Positions 1 to 64,000 of a stretch of 64,000 bases of DNA are shown here, piece after piece; position 1 is the stretch's first letter; each line of letters opens with the position of its first letter. Position numbers and translations under genes: made by a program. Source of the stretch: Hydrogenobaculum sp. 3684 (lineage in GTDB: Bacteria; Aquificota; Aquificia; Aquificales; Aquificaceae); assembly GCF_000213785.1 (NCBI RefSeq), contig NC_015557.1, positions 744,001 to 808,000 on the forward strand, read 5' to 3'. The notes under the pieces were generated by a model. That model did no database searches. It was not told the DNA's origin and saw only the letters and a list, made by a program, of their open reading frames with translations.

Positions 1-861
1 GATTTCTATAGACTTAAAAAAGCTGGAGCTGTATGTTTTACCGATGATGGATCGCCGGTGCAAGACCAAAAACTCATGCTAAAAGCTCTTGAAATGGTTA
101 GCTTATTAAATTCTTTTGTGGCAAACCATTGTGAAGATGATGCTTTTGCTGGAAATGGCGCTTTTGACGAGGGAGCTTTCTCAAGCGTTTACGGACTACC
201 CTTTAGACCCTCTTATGCAGAAGATGTGATGGTGGCAAGAGACTGTATACTTTCTTATGAAACAGGTGGTAAATTGCACATCCAACATCTTTCTTCTTCT
301 TTAAGCGTTGATATAGTTAAATTTTTCAAAGAAAAAGGTGCAAATATAACCTGTGAAGTAAATCCAAACCATCTTGCTTTAAACAGTTTTGCGGCTTTTA
401 AGAAAAAAACCATTTTAAAGGTAAATCCACCTATTAGAGATTACAAAACCCAAGAAGCTCTTATAAAAGCCCTACAAGAAGGAATAATAGATTGTATAGC
501 CACAGATCATGCACCTCACGCTAAAAACGAAAAATTACACCCTATTAAAGGTGCCGCTGGTATGCTGGGCTTTCAAGTAGCCCTACCAATTATGATGAGT
601 CTTGTAAAAGATGGTGTTATAGATATTAAAAGCTTGATAACACTTATGTCTAAAAACCCTGCTAAGATACTTGGTTTTGATAACACGATAAAAGAAGGAG
701 CTTTAGCAAATCTAGTTTTATGGCACCCAAGTCACGAATGGCTTTTTGATGAAAGTATAAACCCCTCTAAGTCTTCAAATTCTCCTTTTTTAAATAGTGT
801 ACTTACTTCAAAGGTGTTTTATACCATATATAAAGGTAAGATGGTGTATAGATATTCTTAG
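1..861 (+). CDS. pyrC: Dihydroorotase, 5'-truncated by window edge
   Basis: This is the C-terminal part (286 codons visible) of dihydroorotase, the zinc amidohydrolase that interconverts carbamoyl-aspartate and dihydroorotate in pyrimidine synthesis. The frame is open from base 1, so the GTG at 58 is an internal valine and the true start lies upstream. Family signatures are CFTDDGSPV near the left edge and IATDHAPH at about base 500; the latter holds the conserved metal-site Asp. The C-terminal segment NPAKILGF is the usual amidohydrolase ending. It converges on the LexA-like gene and the two stop codons overlap. Length and motifs favour the class I type over a hydantoinase. Confidence 0.93.
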   Translation, partial: DFYRLKKAGAVCFTDDGSPVQDQKLMLKALEMVSLLNSFVANHCEDDAFAGNGAFDEGAFSSVYGLPFRPSYAEDVMVARDCILSYETGGKLHIQHLSSSLSVDIVKFFKEKGANITCEVNPNHLALNSFAAFKKKTILKVNPPIRDYKTQEALIKALQEGIIDCIATDHAPHAKNEKLHPIKGAAGMLGFQVALPIMMSLVKDGVIDIKSLITLMSKNPAKILGFDNTIKEGALANLVLWHPSHEWLFDESINPSKSSNSPFLNSVLTSKVFYTIYKGKMVYRYS

Positions 862-1475
862 GTTAATTTTCTGGAAGGGCTAACAGCTTTTATGGCTTTA
901 CCTATTATTCTTATATCACTTGCTTTTACGTCTTGACTTTTGTAAGCTTCGTTTTCTGGTAAAAGCCTAAAAAACCCGTCGTTTAATTTATATATCCTTC
1001 TTACCAAAAGCCCACCATCTTTATCTGATATAACATATATTTTACCGTTTATTATGTCTTTAGAAGATGTGTCTATTATGACATATTCTCCGTCTTTTAT
1101 AATCGGTTCCATAGAATCGCCTTTTATTTTTATAGCACTTAGATATCTAGATGGTATTATATCGTTTACGTATATATACTCTTCTGCATAAAGAGGATTG
1201 CCGGCTCCTGCTTTTACATCTACAATGGGTATTGCAAAAACAGTCTCAATATCGCCGTGTTCCTCTTGCTTTTCCAACAAATCTTTTGGACTTATACCAA
1301 GGGCTTTTGATATTGATTCTACAAGCTCTATACCAGGATTTAAGATTTTTCCGGATTCTAATTTGTATAGATACTGTTCAAAAGACACTTCATCTTTTCC
1401 CATCATCTTTGCCAATTCCCTTCTTGAAATACCCTTTGACTCTCTGATGTATTTCAATCTTTGTCCAATATTCAT
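858..1475 (-). CDS. LexA/cI-type repressor: HTH plus S24 peptidase-like domain
   Basis: Residues 1-60 form an XRE-type helix-turn-helix (RRELAKMMGK, then KLESGK). Residues 80-200 match the S24/LexA C-terminal fold. The serine nucleophile is in KGDSMEP (S121), and an Ala-Gly pair in DVKAGAG (about 89-90) sits where LexA-type proteins are cleaved. The position normally holding the catalytic lysine (V-K-R in LexA) reads LLVRRI, so it appears to be Arg. This may mean the protein cannot cleave itself. The ATG overlaps the stop of leuS-beta (ATGA), so it is probably co-transcribed with it. DNA targets are unknown. It could be an SOS-like, stress or relic phage repressor; no phage genes are nearby. 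Confidence 0.85.
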   Translation of the reverse strand: MNIGQRLKYIRESKGISRRELAKMMGKDEVSFEQYLYKLESGKILNPGIELVESISKALGISPKDLLEKQEEHGDIETVFAIPIVDVKAGAGNPLYAEEYIYVNDIIPSRYLSAIKIKGDSMEPIIKDGEYVIIDTSSKDIINGKIYVISDKDGGLLVRRIYKLNDGFFRLLPENEAYKSQDVKASDIRIIGKAIKAVSPSRKLT

Positions 1476-2299
1476 ATTACTATATTAAGGAGTTTATCTC
1501 TTACAAAAATAACCTTTCTTATCTCTTTACCATCTAAATATTTTTTAATTTTATCATCTTGCAAAGCCGTTTGTAAAGCTAAACTTTCATCAGCTCCAGC
1601 TGGTATAGTTATAGTACTTCTTAATTTACCGTTTATTTGCACTGGGATATCTATCTTTTCTTTTACAAGAGCAGATTCGTCAAGTGCTGGTAGTTTTATC
1701 TCTTCGTCATAACCTATCATCTCAAATAGCTCGCTTGTTATATGAGGAGCCATTGGATATAACATTTTTAAAAGCGTTAAAACGCCTTCTTTTAAAGTGT
1801 ACTTATCTTCATCGGTACTTGGTTTAAAATCCTGTAAATAGTTAAACAACTCCATAGCTGATGCTATCATAGTGTTAAATTGGTATTTCTCCAAATCTTT
1901 TCTGTATCTTTGAATACATTTATTTATTTCATAGTATAAATCCTTGTTTTTTTCTTTAGTATCGTACTCGGCTTTTAAAATAGAGATGTTTGAAGTAACA
2001 AAGTTGAAAACCCTTTTCAAAAACCTATGAACACCTTCTATTGAAGTCTCTATCCACTCAAAATCTTGCTCTGGAGGTGCCGCAAAAAGTATGTATAGCC
2101 TTATAGTATCAGCACCGTATTTTTCTATAGCTATAGCTGGGTCTATGGTGTTTGCTTTTGATTTGGACATTTTAGCAGCTTCGCCAAGCTTTGATTCTAT
2201 GGTATTTTCCAAAGATTCCTTTCCTAGCTTTTCCAATAAAAACCTAACATTATCACCAATACTTAGCTTGTTTTCTTTTAAGAAATCTTTTATCTTCAT
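1472..2299 (-). CDS. leuS: Leucyl-tRNA synthetase beta subunit (split LeuRS)
   Basis: This 275-residue protein corresponds only to the C-terminal third of a normal LeuRS of about 850 residues. It has the class I signature KMSKS (AAKMSKSKANTIDP at about 42-55), then the EKYGADTIRLYILFAAPP segment and the anticodon-binding helical domain and C-terminal extension. The HIGH motif, most of the catalytic domain and the editing domain are absent. In Aquifex aeolicus LeuRS is an alpha/beta heterodimer whose beta subunit starts just before KMSKS, and this matches that split. The alpha gene is not in the window. A TATAAT lies 7 bases before the ATG, with no Shine-Dalgarno, so the mRNA may be leaderless. 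Downstream it overlaps the repressor gene. Confidence 0.92.
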   Translation of the reverse strand: MKIKDFLKENKLSIGDNVRFLLEKLGKESLENTIESKLGEAAKMSKSKANTIDPAIAIEKYGADTIRLYILFAAPPEQDFEWIETSIEGVHRFLKRVFNFVTSNISILKAEYDTKEKNKDLYYEINKCIQRYRKDLEKYQFNTMIASAMELFNYLQDFKPSTDEDKYTLKEGVLTLLKMLYPMAPHITSELFEMIGYDEEIKLPALDESALVKEKIDIPVQINGKLRSTITIPAGADESLALQTALQDDKIKKYLDGKEIRKVIFVRDKLLNIVI

Positions 2300-2314
2300 A
2301 GAAAATATTATAAA

Positions 2315-4690
2315 TTATTGAAAGAATTTCTCCAAATCAAAAGTTGGCTTACCAAGATAATACCCTTGACCGTAATTTACTCCTATCTTTACAATTTCAT
2401 CAAGAGTTTCCTCATCTTCTATAAACTCTACCAACGTTTTTGTATTAAGATGTTTAGCAATTATATTTATACCGTTAACTATAGCCCTATCTCTTTCGTT
2501 TTTTACTATGTTTTTAACAAAAGCCCCATCTATTTTTAGAATCTCCGTTTTTATAAACTTTAGGTATAAAAATGAAGAATATCCACTTCCAAAATCATCT
2601 ATTACAAAATGGATACCATAATATTTTAAAAATTCTTCTATCTCCTCAAATTTTTCTAAATTAGAAAGAGATTCCCTTTCTGTAATTTCTATGTATAGCT
2701 TATTTTGCATACCGTACTCTTTTGCTATATCAACTACATCTTGGAAAAATCTATTATCTTTAAAAGCCTTTGCACTTATGTTTACAAAAAGCCTTAAACT
2801 GCTTTGTGAATTAATTTTTTTATTTAACGCTGATATTCTCTCGCAAGCTTTTCTTATCATCAGCAAATCTATCTTATTTATAAGCCCCAAATCTTCAGCC
2901 TCTTCTATAAACTGATCTGGATATATTATATTGTCATTTATCTCTATCCTACAAAGAGCTTCAAAACCTATTATTTTTTTATCCTCAAGATTAAAGATCG
3001 GTTGAAACGCCGGTTTTATTAAATTTCCGTTTATAGCATTGTTTATAAGTTCGTATTTTGAAATATACTCCATATCTTTATCTTGAAAAGAGGCTATGAC
3101 CACACTAGACTTCCCACTTTTCTTTGCTTTTCTTAACGCTTCTTCGGCAAGCATCTTAACCTCTTCTTTTGAACAAAACGCTTTAGATAAGCGCTTATTT
3201 TGAGTGTTATCATCATCTGAGAAACCAGATATTAGCAAGCTTTGCCCTTCTTTTTCAAAGCACGTTGATATACCTACGGATAAACTTATATACATTTTTT
3301 TATCTTCTAATATTATCGGCTGAGAACTTAGCCTCTCGTTTATTCTCTCCATTATCACCTTTGCAGATTGTACTTTTATATCCGGTGCGATTATTCCAAA
3401 CTCATCTCCGCCTATCCTAGCCAATATATCTGAAGCTCTAGTGCTAGATTTTAATATATTGGACAGTTCTTTTATGACTATATCCCCAGCTTGATAACCG
3501 TAGGCATCGTTTATATATTTAAAGTTATCTATATCTATCAATATATAACTAAAAGCATTTGGCATCATCCTAACGGCTGATTTTTTTACTTCATTTTCTA
3601 AGAACATATCAAACATATCCTTATTATAAAATCCTGTCAATGGATCTTTTGTAGCAATTTCTTCAAGATGAATATGCAAAGAATCTATATCTGTAAGATA
3701 CTTTCTTGTAACAAAGATGCTGAATAAAGCTTGATTGATAAGCTTTAGTATGTTTAATTCTGTTTCTGATATAAGTATTTGATTTTTTCTTGCAAGAATA
3801 AGCATGCAAGCAGTCTCTTTATTGTATATATATGTATTTATAGATGTAGAATTTATAAATTTCAACCCTTTTTCTATATACCATTTTGAAGCGTAAGGAT
3901 CATGCTCATAGTCTATGTTTGCTGTATGTTCTTTCTCCATATAGTGTTTTACAAACGATGACAAACCTCCAAACATTTCTAAGTCAAAGGATGGTCTAGA
4001 AAAATTTTCTAAAAATAAGTCAGATTCTACATACATTTCAACTTTGTTGTCTGTTTTATTATATATTATAAACTCAGAACCATCTGCGTTTAAAAGCTTA
4101 TCTAGATCGTTTAAAACATCTACGGTTAAATATTTCGGGTCTATATTTGATGCAGTACCTTTGTTTATATATGTTATCATGTCGTATAAAATATTAAGGT
4201 ATTCATTTATTTTTTCCTCTATTTGGAGTTCATCTTTATAAATCTTAACAAGTTCTTGATTTATATTTTCTATATCTTTTGATATATCATATATATTTTT
4301 CTCGTTAAAAAATTCAGTTTTATCAGAGTAGCCCGCAAAAACCCCAAACACTTTGTTGTCGTCTTTAAACAAAGGTATAGCAATTATTGACAAAAAATTT
4401 TTCTTCTTTAAAAGCTCATAAACTGGCTCAAATCTTTTGTCATTTAGCATGTCATTTGAATATTGAATCTTAGCCGTTTTTATTGCCATTCCCACAGGTG
4501 CATTACCGTATGGTGAATCATCCCATCTTAACTTTACATATTTTAAATAGTCTTCATTCTCTTTTGATGATATTAGCGGGAAAACCGTATAATCGCTTTT
4601 TCTTAAGCCTATCCAGGAAAAGACAAAACCATACTTTTTATTAACATTTTCTAAGTAATGTTTTATATGTTTTAAAGCCTCTACTTTCAT
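2315..4690 (-). CDS. GAF-GGDEF-EAL cyclic-di-GMP enzyme
   Basis: This large cytoplasmic signalling protein has a GAF-like sensor at about residues 1-150, a second GAF-like or linker region at 170-330, a diguanylate cyclase domain at 350-535 and a phosphodiesterase EAL domain at 545-790. The GGDEF motif is intact (ARIGGDEFG), with an RxxD inhibitory site (RASD) five residues upstream. EAL-domain residues also look intact: GFEAL, NIS, EITE, IDDFGSG, LKID, VEFIE and GQGYY. The protein could therefore make and degrade c-di-GMP, although one domain often only binds nucleotide. No transmembrane segment is seen. I chose the ATG at 4690; an in-frame TTG two codons upstream (4696) sits 7 bases after a TATAAT and is an alternative. 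Confidence 0.92.
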   Translation of the reverse strand: MKVEALKHIKHYLENVNKKYGFVFSWIGLRKSDYTVFPLISSKENEDYLKYVKLRWDDSPYGNAPVGMAIKTAKIQYSNDMLNDKRFEPVYELLKKKNFLSIIAIPLFKDDNKVFGVFAGYSDKTEFFNEKNIYDISKDIENINQELVKIYKDELQIEEKINEYLNILYDMITYINKGTASNIDPKYLTVDVLNDLDKLLNADGSEFIIYNKTDNKVEMYVESDLFLENFSRPSFDLEMFGGLSSFVKHYMEKEHTANIDYEHDPYASKWYIEKGLKFINSTSINTYIYNKETACMLILARKNQILISETELNILKLINQALFSIFVTRKYLTDIDSLHIHLEEIATKDPLTGFYNKDMFDMFLENEVKKSAVRMMPNAFSYILIDIDNFKYINDAYGYQAGDIVIKELSNILKSSTRASDILARIGGDEFGIIAPDIKVQSAKVIMERINERLSSQPIILEDKKMYISLSVGISTCFEKEGQSLLISGFSDDDNTQNKRLSKAFCSKEEVKMLAEEALRKAKKSGKSSVVIASFQDKDMEYISKYELINNAINGNLIKPAFQPIFNLEDKKIIGFEALCRIEINDNIIYPDQFIEEAEDLGLINKIDLLMIRKACERISALNKKINSQSSLRLFVNISAKAFKDNRFFQDVVDIAKEYGMQNKLYIEITERESLSNLEKFEEIEEFLKYYGIHFVIDDFGSGYSSFLYLKFIKTEILKIDGAFVKNIVKNERDRAIVNGINIIAKHLNTKTLVEFIEDEETLDEIVKIGVNYGQGYYLGKPTFDLEKFFQ

Positions 4691-4762
4691 AAACAATATA
4701 AGAATTATAATATAAATTTCATGTTTTTGCTATGATACTAGAGTCATTTAATAAGATAAAAA

Positions 4763-4781
4763 TGGGGGTTGAAAACCCCCA
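4763..4781 (-). terminator. Rho-independent terminator of the cbb3 oxidase operon
   Basis: An 8-bp perfect stem (TGGGGGTT with AACCCCCA) and a 3-nt loop lie 17 bases after the last oxidase-operon gene. On the minus strand the stem is followed by TTTTATC. Confidence 0.85.
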
Positions 4782-4797
4782 ATATATAATTGTATCT

Positions 4798-5037
4798 TTA
4801 AGGATTTTGATTTCCGTAATATTTATAGAAGTGATACCACTGAGCTTTGTCCACTGGCCAACCTTTAAACCAATCAGATAAATCTGGTATTACATCCACT
4901 ATAGTGTATGTAACGGCTAACACTATAAACATAAGCCACATGATAATAACCATCAAAGGTATCTTGTTTCCCTGATATCCACCTACTTTATAGTCCGGCT
5001 CAGCAGGTGTTAAATATCTTTTTTTAGCATCAGCCAT
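4798..5037 (-). CDS. Small single-span membrane protein, last gene of oxidase operon
   Basis: This 79-residue protein has a polar N-terminus (to about 25), one hydrophobic helix (about 28-48, IPLMVIIMWLMFIVLAV) and a C-terminal tail rich in Trp and Tyr (WFKGWPV, WYHFYKYY). I do not recognise a family by motif. Position suggests a small accessory subunit of the cbb3-type oxidase, comparable in size to CcoQ, but no CcoQ signature is evident. The start follows a GGAGGT-like site two bases after the preceding gene's stop, so translational coupling is likely. Confidence 0.75.
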   Translation of the reverse strand: MADAKKRYLTPAEPDYKVGGYQGNKIPLMVIIMWLMFIVLAVTYTIVDVIPDLSDWFKGWPVDKAQWYHFYKYYGNQNP

Positions 5038-5039
5038 AA

Positions 5040-5336
5040 TTACACCTCCGTATGTTCAATCCTATCGTACTTTTTATCCATATCTATCATATCAAATTTA
5101 GAGGCCTCTATGTTGTTGAACTCGCCTCTCAAAAAAGCCCACATAAAAAACGAAGCAAAGGTCAACATACCAAATAGATACGTTGTAGTAATAATTATAA
5201 ACACAGAGTGGGCATCGTCGCTGGCAGAAGTCCCCACTATAGCCCAGCTTATAAGCCTGTAGGAGAACGGAATGCCAGCCATTAGCACTACCGCAATAAC
5301 CATCGTTATTAAGAATATCTTTCTTCCCTTACTCAT
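5040..5336 (-). CDS. Small two-span membrane protein of oxidase operon
   Basis: This 98-residue protein has two predicted membrane helices at about 7-28 and 42-68, followed by a charged C-terminal tail (FDMIDMDKKYDRIEH). Its ATG overlaps the ccoO stop by four bases, so it is expressed with the oxidase. No heme motif or clear family signature is visible. A structural or assembly role in the cbb3 complex is inferred from position only. Confidence 0.75.
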   Translation of the reverse strand: MSKGRKIFLITMVIAVVLMAGIPFSYRLISWAIVGTSASDDAHSVFIIITTTYLFGMLTFASFFMWAFLRGEFNNIEASKFDMIDMDKKYDRIEHTEV

Positions 5337-6262
5337 TGCGATGCTCCAGATGGAGAAGCAGTTTTATTGGCGTTGCCATTTGCGGAGTTTGAACTTGACG
5401 AAGAGCTTGAGTTGTTTGAATTTGAAGCGTTAGATGAAGAATTGCTTGTAGAACTAACACTCATAGCCGCTTGCATAGCTTGAGGGTTTTGTTGTTCCTC
5501 TGCAACCTCTTTACGCCATTCATCAAAGAACCTTGGTCTATACCAGCTACCCAACCATTCAAGATAAGCAATCACAGCCAAACCATACTTAGTTGGTTCT
5601 GGGTTTAAAGATGCATAAGCGTCATTTGGATTTGCTGGTGTCAAAACTGGTTTGCCGTCTTTTAAATCTACGAATTTAGCAAACCTCGGCATTATAGAGC
5701 CTGGCACTGTATACTGAGGATTTACAAAGTGTGCCAAGTGCCATTCTACACCCTTTTTACCGGCTTCTCTTATAAGGTCTGGACCTTTTCTTTCTGTACC
5801 GAAAAGGTGAGGCAAGAATAACGTATTATCATATTCACTTGGCACAGACACATGTCCATAGTAAGCTGGTTCATTTGAGACTGGTCTCACAAATTGAGAG
5901 TGGCACTGCCAGCAACCTTCTGCCATATATATCCATCTGCCGTCGCTTATAGCCTGGGCTACTCCTTTTATAATCTGCTTTTGTACAGCAGGGGGAGCTG
6001 TATAGAAATATTGGTCTGGAACATTGTAATATTTCTTCCACAGATTAGGGTACATAGCTAAAAGTTGAATAATTTCTGGAAACTGTCTTTTATAAAAGCC
6101 CTCAGCCACCACTTGATCCTTGGTCTTCATCTTGCTAGTACCACCAAGCACCATTATCGGCAAGACACCTTGTATGAAAGTACCAGTGACAAAGAATCCT
6201 ATACCGGCCAAGAAGAATATAAAAGCCCATCTTTCGTGTATCGCTCTTCCACCTGATGCCAT
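5333..6262 (-). CDS. ccoO: cbb3-type cytochrome c oxidase subunit II (monoheme c)
   Basis: CcoO/FixO family. It has an N-terminal membrane anchor at about residues 12-38 and then a periplasmic domain with one heme c site, CWQCH (C117, C120, H121). The flanking EGC and QFVRPV are characteristic of CcoO, and the methionine in GSIMPRF is the likely axial ligand. CcoO passes electrons from cytochrome c to the CcoN active site. The last 45 or so residues are an unusual low-complexity run of Ser and Asn, not part of the conserved domain. It lies 13 bases downstream of ccoN. Confidence 0.92.
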   Translation of the reverse strand: MASGGRAIHERWAFIFFLAGIGFFVTGTFIQGVLPIMVLGGTSKMKTKDQVVAEGFYKRQFPEIIQLLAMYPNLWKKYYNVPDQYFYTAPPAVQKQIIKGVAQAISDGRWIYMAEGCWQCHSQFVRPVSNEPAYYGHVSVPSEYDNTLFLPHLFGTERKGPDLIREAGKKGVEWHLAHFVNPQYTVPGSIMPRFAKFVDLKDGKPVLTPANPNDAYASLNPEPTKYGLAVIAYLEWLGSWYRPRFFDEWRKEVAEEQQNPQAMQAAMSVSSTSNSSSNASNSNNSSSSSSSNSANGNANKTASPSGASQ

Positions 6263-6275
6263 ATTTCATTCCTCC

Positions 6276-7694
6276 TTAAGCTGTAGCCACTTTTGTAGAA
6301 GCTTGATATGCTCTTCCTACAGCCATTGTCTTTAGTATGTTGTAGAAGTAAGCTATATATCCTATGAATATGAATATACCAGAAGCTGTACGTACCCACC
6401 AGAATGGTTTACCGAGATTTACAGAGTCTATAAATGGAACTTGAGCTATCCATGCAAAACCTTCAGCTATACCAGCCACGCCTAGGTCCACAAACATAAC
6501 TTCTATACCTATCAACATAAACCAGAAAGCCATTTCTGATAGAGGTCTTGAGTATGTGTACTTTAGACCGTACATTCTTGGTACTATGTGCTCATACATG
6601 CCTAAAAGCCAAAAACCAAACGTACCAAACATGATAAGGTGAGCATGCCCTGTTACCCAGTCTGTAAAGTGTATGACTTTTTGAGTTGTCAAAAGCACTT
6701 GTATAGAGCATTGGAAACAAGTTATCCAATAGTTTATCATACCTACATAGAACCATCTTAAAGGTATGTCTTCTTTCATCGCCCCGTAAGAGCCTCTTAG
6801 GGTCATCATAAAGTTAACAAGCACAGTGGTCACAACTATTTCTATAGCTATTGTAGCAAACACGGCTGCATATTGAGCAAACATTGGTATTGGTGACCAT
6901 AAGTAGTGGTGAACACCTTGTGCTGGATAGAAAAACGCCAACCCCCAGAAACCTAGAAGTCCCAAACCATGAGACCATATTGGCTTTTGGAGAACTCTAG
7001 GTACAAAGTAGTACATAAGACCCCATCCCATAGGTGTAACGTAAAGACCAACAAGGTCATGTATGAAAGAACCGTTTAAAGCTGCACCTGCTGCACCAGG
7101 ATAGAAGAACACACTTGGATAATTACCAAGTACATAGACCAAAGGCGTCCATATAAGACCAGCTGTTATGTACCATAAGCCAGTATACAAAGGCTTTTCT
7201 TTTGAGGCTTTTATTATAGGAACTAAAAATTGAGGTATTACTACAAACAACCACAATGTTATAGGCACGTCCATTATAAACGGCGTTTCAGACCACTCTA
7301 CAGATTGAGGGCCTATCCATCTGGTTAGTTCTGGTCCACCAAGCATCGTACCGCCAAAGAAAAGAAGTGATATTACAGTACCTATTCCAGCCACTTGAAG
7401 AGCTGCCCACAAAAGCCATCCGTAAGCTCTGTTCCATACCGGATGTCCCGTCATACGTGGCACAGCCCAATACAAGGCTCCGGTTATAAGATTTGCCAAG
7501 AAACCATAGGCTGCAACGTTTGTATGGTTAAATCTTAATCTAACTGGAGACATGTATGGGTCTACTATATGGATATTTAGAAATGTCAAAGAATAAGTTA
7601 AGCCAAATATCATTACAAGCAATAAATCTATAAGACCCATTAGCATATGAGCCTTAACCAAATCTGTATAGACAAGCTCTTTTTGCTGCTTCAT
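6276..7694 (-). CDS. ccoN: cbb3-type cytochrome c oxidase catalytic subunit I
   Basis: This is a 472-residue, roughly twelve-helix integral membrane protein that reduces O2 at a heme-copper centre and pumps protons. Visible ligands are H57 (low-spin heme), H212, H262 and H263 (CuB, in GVHHYLWSP), and H350 and H352 (GHAH, heme b3 and b). Y256 lies six residues before the His pair, as for the cross-linked Tyr of C-family oxidases, which separates it from A-type enzymes. The start has a strong Shine-Dalgarno (AAGGAGG). The protein is high-affinity and suits microaerobic respiration, by family knowledge. Confidence 0.95.
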   Translation of the reverse strand: MKQQKELVYTDLVKAHMLMGLIDLLLVMIFGLTYSLTFLNIHIVDPYMSPVRLRFNHTNVAAYGFLANLITGALYWAVPRMTGHPVWNRAYGWLLWAALQVAGIGTVISLLFFGGTMLGGPELTRWIGPQSVEWSETPFIMDVPITLWLFVVIPQFLVPIIKASKEKPLYTGLWYITAGLIWTPLVYVLGNYPSVFFYPGAAGAALNGSFIHDLVGLYVTPMGWGLMYYFVPRVLQKPIWSHGLGLLGFWGLAFFYPAQGVHHYLWSPIPMFAQYAAVFATIAIEIVVTTVLVNFMMTLRGSYGAMKEDIPLRWFYVGMINYWITCFQCSIQVLLTTQKVIHFTDWVTGHAHLIMFGTFGFWLLGMYEHIVPRMYGLKYTYSRPLSEMAFWFMLIGIEVMFVDLGVAGIAEGFAWIAQVPFIDSVNLGKPFWWVRTASGIFIFIGYIAYFYNILKTMAVGRAYQASTKVATA

Positions 7695-7705
7695 CTTTAT
7701 CCTCC

Positions 7706-8596
7706 TTACTTTTGGGTTTTACCCATCAAAAATAGTACATAAGATACCAAGTTCCACCTATCGTTGCTAGACAACGATGAAAAAGCCGGCATACCACCCG
7801 TACTACCCGATAACACACCCATAGTAATAGTTTTGTATATTTCATTTACATCGTATACGCCTGGAAGTATGCCAAGTGTTAAGTTTGCTGGTCTCTCAAG
7901 TGGTCTTTCTACACAAGTGTTACCTTGCCATTTCTGACACTCAGCAGAAGGATCATGTATTGAAAGAGCGGCTGGGCCATCACCTTGTCCGTTTATACCG
8001 TGACATGCAGCGCAGTTTTGCTCAAAAAGTACCTTACCTTTCGCTATGGAGTCTGGAGTACCTAAAAATGGCGGTGGTTTAAGTGCTTCCCAATTTTCTG
8101 GAGGTGGCTGAGATTGCGCTTTTAACTTATCCCAATCAGGACAAAACGTTTTAATATACTCTATCACATCCATTAGCTCTTGGTCGCTATAATGAGGAAA
8201 TGCTGGCATTGCCGTAGAGGGTACACCGTTTTTTAATACTCTTAAAAGGTCACTGTCAGTAGGCAGTGAGGTACCTGGAGTGCTTTTAAATTTGTAAAGG
8301 CAAGTGGTGAAGTCTCTTGGTTTTACTCTAAAAAACTGCGCAGCGGGACCATCGCCTTTTCCGTCAATACCGTGGCAGCCACTACACCTTTGATCGTAAA
8401 TCTGCTTACCAACCCTTATCATCTCTTGTTTACTCAGCACTGGATAACTTTCTACTCTCGCCTGAGATGATTTTGGGTTGATATACATTATAAAAGCTGC
8501 AAAACCTACAGATATAGCAGCTGCCGCCGCCAACCCAAACCATTTGCCTGACTTATTGCCAGGACTTTCACGATTTTTTGATCGCTCTTTGTCCAT
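7706..8596 (-). CDS. Membrane-anchored diheme cytochrome c, first gene of oxidase operon
   Basis: This 296-residue protein has a positively charged N-terminus, one membrane anchor (about 19-40) and two cytochrome c domains. Heme sites are CSGCH (C71-H75) and CAACH (C195-H199), each followed by GxGDGPAA. Likely Met ligands are in STAMPAF (about 130) and GGMPAF near the C-terminus. It is analogous to CcoP, the diheme electron-entry subunit, but it precedes ccoN instead of following ccoO and is anchored by its N-terminus, so it could also be a dedicated electron donor. The AGGAGGAT site precedes the ATG, and a consensus promoter lies about 40 bases upstream. Confidence 0.88.
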   Translation of the reverse strand: MDKERSKNRESPGNKSGKWFGLAAAAAISVGFAAFIMYINPKSSQARVESYPVLSKQEMIRVGKQIYDQRCSGCHGIDGKGDGPAAQFFRVKPRDFTTCLYKFKSTPGTSLPTDSDLLRVLKNGVPSTAMPAFPHYSDQELMDVIEYIKTFCPDWDKLKAQSQPPPENWEALKPPPFLGTPDSIAKGKVLFEQNCAACHGINGQGDGPAALSIHDPSAECQKWQGNTCVERPLERPANLTLGILPGVYDVNEIYKTITMGVLSGSTGGMPAFSSLSSNDRWNLVSYVLFLMGKTQK

Positions 8597-8634
8597 TCCT
8601 ATCCTCCTTTAGGATAAAACCTATCTTAGCTTCT

Positions 8635-8681
8635 ATTGTAATATCACTATTATTTCATTTCAATGATATGATGTCATCATA
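8635..8681 (-). promoter_or_regulatory. Sigma-70 promoter of the oxidase operon with upstream operator-like dyad
   Basis: Read on the minus strand: TTGAAA (8663-8658), a 17-bp spacer and TACAAT (8640-8635), about 38 bases before the cytochrome c ATG. Directly upstream of the -35 lies a perfect 7-bp dyad, TATGATG-T-CATCATA (8667-8681), in the position of an activator site. It does not match the FNR consensus TTGAT-N4-ATCAA. The rest of the gap 8597-8804 holds no ORF. Confidence 0.65.
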
Positions 8682-8784
8682 GTAGTGTAAGTAAGCAACT
8701 CACAAAAGTATACATGTAAAAATTAACTATAAATTTACGTTTATTTAAACTACTATTTGATAAGATTATAATATAGGTTTATTT

Positions 8785-8806
8785 AAAAAGTCTTAAAAGA
8801 CTTTTT
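8785..8806 (-). terminator. Terminator overlapping the flgL stop codon
   Basis: AAAAAGTC and GACTTTTT form an 8-bp stem with a 6-nt loop. The stem includes bases of the flgL stop codon, and on the minus strand its end is T-rich. It would close the ten-gene operon. The sequence is symmetrical enough to work in either direction. Confidence 0.7.
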
Positions 8807-10598
8807 AGATATACTTTAGTATGGTTAAATTCTTTTGATTTGCTATCAAATTCATCAAAGATTCGTAAGCTAGTTGATATTGAGAATAGTCTGTTAACAC
8901 ATTGGGTACACTTGCATCCTGATAGTTTGCAAGCTCTGTAGTAGCCACAGTAGTAGTGTTTGTCAGTACGTTATCCTGGGTTTGAATATTTTGGATATAG
9001 CTTCCTACCTGAGCGTTTGCATAAGATATTTGGTCTAAAGCTCTTTGAACATTGAATATATAGCTACCGTTTGGTATCTGGTTGTTATTGAATTGGGAGA
9101 AAGCTCCATTTACAACATCTGTAGCGGTAAGCGATTGAGAAGCTAGCATTGAGCTTATCTCCAAACTGTAAGTGCCGTTTTGATTTTGAACAAAATCTGC
9201 ATAGGCGGCTCCGTTCGAAGCTTTATTTATAAGATTTGCCACGTCTATTAGGCTCATATTTGCAGTATAATCTATCGGTATAGTACTTGAACTAATTCTT
9301 ATTTCCAACGTCCCATTTACTCCGATAGGCGATGTGAGACTATTAAAGCTTTGAGACGATATAACCATATTTGCCCCAAGTTCGTTATCTATGGTTGGAA
9401 GCCCCAAACTAAGTCTATCAGCCGTTTGCTTTAATACAGAAAAAACGCTTTCTTGTTTAAAAGAAGAAGATACATATTGATTTAAATCTATTATGTTTAA
9501 AGGTTTTGCCACATCTTTTCCGGCAATCTCCAATGAAAATGTCGAGTTTGAATTTTGTCTTATAAAAGCTTGCAAAGTGCCGCTAAAAACGTTGTTTATA
9601 TAATTTGATAGCTCTAATAAATTTGAAGGGGTTTGGTCTAATTTATATAAAGAGTTGCTATCATAAAGGGAATAAGTGGCAGATAGATTATTTGTAGACG
9701 GTGATATTTCTATTCCGTAAGTATTGTCTAAATTGTGCAGAATAGATGCTTTAAAGTCGCCACCCGTAGATGTAGATATTTTGTTTAAAAGCGTTGACAA
9801 CGTATCTGTGCTTGAATAAGAAATGTTATAAACATTAGTAGTAGAAGCTGTAACCATGCTAAGAGATATTGTGCCAGACACTCCAAGAGGTGCATTTGTA
9901 GAAGAAAGTCCAGCATTCCAATCCCATTCGTAGGGTGTGTTGTTATAGTTTATCTGATACACATTGGTACCATAGTGTATTATGAGTTCGCCAGGTCCAG
10001 AAAAACTTTGTGTATAAGAGTTGTACGAGGTCGAGGTGGTTTGTATATTAAGTCCGAAAACGTTTTGACCATTTAGATACGTAGGTACTTGATAAGAGGT
10101 TGATATTTGTGTATAAAAATCTGTAGTAGAAGCTTGGTAAGAAAAATCAGCGGCAAAAGGCTGTATAGACAACGAAGAGCCACCAAACAAATAGTTATCT
10201 CCAAATTTTTCATTAGCTTTTGACAACGTAAGATCCAATATAGAATAAATACTTTGGCCCATATTTATAAGTTGCGTAGAATTGTACGTAGCTTCATTAG
10301 CAGCTGCTACAACATCGGTATTCACTGTTTGAAGATAGTCATAAAGATTGCCAAGCACAGAAGTAGTGGTAGTAAGCACGTTGCTTGCCGAAAAGGCGTT
10401 TTGTGAATATGTTGATAAAAGTACTATTTCTTTTTTTAAATTTATAACCTGCTGAGTGTCACCTGGATTTTGAGCTATGTTTAAAAGCTTATATCCAGTA
10501 GAGGCCTCTTCTATAGTATCCTGAAGGTTATTCAACACCACACTATCTTGAGATTTGTAAAAGTTGTAAAGACTTAAATCAGGTATTGCTCCAGACAT
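8805..10598 (-). CDS. flgL: Flagellar hook-filament junction protein FlgL (extended)
   Basis: The N-terminus (LYNFYKSQDSVVLNNLQDT to about residue 150, with KFGDNYLFGGSS) and the C-terminus (coiled region ending NQKNLTILKYI) are flagellin-like helical D0/D1 segments typical of FlgL/HAP3. At 597 residues it is about twice the usual length of about 300. The extra centre (about 200-490) is Ser/Thr/Asn-rich and holds two or three diverged modules of the pattern GxxGTI-N-SYSSTDTLSTLLNKI-N-YGIEIS, like those in FlgK. The Shine-Dalgarno GGAGG lies in the end of flgK, four bases upstream. It is exported by the flagellar type III system and needs no signal peptide. Confidence 0.9.
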   Translation of the reverse strand: MSGAIPDLSLYNFYKSQDSVVLNNLQDTIEEASTGYKLLNIAQNPGDTQQVINLKKEIVLLSTYSQNAFSASNVLTTTTSVLGNLYDYLQTVNTDVVAAANEATYNSTQLINMGQSIYSILDLTLSKANEKFGDNYLFGGSSLSIQPFAADFSYQASTTDFYTQISTSYQVPTYLNGQNVFGLNIQTTSTSYNSYTQSFSGPGELIIHYGTNVYQINYNNTPYEWDWNAGLSSTNAPLGVSGTISLSMVTASTTNVYNISYSSTDTLSTLLNKISTSTGGDFKASILHNLDNTYGIEISPSTNNLSATYSLYDSNSLYKLDQTPSNLLELSNYINNVFSGTLQAFIRQNSNSTFSLEIAGKDVAKPLNIIDLNQYVSSSFKQESVFSVLKQTADRLSLGLPTIDNELGANMVISSQSFNSLTSPIGVNGTLEIRISSSTIPIDYTANMSLIDVANLINKASNGAAYADFVQNQNGTYSLEISSMLASQSLTATDVVNGAFSQFNNNQIPNGSYIFNVQRALDQISYANAQVGSYIQNIQTQDNVLTNTTTVATTELANYQDASVPNVLTDYSQYQLAYESLMNLIANQKNLTILKYI

Positions 10599-10602
10599 AG
10601 CA

Positions 10603-13098
10603 TCAACCTCCGTTTACCATGTTGAGCGTGGTTTGCATCAAGTTGTTTAATATGCCTACTATACTTGCAGAGGCTTGATAATCTTGCTGTAAGTTTTGCA
10701 ACGTTATATACTGCTGGTCTAAAGATACGCCCTGCACTTGGGCAACTTGAGAGCTTATAGAGCTTACCAAAGAGCTCATACTGCTATAGCTTGTTTGTAA
10801 AACATTAACTGTAGATGCTACAGAACCTATAAGCGTTTGATATAAGCTTTTGGAAGAAGCCCACCAACTATTGGAATAGTAAGAAAAGTTAGAAGCAGAA
10901 CTTGGATCCACGTTTTGCAATATTGCACCAAGACTTGGGTTAACAGATATACTAGAGGCATCTATACCTTCAAAAACCATCTCGCTTTTATAAATATTAC
11001 CACCACCCATTAGAAAATTTGAAGATGAGTCTGTAATCGTATAGTTAGACGGGTTAGAAGAGCTTATAGCAAGAGAATATGTACCGTCAGGATTTGAAAC
11101 AACGCTGGCACTAAAAAGACCCACCAATGCCGGGTTTGAATCTATCAAGGATGTCAAAGAGTTTAAAGAATATTGTCCGTAATTTGATATAGAATATAAA
11201 GCAACGTTGCCATTGTAGAATGTAAGCGTAGCATTTTGTCCTATCCCATAAGAAGATAATGATACTGTATTGCTAGTAACATTTTTGCTAAATGTATAAG
11301 TGTTTTTAGAATCTTGAATACCATATTTTGATTGATCCAAAGAAGCTATATGTAAAGAGTAAAGACTCGTAAAACTGCTTCCGCTATCTACTATGTTGTA
11401 CTCGTTTGGATTTTTTATTTGGATCCTAAGATGATAAAGCCCGTCTTGTTCTTTCACTATACTCGCGCTAAAAAGTGTTGCAGATGGAATTTGGGATAGT
11501 TCGTTGGCTATCTGCACCAAACTTTGGTTTGTATATGTGATACTAAAAAGCGCAGTAGTGTTGTTTCTAAAAGTAAGCACACCTGTTTGAGAAATTGTAT
11601 CTGTAGAAGACGACAATCCAATAGGCATATCTACAAACGGTGAAGATACTATGTTTGCATAATATTTTCCTTGCAATGTTGGACTATTGTTTATTGTATT
11701 TACAATTTGATCTAAAGACATATCTGTGTAATTTAAGCTTGCGTACGTACCAGAGCTAGAGTTGTCTACAAACGAAAGCACACCGGCAGGTCCACTTCCG
11801 CTATTAAATACTATATTGGATGAAGAATCTACTATGTTGTAAACGTTTGTTAAAGAACCTGCGGTGTTGCCGTAAGTGGGCGTTATCTGTAAATAATAAT
11901 TCCCAGAAGGGTCTAAAGATATGTTTGCTTCAAACATCCCACTGGCATCTATTGAGTTTGAAAGTTGCACAAGATTTAAAGCGCCGTAATTTGATATAGT
12001 ATAGCTTGGCGTAGTACCAGTATAAAATGTTAAACTACCGTTTGACACACCCAAAGAGGAAAGAGGAGCCGCCGTCGATGAGACATGATTTGGAGGAAAA
12101 CTCCATGTTTCTCCTTGATTTCCTATTGGTGAATCTGTACTTGTAAGATTTTGCACCAAATAATAATTTGATCCGCTTTGTACCGGAATTTTTGTGTTCA
12201 TTATTGCATTGGCGGCTACGTTGTCTTGTTCTACTTTATACGTATTTACATCGTACGAGAAATCTATCATCGCTTTCAACTCTCCGCCCTGCACATAGTT
12301 TGTGATGTCTATAGCTTGATTGTTGTTGTTTAACCACTCTATTTTTTGGTAGGGTGAGTTACCAGAACTACCAAGAGCCAACTTCCAATAATTGGTGCCG
12401 TCCACCAGTGTAAAACCACCGTTTATCGAGATATGCACTCTTCCAATGGAATCTTCTTGGACATTTACACTTATAAGCTTTGAAAGCTGTGATATATATG
12501 CATCTCTTTGATCCAAAAGTTCTTTGTAGTCATGAGCATTCGAATATGTAAGCGCATACGAGGCGGTAATCTGTTGATTAAGATTTGCTAAGTTTTTTAT
12601 AAGCGTGTTTATCTGATTTAAATATTGTAAAGAATTTGTTGGGACTTGGTACGCTAAATTGTTTATAGTAGAGGCGTTTGAATTTAAATTCTGAACAAAA
12701 TTGCTTGCCGTAGTAAGTACCTGATTTTGATATCCTACATTTGATGTATCAGTAAAAAGCTGTGTAAAAGCACTAAAAAAAGCATCGTCGTATGATGTGG
12801 AAGAAGAGTTAGGACCAACAACGTTAAATATATTTTGTACTTGCTTGTTGTATTGTAATCTTGTATTGAAATAGTCTAGGCTTGAACTTTTGTTTTGTAA
12901 AAGCTGGAAAAAGTAAAGATTTTGAATTCTTTTTATATCTTGCATGCTTATACCAACAGGATAAGTATCTTGTATTATCGGGACCTCTTGTGCATAGTTT
13001 GAATTACTGGCATTTGTTATATTTTGAGAGGTAATGTCTATAGCTTGCTTAAATATGTTAAGAGCATTTGTTACCAAGTCGTATGAACCAAATCCCAT
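10603..13098 (-). CDS. flgK: Flagellar hook-associated protein FlgK (extended)
   Basis: HAP1 homologue joining hook to filament. The N-terminal rod-like motif is ALNIFKQAIDITSQNITNAS, followed by helical D1 (to about 300) with IPVQSG and a helical C-terminus ending MQTTLNMVNGG. At 831 residues it is much longer than the usual 450-650. Residues about 345-700 contain four diverged tandem modules of roughly 65-90 residues. The pattern is G-x-LTFYNG, then Y-S-L-N-x-L-x-x-x-I-D, then a YxLxI strand and a YNIVDSSS linker. These are expected to form an outward-facing domain. The gene starts one base after the FlgN-like ORF. Confidence 0.92.
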   Translation of the reverse strand: MGFGSYDLVTNALNIFKQAIDITSQNITNASNSNYAQEVPIIQDTYPVGISMQDIKRIQNLYFFQLLQNKSSSLDYFNTRLQYNKQVQNIFNVVGPNSSSTSYDDAFFSAFTQLFTDTSNVGYQNQVLTTASNFVQNLNSNASTINNLAYQVPTNSLQYLNQINTLIKNLANLNQQITASYALTYSNAHDYKELLDQRDAYISQLSKLISVNVQEDSIGRVHISINGGFTLVDGTNYWKLALGSSGNSPYQKIEWLNNNNQAIDITNYVQGGELKAMIDFSYDVNTYKVEQDNVAANAIMNTKIPVQSGSNYYLVQNLTSTDSPIGNQGETWSFPPNHVSSTAAPLSSLGVSNGSLTFYTGTTPSYTISNYGALNLVQLSNSIDASGMFEANISLDPSGNYYLQITPTYGNTAGSLTNVYNIVDSSSNIVFNSGSGPAGVLSFVDNSSSGTYASLNYTDMSLDQIVNTINNSPTLQGKYYANIVSSPFVDMPIGLSSSTDTISQTGVLTFRNNTTALFSITYTNQSLVQIANELSQIPSATLFSASIVKEQDGLYHLRIQIKNPNEYNIVDSGSSFTSLYSLHIASLDQSKYGIQDSKNTYTFSKNVTSNTVSLSSYGIGQNATLTFYNGNVALYSISNYGQYSLNSLTSLIDSNPALVGLFSASVVSNPDGTYSLAISSSNPSNYTITDSSSNFLMGGGNIYKSEMVFEGIDASSISVNPSLGAILQNVDPSSASNFSYYSNSWWASSKSLYQTLIGSVASTVNVLQTSYSSMSSLVSSISSQVAQVQGVSLDQQYITLQNLQQDYQASASIVGILNNLMQTTLNMVNGG

Positions 13099-13099
13099 A

Positions 13100-13372
13100 T
13101 CAAACCCTAGCCGAAAATCCTTTAGACTTAATGTAATTTACAGTTTCTGATACGAGCCCATTTATTATGGTATTTAGCTCTAATACAACGTTAGATATAA
13201 ACAACAAATCATCCATGTGTTTTAGTATAAATTCTTCCGGAGATTTTTCAATGATAGTTAAAAGTTCTTGAAGTTTAGAAGATACATTTTGATATTCAAA
13301 AGGTCTTTCAAGCGCTTTCTTTATTTCAGCTATCAGCGTTTCCATATTTTTTATATCGGTTTTTGCATTCAT
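13100..13372 (-). CDS. Small helical protein upstream of flgK, FlgN-like chaperone candidate
   Basis: This 90-residue, all-helical acidic/Leu-rich protein (METLIAEIKKALERPFEYQ, then LLFISNVVLELNTII) fits the size and helical character of FlgN, the export chaperone for FlgK and FlgL, and it sits directly before flgK. Sequence similarity to FlgN is not obvious by eye, so the function is inferred from position. Its ATG overlaps the holA stop (ATGA). Confidence 0.65.
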   Translation of the reverse strand: MNAKTDIKNMETLIAEIKKALERPFEYQNVSSKLQELLTIIEKSPEEFILKHMDDLLFISNVVLELNTIINGLVSETVNYIKSKGFSARV

Positions 13373-14340
13373 GATTTTAACATTAACCCAATATCTATGA
13401 TAAGCTTTTCTAAAACTTCCACTGGATCGTTAAAATAATATTTTATACTCATATCGGCTTTTTGAAGAGCCTTTACAATGCTAAAAAGCTTATCCTTATT
13501 AACAATACTTAACTGTTTTGATAATATGTTTTTCTGAAACGGATGGCTTATATTTAAAATCTTACATACCTCATCAAAACTTACGTTCATCTTAAAAGCC
13601 AAATACATGTTCATAAATTGTTTTTGCATAAACCCAAGAGTTACCAACGGATGCTGACCCAACTTGATGCTATCGTAAAAGATAGATAGCGCTTTCTTTA
13701 CATCTTGCTTTATTAAAGCATCTACGATAGAAAACGCTTCGTCTTTTGGTTCTTTTACAAGAGCTCTTGAAAGTGTTTCCTTAGTAATAGGCATAGATTT
13801 TGACAATATAAGAAGCTTGTCTGTTTCATTTTTTAGGTTTAAAGAATCTGTACCTATGATATTTAACAATTCGTTTATTATGTCTTGGTTTAAGTCAATG
13901 CCTTCTTTTTTGAATTTTTTCTGTATAAGGCTTTTAAGATAATCAGGCTTTTTTTGCTTTGATGTTAATATATTTATATCTCCAAGAATGTTTTGAACAG
14001 CTTTTATGTCTTTTTCTGTCAGATCTTCGTACTCCTCAAATATAAGTATGTTTTGAGTTTTTTTTATAAAATCCAAATTTTCTTTTTTTAATTTGTTTAA
14101 GAGTTCCGTAAAATTTTTTATTATAATAACTATTTTTTTGTTAAAAATATTCCTAGAAGTGATTATATTTCTTAAATTTTCATAATCAAGTTCGTCTGCC
14201 CAATATGTTTTTGTATCGTATTTTTGTTTTATAAGCTGTTCAAAATATTGGATAAAATATATATCTTTTCCATATACAACAGTATGAGTTAAATTGTCTA
14301 GATTGTTATCTTTTTTTATATACTCCAAAACATCAAGCAT
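13369..14340 (-). CDS. holA: DNA polymerase III delta subunit
   Basis: This 323-residue clamp-loader delta subunit opens the beta sliding clamp. The layout is typical: an N-terminal domain with a VYGKDIYFIQ start and an ILIFEEYEDL strand, then the family's IGTDSLNLKNETDKLLIL segment (about 160-180) and a C-terminal helical collar domain with LGQHPLVTLGFMQKQF. There is no intact Walker A, as expected for delta. It overlaps accD by 8 bases at its start and is co-transcribed between lipid and flagellar genes. Confidence 0.88.
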   Translation of the reverse strand: MLDVLEYIKKDNNLDNLTHTVVYGKDIYFIQYFEQLIKQKYDTKTYWADELDYENLRNIITSRNIFNKKIVIIIKNFTELLNKLKKENLDFIKKTQNILIFEEYEDLTEKDIKAVQNILGDINILTSKQKKPDYLKSLIQKKFKKEGIDLNQDIINELLNIIGTDSLNLKNETDKLLILSKSMPITKETLSRALVKEPKDEAFSIVDALIKQDVKKALSIFYDSIKLGQHPLVTLGFMQKQFMNMYLAFKMNVSFDEVCKILNISHPFQKNILSKQLSIVNKDKLFSIVKALQKADMSIKYYFNDPVEVLEKLIIDIGLMLKS

Positions 14341-15157
14341 TTTTATAAAATAGTAAATTTAGCAAGTTTTTCAATGTCTGTTTCATAAGATGTCTATGCA
14401 CTACCATGTCCACCATGCCTTTTTTTAGTAAAAATTCCGATGTCTGAAAATCTTCTGGTAGTTGCTGCTTTATAGTTTGTTCTATAACCCTTGCACCTGC
14501 AAATCCTATTATAGCTTTTGGCTCTGCTATGATAACGTCTCCTAAAAACGCAAAAGATGCCGACACACCTCCAGTAGTAGGATTTGTAAGCACAGTAATA
14601 AAAGGTATTCCGTTTTTATGCATAATATCCACCGCTATAGAAGTTTTTGCCATCTGCATTAACGATATTACGCTCTCTTGCATCCTAGCACCACCAGATG
14701 TGATTACGCTTATATGTGGTTTTTTGTCTTGAACTGCCTTTAAAGAAGCCAATTTAAACCTTTCGCCTACCACAGACCCCATGCTTCCGCCTATGAAACT
14801 AAAATCCATAACACTCAAAATAACAGGGTAATCAGATAATTTTCCATCAAACACCGTCATAGCTTCTGACGTATTTGATGTCTCCTTCAAAGTTTTTAGC
14901 CTATCTTTGTATCTTTTTGTATCTTTAAAAGACAAAAAATCCGTAGGTAGTATGTACTCAAAAAGTACGTTATAGTTGTAATCAAGAAGCATACTTGCCC
15001 ATAGGTATGGATTCATTTGATGATGATGACCACACTTGGGACATACGTAGAAGTTAGTTTCCAGTTCTTGAGCTAAAAGTATATTTTTACACTCTTCACA
15101 CTTTGTCCAAAGGTTTTCCTTCTTTTCTTTTTTTCTGAAAAAATCAAGTATTCCCAT
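14333..15157 (-). CDS. accD: Acetyl-CoA carboxylase carboxyltransferase beta subunit
   Basis: This 274-residue subunit transfers the carboxyl group from biotin to acetyl-CoA in fatty-acid synthesis. An N-terminal four-Cys zinc finger (CEEC about 20-23, CPKC about 38-41) is followed by the crotonase-like domain with SGGARMQE and PTTGGVSASFA. The usual FIGGSMGSVVGE motif is present. It starts one base after the panC stop. The alpha subunit gene accA is not in the window. Confidence 0.96.
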   Translation of the reverse strand: MGILDFFRKKEKKENLWTKCEECKNILLAQELETNFYVCPKCGHHHQMNPYLWASMLLDYNYNVLFEYILPTDFLSFKDTKRYKDRLKTLKETSNTSEAMTVFDGKLSDYPVILSVMDFSFIGGSMGSVVGERFKLASLKAVQDKKPHISVITSGGARMQESVISLMQMAKTSIAVDIMHKNGIPFITVLTNPTTGGVSASFAFLGDVIIAEPKAIIGFAGARVIEQTIKQQLPEDFQTSEFLLKKGMVDMVVHRHLMKQTLKNLLNLLFYKNA

Positions 15158-15158
15158 A

Positions 15159-15998
15159 TCAAATCTCTACATTGTCTATAAGCCTAGTGCTTCCTATTCT
15201 CACAGCTATAAATATTCTATCATACTTGCTTGGTGTTGTCTTTTCTTCAAGCGTTTCTTTATCTACTATTTTTATATAATCTATCACATCCACATCAAGC
15301 ACAGCTTTAGCGTACTCTATAATCTTATCAGTATCTTTTATACCTTTTTCGAAAGCTTCTTTGGCTTTTAGTAGAAATCTATATATGGAACTTGCCCTTC
15401 TTCTTTCCTCTTGATTTAGATAGGCATTTCTTGAGCTCATAGCAAGTCCATCTTCTTCTCTTTTTGTAGGAATAGGTACTATTTCTATATCTAAGTTCAG
15501 ATCTTTCACAAGTTTTTGGATGATTTTGAGCTGTTGATAATCTTTTTCTCCAAAGAAAGCTTTATCTGGTTTTATTATATTAAAAAGCTTCGTAACAACC
15601 GTACACACACCATCGAAATGCCCTGGCCTAAAAGTACCTTCTAAAATATCTGCCAAAGGCCCTATATTTATAGTTGTAGAAAAACCCTCTGGATAAATCG
15701 TATCTACATCAGGTATAAAAACCATATCTATCTTAGCTTCCTCTAAAAGCTTTAAATCCCTTTCTAAGTTTCTTGGATATCTGCTGTAGTCTTCTTTAGG
15801 ACCAAACTGTTTTGGATTTACAAAAATACTAACCACAGTAATATCACACATATTTTTTGAAGCTTTTACCAAAGACATATGTCCTTCGTGTAAATATCCC
15901 ATAGTAGGTACAAAACCAATTGTTTTGAATTGCTGTTTTATGCTTTTAATAAAAGCCCTAACACAATCTATATCTTTACAAACATCCATAGTTTTCAT
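15159..15998 (-). CDS. panC: Pantothenate synthetase
   Basis: It makes pantothenate from pantoate and beta-alanine with ATP (CoA pathway). Signatures are PTMGYLHEGHMSLVKAS (HxGH nucleotide site), the VSIFVNPKQFGPKEDYSRYPR block, FGEKDYQQL and the KMSKS-like MSSRNAYL. The 279 residues are normal length. The gene follows the sugar transferase by 12 bases within the long minus-strand operon. Confidence 0.96.
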   Translation of the reverse strand: MKTMDVCKDIDCVRAFIKSIKQQFKTIGFVPTMGYLHEGHMSLVKASKNMCDITVVSIFVNPKQFGPKEDYSRYPRNLERDLKLLEEAKIDMVFIPDVDTIYPEGFSTTINIGPLADILEGTFRPGHFDGVCTVVTKLFNIIKPDKAFFGEKDYQQLKIIQKLVKDLNLDIEIVPIPTKREEDGLAMSSRNAYLNQEERRRASSIYRFLLKAKEAFEKGIKDTDKIIEYAKAVLDVDVIDYIKIVDKETLEEKTTPSKYDRIFIAVRIGSTRLIDNVEI

Positions 15999-16010
15999 TA
16001 TACAATAAAT

Positions 16011-17435
16011 CTAATAAGCCCCTTCTTTTTTGAAGACAACCTTAACTGTTTTAAGTATTATTACTATATCAAACCAAAGCGACCAATTTAACACATACCA
16101 AGTATCTAGTTTAAGCCTTTCCTCAAAAGAAAGCTCGTTTCTTCCGCTTACTTGCCATAGGCCTGTAATACCTGGTTTTGTAAGAAGTATATAATCTTTG
16201 TAATCTCCCATATCCTTTTCCTCGGAAGGCAAGTAAGGCCTTGGGCCTACTAAGCTCATATCCCCTTTTAAAACGTTGAATATTTGAGGAAGCTCGTCTA
16301 AAGAGGTTTTTCGTAAAAACCTACCTACTCTTGTAATTCTTGGGTCATGCTTTTTTAATTTTTTAAAAGTTTGCCATTCTAACTGAGCGTCTTGGTTTTC
16401 CTTTAAAAAATTTTCTAGTATCTCTTGATTATTTATATACATTGTCCTAAACTTTATACATTTGAATATCTTGCCGTTTTTGCCCAATCTTTCTTGTACA
16501 AAAAACACCGGTCCTTCGCTGTCTATCTTTATCAATATGGCAAAGATACTTATAACAAAAAGCAATATAGGAAGCATAGTCAAAGATAGTAAGATATCAA
16601 AAGTCTGTTTTATTATTTGGTTTAGCTTTGAATCTAGGTTGTTTGTAATCTTTATTAAAAAAAGCTGTTCCGTAAAAATATGATACAATTCACTATTTAA
16701 AAGCCCTATACCCTTCAAATCAGGCACTACAAACACCTGCTTAATATATCTATGGGCTGTGTTTACAAGGTGAGCAAGCTCTTCATTACCCAAAGATGGT
16801 ATAGAAACAACAGCAGCTTCTATATTCTCTTCTTTTAGCTCTTTTATTTTTTCTACTTTTCCTATTATTGGTATCTTAAAACCTTTTATTTCAACAAACC
16901 CACTTTTAAAATCATCTAAAAACCCTTTTATTTCATATCCAAGATACCAGTCATCTATAATGCCCTTTGCTACGCTTTTTCCAGAGGACCCAGCCCCTAT
17001 TATAACTATTGGGCTTTTCCAAATATCAAAATGGTTTAATATCTTTTTCCCTATGTACCTTAAAATAGATATAGTAAAAATAGCGTAAAAACAAAGAAGT
17101 ATCAAGGTAAGCCTAGACATCTCTAAAGAGATTTTACTAAGAGACAGCACCGCAAAGGCAAAAACACCCGATAAAAAAACTGCTTTTAGTACCTCTTTTA
17201 CCTCATACCAAAAGGTGTATCTTCTTGTATAAAGCTTTTGATACCATAAAAAAAATATAAACACAAGAGGCATCCACCAAAAAGATAAAAAATGCTCAAA
17301 ACTAAACGAAAAAACAACATTTTTTATAAATATTCTCCCCAATATTTTTCTTGTTATATAAGCTAAAAAAAGTGCAATATAAAAAGCCAAAACATCTATT
17401 GATATAAGTAAAAAAAATCTTAATGACCCTTTCAT
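16011..17435 (-). CDS. Polyprenyl-phosphate sugar-1-phosphate transferase (WbaP/CpsE type)
   Basis: This membrane enzyme starts polysaccharide assembly by moving a sugar phosphate from a nucleotide sugar to undecaprenyl phosphate. There are four or five N-terminal membrane helices (to about 125), then a nucleotide-binding-like domain (VIIGAGSSGKSVAKGI), one more helix (about 270-300) and the bacterial transferase core. Core motifs are KCIKFRTMY, KTSLDELPQ and DMSLVGPRPYLPSE. The sugar donor cannot be told from sequence; the manC-like gene two genes upstream suggests a mannose-containing polymer. Its start overlaps the comM stop by one base. Confidence 0.9.
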   Translation of the reverse strand: MKGSLRFFLLISIDVLAFYIALFLAYITRKILGRIFIKNVVFSFSFEHFLSFWWMPLVFIFFLWYQKLYTRRYTFWYEVKEVLKAVFLSGVFAFAVLSLSKISLEMSRLTLILLCFYAIFTISILRYIGKKILNHFDIWKSPIVIIGAGSSGKSVAKGIIDDWYLGYEIKGFLDDFKSGFVEIKGFKIPIIGKVEKIKELKEENIEAAVVSIPSLGNEELAHLVNTAHRYIKQVFVVPDLKGIGLLNSELYHIFTEQLFLIKITNNLDSKLNQIIKQTFDILLSLTMLPILLFVISIFAILIKIDSEGPVFFVQERLGKNGKIFKCIKFRTMYINNQEILENFLKENQDAQLEWQTFKKLKKHDPRITRVGRFLRKTSLDELPQIFNVLKGDMSLVGPRPYLPSEEKDMGDYKDYILLTKPGITGLWQVSGRNELSFEERLKLDTWYVLNWSLWFDIVIILKTVKVVFKKEGAY

Positions 17436-18949
17436 TAGAGTAAGATACCGCTGGTGTTGGGTCTAAATTGAAGAGCTAAGCTTACATGCTCTGGTTTTAT
17501 ATATCCTGAATTATTCATATCTGCTATAGTCCTAGATACTTTTAAAAGCCTTGTATAAGATCTTCCGGTAAGGTTTAAGTTTGTTATAGCGGCACTTAAA
17601 ACTTTCTTTGCAGGCTCATCCAGTATACAATACATATCTATCTCTTCTTCGGTCATTTCTGAGTTAAACTTCGTTTTTGAATTCTTAAATCGCTTTGTCA
17701 TAATATCAAAAGCCCTTAAAACCATATCTTTTAAATCTTTTGAAGATACTTCTTTCTTTCGGTTTATAAGTTCATGCTCTTTTAGAGCTTCTACACTTAC
17801 AAACAAATCTATCCTATCCAACAAAGGACCAGATATCTTTGATTGATATTGCTTTATTTGATTAGGTGTGCATTTGCAAGCTTTTAAATTGCTTTTATAA
17901 TATCCACAAGGACATGGATTCATAGCACCCACCAAAAGAAAAGAAGCGGGAAATTTTATACTACCGTGCACTCTTGATATGGTAACTTCTTTATCCTCTA
18001 AAGGTTGTCTTAGGGCTTCTAAAACTTTTCTGTTAAATTCAGGCATCTCGTCCAAAAACAAAACACCTTTGTGAGCTAAAGATACTGCACCTGGCCTTGG
18101 AGTGCTTCCTCCACCTATCAATGACGCTTCAGATGCGCTTGCATGTGGTGACGCAAAAGGCCTTTGTTTTATAAGTGAGTTTTTTAAAAGCCCAGCTACA
18201 CTGTATATTTTTGATACTTCTAAAGACTCCTCTTCATCCAAGGGCGGCATAATACCTGGAAGTCTTTTTGCTAGCATAGATTTTCCACTGCCTGGTGGTC
18301 CTATTAAAAGCATGTTGTGAAAACCAGCCGCCGCTATAGCACAAGCTTTTTTTGCCATACTCTGACCTATTATATCAATCATATCAAGATAATCTTCTTC
18401 TTTAGTTTCTTGTTTATGTTTTATAGGGCTTATAGCTATGTCTTGATTTATGAAGTTCACTAGCTCTACAATATCTTTTGGAGAATATACGTTTATATCT
18501 TCTAAAAAAGAAATCTCTTGAGCGTTTTCTATAGGTACCACTATATTTTTTATACCTATTTCTTTAAGGGTCAATGCCATAGGAAGCACACCGTTTATCG
18601 GTTTTATAACCCCGTCCAAAGAAAGCTCTCCTAAAAAAGCATAATTTTTCACATTTTCTTTATTTATTACGTCAAGGTAACTAAGAATGCCAACCGCTAT
18701 TGGAAGATCGTAAAATGTACCTTGTTTTTTTAGATTAGAAGGCGATAAATTTATCGTTATCCTTTTTGGAGGAAAACCAAAACCTTTGTTTATTAGACTT
18801 GATCTTACCCTTTCCTTAGATTCTTTTATAGCTGCGTCTGGTAGTCCTACTATGTTAAAGCTTGGCAATCCATTTGATACATCTATTTCTACTGTTACCT
18901 TTATTCCCTCTATCCCAACAAGTCCACCGCTAATTATCTCAAAAAACAT
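17435..18949 (-). CDS. comM: YifB/ComM family Mg-chelatase-like AAA+ ATPase
   Basis: Residues 1-165 form the ChlI/Lon-protease-like N-terminal domain (GLPSFNIVGLPDAAIKES). A Mg-chelatase AAA+ core follows with Walker A GPPGSGKS and Walker B GVLFLDEMPEF. PRPGAVSLAHKG and the cysteine cluster CPCGYY...CKC are family-typical. ComM is a hexameric branch-migration helicase promoting recombination of incoming DNA in naturally competent bacteria; the competence role here is inference. It overlaps the end of the manC-like gene by 11 bases. Confidence 0.93.
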   Translation of the reverse strand: MFFEIISGGLVGIEGIKVTVEIDVSNGLPSFNIVGLPDAAIKESKERVRSSLINKGFGFPPKRITINLSPSNLKKQGTFYDLPIAVGILSYLDVINKENVKNYAFLGELSLDGVIKPINGVLPMALTLKEIGIKNIVVPIENAQEISFLEDINVYSPKDIVELVNFINQDIAISPIKHKQETKEEDYLDMIDIIGQSMAKKACAIAAAGFHNMLLIGPPGSGKSMLAKRLPGIMPPLDEEESLEVSKIYSVAGLLKNSLIKQRPFASPHASASEASLIGGGSTPRPGAVSLAHKGVLFLDEMPEFNRKVLEALRQPLEDKEVTISRVHGSIKFPASFLLVGAMNPCPCGYYKSNLKACKCTPNQIKQYQSKISGPLLDRIDLFVSVEALKEHELINRKKEVSSKDLKDMVLRAFDIMTKRFKNSKTKFNSEMTEEEIDMYCILDEPAKKVLSAAITNLNLTGRSYTRLLKVSRTIADMNNSGYIKPEHVSLALQFRPNTSGILL

Positions 18950-20288
18950 TTTCTCTTACAGTGTCATCTTCTTCCAAATATTCACCGCTTTGCACCTCTA
19001 ACATTTCAAGGTCTATGATACCTGGATTTTCAATATAATGCCATGTGGATTTGGGTACAAAAAAGCTTTCGTTTTCATGAAAAAAATATTCTTTATCGGC
19101 TATAAGGACTTTGGCCGTACCCCTTAAGACGATCCAATGCTCTGTTCTGTGATGGTGCATTTGCTTAGATATATGTTTTTTTGGTTTTAACAAAAGCTTT
19201 CTTATCTTGAAATTTTTTCCCTCTTCTAGAAGCACATAATACCCATAAGGCTTATAAGATATTAAAGATTCTTCCGCTCTTTTATCGTTTTTAGCTTTTA
19301 GTATATCAACAATTTTTTTAACATCTTGAGAGTTATTTTTATCTGCTATCAAAGTAGCATCTTCTGTATCAACTATTATTAAGTTTTTTAGTCCCAAAGC
19401 ACCTACAAATCTTTTATTCGATATTATGAGGTTGTTATCAGAGTTTATACTTATATAGTTTTCCCCTAAAATAGCATTGTTGTTTTCATCTTTTTTTAAC
19501 TCTTCATAAACAGAAAGCCACGAGCCAACATCAGACCATTTTATATCAAGCTTTGCACATGCGCCTTTTTTAGTGTGCTCCATAATTGCATAGTCAAACG
19601 ATAAAGCCTTTGCTTTTTTAAAGCTTTCTAGATCTCCTTTTGTGGATATATCATAAAGGGCGCTATCTATCTTTTTAAACTCGTTTATCAGTAGGTCCTT
19701 ATCGGCAAAAAACAACCCGCTGTTCCAAAGATATTCGCCAGAATTTATATATTCTTGGGCTAACTCTTTGCTTGGTTTTTCTACAAATTTTTCTATCTTA
19801 TATATATTGTTTTCTTTTGAAAGTGTATCTCCTAATTTTATATATCCATATCCAGTTTCTGGGTGCGTTGGGCTTATACCAAAGGTTATTATATGAGTTT
19901 TTGTATATGGATAAGTGTTTTTTATATATTCTTGAAAACGCTCTTTATTTTCAATTCTATGGTCTGATGGTATTATAAGTAAACTATCGTTATCTTTTGT
20001 ATGATAGGTGGCTAAAGCTATAGCAGGAGCTGTGTTTTTTGGAACTGGCTCTATAATTATATTTGCTTTTATGTTTATCTCTTCCAAATGGTTTTCCACT
20101 ATCCAATAATAACTGTCAGAGGTTACTATAAGTATCTCTTTTACTATATCTTTTACTCTTAAAACAGCCTCTTGGAACAAAGAATACTCTGAGAAAAGCC
20201 TCAAAAATTGCTTTGGATAGTTGGCCCTAGATAAAGGCCAAAGCCTAGTACCAGAGCCCCCGCATAGTATGACAGCGGTAATATCCAT
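18939..20288 (-). CDS. manC: Mannose-1-phosphate guanylyltransferase / mannose-6-phosphate isomerase
   Basis: This bifunctional AlgA/ManC-type enzyme makes GDP-mannose. The N-terminal nucleotidyltransferase carries CGGSGTRLWPLSRANYPKQF and the FVEKPS motif. The C-terminal cupin isomerase domain (about 335-440) has HHHRTEHW and the EYLEEDD motif near the end. The 449 residues are slightly short of the usual 470. It probably supplies sugar donors for the polysaccharide begun by the WbaP-type enzyme in the same operon. Confidence 0.93.
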   Translation of the reverse strand: MDITAVILCGGSGTRLWPLSRANYPKQFLRLFSEYSLFQEAVLRVKDIVKEILIVTSDSYYWIVENHLEEINIKANIIIEPVPKNTAPAIALATYHTKDNDSLLIIPSDHRIENKERFQEYIKNTYPYTKTHIITFGISPTHPETGYGYIKLGDTLSKENNIYKIEKFVEKPSKELAQEYINSGEYLWNSGLFFADKDLLINEFKKIDSALYDISTKGDLESFKKAKALSFDYAIMEHTKKGACAKLDIKWSDVGSWLSVYEELKKDENNNAILGENYISINSDNNLIISNKRFVGALGLKNLIIVDTEDATLIADKNNSQDVKKIVDILKAKNDKRAEESLISYKPYGYYVLLEEGKNFKIRKLLLKPKKHISKQMHHHRTEHWIVLRGTAKVLIADKEYFFHENESFFVPKSTWHYIENPGIIDLEMLEVQSGEYLEEDDTVRENVF

Positions 20289-20297
20289 ACTATTTAT

Positions 20298-21374
20298 CTA
20301 TGTAGTGGATCCTTCTTCATCTAAGTATAAGTCTTCATCGGATATAACACCGTTCCATCTTGAAAAACCAGGAAGTGCTTCTATCCTATACCAAGCGGAG
20401 CGATACCATATGCCTTCCGGGTCTTTTTTTACCGGTGCCAATTCGTAAGCTTTTGTCTCTTTATGATAATCCCACGTAATATAGTTGTTAAAATCTTGAA
20501 TTATATCAGTTATCGCCACTCCTATTTCTCCGGTAAGTATTTTTTGAAATTCTCTCCATCTGTATATAGAAGAATCCCTTAGCGTAAGTCCAAAATAACC
20601 TACGGCTCCCTCATCTTTTAAAAGCGAAATACCTCTTTTTATAAAAGCACTAAAAGCCGCTATAGTTTCTGGTGGATCTGTGATAAATACGTCAAATTTA
20701 CCAAGCATTTCCTCTGGAAGAGGCTTTCTTAGGTCCCATACAAACGCTTTTGCATTTTTTATGCCAAGTCTTTCAAATATCTCGTTGTCAAAATCTATAG
20801 AGCGTTTATCTATATCTATTATAGTAACAGAGTTTGCCTTTCTTGACAGGGCTATCGCCAATCCTGTCAGATCATCCTCTGCTCCCATCACAACTATATC
20901 TTTACCCTGCAAGTCTCCCCTTGAATCTATAAACAGCACCCTACTAACCGTAGTTTCTGGAGTTACTGAACCTTGATCGTAGTCCTGGATAGCCTTTGGT
21001 CTATTCTTTGTCTCTTGTAAAAATGCCCTATAAAGTTCTATATCTAAATAAAACGGTATTCCCCTACCCTCACAAGCTTGGCATCTGTATTCTTTTCTTG
21101 GATGTATATTATATTCTTTGATAAGATCGTATCCTTTCTGAGTAAGCCTTATATCCTGGTTTTGATCCACAAACGCATACCCTTCTTCTAAAAGCGTATT
21201 CACAATGCCTGCGGCTGCTGGTACCGGTAAATCTGCATAGTCTACTATGCTCCAAAAGTTTCCCGTTATCAAAAGCCCAGACAACACCATTTCTATATTT
21301 TTCTTATACAACTTTACTCCGCCTTTCTCTTTGGCTTTCTCTGCCAATTCTACAAGCTTGTTTGCAGTACTCAA
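20298..21374 (-). CDS. bpsA: Branched-chain polyamine synthase (BpsA, DUF43 family)
   Basis: This 358-residue aminopropyltransferase belongs to the BpsA family, characterised in Thermococcus and Thermus, which adds aminopropyl groups to spermidine to give N4-branched polyamines. There is a winged-helix-like N-terminus (to about 90), a CxxC pair (CQACEGRG), a Rossmann core with the GAEDDLTG motif and IDIDKRS, and the DPPET catalytic-site motif. The C-terminus is acidic (SDEDLYLDEEGS). Branched polyamines are linked to growth at high temperature. I chose the TTG at 21374: GGAGGT lies six bases upstream, while the out-of-frame ATG at 21379 is too close to that site. Confidence 0.92.
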   Translation of the reverse strand: MSTANKLVELAEKAKEKGGVKLYKKNIEMVLSGLLITGNFWSIVDYADLPVPAAAGIVNTLLEEGYAFVDQNQDIRLTQKGYDLIKEYNIHPRKEYRCQACEGRGIPFYLDIELYRAFLQETKNRPKAIQDYDQGSVTPETTVSRVLFIDSRGDLQGKDIVVMGAEDDLTGLAIALSRKANSVTIIDIDKRSIDFDNEIFERLGIKNAKAFVWDLRKPLPEEMLGKFDVFITDPPETIAAFSAFIKRGISLLKDEGAVGYFGLTLRDSSIYRWREFQKILTGEIGVAITDIIQDFNNYITWDYHKETKAYELAPVKKDPEGIWYRSAWYRIEALPGFSRWNGVISDEDLYLDEEGSTT

Positions 21375-21693
21375 AACATCACCTCCTTAAATTGGTGCTG
21401 ATATTATACCACAATTCGAGCTATTATGCTTAAGTATAAATTTAAGCGTTTATTTTATAGGTAATAATTCAACATATACGCAGTTATACCGTTTGTCAAA
21501 ACTGTAAAATCGTTTTAAATTCTAAGACATTACTCCTAAAATGATAAATATATTATCTCTATTTTGAATAAGCGTATTCATTTTCTCAAACCCATCTAAC
21601 AATATGTATTGTAAAAAATGATAAGGTGCAAACTAGATTTAAGTTAAAATATAAATCATTGATACAAATACTTATTTTTTATAATTTTTATGT
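21375..21693. other. Divergent intergenic region between bpsA and uvrB
   Basis: This 319-bp AT-rich gap has no ORF or RNA gene that I can see. For bpsA (minus) there is an extended -10 TGGTATAAT (21411-21403) and, farther up, TTGACA (21499-21494) with a 17-bp spacer to TATGTT (21476-21471). For uvrB (plus), TATAAT (21680-21685) lies 8 bases before its ATG, with TTGATA (21659-21664) at a short 15-bp spacing. An imperfect CAGTT/AACTG dyad lies at about 21481-21505. Confidence 0.55.
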
Positions 21694-23679
21694 ATGAGTT
21701 TTTTCCAATTAAAAACGCATTTAAAACCAGCCGGAGACCAACCAAAAGCTATTGATAAGTTACTATCCAACTTTGAAGCCGGCGCAAAAGCCCAAGTGCT
21801 TCTTGGTGCTACAGGTACTGGTAAAACTTTCACCATAGCAAACATTATAGCCAAATACAAAAAACCAACGCTTGTATTGGCCCACAACAAAACGTTGGCA
21901 GCACAACTTTATAGAGAATTTAAAGAACTTTTTCCAGACAACGCCGTAGAGTATTTTATATCCTACTATGATTATTATCAACCTGAGGCTTACATACCAG
22001 AAAAAGACCTTTATATAGAAAAAGATTCCTCCATAAACGACATACTTGATAAATACCGTCACAGCGCCACAAAATCTGTTATTGAAAGGGCTGATACGAT
22101 AGTGGTAGCCTCGGTATCCTGTATATACGGCCTTGGTTCTCCAGAACATTATGTAAATATGCGTATTCAGCTTTTAAAAGGACAAAAACTAGATCCTTTA
22201 AAATTATCACGTCAATTGGTAGAGATAGGCTATGAGAGAAACGATTTCTCTTTCAAAAGAGGAACTTTCTCTGTAAGAGGTGGGGATTCCATCGAAATAG
22301 TGCCTTCTCATGCTGATGACATTGTCATACGTATAGAGTTTTGGGACAATGAAATAGATTCCATAAAAGAGCTTGATTTACTAAATAGAAATATTATAAG
22401 AGAAATAGATTACACTGTCTTATTTCCGGCCACACACTATGTAGCCCCAAAACCAGCCCTTATGGAAGCTATAGAAAAGATAGAAAAAGACCTAAAAGAA
22501 AGAGTTGAATACTTTAAATCTCAAGGCAAGGAAATAGAGGCTCAAAGATTATGGCAAAGGACTATGTACGATATAGAGATGATAAAAGAAATTGGTCATT
22601 GCAAAGGCATAGAAAACTATTCTAGATATTTTGACGGTAGAAAGGAAGGAGAGCCTCCTTTTACACTGCTTGATTATATGCCAGAGGACTTTTTGCTTAT
22701 AGTAGACGAATCTCACGTCACAATACCACAAGTAAGAGGCATGTACAACGGAGATATATCTAGAAAACAAAAGCTGGTGGATTATGGATGGAGATTGCCC
22801 GCCGCTTTAGACAATAGGCCTCTTAAGTTTGATGAGTTTTTAAGAAAAATCAATAAAGTTATATTTGTGTCAGCTACACCAGGAGATTGGGAAATAGAGT
22901 TTTCAAAAGGAATCATAGTAGAGCAAATAGTAAGACCCACTGGTCTATTGGATCCAGAGATAGAATTAAGACCAACTACAAATCAATTGGAAGATTTGAT
23001 AAAAGAGATTTTAAAAGTAAAAGCCAGAAACGAGAGAGCTATAGTTTTAACCACCACAAAAAGATTATCAGAAGATGTAGCAGATTATCTCACAGAAAGG
23101 AGAATAAAAGCAAAATATCTTCACTCCGATTTAGATGCCATAGAAAGGGCAAAAGCTATAAAAGAACTTAGAGAAGGCTCAATAGACGTTATTGTTGGAG
23201 TAAACTTGCTAAGAGAAGGTATCGATATGCCTGAAGTTTCTTTGGTGGCTATATTAGAAGCCGATAAAGAAGGATTTTTAAGAAGTACCACCTCTCTTAT
23301 ACAAACCATAGGCAGAGTAGCAAGAAATATAAATGGCAAAGCCATACTTTACGCTGACCGCATCACAGAATCTATGAAAAAAGCCATAGATGAAACCAAC
23401 AGAAGAAGAGAAATACAAAAACGTTACAACGAAGAGCACGGCATAACACCAAAATCCATTATAAAACCTGTTAAAGAGCTTTTAAGCATAGAAGACTTGG
23501 ACTATGTGAAAGTACCAGATTCTATACCAAAAGGTATTAAGACAGAAAAAGACTTGATAGAACGGTTAAACAAGCTTGAAAAGATGATGTGGGAAGCTTC
23601 TAAAAAATGGGAATTTGAAAAAGCTGCAAAAATAAGAGATGAGATAAATGAACTTAAAAAAGTTGCCGGTTTGTTTTAG
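21694..23679 (+). CDS. uvrB: Excinuclease ABC subunit B
   Basis: This 661-residue damage-recognition helicase of nucleotide excision repair has Walker [11 protein letters not shown] (about 37-46), the [10 protein letters not shown] beta-hairpin region, the DESH box ([13 protein letters not shown]), helicase motif VI (QTIGRVARN) and a C-terminal UVR domain ([12 protein letters not shown]) that binds UvrC. There is no Shine-Dalgarno; a TATAAT ends 8 bases before the ATG, suggesting a leaderless transcript. kdsC follows after 6 bases. Confidence 0.98.
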
Positions 23680-23685
23680 GCTTTT

Positions 23686-24186
23686 ATGAATATAAAACTG
23701 TTTTTATCAGATATTGACGGAGTTTTAACGGATGGAAAGCTTTACTACACAAAAAATGGAGAGGAGATAAAAGCTTTTAACGTATTGGACGGACTTGGTA
23801 TAAAACTTCTTCAAAGCGCCAACATAAAATTCGGTGTCATATCTGGAAGGCATTCTGAAGCGTTGATAAACAGGTTAAAAGAGTTAAAGATAGACATAAT
23901 ATATACTGGAAATCACAACAAGCTTGATATCTACAACAAGATAAAAAAAGATTTTGCTTTAGAAGATGAAGAAATTTGTTATATGGGAGACGATATAGTG
24001 GATATTCCCATTTTAAAAAGAGTAGGTTTAAGCTTTGCCCCCTCAAACGCCCATGATTACGTAAAAGGCTTTTGTAAATATATAACAAAAAGACAAGGTG
24101 GTGATGGTGCTTTGAGAGAAGCCATAGAGCATGTTCTTGATCTAACCGGGAAGCTAGCTGACATACTAAAATCTTTTGATGTTTAA
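23686..24186 (+). CDS. kdsC: 3-deoxy-D-manno-octulosonate 8-phosphate phosphatase
   Basis: This 166-residue HAD phosphatase of the KdsC/YrbI type dephosphorylates KDO-8-phosphate for lipopolysaccharide. The HAD nucleophile motif is [12 protein letters not shown], motif II includes [10 protein letters not shown], and motif IV is [11 protein letters not shown]. It has no cap domain, as in KdsC tetramers. Its presence implies LPS and a Gram-negative envelope. It is co-transcribed with uvrB. Confidence 0.93.
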
Positions 24187-24246
24187 TTTCTTATTTTAAT
24201 AAAATTTTAATTTTTATGTTATATAATAAAGTTGTAAGGAGGATTT

Positions 24247-25245
24247 ATGAAAATAGCCTTTTGTGAATTAGAAGGTTGGGAAATGCCTTATATAGAAAAG
24301 TTTGTAGAAGAAAACAATTTGGAGCTTGTATGCTTTTCAAATGAAACGATAGACAAAGTAGAAATTCCAGATAATGTAGAAATCCTAAGCGTTTTCATAT
24401 ATTCTAAAATCACCAAAGACGTGATAGATAGCTTACCTAATTTAAAACTTATAGCTACTAGGTCTACGGGCTTTGACCATATAGATGTAGCTTATGCAAA
24501 TTCCAAAGGAATAACAGTATGCAATGTACCGTCCTATGGTGAAGAAAGCGTATCTGAATACGCTATAATGCTTATGTTAGCTTTAGCAAGAAAACTAAGA
24601 GAAACTATAGATAACGTAGAAAAGGGCGTATACAAAACATCAAATTTAAGGGGTATTGAGCTCGCTGGCAAAACTTTAGGTGTAATTGGCACTGGTAGGA
24701 TAGGTGCAAGAACAGCCCTTTTGGCGAAGTGCTTTGGTATGGACGTTGTTTGCTACGATGCAAGGCAAAACCAAACACTTATAGATGCTGGCATAAAGTA
24801 TTTAGATTTTAACGAGCTTTTATCTGTTTCAGATTTTATCACATTACATGTACCTTATTTGCCATCAACTCATCATCTTATCAATATGGACAATATAAAG
24901 CTTTTCAAAAAAGGAAGTTTTCTTATAAACACATCGAGAGGTAAGGTAGTAGAAACCGAAAGCGTAATATATGGCTTAAAGCAAAAGATATTGGCTGGAG
25001 CTGCCATAGACACTTTTGAATCAGAAGAGATAGTGATGGAAGAGCATCTTTTGTGGAATGAAAACCTGTCTGCAGAAACTCTCAAAAAAGCCCTAGAGAT
25101 AAATTATATTCTCAAGCATCCAAACGTTATTATAACACCGCACAACGCTTACAATACAAAGGAAGGGCTTCATAGGATATTGAACACCACCTTTGAAAAT
25201 ATACAATCTTTCTTGAAAAATCAGCCTAAGAATGTTGTTAAATAG
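24247..25245 (+). CDS. D-2-hydroxyacid dehydrogenase (D-lactate dehydrogenase-like)
   Basis: This 332-residue NAD-dependent dehydrogenase of the D-isomer 2-hydroxyacid family has Rossmann motif GVIGTGRIGARTA (about 139-151), catalytic Arg in NTSRGKVV, acidic FESEE and catalytic His in TPHNAYN. The TRSTGFDHID segment is typical of D-LDH relatives. Substrate specificity (pyruvate or another 2-oxoacid) cannot be fixed from sequence. The Shine-Dalgarno AAGGAGG sits 5 bases before the ATG, with a TATAAT further up. Confidence 0.9.
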   Translation: MKIAFCELEGWEMPYIEKFVEENNLELVCFSNETIDKVEIPDNVEILSVFIYSKITKDVIDSLPNLKLIATRSTGFDHIDVAYANSKGITVCNVPSYGEESVSEYAIMLMLALARKLRETIDNVEKGVYKTSNLRGIELAGKTLGVIGTGRIGARTALLAKCFGMDVVCYDARQNQTLIDAGIKYLDFNELLSVSDFITLHVPYLPSTHHLINMDNIKLFKKGSFLINTSRGKVVETESVIYGLKQKILAGAAIDTFESEEIVMEEHLLWNENLSAETLKKALEINYILKHPNVIITPHNAYNTKEGLHRILNTTFENIQSFLKNQPKNVVK

Positions 25246-25258
25246 TATCCTGATTTTT
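25216..25258 (+). terminator. Possible terminator at the dehydrogenase 3' end
   Basis: AAAAATCAG (25216-25224) and CTGATTTTT (25250-25258) can pair as a 9-bp stem with a 25-nt loop, ending in a T run. One arm lies in the coding end. The large loop makes this uncertain. Confidence 0.35.
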
Positions 25259-25261
25259 AAA

Positions 25262-25298
25262 ATGACCGACAAACCAATTTTTAGTATAATATAGTTTG
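25262..25298 (+). promoter_or_regulatory. Promoter of the MCE gene, probably leaderless
   Basis: ATGACC (25262-25267), a 17-bp spacer and TATAAT (25285-25290) place the transcription start on or beside the GTG start codon at 25298. No ribosome-binding site fits in the 7 intervening bases. Confidence 0.6.
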
Positions 25299-26869
25299 TG
25301 AAGTCAAAGTATTTTAAGCTAGGTCTTTTTGTTCTTTTAAGCGCCATAGCTTTTGCTTTCATGGCAATAAGTTTTAGCAGCATAAGGTATTTCTTTGAAA
25401 AATCAAACACATATGAGGCGCTGCTTGACGATGTACATGGTTTAAGCGTTGGGGCGGAAGTAAGGGTAAACGGCGTAAAAGCAGGTAGAGTTGAAAAGAT
25501 TAGCTTTAGAAACGGTAAAGTTTTAGTGGTTTTCTCTGTAAAAAAAGATATTCCCATATATAAAGATGCCGAAGTGTCCATAGGTACTTTTGGGCTCATG
25601 GGAGATAAATACGTATCTGTAGAAGAAGGACATTCTATATACGGCGAACTTCCGCCAAACAGTATGATAGAAAATATAGGTGTTTCATCAGATACAGAAT
25701 CTCTCATCAAAAATCTAAACAACACTGCAAAAAACTTTTCTGTAGTAGCCTCTAATTTAGCCAGTATAATATCTCAAAATAGGGATCAGATAGAAGGCAT
25801 AATCCAAAATTTGGATGCTCTTACCAAAAACTTAAACACCATGGTAGCCCAAAACCAAGAGACATTAAAACAAACTATCTCTAACTTGGACATGCTCACT
25901 TATCAACTAAACCTTACTCTACCTCAAACTATAGCCGATATAGATAGAACCGCAAAGAATTTAGCTCAAATAACTGGGCAAAACAAAGAAGATATAAGGA
26001 CTCTTGTTGAAAATTTAAAAGCACTTTCTTCTACCTTAAAAGATCAAACTCCTGTTTTGATGGCAAATTTAAATACGCTTTCTCAGAATTTGAATAACTT
26101 GGTAGTGGAAAATCAAAACGGTGTGCATACATCTATTAAAAATTTTGCTGAACTTTCTAAAAGCTTAAAACAAAGCTCCGATGAACTAAACCAAATACTT
26201 GCAAAAATAAATACTGGTCAAGGCACATTGGGTAAGCTAGTAAATGATAAAAGTTTATATGCAAATGCAAACAATGCCCTTTCTACATTCTCACATCTTG
26301 GAAAAATTGTCAATAGGTCAAACCTTTATATAGGTGGCAGATTTGAACTCTTTAGAGCTGGTCAATCAAAAGGTATACTATCTTTAAAATTTCAACCTAA
26401 CAACCACGAGTACTATCTTTTTGAAATCGTCGGTAACTCAATGGGTAGAGTTACCACTCAATACATAAACAACAACCCTCAAACCATATATGAGTATAAG
26501 CCAGAATATACGTTGCAATACGCCAGAATTTTTAAAGATCCATTCTTCAGGCCAGGAAAATCTTACTTTGTAGTAAGGGGTGGTTTGAAAGAATCTACTG
26601 GAGCAGTAGGATTTGATTATATATACAACAACAGGCTTACATTCACTTCAGATTTGTGGAATTTTGGTAGAAAAGATTATCCTAACACGCCAAACCTAAA
26701 ACCAGATTTACAAATAGGTGCTACATATCAAGTTTTTGGTCCACTTTTTGTAAGGGGTGGTATAACAGATATACTAAACAGTCAACTTACAGGTGGTTTT
26801 ATAGGAGCTGGGCTAATGTTTACGGACAACGATTTAAAATATTTGCTTGGAGCAGTAAAAATACCTTAA
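25298..26869 (+). CDS. MCE/MlaD-family lipid transport protein with C-terminal beta domain
   Basis: This 523-residue protein has one N-terminal membrane anchor (about 5-28) and an MCE domain at about 37-112 (LSVGAEVRVNGVKAGRVEKI, LMGDKYVSVEEG). A long helical/coiled region (about 125-315) built on repeats of NLxxLTxNLNxxVxxNQ follows, then the family's GTLGKLVNDKSLY motif and a beta-rich C-terminal domain of about 190 residues. MCE proteins carry lipids between inner and outer membranes with MlaE/MlaF-like partners. None is adjacent here. GTG start; it converges on the next gene with a 4-bp overlap. Confidence 0.88.
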   Translation: MKSKYFKLGLFVLLSAIAFAFMAISFSSIRYFFEKSNTYEALLDDVHGLSVGAEVRVNGVKAGRVEKISFRNGKVLVVFSVKKDIPIYKDAEVSIGTFGLMGDKYVSVEEGHSIYGELPPNSMIENIGVSSDTESLIKNLNNTAKNFSVVASNLASIISQNRDQIEGIIQNLDALTKNLNTMVAQNQETLKQTISNLDMLTYQLNLTLPQTIADIDRTAKNLAQITGQNKEDIRTLVENLKALSSTLKDQTPVLMANLNTLSQNLNNLVVENQNGVHTSIKNFAELSKSLKQSSDELNQILAKINTGQGTLGKLVNDKSLYANANNALSTFSHLGKIVNRSNLYIGGRFELFRAGQSKGILSLKFQPNNHEYYLFEIVGNSMGRVTTQYINNNPQTIYEYKPEYTLQYARIFKDPFFRPGKSYFVVRGGLKESTGAVGFDYIYNNRLTFTSDLWNFGRKDYPNTPNLKPDLQIGATYQVFGPLFVRGGITDILNSQLTGGFIGAGLMFTDNDLKYLLGAVKIP

Positions 26870-28248
26870 CCATACCAATCTTCTAACACATCCTCAAGTA
26901 TAGCTTCGGCTGGGTTTTTATCTGGTATTAAAAGCCTTTCCATTTCCTCAAGTATTTCAATACGTTTTTCATACATGTTGTCTTTAGTTTTGTTTTGTTT
27001 GCTTTTAATCAAATGATCTAATATACTCTTAAAATCTTCAAAACTATCCACCTTGTAAGCGTATTCTAAAGCTAATTCGCCTATTTGATTTAATGGCTGG
27101 TGAGCTTTTGAGTCAAAAAATATAAGAGGTTTCCCAGTGGCCACAGGATACTCCACCAAAAACGAAAGTCCATCTGTGAGCATAGCATCGGATTCAGAAA
27201 ATATAGAAAAATAATCTCCCCCAGTGTAGATTTCAACGTTTTCTATATTACTAAATTCTTCAAGCCATTTATCGTATTCTTCCTTATGCATAATGTTATG
27301 CTCCATCAAAGATCTTCTTAAAAATGGATGTGGTTTAAAAATAATTTTTATATCCCTATTTTCTTTTGCCAATCTTGTCATATCTTGATAGATTTTATGA
27401 AAAACTCCAAAGCCAAGCCATCTTTTAGCTACGCTATGATGAGGTGCCCATATCAAAGTAAAAGTATATTGAGAGGGCTCTTTTTCACCTCGTTTATTTT
27501 TCCTAAGATATCTTAACTTGTATAGCTTGGTACTACCAACAACTTTAACGTTTTTGGCTTTTAATATCTGATACTTTTCAAAATAACTCTTATCCAAATC
27601 CGTTTGAACATATATTCTATAAGCTAAATTATGAACGTAGGAATTAAAGTGAAGATCGTCTTGCTCTGGTTTAAAATGCTCCACCAGTGTAATTGGATAA
27701 TAAGGAACATATAAAATTTTTGCAAACATGACATATGGCACTTTTAAAGCCAATGGCCTATCGTTATCCCAAGGACTTTGTATAAAAATATAATCTGGAT
27801 TTAACGCTAAAAGAATATCAAGAGCATAGTAAGTATTTTCCATATTAAAAGTTATATGCTCTATACCTTTTATTGTTAGCTCTTTTGATACCTCATCAGC
27901 CCCTTCTGCTATCATTGCATCTTTAAAATGGTTATTTATAGCTATTACAACCGTATCCACTTTTTCGCAGTTTTTAAAAGTAAAATAAACATCTTCTATA
28001 TTATAAAAAGCCTGTAAATGATGTATTAAGAACACGACTCTTGGTTTTTTGTTCGAGTTAATTTTTCTTGATATAGCGTATATACCTTGCTGTAACGTAT
28101 GAAACTGCTGATAAGACTGGAAAAACAAATCGTTTTTTAACTGTGTTATATTTATTACTGCAAAGTTTTCTAAATTGTTTAAACGTTCTATGATAGCTTT
28201 TTGATTATCAAGCAGCTCTTGTAACTTTTTTGTTATATCTTCTTCCAC
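26866..28248 (-). CDS. CDP-glycerol glycerophosphotransferase-like (TagF-type) protein
   Basis: There is an N-terminal coiled segment (to about 60) and then a GT-B-like fold. The C-terminal half has the TagF-family pattern: IWAPHHSVAKRW, IIFKPHPFL, and MLTDGLSFLVEYP followed by KPLIFFDS. It probably transfers a polyol or sugar phosphate to a surface polymer, but the substrate is unknown. The open frame runs further upstream into the 5S rRNA gene, so I chose the GTG at 28248. This lies 6 bases after a TATAAT (28260-28255), giving 460 residues and a probably leaderless mRNA. Confidence 0.75.
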   Translation of the reverse strand: MEEDITKKLQELLDNQKAIIERLNNLENFAVINITQLKNDLFFQSYQQFHTLQQGIYAISRKINSNKKPRVVFLIHHLQAFYNIEDVYFTFKNCEKVDTVVIAINNHFKDAMIAEGADEVSKELTIKGIEHITFNMENTYYALDILLALNPDYIFIQSPWDNDRPLALKVPYVMFAKILYVPYYPITLVEHFKPEQDDLHFNSYVHNLAYRIYVQTDLDKSYFEKYQILKAKNVKVVGSTKLYKLRYLRKNKRGEKEPSQYTFTLIWAPHHSVAKRWLGFGVFHKIYQDMTRLAKENRDIKIIFKPHPFLRRSLMEHNIMHKEEYDKWLEEFSNIENVEIYTGGDYFSIFSESDAMLTDGLSFLVEYPVATGKPLIFFDSKAHQPLNQIGELALEYAYKVDSFEDFKSILDHLIKSKQNKTKDNMYEKRIEILEEMERLLIPDKNPAEAILEDVLEDWYG

Positions 28249-28301
28249 AAAAGTATTATAATACAATATTATAAAAAGATTATAAATAAATAATTTAAAC
28301 C

Positions 28302-28420
28302 CCCGAGGGCGACCTACTTTCCCGTGCCGTTTGCCCAGCACAGTATCATCGGCGCAGAAGGGCTTAACTGCCGGGTTCGGAATGGATACCGGGTGTTTCC
28401 CCTTCGCTATTGCCCGCGGA
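28302..28420 (-). rRNA. rrf: 5S ribosomal RNA
   Basis: About 118 nt with canonical 5S segments on the minus strand (CCGAACCCGG loop region and GGGAAAGTAGG near the 3' end). The two ends pair as the helix I stem. Ends are estimated to a few bases. Confidence 0.93.
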
Positions 28421-28440
28421 GAATCTTGATTTTTAATTTT

Positions 28441-28477
28441 ATAAGCTCAATAGGTTTGAGAAAGAAGAAGTTAGTGG

Positions 28478-28486
<9 letters not shown>
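28441..28486 (-). other. 3' arm of the 23S processing stalk
   Basis: In the transcript this sequence is nearly complementary to 31398-31446 over about 45 bases, with a few mismatches. It forms the RNase III stalk that closes 23S. It contains ATTGAGCT, which pairs with AGCTGAAT on the other arm with one G-G mismatch; the same element occurs in the 16S stalk. Confidence 0.8.
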
Positions 28487-31397
<2,911 letters not shown>

Positions 31398-31405
<8 letters not shown>

Positions 31406-31446
31406 CCCACTTTAATTACTTCTTCTCTCAAACCTATTCAGCTTAT
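31398..31446 (-). other. 5' arm of the 23S processing stalk
   Basis: This is the partner of 28441-28486. With the tRNA-Ala spacer it forms the 5' flank of 23S. It includes AGCTGAAT (minus strand, 31443-31436). Confidence 0.8.
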
Positions 31447-31475
31447 GAAGTATGAGCTTCTCCACGTTTTACACA

Positions 31476-31547
31476 TGGAGATGGTGGGATTTGAACCCAC
31501 GACATCCTGCTTGCAAAGCAGGCGCTCTCCCGCTGAGCTACATCCCC
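31476..31547 (-). tRNA. tRNA-Ala (anticodon UGC)
   Basis: A 72-nt cloverleaf with acceptor GGGGATG/CATCTCC, D-loop TAGCTCAGCGGG, anticodon loop CTTTGCAAG with TGC, and GTTCAAAT in the T arm. CCA is not encoded (TGT follows). It sits between 16S and 23S, as is usual. Confidence 0.97.
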
Positions 31548-31567
31548 TTAATACGCATCCCTGATAA

Positions 31568-31642
31568 TGGGCCTCACTGGATTTGAACCAGTGACCTTAC
31601 CCTTATCAGGGGTACGCTCTAACCAAACTGAGCTAGAGGCCC
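31568..31642 (-). tRNA. tRNA-Ile (anticodon GAU)
   Basis: A 75-nt cloverleaf with acceptor GGGCCTC/GAGGCCC, anticodon loop CTGATAA with GAT, and T arm GGTTCAAATCC. CCA is not encoded. It is the first tRNA after 16S in the transcript. Confidence 0.97.
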
Positions 31643-31650
31643 TAAGGGTT

Positions 31651-31679
31651 AATAGCTCAATGAGAGGATAGCGTAGCAA
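31651..31679 (-). other. 3' arm of the 16S processing stalk
   Basis: Complementary in the transcript to 33282-33310 over 29 bases with two mismatches; the core GAGGATAGCGTAGCAA is perfect. It contains the same ATTGAGCT element as the 23S stalk. Confidence 0.82.
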
Positions 31680-31693
31680 GTGTTATCCGTTAA

Positions 31694-33248
<1,555 letters not shown>

Positions 33249-33281
33249 GAATTTTATCCATGGCTTTTAATGTTAATAATG

Positions 33282-33310
33282 TTGCTACGCTATCCTCTTA
33301 TTCAGCTATT
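33282..33310 (-). other. 5' arm of the 16S processing stalk
   Basis: Pairs with 31651-31679. It lies in the rRNA leader about 35 bases before mature 16S and includes AGCTGAAT (33307-33300 on the minus strand). Confidence 0.82.
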
Positions 33311-33321
33311 GAAGTACGACC

Positions 33322-33351
33322 GTTGATAGCCAACTTTTTGAAGCTATCAAC
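33322..33351 (-). other. Leader hairpin of the rRNA transcript
   Basis: GTTGATAGC and GCTATCAAC form a 9-bp perfect stem with a 12-nt loop, starting about 15 bases after the predicted transcription start. No T run follows, so it is not a simple terminator. Its role is unknown. Confidence 0.55.
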
Positions 33352-33366
33352 CAATTGAGAATATTA

Positions 33367-33395
33367 AGTATACAGAAATTTTTTCTTTTTGTCAA
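33367..33395 (-). promoter_or_regulatory. rRNA operon promoter
   Basis: On the minus strand: a perfect TTGACA (33395-33390), a 17-bp spacer and TATACT (33372-33367). It begins 7 bases after the glnE stop codon, so any UP element lies inside the end of glnE. The start site is predicted near 33360, about 110 bases before 16S. Confidence 0.85.
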
Positions 33396-33402
33396 GAGGG
33401 TG

Positions 33403-36093
33403 TTATATGATGTGGGTTAGGTTTGTAACAAAGGATTTATTTATGTTTTCCAAAAATATGCTTCTTATCTCTTTCATTACATCTTTAGTTTCATTGAAGG
33501 TTTTTTCTCCAAAATCCATAATACTTAAAGTGGATGCAGAACCTTCTCTTTTTAATCTTAGAGAAGTCTCTAAACTTCTTAGATATAAGTAAAGTTCTTT
33601 TAGTCTTTCAAAGAAAGGATAAGTATTTTTTAGGATATCCATGGCTTTTAACATAGAAGGCTCTCTTAGCTTTTCCTTTAAGATATATAACTGAGTAATA
33701 AATTCAGCATCCATCATAGATCCTGATGCCAGCTTTATATTTATTTTATCCTTAGAATATTTTAGGTTCTTCTCTATCTCAAATTTCATATTTAATGTTT
33801 CTTGTGCCTCTTTTTCTGTTATATCTTTCTCAAATAAAAACTTATTTACTATGTGTTCAAATTCTTTTTTTAGTTCTTTATCACCGGTAATTACTCTATA
33901 CCTTGTCCAACTTAGCCTTTCCCAAAATCTTGCCTCATTTTCAAAGTAGTTTTTATAAAAATCAAGAGTGGGGTTTAGCTCACCTTTTTGACCCATAGGT
34001 CTTAGTCTAAAATCCACCGCATACAGATAACCTTCTTTTGTGTGAGTAGTCAAAAACTTTATAAAATCTTGTATGTAATTTATCGAACTGATTTTTGTCT
34101 GATTATCTTTAACAACAAAGCACAAGTCTAAATCAGAGTTTATGTTTAACTCTTTAGATCCAAGCTTACCAAGGGCAATTAAAAGAGTATCTTCTCTTAG
34201 CTCAAAACTCCCTTCTAAAACTACCTCTGCCAACTCTGATAGACTTTCAAACAATTTTATTAAGTTTTTAGATTTTGTTATATAGTTAAGTATTATCCTT
34301 ATTTCCCACGCTCTTTTAAATCTTCTAAAAAGATTTAACTTATCTAATTCAACTCCTTTATAGTTATCTAAATCCCTTTTTATCTCTTCTTTAGTAGGAA
34401 AATCCTGATAAAGGGTCAATATATCTTCTACGGTGTCTGGATATCTCGATATCTCTGTAGATATTGTGTTTGATGCCTCAAATATGTCTAAAAGGGATTC
34501 AAATATGCTTTCTTTTTCAAATATTATACGTCTACCGGTTTTACTCATTATAAACTTTTCAAGGTTCCTTAAAATAAGCTCCGGTTCTTTTGATGAGTTT
34601 ATTTTTTTTATAAACGTGGGTAAATACTCTAAAAACTTCTGCCTTTCTTTTTCCGATAGATATATACCTTCTTTACCTTGAAATATGCCCAATAATGAGT
34701 TGAAGAAGTTTTTAGGATTCTTTACATTTGGTATACATTGAGAAAATACCTCAACATCTTCTAATATAACGGCTTCTTGACATGGATTTAAACTTACTTT
34801 TTTTCTGCTTTTAGGAAGCAAGTTATCAAAAATTTCTCTAACTCTAGATCTGTGCAAAGACAAAAGACTGTTAAATTTATCTTTTGAAAAGCCCATAAAA
34901 AATGCAAATTTTTCTACGTCTTGGTCTTTTAAAACATGATCTTGCACACAATTTTTTATTTGTATAAGATGCTCAAGTCTTCTTAGAAACGTATACGCCT
35001 CCTTTAAAGAATTGCCCTCTTCTTCGGATAATATACCATTTTGTTCTAACTTCATTATAAGTCTATACGTATTGCCATCCCTCAAAAGAGGTTTTTTACC
35101 TCCTAGAAGAAGGGTCATAGCTTGAAGACTAAATTCTACTTCCCTTATGCCACCCTCACCAGTTTTTACATTGTAACCTTTTGACAGGGTTTTCTTTTTT
35201 TGTTCTAACTCTATTTTTTCCTTCATGAGGGAAATATTGTCTAAATCTCTTTGATCTATAGATTTTTTAAATACAAAAGGTATTATAATATTCTCATAAA
35301 AACTTGAAAACAACGAAGATTCATCGTATACAGCCCTTGCTCTTACAAGAGCCATTCTTTCCCAAAACCTTCCATACATCTCATAATAGTCTTCAGCAGC
35401 CTCTATGCTCATCACTATGGGCCCAGATTTTCCAAAAGGCCTCAAATCCGCATCTGTTATATATATTTCCCCCTCTTTTGTATTTGTGTTTATGCTTTTC
35501 ATAAAAAGCTTACAAATGTTGTCATAGTATTGAGTGTTGTCTTTTGAGAAAAACATAACGTCTATGTCTGAATAAAAATTCAGTTCGCTGGATCCAAGTT
35601 TACCCATACCTATTACTAAAAGTTCCTTTGCGTTGTCATTTGATATATGCTTTATAAGGCTTTCTATTAGTGCATCTGCTAAAGCTGAATATTCTAACAG
35701 TATATCTTCCAAATCCTCTGTGTTCAATATATCTTTCGCCACAAGCCTCATGAGCTCTCTTCTTCTATAAAAAGCCAAAAACTCCTCAAAACTCATATCA
35801 GAGTGCTTATACAGTTCGTTTATCTCTTTTAGATAGGTTTCTTTTGATTTTACCTTATACCAAAGCTCTGGTATAGTCTCTTCAAATATCGTGGGGTGTC
35901 TTAAGATTAATTTTTTTATACAGCTTGATCTTTCTCCCAATTCTAAAAGCAATAAAAATCTTCTTGGATTTAGATATGATAAAAGAGTATCTTTATGGGG
36001 ATGAACTTCTAAAAGCGATTCAAAAAATTGAAGAGCCTCATCTTGATTGTATACTTTGTCTTTTATAAAGTCTATATAGCTTTTATCAATCAT
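33403..36093 (-). CDS. glnE: Glutamine synthetase adenylyltransferase/deadenylase
   Basis: This 896-residue bifunctional enzyme adds or removes AMP on glutamine synthetase in response to nitrogen state through PII. Two nucleotidyltransferase domains are visible, with GKLGSSELNFYSDIDVMFF (deadenylase half, about 165-185) and GKLGSKELNINSDLDLCFV (adenylylase half, about 645-665). GGIREVEF lies between them, and helical linkers follow each. Both aspartate pairs are intact. The ATG overlaps the thioesterase gene by 8 bases. No terminator separates glnE from the rRNA promoter. Confidence 0.95.
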   Translation of the reverse strand: MIDKSYIDFIKDKVYNQDEALQFFESLLEVHPHKDTLLSYLNPRRFLLLLELGERSSCIKKLILRHPTIFEETIPELWYKVKSKETYLKEINELYKHSDMSFEEFLAFYRRRELMRLVAKDILNTEDLEDILLEYSALADALIESLIKHISNDNAKELLVIGMGKLGSSELNFYSDIDVMFFSKDNTQYYDNICKLFMKSINTNTKEGEIYITDADLRPFGKSGPIVMSIEAAEDYYEMYGRFWERMALVRARAVYDESSLFSSFYENIIIPFVFKKSIDQRDLDNISLMKEKIELEQKKKTLSKGYNVKTGEGGIREVEFSLQAMTLLLGGKKPLLRDGNTYRLIMKLEQNGILSEEEGNSLKEAYTFLRRLEHLIQIKNCVQDHVLKDQDVEKFAFFMGFSKDKFNSLLSLHRSRVREIFDNLLPKSRKKVSLNPCQEAVILEDVEVFSQCIPNVKNPKNFFNSLLGIFQGKEGIYLSEKERQKFLEYLPTFIKKINSSKEPELILRNLEKFIMSKTGRRIIFEKESIFESLLDIFEASNTISTEISRYPDTVEDILTLYQDFPTKEEIKRDLDNYKGVELDKLNLFRRFKRAWEIRIILNYITKSKNLIKLFESLSELAEVVLEGSFELREDTLLIALGKLGSKELNINSDLDLCFVVKDNQTKISSINYIQDFIKFLTTHTKEGYLYAVDFRLRPMGQKGELNPTLDFYKNYFENEARFWERLSWTRYRVITGDKELKKEFEHIVNKFLFEKDITEKEAQETLNMKFEIEKNLKYSKDKINIKLASGSMMDAEFITQLYILKEKLREPSMLKAMDILKNTYPFFERLKELYLYLRSLETSLRLKREGSASTLSIMDFGEKTFNETKDVMKEIRSIFLENINKSFVTNLTHII

Positions 36094-36481
36094 TTACAAT
36101 CCTTATTAAAAAATCTGGTATTTTTGTGAGTTTGCCGTCTTTTACTATGCAATGTTTTGTATTTCCTATCGCACAAAGTTTATCATCCACATACACTTTA
36201 TAATCAAAGTAAAGACTAAATTCGTTCTTTATATTCATCGATGTTTCTATGTCAAAAACATCTTGATAAAGAATAGAACGTTTTATTCTTATGTTTGCTT
36301 CTACTAAAACCACAAAAAATCCTTCGTTGTGCATCTTGTAGTAAGGGTATCCAAGATTTTCTAACAAAAAACCTCTAGCCTCTTCAAAATACCTAAAATA
36401 GTTTGAATGATGCACTACACCTTGGGCATCGGTTTCATAAAAGTTTACTTTTCTTGTGTAGGTTGCTTTTTTTCCAAACAT
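36086..36481 (-). CDS. YbgC-type acyl-CoA thioesterase
   Basis: This hotdog-fold 4-hydroxybenzoyl-CoA thioesterase-family protein has the signature YETDAQGVVHHSNYFRYFEEAR (conserved catalytic Asp in ETDAQG). Its natural substrate is unknown; YbgC acts on short-chain acyl-CoA or acyl-ACP with the Tol-Pal region in other bacteria, but no tol genes are here. The ATG at 36481 gives 131 residues; an upstream in-frame start at 36490 is possible. Either way the start lies 37-46 bases inside fur, an unusually long overlap. Confidence 0.85.
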   Translation of the reverse strand: MFGKKATYTRKVNFYETDAQGVVHHSNYFRYFEEARGFLLENLGYPYYKMHNEGFFVVLVEANIRIKRSILYQDVFDIETSMNIKNEFSLYFDYKVYVDDKLCAIGNTKHCIVKDGKLTKIPDFLIRIVND

Positions 36482-36903
36482 TGCTCGCACAATCCAAATA
36501 TTTCAAGCCTATGATAAGTAGGTAAAAAGTTGTGCTTTAGACAAATCTCTTCTTGTAAATTTTCTATGTCTTCGTTGAAAAATTCTATGATACGCCCACA
36601 AGAAACACATACGAGATGATCGTGATGACCTTCTTGAGTGCAAAATTCGTATATCGTCTTGTTGTTTTGTTTTATTATTTCTTTTATTATACCAAAATCC
36701 ATTAAAAGTTTTACAGTTCTATATATTGTAGCTCTAGAGGCCAATTTTTGTGTATTTTGGATGTAGTTTACAAGTTCTTCTATTTCAAAGTGCTTTTTGT
36801 AATTTGCTATAACATCTATCAAATCTAGCCTATTTTTTGTTATTTTGTAGTTATGTTTTTTTAGAAAAGCCCTAAACTCTTCCTTTAACTTTTTTGTATT
36901 CAT
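36445..36903 (-). CDS. fur: Fur/PerR-family metalloregulator
   Basis: This 152-residue repressor has a winged-helix domain to about residue 80 (ASRATIYRTVKLL recognition helix), then metal-site motifs EGHHDHLVCVSCG and a second CxxC, CEQC, near the C-terminus (structural zinc). HHDH plus later acidic residues fit Fur better than Zur. PerR, which shares these features, cannot be excluded. I chose the ATG at 36903 over a TTG one codon earlier. A TATATT ends 8 bases before the ATG and no Shine-Dalgarno is present. fur leads the operon fur-thioesterase-glnE. Confidence 0.9.
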   Translation of the reverse strand: MNTKKLKEEFRAFLKKHNYKITKNRLDLIDVIANYKKHFEIEELVNYIQNTQKLASRATIYRTVKLLMDFGIIKEIIKQNNKTIYEFCTQEGHHDHLVCVSCGRIIEFFNEDIENLQEEICLKHNFLPTYHRLEIFGLCEQCLEKKQPTQEK

Positions 36904-37006
36904 CAACTAATAATATACCTAATATATACTAAAAATGCAACGTCATTGTATTATCGAGACTTGTCAATAGCATACACAAAACTATCTTTTAAGATGAAAT
37001 ATCTTT

Positions 37007-38374
37007 TTATAAACTCTTTATTTTTTCTACATATTTTTTAATATCAAACTTTGATTCTAAGCCTGATACACTCATATATCTTATTTTTCCATAGATTTTT
37101 CTTTCTTTCCATGGTCTGTCATGGGTTCCAAAGCACCACGATATGCCAGCATAACCGTTTGGATCTCTTCCATCAAGCTCGTATTTATCGTTTAGATAGC
37201 ATGCTATATCAAAGGCATGTTTTGGGCCTTGTGTCCATTCTATAATTTTTTTACACCAGTACATTCTCATGTAGTTATGCATCTTTCCAGTTTTTAAAAG
37301 CTCCAACTGTGCAGCGTTCCAATACTCATCGTGCGTTTTTGCATTTTCAAACTCTTCTAATGTATAAACATAATCTCTTTTATCGTTTTTGTGCTCTTCT
37401 AATGTTTTTTTAGCCCAGTCTGGAATGCCTTCATAGTGATTATAGTTTGGGTTATAATAGCAAAAATTCCTTGCAAGCTCTCTCCAAACTATCAGTTCGT
37501 TAAAAAAGCTATCAACGTTTTCATCTCTTTTATACTTTGACAAGGTTTCAAAAACAACTTCTAACGGTGAAATCTGTCCAAAGTGCAGATAAGGACTAAG
37601 GTTCGATTGATAGTCAAGCTCCGGATGAGACCTATAATCTTTATATTTATGCAGCTTCTTTTCAATAAATTCTTCTAAATATCTTTTTGCTTGGCTATAA
37701 CCACCTATAAAAGGTGATAAACTAATGCTTTTATCTATGTTGAGAATATCTAAAATCTTTAAAGAGTTATTTAAAGTTATCTCCTCCATTCCAAAATCAA
37801 GATTAATGGATTTAATCTTTGGCTCTCTTGGCTTTAATTTAAGAAGATATGATCCTAATACATCGTAAATCTTTTTTCTTATATTAAAAGCGTAAACTTC
37901 TTGCTTTTGAGATACAATTTCTACAGGAACACAAACGTCAGACTCTACTTCGTAGAATGGTATATCTAATTTCTTTGCTATATCACTATTAAGTTTTCTA
38001 TAATACTTTAAATAGGCTTTATCTGTGATTAAGGCATTAGCATTCTTTGATATCTCTATGACTCTTCGCTTGATATCATCTGATTTTTCTATGATAAATC
38101 TTATACCTCTTTCTTCTATGGACTTTTTGGCTTCTAAAACTCCATCTAACATAAATTTGTAGTATCTTGCATTTGAGTATCTGCATTTGTCTGTAATTGG
38201 AAAATAGACTAATAATGGTTTTTTGTAGTCGTTTGATAGGTTGATTGCATATTCAAGACTGTGGTTAAAGTTTGCTCTATGACTGTGAGACATCCAGTAT
38301 ATTATGTATTTACCTGATTGATTAAACTGTCTGTCGTTTAAAGCTTTTACTCTTCCTGTGAATTCTGGTTCCAT
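37007..38374 (-). CDS. phr: Class II CPD photolyase
   Basis: This 455-residue FAD light-dependent repair enzyme reverses cyclobutane pyrimidine dimers. Class II hallmarks are WMSHSHRANFNHSLEYAI at the N-terminus, ELIVWRELARNFCYY, MHNYMRMYWCKKI and the C-terminal DGRDPNGYAGISWCFG followed by KIRYM. A consensus Shine-Dalgarno (AAGGAG) precedes the ATG. It stands alone, divergent from rdgB. The 103-bp gap on its 3' side (36904-37006) holds no gene. Confidence 0.93.
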   Translation of the reverse strand: MEPEFTGRVKALNDRQFNQSGKYIIYWMSHSHRANFNHSLEYAINLSNDYKKPLLVYFPITDKCRYSNARYYKFMLDGVLEAKKSIEERGIRFIIEKSDDIKRRVIEISKNANALITDKAYLKYYRKLNSDIAKKLDIPFYEVESDVCVPVEIVSQKQEVYAFNIRKKIYDVLGSYLLKLKPREPKIKSINLDFGMEEITLNNSLKILDILNIDKSISLSPFIGGYSQAKRYLEEFIEKKLHKYKDYRSHPELDYQSNLSPYLHFGQISPLEVVFETLSKYKRDENVDSFFNELIVWRELARNFCYYNPNYNHYEGIPDWAKKTLEEHKNDKRDYVYTLEEFENAKTHDEYWNAAQLELLKTGKMHNYMRMYWCKKIIEWTQGPKHAFDIACYLNDKYELDGRDPNGYAGISWCFGTHDRPWKERKIYGKIRYMSVSGLESKFDIKKYVEKIKSL

Positions 38375-38468
38375 TGATATCTCCTTTTTATAGAGATTTA
38401 TTATAAAGCAATTTGTGTAAGAAAGTAAAAAGTGTACAGGTCATAAAATTTTATTATAAAATCATATT

Positions 38469-39104
38469 ATGAAGTTAATGATTTGTACATCAAACAAAAA
38501 AAAGTTTGAAGAAATAAGCTCAATCTTAGAGTCCCTAAAAAAAGATGAAAATCTAGATTTAGAATTTGTAAAACCACCTAAAGAACTAGAGGTAGAAGAA
38601 TATGCAAATACATTTTTATCAAACGCTCATCTGAAAGCCAAAGCCTATTACAATGCGTTTGGTATACCAGCCTTAGCAGATGACTCTGGACTTGTGGTAG
38701 ATGCTTTCAGTGATAATTTAGAAAGGCCAGGTGTTTATTCTGCGAGATTTTACAAAGATAGTTTTGGATCTCATATCCTAAAAGAAGAAGATTTTAAGCT
38801 TTCAAAAGATGAGCTAAACAATCTCAAAGTTTTAAGGCTTTTAGAAAAAGAAGAAAATAGAAAAGCAAAATTTGTAAGCGTTGTTGCAATAGTTTTATCG
38901 AACAACTACGGCATATTTGGAGAAGGGGAGCTAAAAGGATATATAGCAAAAGAACCTTTTGGAAATTTTGGTTTTGGTTATGATCCTATCTTTATACCAG
39001 AAGGATATAACACCACATTGGCAAACATAGAAAACAAAGACAAAATATCTCACAGAAGAAAAGCGTTAGAAGCTGTATTTTTTATGTTAAAAAAAATGTT
39101 ATAA
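38469..39104 (+). CDS. rdgB: XTP/dITP diphosphatase
   Basis: This HAM1-family house-cleaning pyrophosphatase removes ITP, dITP and XTP. Motifs are CTSNKKKFEEI at the N-terminus, ALADDSGLVVDAF (about 70-82), FGFGYDPIFIPEGY, and SHRRKAL near the end. The 211 residues are normal. No Shine-Dalgarno: TATAAA ends 8 bases before the ATG, with a weak TGTACA 16 bp farther up. Confidence 0.96.
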   Translation: MKLMICTSNKKKFEEISSILESLKKDENLDLEFVKPPKELEVEEYANTFLSNAHLKAKAYYNAFGIPALADDSGLVVDAFSDNLERPGVYSARFYKDSFGSHILKEEDFKLSKDELNNLKVLRLLEKEENRKAKFVSVVAIVLSNNYGIFGEGELKGYIAKEPFGNFGFGYDPIFIPEGYNTTLANIENKDKISHRRKALEAVFFMLKKML

Positions 39105-39105
39105 T

Positions 39106-39285
39106 ATGAGTGTGGATACATTTTTTTTAGGTATTATAGCTATTTGTATGGTGGTTATTACGATATTTTGGATTGTTATAGCAAGCTCTATATTGTTGTT
39201 ATTAAAGAGGTTAAAAGATATGACGTATCTTGCCAGCTTGTTGGCTAATCTTGTAACTTATATAAGGAGGGACAAAGATGAATAA
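39106..39285 (+). CDS. Small single-span membrane protein, unannotated candidate
   Basis: A 59-codon frame starts one base after the rdgB stop. It encodes an N-terminal hydrophobic helix (about 6-34, GIIAICMVVITIFWIVIASS) followed by a basic amphipathic stretch (KRLKDMTYLASLLANLVTYIRR). It ends 8 bases inside trxB, so the trxB Shine-Dalgarno lies in its coding end. The coupling on both sides and the membrane-helix-plus-amphipathic pattern support a real gene. The shape recalls DUF948-like small proteins but I cannot assign a family. Confidence 0.6.
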   Translation: MSVDTFFLGIIAICMVVITIFWIVIASSILLLLKRLKDMTYLASLLANLVTYIRRDKDE

Positions 39286-40216
39286 ACAGCTTGTGATAAT
39301 AGGTGGAGGGCCATCTGGTGTTGCAGCTTCCATATACGCAGCTAGAAAGAAGATGGATTTTGTGCTTGTTACAAAGGACATAGGTGGTCAGATATTGACC
39401 TCTGGGGATATAGAAAATTATATGGGCTTTAAAAATATAGACGGTATTAGCTTTGTACAAAGACTTGTAGAACAACTTGAATATTTGGAAGTATCTCCTT
39501 TGTACGCTGAGGTAATTGATTTTAAAGCTTTAAAAGAACATGATTTTTCTATATCTTTATCAAATGAGCTCACAATAAAAGCTGAAAACGTTTTAATATG
39601 CACCGGCGCTGATCATAAAAAGCTTGGTGTAAAAGGTGAGCAAGAGGGGATAGGCAAAGGTGTATCTTATTGTTATACCTGTGATGCACCTTTTTACAAA
39701 AACAAAAAAGTTATAGTAGTGGGTGGTGGTAATTCTGGATTTGAGGCCGCAGAGCAACTTGCAAATTACGCATCTTCTATAACGATAATTGAATATACAG
39801 ATAGATTTAAAGCTGACGAAACCATTCAAAACAAAGTTTTAAAAAATGAGAAGGTAAAAGCCCTAACAAACCATAGAGTGCTTGAGATATACGTAGATAA
39901 AAATATAGGCGTAACAGGTGTTAAATTAGAGGATATGAAAAACGGCAAAACATACGATTTTGAAACTGATGGTGTTTTTGTAGAAATCGGTACAAAGCCA
40001 AACACCGAGCTTTTCATAAACACTGGTATAAAGCTAAACAAATGGGGTGAGATAATCATAGATCAAAACAATAGAACGTCTTTGCTTGGGGCTTATGCAG
40101 CAGGAGATTGTACCAACATATTTGCAAAGCAGATAATAACCGCTGCCGGCGAAGGGGCAAAGGCTCTTCTTAGTATTTATCACGATATTACATATGGTGT
40201 AAGTTCGTCGATATGA
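39278..40216 (+). CDS. trxB: Thioredoxin reductase
   Basis: This 312-residue FAD/NADPH flavoprotein reduces thioredoxin. It has an N-terminal FAD motif GGGPSGVAASIYAARK, redox pair CYTC (about 129-132, in YCYTCDAPF), an NADPH motif GGGNSGFEAAEQL and a C-terminal FAD segment GAYAAGDCTN. The usual motif is CATC, so CYTC is a mild variant. The Shine-Dalgarno AAGGAGGG is seven bases upstream. Confidence 0.96.
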   Translation: MNKQLVIIGGGPSGVAASIYAARKKMDFVLVTKDIGGQILTSGDIENYMGFKNIDGISFVQRLVEQLEYLEVSPLYAEVIDFKALKEHDFSISLSNELTIKAENVLICTGADHKKLGVKGEQEGIGKGVSYCYTCDAPFYKNKKVIVVGGGNSGFEAAEQLANYASSITIIEYTDRFKADETIQNKVLKNEKVKALTNHRVLEIYVDKNIGVTGVKLEDMKNGKTYDFETDGVFVEIGTKPNTELFINTGIKLNKWGEIIIDQNNRTSLLGAYAAGDCTNIFAKQIITAAGEGAKALLSIYHDITYGVSSSI

Positions 40217-40534
40217 ACAAAGAAAGGCTACCTTTAAGTTTATTGGCGCTTTACAAGGAAACTTTTATAAGCTCTGTTGGATGTCTGGAGGAAATAGGTA
40301 GAAAATTAGTAGTCTACAGCGAAAGGGAAAACAAAAGACATAGTAAAGTTAGATAGGTTCTTTTTAAGAGAGGGTAAAGACATGATATCTTGGGTAGTTG
40401 AAGGGCTTAAAAGTTCAGGCTACAAAATACTTATAGAAGGCGTTGAAACAGAAGAAGACGTCAAGTTTATAGATAAGTTACAGCCCGATTTTGTTCAAGG
40501 CTTTTACTATGGAAAGCCTATAGGAGAAATTTGA
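40213..40534 (+). pseudogene. Remnant of an EAL-domain phosphodiesterase
   Basis: An ATG overlapping the trxB stop opens a 47-codon frame ending at TAG 40356 (no recognised domain). In another frame, open from 40313 to TGA 40534, lies a clear C-terminal EAL piece: DIVKLDRFF, then ILIEGVETEEDV and DFVQGFYYGKP. These are the last three conserved blocks of an EAL domain. The catalytic EAL, NLS and DDFG blocks are missing. The layout suggests a frameshift and a large internal deletion. The second stop overlaps the ribE ATG. Translation from ATG 40382 (50 residues) is possible but would not give an enzyme. Confidence 0.7.
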
Positions 40535-41154
40535 TGTTTACTGGGCTTATAGAAGAAATAGGTTTTATAGTTTCAATATCAAAAGCCGAAAACACAAGAA
40601 TCTGTGTAAAATCCTCTTTGGAAGTAAAAATAGGAGATAGCGTATCTGTAAACGGTGCTTGCCTTACTGTTATAAAGAAGCTAGATAACGGTTTTTGCTT
40701 TGACGTATCACCAGAAACTATGATTAGGACAAATCTTAAATATCTAAAACCCAACGATCCAGTTAATCTCGAAAGGTCTATGATAGCTGGCGTTTCGAGG
40801 TTAGACGGTCATATTGTCCTTGGACACGTTGATTTTGTCTCAAATATTAAAAGCATAAAAAATTTAGGAGAGCATAGAGAGTTAGATATATATATACCAT
40901 CTTCTTATAAATTGATGGTGGTTCCAAAAGGATCAATAGCTGTAGACGGCATAAGCCTTACAATCAACTATGTTTTTGAAGATTTTATAAGGATAAACAT
41001 AATACCTCACACTTGGGAAAATACGAATCTATACGCTAAGAAAACCGGAGACTATGTAAACATTGAAACAGATATAATAGGTAAATATGTAGCCAGATAT
41101 ATGGAAAATTATGACAAATCAACTCTTGACAAATTCATGAACGGTTTGTTATAA
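40534..41154 (+). CDS. ribE: Riboflavin synthase alpha chain
   Basis: It dismutates two 6,7-dimethyl-8-ribityllumazines to riboflavin. Start MFTGLIEEIG is canonical. The two lumazine-binding repeats carry SVNGACLTV (first half) and AVDGISLTI (second half). The 206 residues are normal length. The ATG at 40534 overlaps the preceding remnant's TGA; an in-frame TTG one codon earlier is less likely. The 3' end contains the promoter of the next gene. Confidence 0.96.
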   Translation: MFTGLIEEIGFIVSISKAENTRICVKSSLEVKIGDSVSVNGACLTVIKKLDNGFCFDVSPETMIRTNLKYLKPNDPVNLERSMIAGVSRLDGHIVLGHVDFVSNIKSIKNLGEHRELDIYIPSSYKLMVVPKGSIAVDGISLTINYVFEDFIRINIIPHTWENTNLYAKKTGDYVNIETDIIGKYVARYMENYDKSTLDKFMNGLL

Positions 41155-41155
41155 T
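41126..41155 (+). promoter_or_regulatory. Consensus promoter for the TetR operon inside ribE
   Basis: TTGACA (41126-41131), an 18-bp spacer and TATAAT (41150-41155); both hexamers are perfect. The -10 covers the ribE stop codon and ends 6 bases before the TetR ATG, so transcription would start at or next to the ATG. Confidence 0.75.
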
Positions 41156-41161
41156 TAAAAT

Positions 41162-41776
41162 ATGGTTGACGAGTCAGTAAGTAAATTGAAAGAAGAAGAG
41201 CTAAACAGCAAAGGCAAAAACAGAAAAAAAAGAAAAGCCTTAGAGACAAAGCAGGCCATAGTGGAAGCTGGCATAAAGCTTTTTTATGATAAGGGTTTTA
41301 CAAAAACAAAAATATCCGACATCACTGAAAAGGCTAACGTAGCTCACGGCACTTTTTACGTATACTTTAAATCCAAAGAGGACTTTTTTATAAGCATATT
41401 GACGATGTCTAGAAAAGAGCTTTTAGAAAATGCCGATGAAGCAATAAAGCTTGCCAGCGAAGGTAAGATAGAAGAGGCAAAGAAAATGTTTTTTATAGAA
41501 GGTTTTTCCAAAATGATTCAGAAAAGTAAGCTATTTGGAGTGCTTTTGTTTGAAGGAATGTGCACCGACGATAGGTTTAAGCAGTTTTACAAAGAAGGTA
41601 GGTTTATCTCTTTAGATAAGATGAAAAAAATTCTTAATCTATGCGGTATAGAAGGAGATTACAAAGCCCACATGCTTATAGGACTTTCAAAACATCTTCT
41701 TGAAATATACATATTCACAGGACAAGATCCAAAACCAATATGGCAAGACGCTCTTAAAAATCTTGGGATATTATGA
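41162..41776 (+). CDS. TetR-family transcriptional regulator
   Basis: A 204-residue repressor-type protein. After a basic N-terminus (about 1-28), the TetR helix-turn-helix spans about 30-75 (AGIKLFYDKGFTKTKISDI, VAHGTFYVYFKSKEDFF). The C-terminal ligand/dimer domain is not specific. It heads a TolC-HlyD operon, so it probably controls that efflux machinery. Leaderless start likely, from the consensus promoter in ribE. Confidence 0.9.
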   Translation: MVDESVSKLKEEELNSKGKNRKKRKALETKQAIVEAGIKLFYDKGFTKTKISDITEKANVAHGTFYVYFKSKEDFFISILTMSRKELLENADEAIKLASEGKIEEAKKMFFIEGFSKMIQKSKLFGVLLFEGMCTDDRFKQFYKEGRFISLDKMKKILNLCGIEGDYKAHMLIGLSKHLLEIYIFTGQDPKPIWQDALKNLGIL

Positions 41777-43026
41777 GAAAATTTGTTTTTGGTATCTTGG
41801 CTTTAGCACAGATTTCTTTTGGTATAAGCCTTAAAGAAGCTATAGATTCCGCTTTAAAATACAACACAGATGTCTTATACCAAAAGCTAAACACAAAAAT
41901 AGCTTCCGAAAAGAAAAAAGAGGCCTTTGGAAACTTTTTGCCGAGCTTAGATTTTAACGCCAATGCAAATGTAGGAAACAAACTAGCTATACCAGAAGGT
42001 CCCACTAGCTTTGTATTCCAAAAGGGACATTTTAGTCAATGGAATTTTGGATTAAAACAAGTTTTGTTTGATATGCCTAGCTTTTACAAATATAAAATAT
42101 CAAAAGACGATCTAAACGCTCAAAAGTATATGCTTACGGCAGTTAAAACTGATGTGAAGATAGAAGTCATAGATACATATGTAAATGCACTTATAAAGAA
42201 AAAGCTCATAGAAGTGGACAAAAAGGAAATAAAGGATTACGAAAGGCATCTTTACAACGTAGAGCAAATGTACAAACAGGGTCTTGTAGCTTTTAAAGAT
42301 ATATTGCAAACAAAGGTAAAACTAAATCAAGCAAAAGAAAAATTAGCAAAAGACGAGGGAGAATACAAAGTATATATCCAGAAACTCTCAAACCTTGTAG
42401 GAAGGCCAGTGCATCGTTTGAAGGAAATAAATTACATATCAAACCCGCTTGGCAAATACAATTTAAACCAACTTATCGACATAGCTTTAAAAAATAGAGT
42501 CATACTAAAATACGGTAAAACACTTATAAAAAAAGCCAAAGACTACCAAGCTTTAGTGAAATCTACATATCTTCCAAAAGCCTACGTTGAAGCAAGGTAT
42601 GGATATTCTGATGAGATACCTGGATTACCTTATTATCAAGACTTAGTGAGTGCCGGAGTTTATTGGAGAATGTTTGGTGGCTTAAAAAGATTTCATGAAG
42701 TACATCAAGCGTTTTTAGCTTATAAACAAGCTTTAACAAACTATAAAAAATTGGAGAACGATGTAAAGCTGCAAGTTACATCTTCTTATGAGGAACTTAA
42801 AACTGCAGAAAAAGACATAGCACTAGCAAATTCTGAATTAAAAGATGCAAAAGAGCACTACAAAATAGCTTCTGAAAAATACAAAGCGGGGCTTGGCACA
42901 AACACAGATGTTATAGACGCTGAAGATTATCTTACAAAGGCAAGAACAGATGTGGTAAATAGTAGATATTTTTACGCTTTATCAGTATACAAACTCATAG
43001 AGGTGGTAGCTTATGGACAGAAATAA
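41773..43026 (+). CDS. TolC-family outer-membrane efflux protein
   Basis: A 417-residue protein with a signal peptide (MRKFVFGILALAQISFG), then two repeats of the outer-membrane efflux fold: long helices with ALKYNTDV and a second repeat with IDIALKNR. Coiled segments (YEELKTAEKDIALANSELKD) form the periplasmic tunnel in this family. It exports small molecules or proteins with an adaptor and an inner-membrane pump. It overlaps the regulator gene by 4 bases and the adaptor gene by 14. Confidence 0.88.
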   Translation: MRKFVFGILALAQISFGISLKEAIDSALKYNTDVLYQKLNTKIASEKKKEAFGNFLPSLDFNANANVGNKLAIPEGPTSFVFQKGHFSQWNFGLKQVLFDMPSFYKYKISKDDLNAQKYMLTAVKTDVKIEVIDTYVNALIKKKLIEVDKKEIKDYERHLYNVEQMYKQGLVAFKDILQTKVKLNQAKEKLAKDEGEYKVYIQKLSNLVGRPVHRLKEINYISNPLGKYNLNQLIDIALKNRVILKYGKTLIKKAKDYQALVKSTYLPKAYVEARYGYSDEIPGLPYYQDLVSAGVYWRMFGGLKRFHEVHQAFLAYKQALTNYKKLENDVKLQVTSSYEELKTAEKDIALANSELKDAKEHYKIASEKYKAGLGTNTDVIDAEDYLTKARTDVVNSRYFYALSVYKLIEVVAYGQK

Positions 43027-44152
43027 AAAGATTGGTATAGCCGTATTGGTAATACTTATTGTTATATTCTCAGTAGTTGCCTTTAAATGGATATACTACA
43101 GGATCACACATGCGGTTTCCGATGCAGTGTTTGTGGAAGCAAACACCTTTACAGATGTAGCTTACAGAAGAGATAGTGGAAGAATTATAAAACTATTCAA
43201 AAAAGAGGGAGACAAAGTCCTAAAAGGCGAACCTTTGGCGAAAATTGACGATACAGATTATAAATTAGAGTATAAAGCTTTAAAGTATCAGATTAAAGAG
43301 CTTGAGAGCGAAATAAACCTTTATAAAATCCAAAGGGATAGGCTTTTAGTAGGTACAGGACTGGAGGCTCAAGCTAATCTGTATAGAACTATGGAAGCTA
43401 CTCAAAATATGCAATCTATTATGAACAAAGTAAAAGCTTTAGATGCAAAGATATCTTTAGTGAATAAAGACTATCATAGATTTCACAAACTTTATAAAGA
43501 CGGCGTTATATCAAGACATGCTTTTGAAGAAAAAGAGACAGAGCTTAAAAACCTTCTAAACGAAAAAAACGCATTGTTAAATCAAGCTAACGCCATGGCT
43601 TCTTTATCAAAAGCCCAAAACCTAGGGGTAGCTATTGCCCAAAACAACCAAAAAGAAGCCAAAGAACTAACCCAAAAAATAAAAGCCACAGAAAACCAGA
43701 TAAAATCCCTAGAAGCAAAACTTCAAAATGTGTCTGATATGATAGCCGAAACGGAACTTACCAGTCCTATATCGGGGTATATAGTAAAAAAGTTTGTAAG
43801 TGTGGGCGATATAGTAAGACCAGGCCAACCAATATATGCTGTATATGATCCAAAATCTGTATATGTGCTCGATATAATAGACGAGACAAAGCTACACGGT
43901 ATAAAGAAAGGATGTTTGGTACACATACACATAGATGCCTTACCAAACGAACATTACGAAGGTGTAGTATCTGAGATTTTAAGAGCATCCGCTGCTAAAT
44001 TCGCACTCATACCAAGAGACATCACAGCAGGAGAGTTTACAAAGGTAGCTCAAAGAATACCGGTCAAAATCAAAATTACAAAGGGCAATATCAACCTTTT
44101 AAGGGTAGGATATAGCGGTGAAGTGGCTATAGATAGATGTGCCAATCATTGA
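43013..44152 (+). CDS. HlyD/EmrA-type membrane fusion protein
   Basis: A 379-residue adaptor with an N-terminal membrane anchor (about 6-28), a lipoyl-like half-motif (GRIIKLFKKEGDKVLKGEPL), a coiled-coil hairpin (about 85-235), the second lipoyl half (LTSPISGYIVKKFVSVGDIV) and a beta-barrel domain. This is the EmrA/HlyD pattern that bridges an inner-membrane transporter to TolC. No MFS, ABC or RND pump gene follows; miaB comes next. Confidence 0.88.
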   Translation: MDRNKKIGIAVLVILIVIFSVVAFKWIYYRITHAVSDAVFVEANTFTDVAYRRDSGRIIKLFKKEGDKVLKGEPLAKIDDTDYKLEYKALKYQIKELESEINLYKIQRDRLLVGTGLEAQANLYRTMEATQNMQSIMNKVKALDAKISLVNKDYHRFHKLYKDGVISRHAFEEKETELKNLLNEKNALLNQANAMASLSKAQNLGVAIAQNNQKEAKELTQKIKATENQIKSLEAKLQNVSDMIAETELTSPISGYIVKKFVSVGDIVRPGQPIYAVYDPKSVYVLDIIDETKLHGIKKGCLVHIHIDALPNEHYEGVVSEILRASAAKFALIPRDITAGEFTKVAQRIPVKIKITKGNINLLRVGYSGEVAIDRCANH

Positions 44153-44199
44153 TTTATTTCATTTTAATAAATAGATTTTAAGCTTATAATTATTGGACT

Positions 44200-45507
44200 A
44201 TGAAATACTTTATAAAAACTTACGGCTGTCAGATGAATATAAACGATTCTGAGAAAATAAAAGGTATTTTACAAACACAAGGGTATGAACCTGCTACAAA
44301 AGAAGAAGATGCCGATTTGGTTATATTAAACACATGCACCATAAGGGAAAAACCAGATCAAAAAGTTTGGTCTCATCTTGGAGAGATTAAAAAGTTAAAA
44401 TCTAAAAATCCAAATGTAAAAATAGGTGTCTGTGGATGTATGGCCCAAAGAGCAGGATATGAAATAGCTTCAAAAATGCCTTTTATAGATTTGGTATTTG
44501 GCACTAAAAACATACACCATATACCCAAACTTTTGGAAGATGTGAAGCTTGGCAACAGAGCAATAGAAATATTGGAAGAAGAAGACCCTTTAGAAAACAT
44601 ACTAGATTCTTATCCTACCGTAAGAGATAACAGCTACTGTGCTTATGTTACTATAATGAGAGGCTGCGACAAAGAATGCACTTACTGCGTGGTACCTTTT
44701 ACAAGGGGTAAAGAAAGAAGCAGGAACCCTCAAAGTATTTTAGATGAGGTAAAATCCCTTGTAGATAGCGGTGTTATGGAAATACACCTAATAGGTCAAA
44801 ATGTTACCGCTTACGGCAAAGATATCGGTTACCCTTTTTATAAGCTTTTAGAAAACATATCAAAAATAGAAGGCGTAAAAAGAATAAGATTTACCACAGG
44901 TCATCCTATAGATATGACAGACGATATTATAGAGACAATGGCAAGCCTTCCAAATATGGTAAACCATTTACACCTTCCGTTCCAAGCAGGCTCAGATAGG
45001 ATATTAGAGCTTATGAAAAGAAACTATACAAAGGCTTACTATCTAAATAGGATAGAAAAACTAAAAGCTAAAATAAAAGATATAACTTTCTCTACAGATG
45101 TCATCATAGGTTTTCCCACAGAAACAGAAGAGGACTTCCAGCATACTTTAGATGTAGTGCAAACTGTCGAGTTTGAGCAAGTGTTTTCTTTTAAATATTC
45201 AAAACGCCCAAATACACCTGCATACTATATGGAAGATGATCTAACAGATGAAATAAAAACAGACAGGATGAAAAGACTCTTAGAAATTCAAAAAGCAATA
45301 ACCTCAAAGCTTATGAGAAGATATGAAAATACTATTCAAAAAGTGCTTGTAGAGGACAAAAAAGAAAACACATACATAGGAAGGACTACCACAAACGTAT
45401 GGTGCAACATCACATCTTCACAAGATCTATTAGGAAAAGAGGTTGAAGTGCTTATCACAAAGGCTGGCTTCCAAAGTTTAGACGGTGTAGTTCAAAACAT
45501 CCTTTAA
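44200..45507 (+). CDS. miaB: tRNA-2-methylthio-N6-isopentenyladenosine synthase
   Basis: This 435-residue radical-SAM methylthiotransferase modifies A37 of tRNAs. The N-terminal UPF0004 domain has YGCQMNINDSE, NTCTIREK and CGCMAQR cysteines for one 4Fe-4S cluster. The radical-SAM CxxxCxxC is in MRGCDKECTYC, and a C-terminal TRAM domain follows (about 370-435). RimO lacks the CQMN form, so MiaB is preferred. A TATAAT ends 9 bases before the ATG, with no Shine-Dalgarno. The 3' end overlaps the convergent CinA gene by 30 bases. Confidence 0.95.
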   Translation: MKYFIKTYGCQMNINDSEKIKGILQTQGYEPATKEEDADLVILNTCTIREKPDQKVWSHLGEIKKLKSKNPNVKIGVCGCMAQRAGYEIASKMPFIDLVFGTKNIHHIPKLLEDVKLGNRAIEILEEEDPLENILDSYPTVRDNSYCAYVTIMRGCDKECTYCVVPFTRGKERSRNPQSILDEVKSLVDSGVMEIHLIGQNVTAYGKDIGYPFYKLLENISKIEGVKRIRFTTGHPIDMTDDIIETMASLPNMVNHLHLPFQAGSDRILELMKRNYTKAYYLNRIEKLKAKIKDITFSTDVIIGFPTETEEDFQHTLDVVQTVEFEQVFSFKYSKRPNTPAYYMEDDLTDEIKTDRMKRLLEIQKAITSKLMRRYENTIQKVLVEDKKENTYIGRTTTNVWCNITSSQDLLGKEVEVLITKAGFQSLDGVVQNIL

Positions 45508-46305
45508 AAGTTTAAACAATATAAAAGCCGTTGTTTGTCTTCTATTGGTATTGCGATCAGATTTAAACGTGTAGTTGTATACAAGTATATCTTCATCTGT
45601 GCCTATAGCCATATAGGTAAGGCCTTGAGGTTTAAACTCGCTACCCCCAGGACCAGCTATACCACTAACTGCAATCGATATATCAGCATCAGAGTACTCA
45701 AGAGCTCCAAGGGCCATCGCCCTTACCACTTCTTCTGAAACTGCCCCGTATTTTTCTATAAGATTTTTGTTTACGTTTAAAAAATTTACTTTAAAATCGT
45801 TAGAATAAACTACAAAGCCTCCTAAGAATACCGAAGATGAACCAGCCACGTTCACAAGGCTTGAACTTATCATACCGGCGGTGCAACTTTCAGCACAAAC
45901 AAGAGTTTTTGATTTGTCTTTCAAAGTCTTTATAACCGTTTCCTCTATGCTTTCGTAAATATCTGTATATATATAATCTTTGTATTTTTCTTTTAAAAGC
46001 CTAAATACTTCGCTTTCTTCTGTAAAAATATCAAATCCAAATGGCGTTTGTCTTATATAACAATCCTTTAACTGCTCTAAATATTTATCCAAGTAAAACA
46101 ATCTAAGTACCAGCGGTTTTTGTCTTACTTCCAAATTTAACAATTTATCCCAATCTAACGGATTGTAGTTTTCCTTGTTTATAATTATATAGTTTTTGGC
46201 TTCTGAAGAAATTATATAACCTTTTTCAAATAGATATTTTTGAAGTCTTTCAAAGTAATCATCATAACAAACAACATCTTCAAAGATAACGTTTATAAAA
46301 TTCAT
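45478..46305 (-). CDS. CinA-like protein with PncC (NMN amidase) domain
   Basis: The C-terminal 160 residues are a PncC/CinA-C domain: TLVCAESCTAGMISSSLVNV, FLGGFVVYSN and AVSGIAGPGG. These match enzymes that deamidate nicotinamide mononucleotide for NAD recycling. The N-terminal 115 residues do not look like the MoCF (COG1058) domain of full CinA (about 415 residues) but could match its middle domain. At 275 residues this is a shortened form. It overlaps the ftsI stop by 4 bases and miaB tail-to-tail by 30. Confidence 0.85.
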   Translation of the reverse strand: MNFINVIFEDVVCYDDYFERLQKYLFEKGYIISSEAKNYIIINKENYNPLDWDKLLNLEVRQKPLVLRLFYLDKYLEQLKDCYIRQTPFGFDIFTEESEVFRLLKEKYKDYIYTDIYESIEETVIKTLKDKSKTLVCAESCTAGMISSSLVNVAGSSSVFLGGFVVYSNDFKVNFLNVNKNLIEKYGAVSEEVVRAMALGALEYSDADISIAVSGIAGPGGSEFKPQGLTYMAIGTDEDILVYNYTFKSDRNTNRRQTTAFILFKLLKDVLNYTV

Positions 46306-48038
46306 TTGCTTTGTTCTGCCTTATCAGGTTTTATGGCGTAATAAAAGCTTATTCTATCGACTAATTCTTTAAAATAAGGTGCAGACACACTACCGCCCCA
46401 AGCGAGAGCTCCATTTTTAGGATGTGGGTCATATGCAACAATGACAGCAGAAAACCTTGGGTTTGATACTGGGAAAAAACCTGCAAAAACCGCTACCACT
46501 TTTCTCCAAGAGTAATGACCAGTTTTGAAGTTAAATATTTGAGAAGTTCCCGTTTTACCAGCTATTGTAAAATGGTTTGATTTTGCAGCAGTGCCAGTAC
46601 CTTTTTCTACAACTTGCTCTAAAGCGTAGTGAAGCCAGTCTATGGTGCTCTGCGGATATATATTTTTATGGATCACGTCCACATGCTCATGGTATATTAC
46701 TTGCCCTAATGGGTTCACAATCTTTCTTATTATATGTGGCTTTAGAAGATTGTCAGTTGCCAATGCTGCATAGCCATTTGCCAAATTCAAAGCGTTTACC
46801 GCAATACTTTGTCCTATAGTGGCAAACATACGGTTTATAGGATAATAAAAGTTTGGCAATATACCAGCTTGCTCACCAGGTATTATATTGTAAGGTTTTA
46901 CCAGGTGAAATAGATTTACTACGTTTTCAGCGTCTTCTCTAGTAAGATGAGAGGCCACTTTCATAGCACATACGTTGCTTGATACAACAAGAATTTGAGA
47001 CATCGTAAGTATACCGTTGTGTTCTACGTCTGTTACTATGTGGCCGTAAAAATCCCCTCTACCACCGTTGGCATTGCAAGTTTCCCCCCTGTGGATATAA
47101 CCTTTTGCCATGGCATATCCTAAGAAAAAGGGCTTCATAACAGAACCGGGCTCAAAAACATCTGTAACCGCAGAATTTCGCCAATCTCTTTGTGGATAGT
47201 TGTAATAATCATTTGGATCAAAGTCTGGATATGTAGCCATACCAAGTATGTTTCCATTCCTCACATCTTCTACTACTATAGCCACCCGCCTTGGATTAAA
47301 CTCTTTAACTATCTGATTTTTTATATCCTCCACTATAGATTGAACACCCATATCTATAGTTAGATATACATCGCTTTGGGTACCGGTATCTTGAATGGAC
47401 AATGGTTTTAAAACCATCTTACCTTCTTTTGGAGCAAATATCGTCATCACCTCTATTGGTTTACCGCCTAAATATTTGTTTAAAGCGTACTCCATCCCAT
47501 CAAGACCTTTTCCGTCCCATCCTACAAAGCCTATTAGGTTGGAAGCTACGTTGTGATTTGGATAAAACCTCTTAAAATCGCTCTGCACTCCCACGCCTTT
47601 AGAGTTGTTTGTATCAAGTATTGCTTGTTCTACTAGCCCTTTGTCAGATTGTGAAACATGTCTTGCTATCCATACAAATCTTTCTTTAGAGTTTAAGGTA
47701 TTTAATATTTGAAATTGCGGCAATCCTAATATTTTTGAAAGTTTGTCTGCTAGTTCTTGTTTGTTTTGTATTAACTTTGGAAACGCATATATAGAAATAG
47801 TAGGCAAGCTTATAGCTAAAGGTTGACCGTTTTTATCCAATATAGAGCCTCTATAAGAAGTTATCTTTATAATACGTCCTTTTGGAAAATCTGCTAAAAC
47901 TTTTTTAACGTAGTTTTCACCAGCTATAACCTGTATATAAAAAGCTCTTGCCAATACCAAAAAGTACAATGCAAATATTAAAAATATTACAAGTTTTAAC
48001 TTCTTCTCAGATTTTACCGTCAGACCTTGAGCTTTCAT
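46302..48038 (-). CDS. ftsI: Septal peptidoglycan transpeptidase (PBP3/FtsI)
   Basis: This 578-residue class B penicillin-binding protein has one N-terminal membrane helix (about 16-37), the non-penicillin-binding module starting SYRGSILDKNGQPLA, and the transpeptidase domain. Active-site motifs are SVMK (S299-K302), SSN (353-355) and KTGT (495-498). Context after rsmH and an ftsL-like gene is the classic start of the dcw cluster, which supports FtsI over the elongation PBP2. Its start overlaps the ftsL-like stop by 4 bases. Confidence 0.93.
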   Translation of the reverse strand: MKAQGLTVKSEKKLKLVIFLIFALYFLVLARAFYIQVIAGENYVKKVLADFPKGRIIKITSYRGSILDKNGQPLAISLPTISIYAFPKLIQNKQELADKLSKILGLPQFQILNTLNSKERFVWIARHVSQSDKGLVEQAILDTNNSKGVGVQSDFKRFYPNHNVASNLIGFVGWDGKGLDGMEYALNKYLGGKPIEVMTIFAPKEGKMVLKPLSIQDTGTQSDVYLTIDMGVQSIVEDIKNQIVKEFNPRRVAIVVEDVRNGNILGMATYPDFDPNDYYNYPQRDWRNSAVTDVFEPGSVMKPFFLGYAMAKGYIHRGETCNANGGRGDFYGHIVTDVEHNGILTMSQILVVSSNVCAMKVASHLTREDAENVVNLFHLVKPYNIIPGEQAGILPNFYYPINRMFATIGQSIAVNALNLANGYAALATDNLLKPHIIRKIVNPLGQVIYHEHVDVIHKNIYPQSTIDWLHYALEQVVEKGTGTAAKSNHFTIAGKTGTSQIFNFKTGHYSWRKVVAVFAGFFPVSNPRFSAVIVAYDPHPKNGALAWGGSVSAPYFKELVDRISFYYAIKPDKAEQSK

Positions 48039-48289
48039 GGGTTAAGAAATGTTATATCGTTCCATGAAACCGGTTGGTAATTTTTACCTTCAGCAAAGTC
48101 TTTAACAGAATAATAATTGATTTTGTTTGTTATGTAGGCTTCTAGTTGTAGGTTTTCAGCTTTTAAATCTTTTATCTTCACTACCATCTTAGCCTGTTTG
48201 TAATGCTCGTATTTTACATAACTAGAATAAAGTATATTTAATATCAAAAGCAAAAAACTAACTATCAAAAGCTTCATCCTTCTTTTCAT
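48035..48289 (-). CDS. ftsL: FtsL-like small divisome protein
   Basis: An 84-residue bitopic membrane protein with basic start MKRRMKLL, membrane helix (about 6-24) and a leucine-zipper-like periplasmic coil (VVKIKDLKAENLQLEAYI). FtsL proteins are poorly conserved; size, topology and the position between rsmH and ftsI make the call. The open frame continues 22 codons upstream into rsmH, but the conserved topology starts at ATG 48289. That start overlaps rsmH by 32 bases. Confidence 0.75.
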   Translation of the reverse strand: MKRRMKLLIVSFLLLILNILYSSYVKYEHYKQAKMVVKIKDLKAENLQLEAYITNKINYYSVKDFAEGKNYQPVSWNDITFLNP

Positions 48290-49148
48290 TATAGCATAAC
48301 TTTGCGCAACGTAACTTTGCTGATCTAGCTCTTTTGTTGCAAAGTAACTCCTCATAAGAAGGTGTTATCGGCTTTTTAGAGCAAATTTTAAGTCTATCGG
48401 CGTTGTTTTTTATAAATTCTTTCACAAGCCTATCTTCCAAAGAATGGAATGATATAAAAGCAAATTTAGAGCCCTCTTTTGCAAAATCTAAAAGTTTTGA
48501 CAGAGCTATCTTTATATCCTCTAATTCGTTGTTTACCTCTATCCTAAGAGCTTGAAACACTTTTGTGGCGGGATTGATTTTGCTATATTTGTATGGATAA
48601 CAAGATGATACTATATCTGCCAGCTCTTTTGTGGTCTCTATAGGTTTTTTCTTTCTTTTCTCTACTATAGATCTTGCTATTTTTTTTGACAGCCTTTCTT
48701 CACCGTACTTATAAAACATATCAGCCAACTCTTTTTCTTTATAGGTATTTATTACAATATAAGCTGTTTTTTGTTGCCTTTTATCCATTCTCATATCAAG
48801 AAAATCTTCCCTTTGAAATGAAAAACCCTCCTCCTCGTCAAGCTGTAAAGACGATACACCAAAATCAAAAAGGATAGAGTCAAAATACAATAAGCCCTCT
48901 TCTTTTAGCACAATATCAAAATCTTTAAAAGAACCATGATAAAATACCGCATTAAAACCTTTTAGCTTCTCTTTGGCTATTTCAATGGCGTTTTCGTCCT
49001 TGTCTATGCCTATTAAAAACGTATCCTTACAAACTTCTAAAAGCGCTTTTGCATGACCACCAAGACCTAAAGTAGCATCTATATGTATCTTTGGACAAGG
49101 ATTTGAAAGAAAATCTGTAACTTCTTTTAAAAGAACGCTTTTATGCAT
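48258..49148 (-). CDS. rsmH: 16S rRNA m4C1402 methyltransferase
   Basis: RsmH (MraW) methylates C1402 in the ribosomal decoding site. Motifs are [28 protein letters not shown] (SAM site), LFDFGVSSLQLD, FQALRIEVNNEL, ISFHSLEDRLVKEF and the terminal RARSAKLRCA. The 296 residues are normal. mraZ, often upstream, is absent; an HDAC-like gene takes that place with an 8-bp overlap. Confidence 0.96.
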   Translation of the reverse strand: MHKSVLLKEVTDFLSNPCPKIHIDATLGLGGHAKALLEVCKDTFLIGIDKDENAIEIAKEKLKGFNAVFYHGSFKDFDIVLKEEGLLYFDSILFDFGVSSLQLDEEEGFSFQREDFLDMRMDKRQQKTAYIVINTYKEKELADMFYKYGEERLSKKIARSIVEKRKKKPIETTKELADIVSSCYPYKYSKINPATKVFQALRIEVNNELEDIKIALSKLLDFAKEGSKFAFISFHSLEDRLVKEFIKNNADRLKICSKKPITPSYEELLCNKRARSAKLRCAKLCYNEKKDEAFDS

Positions 49149-50070
49149 TTACCATGTTGAATAACGTATCTAATATTCCTTGAGCGGTAGCATTGTAGTT
49201 GTATCCTCCTTCCAACGTTGCTACAACTGGTACATTAAGTTCCTTTGCTGCATTTATAAGTATATTGGTAATCTCTTTTATACCTTGCGAAGTAACCCTC
49301 ATAGGACCAAGCGGGTCATCTTCGTGTAAATCGTACCCGGCACTTATTAGTAGTATATCTGGTTTAAAAGCTCTAAAACTTTCTGAAAATTTTGTCTGGT
49401 ATACCTCTATATAAGTTTCATCGCCAGTGCCAGCCCTTAGCGGTACATTTAACGTGGTGCCAAGACCTTCTCCAAAGCCTTTTTCATCTGCTGCGCCGGT
49501 ACCTGGATAAAAAGGATAGCAATGGGTAGAAAACAAAAACACAGAACCGTCCTCATAAAAAATATGCTGTGTACCATTTGGATGATGCACATCAAAATCT
49601 GCTATATAAACTTTCTTGTATCCAAGGTTTTGGGCTTTTCTTGCACCTATAGCTACGTTGTTAAAAATGCAAAAACCCATCGCTTTAGCATATTCAGCGT
49701 GATGACCAGGTGGTCTTACCAAGCAAAAAGCAGCTTCTTGCTTAGCGTCTTTTATATCCTCTATAGCCTTTAAAATAGCACCGGCTGCCATCATTGCCAC
49801 ATCGTAGCTATATTGATAAACGTAAGTATCTGGATCTAAATATCCACCACCTTTTTTACAAAATTCGTATATCTCCTGTATATAATAAGTGTCGTGTATC
49901 TTTGATACCTCTTCCACCGTAGCTTTTCTAGGCTTTTCAAAAGATAAAACATTTTTTATGTCAGATTTATAAATATATTCTAAAGCTACTTTCAATCTGG
50001 TGGCATTTTCTGGATGTTTTGGCTCATCATGAAGAAGATATATATCATCATAATACAAAGCTGTTTTCAT
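49141..50070 (-). CDS. Histone-deacetylase superfamily (AcuC/HDAC-like) amidohydrolase
   Basis: A 309-residue zinc amidohydrolase. The active-site stretch reads RPPGHHAEY, then [12 protein letters not shown] and [13 protein letters not shown] (Asp and His zinc ligands; the usual VHHGNGT has Pro for Gly here). [11 protein letters not shown] holds the second Asp, and EGGYN is near the end. Candidate substrates are acetylpolyamines or acetylated proteins, as for bacterial relatives; an acetylpolyamine role would fit the polyamine-rich biology, but that is speculation. It is embedded in the rph-rsmH operon with 4-bp and 8-bp overlaps. Confidence 0.88.
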
Positions 50071-50834
50071 AGCTTAGCCTCCTTAACGCTTTTCCTCTTC
50101 CAAAGATTTATAGAGGGCATTTTTTCATAAAAAACATTTTGAAGCTCTACTATTTGTTTCAGACTTTCCAATCCAAGATCCAACATAGCTTCAAACTCCT
50201 TCCTCGTGTAAGTAGCCTCTTCTCCCAAAGAATGTATCTCCACTATCTCACCGCTCCCAGTTGCTACTATAGTCATATCTACAGCGGCATTTGAATCTTC
50301 TTCAAAATCAAGGTCAAGCATCAGTTGATTGTTTACTATTCCCACAGATACAGCTCCTACTGTATCTCTTATTGGCACAGAGTTTATAAGCTTCTGTTCG
50401 TTTAACTTTATTATAGCATCAGTCATAGCTATAAAAGCGCCCACTACTGAAGCGGTTCTTGTACCGCCATCTGCTTGTATAACATCACAATCTATCCATA
50501 TGGTTCTTTCACCTATTTTTGTAAGGTCTATAACAGCTCTCATAGCCCTTCCTATCATTCTTTGGATCTCGTGTGTTCTTCCGCCTATTTTGCCAGTCAC
50601 CGATTCTCTCATATTTCTTGTGGCTGTGGCCCTTGGCAACATAGAATATTCTGCCGTTATCCATCCTTGGTTTTTGCCTTTTAAAAAAGGTGGCACGCTA
50701 TCGGCTATAGACGCTGTACATATCACCCTTGTATTACCAAACTCTACCAAACAAGAGCCCTCTGCATGTATATTGAAGTCTCTTTGAATCCTTATGGGTC
50801 TTAATTCGTCAAGTTTTCTATTGTTTTTCCTCAT
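50067..50834 (-). CDS. rph: Ribonuclease PH
   Basis: This 255-residue phosphorolytic 3'-5' exoribonuclease trims tRNA 3' ends. Signatures are [51 protein letters not shown] and [17 protein letters not shown] is not encoded in the two tRNAs here, so end trimming before CCA addition is relevant. The start is 8 bases after the BioH-like gene, and the stop overlaps the HDAC-like start. Confidence 0.97.
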
Positions 50835-50842
50835 ACTTTATA

Positions 50843-51454
50843 TTATAACTCTTTTAGTACTTGTATATTAGGAAAATGCCCACCTTTATACAAAAATATA
50901 TCTATTTTCCCATTTAATTCCTTTGTTTTATAAGCTTCTTGCATAGGTACCACAATGTCATTTTCTCCTTGTATAAGCTTAATAGGAATATCAAGATTCT
51001 TTACAGCTTCTCTCAAATCAAGGTTTATATATTCTTCAAGTATACTTAAAGCTATATCTTTTATTGGATACTCACCGTTAAACTCAGAATGATAGGCGTT
51101 CTTTCTAAATTCTTTTATACCTTTGTAAAAATCTTTCTTCATAGTCCTTATAAAAGCCGAAATCGTAATTTTATCGTGGGCTTCTTTAAAATAAGGACTA
51201 AAGCCTATAAGCCTAAGACTTGTTACGTTTTTCAAGCGTTGTGTTAACATAATTCCCAAAGAAGCACCCATAGACCAACCTATAATCTCTACGCTTTTAT
51301 AATCCTTTAGTACCTTACTATAAAAGGAGCCTGCTTCTTCAAGAGAATTTATAGCGTTTCCATGCCCTGGCAATTCCAAGTTAATATCTTCTTCTTTTGA
51401 TATACAACTAAATACACTATTGTCAAAACCCCAACCGTGTATAAACACTCTCAC
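50843..51454 (-). CDS. BioH-like alpha/beta hydrolase
   Basis: A 203-residue alpha/beta hydrolase with N-terminal VFIHGWGFDNSVF (oxyanion HGW), the nucleophile elbow IGWSMGASLG (Ser about 61), acid in QGENDIVVP and His in GGHFPN. The HGWG and GWSMGA pattern resembles BioH, which cleaves the pimeloyl-ACP methyl ester in biotin synthesis, but it is shorter than E. coli BioH (256) and no bio genes adjoin it. GTG start: TATAAT (51466-51461) ends 6 bases upstream and no Shine-Dalgarno exists. It leads a seven-gene operon. Confidence 0.8.
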   Translation of the reverse strand: MRVFIHGWGFDNSVFSCISKEEDINLELPGHGNAINSLEEAGSFYSKVLKDYKSVEIIGWSMGASLGIMLTQRLKNVTSLRLIGFSPYFKEAHDKITISAFIRTMKKDFYKGIKEFRKNAYHSEFNGEYPIKDIALSILEEYINLDLREAVKNLDIPIKLIQGENDIVVPMQEAYKTKELNGKIDIFLYKGGHFPNIQVLKEL

Positions 51455-51562
51455 ATTTTTATTATATCAAAATTTTAAGTTTTTACAATAACTTACAATA
51501 ACTTAATATATTTATGCTAATTAAAGTTGAGTAAGATATTATCAGAAAGTATTATAAAACAC

Positions 51563-51591
51563 TTGACAAATTACAAAAAAGTTAATATAAT
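51563..51591 (+). promoter_or_regulatory. groESL promoter
   Basis: Perfect sigma-70 consensus: TTGACA (51563-51568), 17-bp spacer, TATAAT (51586-51591), 34 bases before the groES ATG. There is no CIRCE (TTAGCACTC-N9-GAGTGCTAA) and no evident sigma-32 promoter. Upstream, ACAATAACTT is repeated in tandem (51485-51504). Confidence 0.85.
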
Positions 51592-51625
51592 TTTTTATAG
51601 AAAAACTTAGAAGGAGGTACTAAGC

Positions 51626-51916
51626 ATGAAGTTGAAACCGATTTACGACAAGATTGTTGTAAAGCGCATGGAAGAAAAGGAACAAAAAACACCGTCTGGT
51701 ATCATAATACCAGATACGGCTAAAGAAAAGCCTCAAGTAGGTGAGGTAATAGCAGTGGGTAGCGGAAAAGTTCTAAACAACGGTGAAATAAGACCGTTGG
51801 CTGTAAAGGTGGGTGATAAAGTTCTTTTCAACAAATATGCCGGCACAGAAGTAGAGTTGGACGGCGAAAAATATCTTGTAATGGCCGAAGACGAAGTATT
51901 GGCTATAATTGAATAA
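51626..51916 (+). CDS. groES: Co-chaperonin GroES
   Basis: A 96-residue heptameric cap of GroEL. Start [14 protein letters not shown] is canonical, the mobile loop is around [18 protein letters not shown], and [19 protein letters not shown] follows. A strong AAGGAGGT site lies upstream. It is co-transcribed with groEL, which starts 32 bases on. Confidence 0.98.
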
Positions 51917-51948
51917 TTTAAAAAAATCTTATAGGAGGTAAGTGAAGT

Positions 51949-53580
<1,632 letters not shown>

Positions 53581-53587
53581 TACATCT

Positions 53588-54985
53588 TCAAGGCCCCAAC
53601 AAAATGGGGCCTTTATAATTACATATATAAAATTTTTTAAACTTAGAATCTTTAATATCGCCTTTTTTAAATTTGTAAATATCTTTTAAAAACACTAAAA
53701 ATCTTGACTCAGAATCTGTATATACATAACCCTCCCATAAAGGTTTTTTACATGGGGTTTCCGTTATCAAAATACCTGGTTTCGAATTTTTGGCAAATTT
53801 TTTAATCGTAGTATCAGCATAAAACGGTAGTTGATGGATGAAATACCCTTCATAATAAACCGGTTTATTATTTTTATAAAGCCTTATAACATATCCCATT
53901 TCTTTATATGGTCTATAAGGTTCTATGGATGGTAAAACAAAAACAATCAAAGCATAGTATATCAAAAGCCCAATACAAAATAGTATCCAAAACATATATC
54001 TAAAGTATTTTTTAGCCAGTGCGTTTATACCCACTATAAAACCCATCGCTGGATAAGCTGGTATGAGGTACGTTGGAATCTTCATCTTTATCAAGGAAAA
54101 CACTATAAAAAGCGAAAAAAACCATACACTTGCAAGTTTTATAGTTTTTAAGCCTTTAAGGTTAAGAAAAAACAAATAAAGTATAATAGAAAAAGGGGCA
54201 AAAGACACTATAGTATCTTTTATGTAAAAATACCAAGGGTCGGATTCTAAACCGTTTATTCTCTTTATGTTTTCTACATAAAATTTGTGTATAAAAAGCT
54301 CTTTGTAAGGTGAATTTAAGACTTCTATATACCAAAGCCCGCCTATAAAAAGAGCTATAACAAACGCCATGTATAGCTTATAATCTTTTAAAAGATTAGG
54401 ATTTTCAAATACAATATACCAAAAGCCCACAAAACCCACTATCAAAACTCCCACAGGACCTTTGGTAAGCATCGCCAAAGAAGACAATATTGTAGATGCT
54501 ACAAGGTAATAAATTTTTTGGCTTTTAAGATAAAAATAAAGAAAATATATAGAGCTACTTATGAAAAAGCAAAAAAGCACCTCTGGAGAAGCATACCTGG
54601 CGTTTGATACAAATTCAAGAGCCATACCTGTGGCAATAGCACCGTAAAGGCCTAAGTTTTTTGCTATATTTTCTCCGAAGAGGTAAGTAAATAGAACACA
54701 AAAAGTCCCGGCAAGGGCGGAGGGTAATCTCAAAGAAAAGCTAGAAACCCCAAATATTTTAAAAGATAAGGCTATTAGCCAATATAAAAGGGGTGGTTTG
54801 GCAAGCCTTATATGGTCGTTGTAAATGGGAATTAGATAGTTGCCAGTTTTCAGCATATTTAAAGCGGCATCTGCATAAAAAGACTCGTTAGGAGCAAAAA
54901 CCTGATTTGTACCAAGGTTTAAAAAATAGAGTGCTATTACTAAAAAAAGCAAAAGATAATGTTTACGCGATATCAAATAATCCAT
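53588..54985 (-). CDS. GT39/ArnT-like membrane glycosyltransferase
   Basis: About 465 residues with roughly ten membrane helices, in the protein-mannosyltransferase/ArnT superfamily, which uses polyprenyl-phosphate sugars. The first periplasmic loop carries FAPNESFYADAALNMLKTGN in the place of the family's DE motif (Asn replaces Asp), and then the typical KPPLLYWLIALSFKIFG. The acceptor (lipid A, protein or polysaccharide) is unknown. I chose the ATG at 54985 before the first helix; a start at 55027 would overlap dgt by 65 rather than 23 bases. Confidence 0.82.
   Translation of the reverse strand: MDYLISRKHYLLLFLVIALYFLNLGTNQVFAPNESFYADAALNMLKTGNYLIPIYNDHIRLAKPPLLYWLIALSFKIFGVSSFSLRLPSALAGTFCVLFTYLFGENIAKNLGLYGAIATGMALEFVSNARYASPEVLFCFFISSSIYFLYFYLKSQKIYYLVASTILSSLAMLTKGPVGVLIVGFVGFWYIVFENPNLLKDYKLYMAFVIALFIGGLWYIEVLNSPYKELFIHKFYVENIKRINGLESDPWYFYIKDTIVSFAPFSIILYLFFLNLKGLKTIKLASVWFFSLFIVFSLIKMKIPTYLIPAYPAMGFIVGINALAKKYFRYMFWILFCIGLLIYYALIVFVLPSIEPYRPYKEMGYVIRLYKNNKPVYYEGYFIHQLPFYADTTIKKFAKNSKPGILITETPCKKPLWEGYVYTDSESRFLVFLKDIYKFKKGDIKDSKFKKFYICNYKGPILLGP
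53590..53613 (+). terminator. groESL terminator
   Basis: AAGGCCCCA and TGGGGCCTT form a 9-bp stem with a 6-nt loop 10 bases after the groEL stop, then TTATAATT. The same bases encode the C-terminus of the convergent glycosyltransferase. Confidence 0.85.
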
Positions 54986-56216
54986 CGTTTGTAGGACTAA
55001 ATAGTCTCCTATAAAGCTTAAGCGCAAAATTATCGGTCATTCCAGCTATATAATCACAGGCAAGGCGGAAACGCATTCTTTCATCATGATCGCAGTTATT
55101 TATATCCCACATATATTTAAAATCATCTGGATAATATTTCTTAGCATCTTTTTGGGATAAAAGTCCAAAAAGCTCTTTAATAACAAAACTCAATTTATGC
55201 CTTAACTGTTCTAGTCTATAATCGTTTATAAAAAGCTCTTTACTTATATTTTTCAATATAACAACTTCCCACTTTGCCTCTTCATCTATTTTAAGCTTAT
55301 AGTCATATCTTTGAGTGTTAGGTCTTCTTTTGTCATTTTGTTCTATCTTTGTAGCGTTTATAAACTTATGTATTCTAAAAGATGTAAAAGACTTTAAAAG
55401 TTTTTTTCTCTCAAAAGCCCCAGCTTTTTGGATTTTATAAAGCTCTTCTTGAAAGTTTTTCAACGATTGTTCTGCAAAATTTCTATCTATATTTGACTTT
55501 TTTGCGTCTTCTAGGATCTTTTGCCCTATTTTATCTATAACTATGGAGTTTATTAAAGAAAGCCTTACTCCGTCTTCTATATCGTGTACCGAATACGCTA
55601 TATCATCTGCCCAATCCATAATTTGGGTCTCTATGGGCACTTCAGCATCCTGATAATAAGGGTCTATAAATTCTAACTCCGCTTTATTTTCTTTGTATAA
55701 ACCTTTTTCATTTTCTTTTGATAAAAAGCCTTTATACTTTATTACACCATCTAAAACTGCTCTCGTTAAATTTAACCCATAACTTTTGTCGTCTTTTAAG
55801 GTTTTTATCTCAAGATAAGTAAGTATTCTTATGTTTTGAGCGTTTGATTCGAAAAGCCCATGATCTTTCATCAAATCTCTTAAGGTACGCTCTCCAGAAT
55901 GGCCTAACGGTGGATGTCCTATGTCGTGCGCCAAAGATATCGCCTCTACAATAGTGCTATCAATACCATGTTTTATTGCTATGCCTTTTGATATCTGGGC
56001 TACTTCAAGACTGTGCGTTAGCCTTGTTCTATAAAAATCAAGGTAGCCAGGGCTCATTATCTGAGTTTTTCCTTGGAGTCTTCTAAAAGCTGAAGAATGT
56101 ATAATTCTTGCTCTATCCCGCTCAAAATCGCTTCTTACATCGGTATCTTTCTTTTTCTGTACAAACTCATCTTCTTTCAAAATTCTTTCTTTATCAAAAT
56201 CGTTATAGCTAATCAT
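54963..56216 (-). CDS. dgt: dNTP triphosphohydrolase (dGTPase-like)
   Basis: A 417-residue HD-domain enzyme that hydrolyses dNTPs to nucleosides and triphosphate. Signatures are SSAFRRLQGKTQI, TRLTHSLEVAQIS and AHDIGHPPLGHSGE (HD metal site, about 93-106), and MDWADDIAYSVHDIEDG. The C-terminal region follows the family. TATATA ends 7 bases before the ATG, suggesting a leaderless start divergent from hisIE. Confidence 0.93.
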   Translation of the reverse strand: MISYNDFDKERILKEDEFVQKKKDTDVRSDFERDRARIIHSSAFRRLQGKTQIMSPGYLDFYRTRLTHSLEVAQISKGIAIKHGIDSTIVEAISLAHDIGHPPLGHSGERTLRDLMKDHGLFESNAQNIRILTYLEIKTLKDDKSYGLNLTRAVLDGVIKYKGFLSKENEKGLYKENKAELEFIDPYYQDAEVPIETQIMDWADDIAYSVHDIEDGVRLSLINSIVIDKIGQKILEDAKKSNIDRNFAEQSLKNFQEELYKIQKAGAFERKKLLKSFTSFRIHKFINATKIEQNDKRRPNTQRYDYKLKIDEEAKWEVVILKNISKELFINDYRLEQLRHKLSFVIKELFGLLSQKDAKKYYPDDFKYMWDINNCDHDERMRFRLACDYIAGMTDNFALKLYRRLFSPTNDGLFDIA

Positions 56217-56272
56217 AGGTATTTATATATCTTAGCATATTAAATAAGCACAAATTGTGTATAATCTTATTT

Positions 56273-56902
56273 ATGAATATAGATATAGAGAATATAGCTT
56301 TCGACGAAAAAGGTCTTATACCAGTAATAGCGCAAGATGCTTTTAGCGGTGAGATAAGAATGTTAGCTTACGCAAACAAAGAAGCCATAAAAAAAACGAT
56401 AGAGACAGGCTACGCACATTACTTTTCTCGTTCAAGAAATAGCATATGGAAAAAAGGTGAAACCTCTGGAGAGCTACAAGAGGTACTGGAAATAAGAATA
56501 GACTGCGACAACGACACACTTATATATATGATAAAACAACAAAAAGATATAGCCTGTCATACAGGTAATAGAAATTGCTTTTTTAGGGCTTTTGATAAAG
56601 AAAAACCTTCTTTAATGCCCTTTGAGATATTGCCATTTTTAGAAAGACTTATAAAAGATAGAATATCAAATCCAGTAGAAAACTCATACACTTCTAAGCT
56701 TATAAAAGAAGGGCTTGATAGAATAGTGCAAAAAGTAGGCGAAGAAGCTATAGAGAGCGTTATAGCTTTTAAAAACCAAGATAAAAAAGAGATTGCTTAT
56801 GAATTGGCAGACTTAATTTACCATATTTTGGTGGGTATAAAATACTCCAACATGTCTTTTGAGGATATAGAACTTGAACTTATAAGAAGACATAAATCAT
56901 AG
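56273..56902 (+). CDS. hisIE: Phosphoribosyl-AMP cyclohydrolase / phosphoribosyl-ATP pyrophosphatase
   Basis: A bifunctional enzyme of histidine synthesis (steps 2 and 3). The HisI domain (about 1-110) has AYANKEAIKKTIETG, SRSRNSIWKKGETSG and metal-site cysteines in IDCDND and ACHTGNRNCFF. The HisE domain (about 125-205) has KVGEEAIESVIAF and ELADLIYHILV. TATAAT (56260-56265) ends 7 bases before the ATG at 56273, which I prefer to an in-frame TTG at 56255 inside the promoter region. Confidence 0.95.
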   Translation: MNIDIENIAFDEKGLIPVIAQDAFSGEIRMLAYANKEAIKKTIETGYAHYFSRSRNSIWKKGETSGELQEVLEIRIDCDNDTLIYMIKQQKDIACHTGNRNCFFRAFDKEKPSLMPFEILPFLERLIKDRISNPVENSYTSKLIKEGLDRIVQKVGEEAIESVIAFKNQDKKEIAYELADLIYHILVGIKYSNMSFEDIELELIRRHKS

Positions 56903-56955
56903 CAACTAATCTATTTTAAACTTAGATTAAAATTATCAATTTTAAGGAGGCTTTT

Positions 56956-57306
56956 ATGGAAGCAACTACTTTAGTTTTTACAGTGTCAGAATTGGCTTCT
57001 CAGGAAATAGCTAAAATAGCAGCTGAGAACAACATTGAGAACCCTATGCTTAGAATTAGGGTTGTACCAGGTGGATGTTCTGGTTTCCAATACGCTATGG
57101 GATTTGATGATAGCGTAGAAGAAACAGACATCGTATTGGAATCAAATGGCACAAAGGTCATCATAGACCAATTCTCTGTACCTTATATAAACGGCGCAGA
57201 ACTTGATTACGTCCAAGATTTTATGGGCGGTGGATTTACCATTAAAAATCCAAACAACTTTGGTGGCGGTTGTAGCTGCGGTTCTGGCGGTTGCGGTTCA
57301 CACTAA
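56956..57306 (+). CDS. A-type iron-sulfur carrier (IscA/ErpA family)
   Basis: A 116-residue Fe-S assembly carrier with conserved cysteines in PGGCSGFQY (about 39) and the C-terminal GGCSCG pair. The tail adds a further Cys (SGGCGSH), beyond the usual length of about 107. TIKNPNNFGGGCSCG is the family's closing motif. A strong AAGGAGG precedes the ATG. It follows hisIE by 53 bases and ends in a terminator. Confidence 0.93.
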   Translation: MEATTLVFTVSELASQEIAKIAAENNIENPMLRIRVVPGGCSGFQYAMGFDDSVEETDIVLESNGTKVIIDQFSVPYINGAELDYVQDFMGGGFTIKNPNNFGGGCSCGSGGCGSH

Positions 57307-57322
57307 TTTAAGATACCTTTTC

Positions 57323-57347
57323 AGCCCGCTTCGTGCGGGTTTTTATT
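57323..57347 (+). terminator. Rho-independent terminator after the A-type carrier gene
   Basis: AGCCCGC and GCGGGTT pair around a TTCGT loop, followed by TTTTTATTTTA. It lies 17 bases past the stop codon. Confidence 0.9.
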
Positions 57348-57389
57348 TTAATCATAAAAACAGTTAGTTAGCTTTTTTGGTTATAGATT

Positions 57390-58298
57390 TTAAGGCTTTT
57401 CTTGTAAAAGCACATAAAAACTCTCTCCCATGCTAAGTATAAGATTTTTAAGCCTTGAGCACCTTTCGATGGAGTATGCATCCTCCTCCTGGCATACTTC
57501 TTCTATGGTCTTCATAAAATAAGGGATTTCCATAAGGAACTCCCTTTGCTTTTTTAAAAATACGTTTTTAAAACCAAAATACTCTCCTATTTTCTCTAAC
57601 ATAGAAAAATCCACCATGTACGTAATGTCAAATATCTCATCTGAGTATATATTTTGGACAATTTTCGAGTTTTTATAACCTCTTATCGTGTTTTTATAAG
57701 GCGATGTTTTGTACCCGTAGTCTATGCTAAGTATGTATCCTTTTTTTAAAAGCTTTGATATTTTTTGATATATGTAAAAACTATCTATGGGCAATTCGTA
57801 ATAAGCGTTATCTAAATTTAGAATATCAATAAGCATTTTTGTATCCTCATGAGGCTCTTGCCATATTTCTTTTGGTGGTTCTATGTAAAGCTCCTTTTTA
57901 TCTTTTATGGGGGCTATACCAAGAGCATCAAAGAATTCGTTTGATAGCACTATACCCTCAAAAGGCTCTAACATGTCAAGATCATCTATCCAAATTACAT
58001 TTTTACATTTGAGGATTTGTTTTTGAATGTTGGCTAATCTTTGGCTTGTCTCATATATTATATAAGGAATGTCTAAAACATCCAATATATCTTTTGCCAT
58101 AATACCGTTTCCAGCTCCAAGTTCCAATATCTTAGGCTTATCAAAGGTATCTAAGTAGTCTTTCAAAAAATAAGCTATACTTTTTCCAAAAGCCTCATCA
58201 AGTTCTGGTGATGTAAAAAAATCTCCTCTTCCTATTTTAGGATTTGCAGAATAATAGCCTTGGGCTTTTTGTATAAAAAAATCGTAAAAACGTTTCAT
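57390..58298 (-). CDS. MidA/NDUFAF7-family SAM-dependent methyltransferase
   Basis: A 302-residue protein of the DUF185/COG1565 family, whose mitochondrial member NDUFAF7 methylates an arginine in complex I. It opens with YDFFIQKAQGYYSANPKIGRGDFFTSPEL, continues with SAM motif LELGAGNGIMAKDIL, and has VLSNEFFDALG and LSIDYGYK. The bacterial substrate is unknown. I chose the ATG at 58298: TATAAT ends 6 bases before it, and the 29 codons upstream would run through the divergent gene. Confidence 0.87.
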   Translation of the reverse strand: MKRFYDFFIQKAQGYYSANPKIGRGDFFTSPELDEAFGKSIAYFLKDYLDTFDKPKILELGAGNGIMAKDILDVLDIPYIIYETSQRLANIQKQILKCKNVIWIDDLDMLEPFEGIVLSNEFFDALGIAPIKDKKELYIEPPKEIWQEPHEDTKMLIDILNLDNAYYELPIDSFYIYQKISKLLKKGYILSIDYGYKTSPYKNTIRGYKNSKIVQNIYSDEIFDITYMVDFSMLEKIGEYFGFKNVFLKKQREFLMEIPYFMKTIEEVCQEEDAYSIERCSRLKNLILSMGESFYVLLQEKP

Positions 58299-58314
58299 GC
58301 TAAAATTATAACCT
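58299..58314. promoter_or_regulatory. 16-bp divergent start region with overlapping -10 elements
   Basis: The minus-strand TATAAT (58310-58305) lies 6 bases before ATG 58298. The plus-strand TAAAAT (58301-58306) lies 8 bases before ATG 58315. Each -35 region must fall inside the other gene's coding sequence. No ribosome-binding site fits on either strand. Confidence 0.55.
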
Positions 58315-58749
58315 ATGATAATAACAGAAATGACAAAAGAACATGTAGATGAGGTCATAGAGATAAACAATCTATCTTTTACCACGGATGCTTGGAACGA
58401 GCAGGGATTTTATAGAGAGTTTAATTTAGATTATTCAAAAAAGTGGGTAGGATTGGAAGATGGTAAAGTAATAGCCTATGCAATATTTTGGTGTCATGAT
58501 AAAGAAGCTTTTATGATGACATTTGCAGTACACCCAGATTATAGATCAAAAGGAATAGCTTTTAATTTCTTAACAGAGGTTTTCAAGCTTTTAAAAAAAG
58601 AAAATATAAACTATGTAGAACTTGATGTAAGAAAATCAAACCTACCAGCTATAAAATTGTACAAAAAGCTTGGATTTTCTATAGAAAGAGAGCGTCCTAG
58701 TTTTTACTCAGACGGAGAAAACGCTTTCGTAATGTCAAAAGAGCTGTAA
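58315..58749 (+). CDS. rimI: GNAT N-acetyltransferase, RimI-like
   Basis: A 144-residue GNAT fold. The acetyl-CoA site is FAVHPDYRSKGIAFNFL (Q/RxxGxA/G type), then VELDVRKSNLPAIKLYKKLGF and a terminal Tyr region (RPSFYSDGENAFVMSKEL). This pattern is typical of RimI-type acetylation of ribosomal protein bS18, though other protein or metabolite targets are possible. Leaderless start likely. A hairpin terminator starts at its stop codon. Confidence 0.85.
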   Translation: MIITEMTKEHVDEVIEINNLSFTTDAWNEQGFYREFNLDYSKKWVGLEDGKVIAYAIFWCHDKEAFMMTFAVHPDYRSKGIAFNFLTEVFKLLKKENINYVELDVRKSNLPAIKLYKKLGFSIERERPSFYSDGENAFVMSKEL

Positions 58750-58772
58750 TCTCTTTCAAAAGAGATAGTTTT
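58749..58772 (+). terminator. Terminator of the rimI-like gene
   Basis: ATCTCTT and AAGAGAT form a 7-bp stem with a 4-nt loop, followed by AGTTTTT. It overlaps the 3' end of the convergent FliT-like gene. Confidence 0.65.
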
Positions 58773-59007
58773 TAAACTTATTAAAATTTGCTATGGCTTG
58801 AGCTAAACCAAGCCTCTTTTCGTTAGCTATTTCTATTATATAGTTTAAAATCCTCAAAGATTCCTCTATATCTTCTTTTGACTCTTTGGAAACATCTAAG
58901 TTAGCCAACTCTTCCAAACAAGCTTTAGCTTTATCGTATTCATCGGTTTGAACGTACAACTCACACTGCAGGAGCAGCTTTTTCAGTGGCGACTGATTTT
59001 GATCCAT
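58756..59007 (-). CDS. Small helical protein after fliS, FliT-like candidate
   Basis: An 83-residue helical protein (KLLLQCELYVQTDEYDKAKACLEEL, then IEESLRILNYIIEIANEKR) of the size and place expected for FliT, the FliD export chaperone. No strong FliT signature is visible, so the call is by position. It starts 47 bases inside fliS, an unusually long overlap; a shorter start at TTG 58959 would avoid it but would remove the first helix. Confidence 0.6.
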   Translation of the reverse strand: MDQNQSPLKKLLLQCELYVQTDEYDKAKACLEELANLDVSKESKEDIEESLRILNYIIEIANEKRLGLAQAIANFNKFKNYLF

Positions 59008-59392
59008 ATTCTCTCCTTTCTAACTCTTCCCAAGCTTGTTTCACACCAGATAACATCATAATCATATTTTGAAGAAGCTCTTTATCGTTTTTCTGATTTG
59101 CTATCAAAAGCCCTTCTAATATCACTCTGTAAAAGTTTGATAAATCTTTAGCCACTTGCCCACCTTTTTCAAAGTTCAAAGAATCGTGAAGTATAGCCAC
59201 AGCCTCGGTAGCTTTGGTAATGTATTCACATTTCTTTATTAGGTTGTCTATGTTGTCAAGACCTGCATCTATAGCTTCTATAGCAAGCTCCATAAACTCT
59301 ATAGCTTTATCGTAAGCTATAATAATAAGTTGCAAAGGGTTTGCGCTAAAAAGCATATTTTCTACATAGCTGTCCTTCAAATTTTGATACAT
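58961..59392 (-). CDS. fliS: Flagellin export chaperone FliS
   Basis: A 143-residue four-helix bundle that binds flagellin C-termini before export. The opening YQNLKDSYVENMLFSANPLQLIIIAYDKAIEFMELA is the FliS hallmark, and LSNFYRVILEGLLIANQKND is conserved. It follows fliD by 12 bases with a GGAGG site. No flagellin gene lies in the window. Confidence 0.93.
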   Translation of the reverse strand: MYQNLKDSYVENMLFSANPLQLIIIAYDKAIEFMELAIEAIDAGLDNIDNLIKKCEYITKATEAVAILHDSLNFEKGGQVAKDLSNFYRVILEGLLIANQKNDKELLQNMIMMLSGVKQAWEELERREYGSKSVATEKAAPAV

Positions 59393-59404
59393 AACTTACC
59401 TCCT

Positions 59405-60790
59405 TTATCCTAAAAGTGTTTGAAGTTTTGTTATCTCAGCACTAGAGCTTGCCATTATAGCCTCTACCTGAGAGAATTGAAGTTGAAGTTGTTGCTGTTG
59501 CAAAAGTAAAGATTGCTGCATTTGATATATCTGATTCTCTGTATATGCATAATCTGAAGATATGTTGTTTTCTTCTGTCATCAAAGCCCCGTTTGGAGAG
59601 ATGATATTCATTATAGCCTGGCTCAAACTGCTTACAAAAGCAGTTACGGAGTTGAGGACAGTCTGAGAACTAGTGCTTAGTAAATTTTGAAAGCTATTGG
59701 AATCAAACTGCAATTGCCCTGTTTGATAGTTATAGTTTACAACCCCTAAATTTTCTAGTGGTTGAACTACACTAAGGAGTTGGGTTTTTAAGTTTGTTAG
59801 CATAAAATTGCCCATAAAATCGCCTGGAACTATAAAGGGATTTGCGGAGGTCAAGGAATTTTGAGATGGATAAGTGCCAGGTTTTTCCGTTAAAACGTTT
59901 ATAGGAGTAAGTATGTTGTTTATTTCATTTATAAGATTTGATACGTTGTTTGCCACTTGAGATGTATCCTGAGATATGCTAAGAATTACAGACCCAGTGC
60001 CAGAAAGGTTTAACGTGACTCCACTTATTACGTTTTGAATCTGATTTACATTTGATGTAACACTAGCCCCACCAAAATTTATAACAGCGTTTTGAGCATT
60101 TTGTATATAGTTTTGAGTAAATATACCTGAGCTATCCTGAGCCACTATCACATGCTGAGTAGTGGAAGGAGATGTGGTGAAAGTAGAAGCCCCTTGTTTT
60201 TCTGCAAGCATAAGACTATATGTATTGCCATTGTAAAATATTGAGGCAGTTATATCAGAACCAGCGGTATTGTTTATTTCGTTTACTATGTCTTGTAACG
60301 TGTTTGTGCCGTTGTACGTAATGTTAAATTCTTGAACACCTGGAGTAGTGGCGCTTAAATTGTTGTCAGTGATACCTGAAGATGAAGTGTCTGATCTAAA
60401 AAATAAGGTTATAGTACCACTTTGACCAAGTTGTGTGTTTGCCGATGAAAAGCTTCCTAATAACGATATTTCTGGTTGTGCCAGTTGCTGAACAGTGATG
60501 TTATATGTACCAGGAGCCGTATTGGGCGTAGCTATTGCGTTTAAAACATAAGAGCTTGAACTTATAGCTGTCATGGAGCCTGTGACAGGATTTAATACAA
60601 AGCCCATCATAGTGGAAAATACGGACATCGATTGATTGTATATGTAGTTTACCTCTTGCATTTGATTTTGCATGTAAGCTGCTTGTTGGCTAAGTGATAA
60701 AAGCGGTAAACTACTAGATGACATAACAGCGGCCAAAATACTACCACTGTTAAATAGATTTGAAAATCCAGACAAAGCTATTCCAGCCAT
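59405..60790 (-). CDS. fliD: Flagellar filament cap protein FliD
   Basis: HAP2, the filament cap that folds flagellin at the tip. The N-terminus (LSGFSNLFNSGSILAAVM) and the FliD_N block with SSSYVLNAIATPNTAPGTYN and VQQLAQPE are typical. The centre has a flagellin-IN-like module (ITYNGTNTLQDIVNEIN). The C-terminal FliD block has VLTEKPGTYPSQNSLTSANP and terminal coiled coil (YQMQQSLLLQQQQLQLQFSQ). The 461 residues are normal. Confidence 0.93.
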   Translation of the reverse strand: MAGIALSGFSNLFNSGSILAAVMSSSSLPLLSLSQQAAYMQNQMQEVNYIYNQSMSVFSTMMGFVLNPVTGSMTAISSSSYVLNAIATPNTAPGTYNITVQQLAQPEISLLGSFSSANTQLGQSGTITLFFRSDTSSSGITDNNLSATTPGVQEFNITYNGTNTLQDIVNEINNTAGSDITASIFYNGNTYSLMLAEKQGASTFTTSPSTTQHVIVAQDSSGIFTQNYIQNAQNAVINFGGASVTSNVNQIQNVISGVTLNLSGTGSVILSISQDTSQVANNVSNLINEINNILTPINVLTEKPGTYPSQNSLTSANPFIVPGDFMGNFMLTNLKTQLLSVVQPLENLGVVNYNYQTGQLQFDSNSFQNLLSTSSQTVLNSVTAFVSSLSQAIMNIISPNGALMTEENNISSDYAYTENQIYQMQQSLLLQQQQLQLQFSQVEAIMASSSAEITKLQTLLG

Positions 60791-60793
60791 ATT

Positions 60794-61207
60794 TTATACC
60801 TTCTTATTTACAACAATACCCACTAAATTGTTAATAGCCTCTGCTATTCTTATCATATATTCCGGTGGAATCTCTTTTATTACTTGGTTAGTCTTGTTGT
60901 CTATTATTTTTATAACTAAGCTATCTGCTTTTTTATCCAACGTAATGTTAAGATGTGTGTTTAGATAAGATAAATTTTTAGTGAGTTGCTCTATTGCTTT
61001 TTGAATTTGCTTTTCTAAATTATCTATACTTGTATTGCTATAATCTATGCTTTTTTCATCCTGTAGATTTTGTGTATTGGTGGTATTTTGATCGCCTTGA
61101 GATTGAGGAGCTGTTCTAGGTTGACTCGTTTGAGTATTTTGTATAGTTTGATTATTTAACTGATTTGTCAACACACTATCTAAACCTCCAAGTTCAAGCG
61201 GCGTCAT
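60794..61207 (-). CDS. flaG: FlaG-family flagellar protein
   Basis: The N-terminal half is disordered and Gln/Thr/Asn-rich. The C-terminal 70 residues match FlaG: IEQLTKNLSYLNTHLNITLD, then VIKIIDNKTNQVIKEIPPE. FlaG limits filament length in some bacteria. I chose the ATG at 61207, eight bases after a GGAGG, over the TTG at 61222 that overlaps that site. It is located just before fliD, as in many genomes. Confidence 0.87.
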   Translation of the reverse strand: MTPLELGGLDSVLTNQLNNQTIQNTQTSQPRTAPQSQGDQNTTNTQNLQDEKSIDYSNTSIDNLEKQIQKAIEQLTKNLSYLNTHLNITLDKKADSLVIKIIDNKTNQVIKEIPPEYMIRIAEAINNLVGIVVNKKV

Positions 61208-61251
61208 AACAAAAACCTCCAAGCTTTTATTACAAATAACATATTACTATT

Positions 61252-61704
61252 TCACAATTTTTCAATGATATTATTATCGGCAATTCTTATAAAATTTTTA
61301 GCTTCTTCTATTTTCATCGTTTGTTCCTCATAAGGCTTTATTTTAATAAAAATTCCCTGCATACCTTTTTCAACATGTTTTATAGTATTTACCTCATATA
61401 TTAGGTTGTCATTCTTTATAACATCGTTTTTTTCCAATACGTCCCAAAGGGTTTTCAACATGTTGTCTATATCTCTTCTTCTTTTATCTGGTAAAAATAT
61501 AATAGCTTCAACAGATACCCTGCAAGAAAACGGTTTTTTAAACTTTAGCTTTTTTAGCTGTAAACTTATCTCCCAAGAAGCCTTTGTTTCCCAAGACAAA
61601 ACCTTCCAAGGTTTAAATACAGCTCCGCCCTTTTGCCTTATATACCTGTTTGCTTTTCCTTTTGGAGGCTCTGAAATAAATAGATACAGCGTATCATCTT
61701 CCAT
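61252..61704 (-). CDS. rusA: RusA-family Holliday junction resolvase
   Basis: A 150-residue endonuclease with N-terminal FISEPPKGKANRYIRQKGG and the RusA catalytic block DKRRRDIDNMLKTLWDVLEKNDVIKND, whose aspartates match the metal ligands of E. coli RusA. The Aquifex aeolicus homologue resolves junctions in vitro. RusA is often phage-derived in other bacteria; here it lies in core genes without phage neighbours. The -10 TATATT ends 8 bases before the ATG; pheT diverges after a 16-bp gap. Confidence 0.88.
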   Translation of the reverse strand: MEDDTLYLFISEPPKGKANRYIRQKGGAVFKPWKVLSWETKASWEISLQLKKLKFKKPFSCRVSVEAIIFLPDKRRRDIDNMLKTLWDVLEKNDVIKNDNLIYEVNTIKHVEKGMQGIFIKIKPYEEQTMKIEEAKNFIRIADNNIIEKL

Positions 61705-61720
61705 GATAAAATAATATACT
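61705..61720. promoter_or_regulatory. 16-bp divergent start region between rusA and pheT
   Basis: The plus strand has an extended -10, TGATAAAAT (61704-61712), 8 bases before the pheT ATG at 61721. The minus strand has TATATT 8 bases before the rusA ATG at 61704. As at 58299-58314, there is no room for ribosome-binding sites or separate -35 regions. Confidence 0.55.
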
Positions 61721-63988
61721 ATGTTTGCACCTTTATCAATACTAAGCGAATACGTGGAAATAGAAGATCCTCAATATGTAGCCGATAAACTTTCTATATC
61801 TGGCACTGAGACTACGTTAAAAAGATTTGGTACTGATATAAAAAATGTAAAGGTTGGTGAAATCTTGTCCATACAAAAGCTTGAAAACTTAAATCTATGT
61901 AAAGTATTTTTAGGAGACACCGCTATCGATGTAATAACAAGTGCTTCCAATGTTTACGTGGGTGCTAAAGTACCGGTAGCTGTAAAAGGAGCCTCTTTAG
62001 GTAGTAAAACCATAGATACAAAAACCTTTAAAGGTTTCGAATCTCAAGGTATGCTTTTGTCAGCTTCAGAGCTTGGCTTGGATGATATAGAAGAAGGTAT
62101 CCTAATACTAGATAACAACGTTGAAGTAGGCAAGGATGTAGCGTCTTTGCTTGATTTTGGAGAATATGTGTTAGAATGCGAGATTACACCAAACAGAGGA
62201 GATTTACTTTCTATAGTTGGCATAGCAAGAGAGATAAGCGCCATCACGAACAAACCGTTTAATCTCAACATAGAAAAAGATTTGCCAGAAAAAATAGATA
62301 TAGATATATCAATTGATACTAAAGGATGCTATAGATATGTAGGAAGTGTTGTAGAAGATGTATCTGTTAAAAGCTCAACACTTTTGCTTAAAAAAACTCT
62401 TTGGAAGATGGGTCTTAAAACTATTTCCAACGTTGTGGATATAACAAACTACGTTATGATGATGTTAGGACAACCTCTTCATGCTTTTGATAAAGACAAA
62501 ATTGGCAGTAAAATTGTTATAAGGCAGGCAAAACAAAAAGAGAAACTTATAGCTTTAGATAAAAAAGAATATGAACTTGATGAGTCTATTATGGTTATAG
62601 CCAACGACAAAGGACCAATAGCTTTGGCTGGTGTTATAGGTGGATTAGATAGCTCCATATCTCATGACACAAAAAACATACTTTTAGAATCTGCTCTTTT
62701 TGATCCAATTTTTGTAAGAAAAGCCTCAAAGACTCTAAAGTTATCAACAGATGCCTCTTACAGGTTTGAAAGAGGTATAGATATAGATATGGCTTTAAAA
62801 GCTTCTTTTTTTGCTTTAAAACTCATAGAGAAAGAAGCGGGTGGCAAAGTGATAGGTTATAATGAAGTAATAAGAGAAGCATTACCTGTTAAAAGGTTCT
62901 TCTTACCTATGAACGATTATATAAGATACACTGCCATTAATTTTGAAAAAGAAAAAATATCAGAAATAGCTAACAAATTAGGTATTCCCAACAAACCTAT
63001 GAGATGCGGTATAGAGTTTGAAGCTCCGTCTCACAGATACTACGATATTGACTCTTCCATAGACCTTATAGAAGAAATCGTAAGAATAACAGATTTTAAC
63101 ACCTTTGAAACAGACCCATTAACACTCTTACCAAAGCCCAACGACAAGAAAGATTATACATATGAAATAAAGAATAAATTGGTAGCCAACGGATTAAAGG
63201 AAGTAATAAATTTAAGCTTCGACAAAATAGAAGACTATGAAGCTCTTGGCTTAGAAAAACCCACTATAGAAATCAAAAATCCCATACTACCTTCTTTTAG
63301 GTTTTTAAGAAGATATCTAACGCCATCTATGATAAGGTTGGCAGATCAAAATGTTAAAAAGCACATATACGACTTTGCTATATTTGAGATATCAGATATT
63401 TTTAAAGAAGATTCCCAATCCACACATATATGTATATTGTTAAGAGGGCACAAGAGAATATACCCTAAAACAAAATGGAATATAAACCATATAAAGGAGA
63501 TAATAAAAGCTATAAACAAAGATGTTATGTTTGGCTTTTCTAATTTATCGTTCCTTCATCCTTATCAACAGGGAAGCCTAAAGTTTGACGATAAAGATAT
63601 AGGGTTTTTTGGTGTTTTGAAAAGCGATATACTACAAGATACAATTATCTGTGAGTTTGAAATTCCTAATAAAGCAAAATATCGTGAAATAAAAGAAATA
63701 TCAAAATATCCACCAATAGTAAGAGACATCTCACTGATAATGAGCATTGATTTTGATGTTCAAAAGCTTATTATTCTCATAAGAGAGTTTTTTGGAAGCA
63801 TGCTAGAAAATGTTTTAGTATTTGATTTTTATAAAGGAGAGCAAATAGAAGAAGATAAGAAGAGCGTAGGTTTGAGACTTAGCTTAAGAGCCCTTGATAG
63901 AAGTTTAGAAGATGAAGAAGTAAACGTTCTAATAGAAAAACTGTTAGAACGTCTTAAAGAAGAGGGTATAGAGCTTAGATTTGCTTAG
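61721..63988 (+). CDS. pheT: Phenylalanyl-tRNA synthetase beta subunit
   Basis: A 755-residue beta subunit of the (alpha-beta)2 enzyme. It has an N-terminal tRNA-binding OB domain (about 35-145, GSKTIDTKTFKGFESQGML), the B3/B4 editing domain with LECEITPNRGDLLS, the B5 domain, the pseudo-catalytic core and a C-terminal anticodon-binding FDX-ACB domain (KYPPIVRDISLIM, LSLRALDRSLEDEEV). Its partner pheS is not adjacent in the window. The gene ends 12 bases before the right edge. Confidence 0.97.
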   Translation: MFAPLSILSEYVEIEDPQYVADKLSISGTETTLKRFGTDIKNVKVGEILSIQKLENLNLCKVFLGDTAIDVITSASNVYVGAKVPVAVKGASLGSKTIDTKTFKGFESQGMLLSASELGLDDIEEGILILDNNVEVGKDVASLLDFGEYVLECEITPNRGDLLSIVGIAREISAITNKPFNLNIEKDLPEKIDIDISIDTKGCYRYVGSVVEDVSVKSSTLLLKKTLWKMGLKTISNVVDITNYVMMMLGQPLHAFDKDKIGSKIVIRQAKQKEKLIALDKKEYELDESIMVIANDKGPIALAGVIGGLDSSISHDTKNILLESALFDPIFVRKASKTLKLSTDASYRFERGIDIDMALKASFFALKLIEKEAGGKVIGYNEVIREALPVKRFFLPMNDYIRYTAINFEKEKISEIANKLGIPNKPMRCGIEFEAPSHRYYDIDSSIDLIEEIVRITDFNTFETDPLTLLPKPNDKKDYTYEIKNKLVANGLKEVINLSFDKIEDYEALGLEKPTIEIKNPILPSFRFLRRYLTPSMIRLADQNVKKHIYDFAIFEISDIFKEDSQSTHICILLRGHKRIYPKTKWNINHIKEIIKAINKDVMFGFSNLSFLHPYQQGSLKFDDKDIGFFGVLKSDILQDTIICEFEIPNKAKYREIKEISKYPPIVRDISLIMSIDFDVQKLIILIREFFGSMLENVLVFDFYKGEQIEEDKKSVGLRLSLRALDRSLEDEEVNVLIEKLLERLKEEGIELRFA

Positions 63989-64000
63989 TTTAAATAAAAG

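Follow-up and report, generated by a model that had tools for sequence, protein, structure and literature searches.

What allows two head-to-head genes to be expressed when only 16 bp separate their start codons? The question is raised by a midA-like gene and rimI in a 64,000-nucleotide stretch of Hydrogenobaculum sp. 3684 (hereafter the window), which lies in a genome of 1,552,775 bp. Read from its sequence, the gap between the two genes is probably a minimal promoter that works in both directions and gives rise to two leaderless mRNAs, a variant of the bidirectional promoters already known.

The midA and rimI start codons flank two overlapping −10 hexamers

The midA start codon reads CAT at 58296–58298 (ATG on the minus strand) and the rimI ATG occupies 58315–58317, so that the spacing of 16 bp given in a preliminary description of this DNA holds (Table 1). 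Upstream of midA the frame is open for 37 codons in four genomes of the genus and for 6 in a fifth (G025). No upstream midA ATG is common to all five (−20 in G000, −6 and −5 in three, none in G025), and an in-frame ATG upstream of rimI occurs in three genomes and is absent from G000 and G025; ATG 58298 and ATG 58315 are therefore the likely, though not proven, start codons. Because the midA frame is open upstream, gene calls that take the first ATG overlooked this pair. The named relatives of rimI come from two Hydrogenobaculum metagenome assemblies and one Aquificaceae assembly.

Past the 3′ end of midA, at 57365–57395, the sequence ahead of TTTTAAGGC differs among genomes. Three genus genomes (L010–L012) have an apparent end of another reading frame there, and in its place the window has a short stretch resembling a remnant, which would fit the loss of a gene.

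Table 1. Positions, within the window, of the genes and sequence elements discussed in the text.
Feature	Position	Strand	Description
midA-like gene	57390-58298	minus	SAM-dependent methyltransferase; ORF call, PF02636 Methyltransf_28, for which we take midA to be the gene name
rimI	58315-58749	plus	Ribosomal protein S18-alanine N-acetyltransferase; ORF call, TIGR01575 (NCBIfam)
Intergenic gap GCTAAAATTATAACCT	58299-58314		16 bp; proposed bidirectional leaderless promoter core
TATAAT, −10 of midA at −12	58305-58310	minus	ATTATA on plus; predicted transcription start 58298
TGC-TAAAAT, extended −10 of rimI at −14	58298-58306	plus	Predicted transcription start 58313-58315
midA codons 2-14	58257-58295	minus	Also rimI upstream promoter DNA; synonymous constraint in genus
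RusA-like gene	61252-61704	minus
Gap GATAAAATAATATACT between RusA-like gene and pheT	61705-61720		16 bp; plus TGATAAAAT at −14, minus TATTAT at −12
pheT	61721-63988	plus

Reading outwards from the gap, the midA side is TATAAT-TTTAGC-ATG and the rimI side TGC-TAAAAT-TATAACCT-ATG, with the plus-strand hexamer at 58301–58306. As the preliminary description had observed, bases 58305–58306 belong to both hexamers. That description overlooked how far the elements lie from the start codons, the TATAAT at −12 of midA and the extended −10 TGCTAAAAT at −14 of rimI, and the recurrence of the arrangement in the family. The TGn adjoining the rimI hexamer, which we take to make it what is called an extended −10 promoter, is TGC or TGA in 5/5 genus genomes and is absent on the midA side; in the window the midA start codon triplet contributes its last base to this TG.

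A transcription start 7 nt past the midA hexamer falls on the A of its ATG, and with hexamers at −12 and −14 both mRNAs are predicted to be leaderless, rimI with a predicted leader of 0–2 nt. Leaderless genes carry TANNNT about 12 bp before the start codon (Zheng and colleagues 2011; PMC3160421, available portions). Both hexamers fit this motif, that of midA at −12 and that of rimI at −14, in the tail of the genome-wide peak described below. Among 50,000 random 16-bp gaps with the dinucleotide make-up of the window and flanks that were only approximated, 0.57% had a −10 of at least 5/6 at −14 to −11 on both strands.

The host genome bears a leaderless signature at divergent starts

We sampled 427 first-ATG genes in 464 kb of the host genome (400 kb of stretches plus the window). 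TATAAT stood 6 nt before the ATG in 22 genes and 7 nt before it in 13, then in 5, 4 and 5 genes at 8, 9 and 10 nt, and in 0–3 genes at each distance from 11 to 29 nt. The −14 register of rimI is weak genome-wide, with 5 TATAAT and 10 TANAAT on a background of about 3. When starts were scored for a −10 at −14 to −11 (4/6 test), 49/84 divergent starts were positive against 21.7 in the shifted control. The corresponding values for co-directional starts were 34/200 against 29.3 for gaps below 30 bp and 26/126 against 30.7 for larger gaps, so the excess sits at divergent starts. A whole-genome count of TATAAT-N16-18-ATG (69 and 68, control 65 and 57) was not informative, the spacing it covered being the wrong one. 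In the available portions of PMC3160421, leaderless genes make up 20.7% and 32.4% in two of five Aquificae genomes, Aquifex aeolicus being an example.

Divergent gaps of 10–25 bp measured 14, 16 and 23 bp among 42 pairs in G000 and 17, 17 and 20 bp among 47 in G019. These lists may undercount such gaps, since first-ATG calls overlook pairs like midA and rimI, and the samples, including that of G071 below, are too small for any preferred gap length among all divergent pairs.

The gap and the first midA codons are conserved in the genus

A protein search placed midA and rimI head to head in all five genus genomes examined. The preliminary description had proposed checking the gap in related genomes, and it is conserved in 5/5, at 16, 16, 16, 16 and 14 bp; in G025 both hexamers lie at −12. 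The four closer genomes do not differ in the first 12 columns of the gap. The last four bases differ in G000 only, the other three genomes being alike over all 16, so the contrast between core and tail rests on one lineage. For comparison, fourfold sites in these four genomes are invariant in 14/38 cases in midA and 10/34 in rimI.

Synonymous constraint was found in midA codons 2–14, which double as upstream promoter DNA of rimI: the third base was kept in 11/12 same-residue codons against 45/122 later in the gene (p = 2.9e-4). The first codons of rimI had no such constraint (4/9 against 51/102), and in the secF and gatB sets described below the comparable left-gene codons are too few to judge (0/3 and 0/2).

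A second pair of this kind lies 3.4 kb from midA–rimI. The RusA-like gene and pheT have the same 16-bp geometry in 5/5 genus genomes, with TATTAT or TACTAT as the minus-side hexamer.

Outside the genus the midA–rimI pairing was not found: none of 25 midA loci of other genera had rimI within about 1.5 kb on either side, some of the stretches being shorter. A leaderless −10 precedes midA in 6/25 of these loci and is missing in 19/25; it precedes rimI in 10/22 loci of other genera with a start found, three further loci having none found.

The arrangement recurs between unrelated gene pairs in the Aquificaceae

Across 61 Aquificaceae genomes, the pattern CATNNTANNATTATAN{0,6}ATG had 76 matches, orthologous copies included, against 5 for a reversed control, and the matches were spread over 39/61 genomes. 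Counted manually, the variable part was 0, 1, 2, 3, 4, 5 and 6 nt long in 1, 2, 6, 25, 23, 11 and 8 matches. This peak at 3–4 means that TANNAT tends to lie 7–8 nt before the right-hand ATG (48/76 matches, again by manual count), as expected of a leaderless −10. Lengths of 7–30 gave 100 matches against 19 in the control, about 4 per length by manual sums, some of them the same sites reaching a later ATG. The excess comes mostly from genera other than Hydrogenobaculum: the host genome has 1 match and 1 control match, and the genus 12 against 4, with midA–rimI accounting for 5 of the 12.

Of the 76 sites we inspected 20, which were picked and not drawn at random, most of them representing a sequence type each. 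Open frames longer than 60 aa ran from both start codons at 15/20, representing 14 different gene pairs. This was not so at L117, L119, L120, L121 and L124, of which L119–L121 are the three genus sites chosen besides midA–rimI and lack a gene on one side. Proteins encoded at the 15 sites belong to the alanine dehydrogenase, SAICAR synthetase, UbiD, Rrf2, glutamine amidotransferase (GMP-synthase-like), glycerol-3-phosphate acyltransferase, Era-like GTPase, SecF, Ham1, GatB, GTP cyclohydrolase I, YebC, bactofilin, peptidase M23 and enolase families. For the Ham1–GatB sites L123 alone was scanned and L126 is alike by eye; the partner at L127 had no Pfam match and is labelled kinase-like by eye.

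In a search of 121 genomes of the phylum, the N{2,5} form of the pattern matched 63 times in 56 Aquificaceae genomes, where the control never matched, and 7 times in the other 65, where the control matched 4 times. G071, from another family, had no leaderless peak in 257 genes over 280 kb (counts of 1, 2 and 1 where the mean was 2.0), and its 30 divergent gaps included none of 10–25 bp. This one outside genome fits an association of compact shared promoters with leaderless expression, as judged from sequence.

Sets anchored on proteins retain the gap with different partners

We assembled secF and gatB loci from genus g11, 13 of each, anchored on the proteins rather than on the pattern. Nine of the 13 secF genes had a divergent partner at 15 bp and one (L158) at 14 bp; L160 keeps the gap sequence with no long frame opening at its CAT, and the motif gap is absent from L163 and L164. 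For gatB a divergent partner stood at 15 bp in 11/13 loci, ten with a Ham1-like gene and one with the kinase-like gene, and none did so at L186 and L195. Both sets share the 15-bp gap sequence G.TA.AATTATA..C (10 secF and 11 gatB gaps). Among nine secF genomes, picked by the motif, no fourfold site was identical throughout, whether in secF codons 15–100 (0/18) or in the partner (0/19).

At L186 (G033:C2:162576-164076), the shared-promoter motif, here with a gap of 16 bp, is found some 1.5 kb ahead of gatB and not directly at it, a distance that looks as if a gene had been inserted between.

In other genera rimI stands head to head with an NfeD-like gene (gaps of 21–24 bp), a P5C-reductase-like gene (18 bp), a K+ transporter gene (19 bp, to a GTG) or a phosphorylase-family gene (13 bp), one example of each partner family having been scanned. 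Both hexamers (at least 5/6) lie 6–9 nt from the two starts in 10 of the 25 rimI loci examined in other genera (L067, L069, L071, L073, L075, L078, L086, L087, L090 and L091), the rimI start being ambiguous in L086, L087 and L090. The NfeD-like–rimI gaps of 22–24 bp (L067, L069, L071, L073 and L078) have a perfect TATAAT on both strands around a ATTATAAT core, and their letters suggest that they are possibly a second register of the leaderless bidirectional promoter.

The proposed shared leaderless promoter compared with known systems and with other explanations

Bacterial bidirectional promoters have been described by Warman, Grainger and colleagues (PMC12825309, PMC10268837). In the available portions of these papers, −10 elements on opposite strands overlap between divergent genes, as at midA–rimI, and starts lie within 7–25 bp of each other; at midA–rimI they are predicted to be 15–17 bp apart. 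In E. coli a distance of 18 bp between the starts is reported as the commonest, with 10 and 23 bp also found (PMC12825309, in part). The gap studied here differs in its overlap of 2 bp and in a spacing other than these, and it departs from the commonest register, in which −7 and −11 are paired at 18 bp as a preference and not a requirement. It also differs in that both mRNAs are predicted to be leaderless, so that start codons and transcription starts would coincide; the word 'leaderless' does not occur in the available text of PMC10268837 or PMC12825309. Conversely, PMC3160421, as far as available, treats leaderless genes singly and does not describe head-to-head leaderless pairs sharing DNA. 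Bidirectional TATA promoters of Pyrococcus furiosus (PMC6640164, in part) likewise yield transcripts both ways from one element, ascribed to symmetrical binding, but they depend on archaeal TBP and TATA and their second transcripts are mostly antisense, not two bacterial-type leaderless mRNAs. A literature search that reached few subscription papers recognised no description of bacterial leaderless pairs with a shared promoter, which is weak evidence of novelty.

In the mechanism that we propose, the housekeeping sigma factor would read the minus-strand TATAAT and midA would start at or next to its AUG. In the opposite orientation the extended −10 would be read and rimI would start 0–2 nt ahead of its AUG. 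Ribosomes would begin on the 5′ AUG without a Shine-Dalgarno sequence, and the upstream promoter contacts would sit within the first codons of the opposite gene. As the hexamers overlap by 2 bp, polymerase would bind one way or the other, and initiation is likely to be exclusive at each event. The letters and the conservation in the genus thus back the earlier proposal of one polymerase at a time. Its extension to mutually exclusive expression of midA and rimI does not follow, and exclusive expression per cell is not supported: in the available text of PMC12825309, five tested E. coli bidirectional promoters had basal transcription too low for polymerase competition, and one direction was repressed once the other was substantially activated. 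Against the proposed mechanism stand the rimI hexamer in its weak −14 register, the single pattern match of the host genome, equalled by its control, and the many midA genes of other genera that lack a leaderless −10. A further point against it is the lack of a −35: a sigma-70 scan requiring one had no site at the gap, and a TTGACA-like hexamer was not found 16–18 nt upstream.

It is unlikely, in our judgement, that only the midA direction is real, with rimI transcribed otherwise or weakly through the symmetry of a weaker AATTAT at 58304–58309. The midA hexamer is a perfect TATAAT at the modal distance, that of rimI lies at a less usual one, and AATTAT would fit the −7/−11 register with starts 18 bp apart that is common in E. 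coli (PMC10268837, in part). Yet AATTAT would end 4–5 nt before the ATG, a distance at which the genome-wide count does not rise above background. Moreover, the G, T and A of TGNTANAAT, unneeded by the TATAAT side, are conserved across the genus and likewise at secF and gatB, and the synonymous constraint falls on the midA codons that form the upstream DNA of rimI.

Quite improbable, too, is a pair of ordinary promoters inside the opposite genes with long leaders, the −10 look-alikes in the gap being chance products of an AT-rich genome. A minus-strand 10/12 match of the sigma-70 scan at 58565–58538, inside rimI, could serve midA. The same scan, however, found the region no richer in sites than shuffles (13 in 3 kb against 10.4, sd 3.5), neither gene has a Shine-Dalgarno sequence at the usual spacing by eye, and the gap core is kept in 5/5 genus genomes in a layout that recurs. 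An operator for a transcription factor controlling both genes is very improbable: the g11 form CATGCTAAAATTATAAGCATG is nearly palindromic, but the two start codons supply its outer palindrome letters, the pairs are a mixture of mostly housekeeping genes without a common theme, and TATAAT at the same distance precedes many single genes.

Beyond the shared leaderless promoter itself, we consider tentatively, and with clear doubt, that the Aquificaceae core of 14–17 bp, typically G-N-TANAATTATA-NN-C between the start codons, is a selected dual-start module. Such a module would fuse the promoter and both transcription and translation starts into about 21 bp, would be kept while partners exchange, and may set a fixed ratio of the two leaderless mRNAs. 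Its partners would include gatB with a Ham1-family or kinase-like gene, and rimI with midA or with the NfeD-like, P5C-reductase-like and K+-transporter genes, the last three in related, not identical gaps.

For gene calling, the first-ATG rule conceals such pairs, as happened here for midA and rimI. If the shared leaderless promoter is real, polymerase direction choice, ratio locking of conserved pairs and survival of the unit through gene exchange would become testable. The gap would then come close to the lower size limit of a regulatory region serving two genes, leaving no space for leaders or for control of each gene by itself, and leaderless expression and −10 symmetry would jointly permit this extreme compaction.
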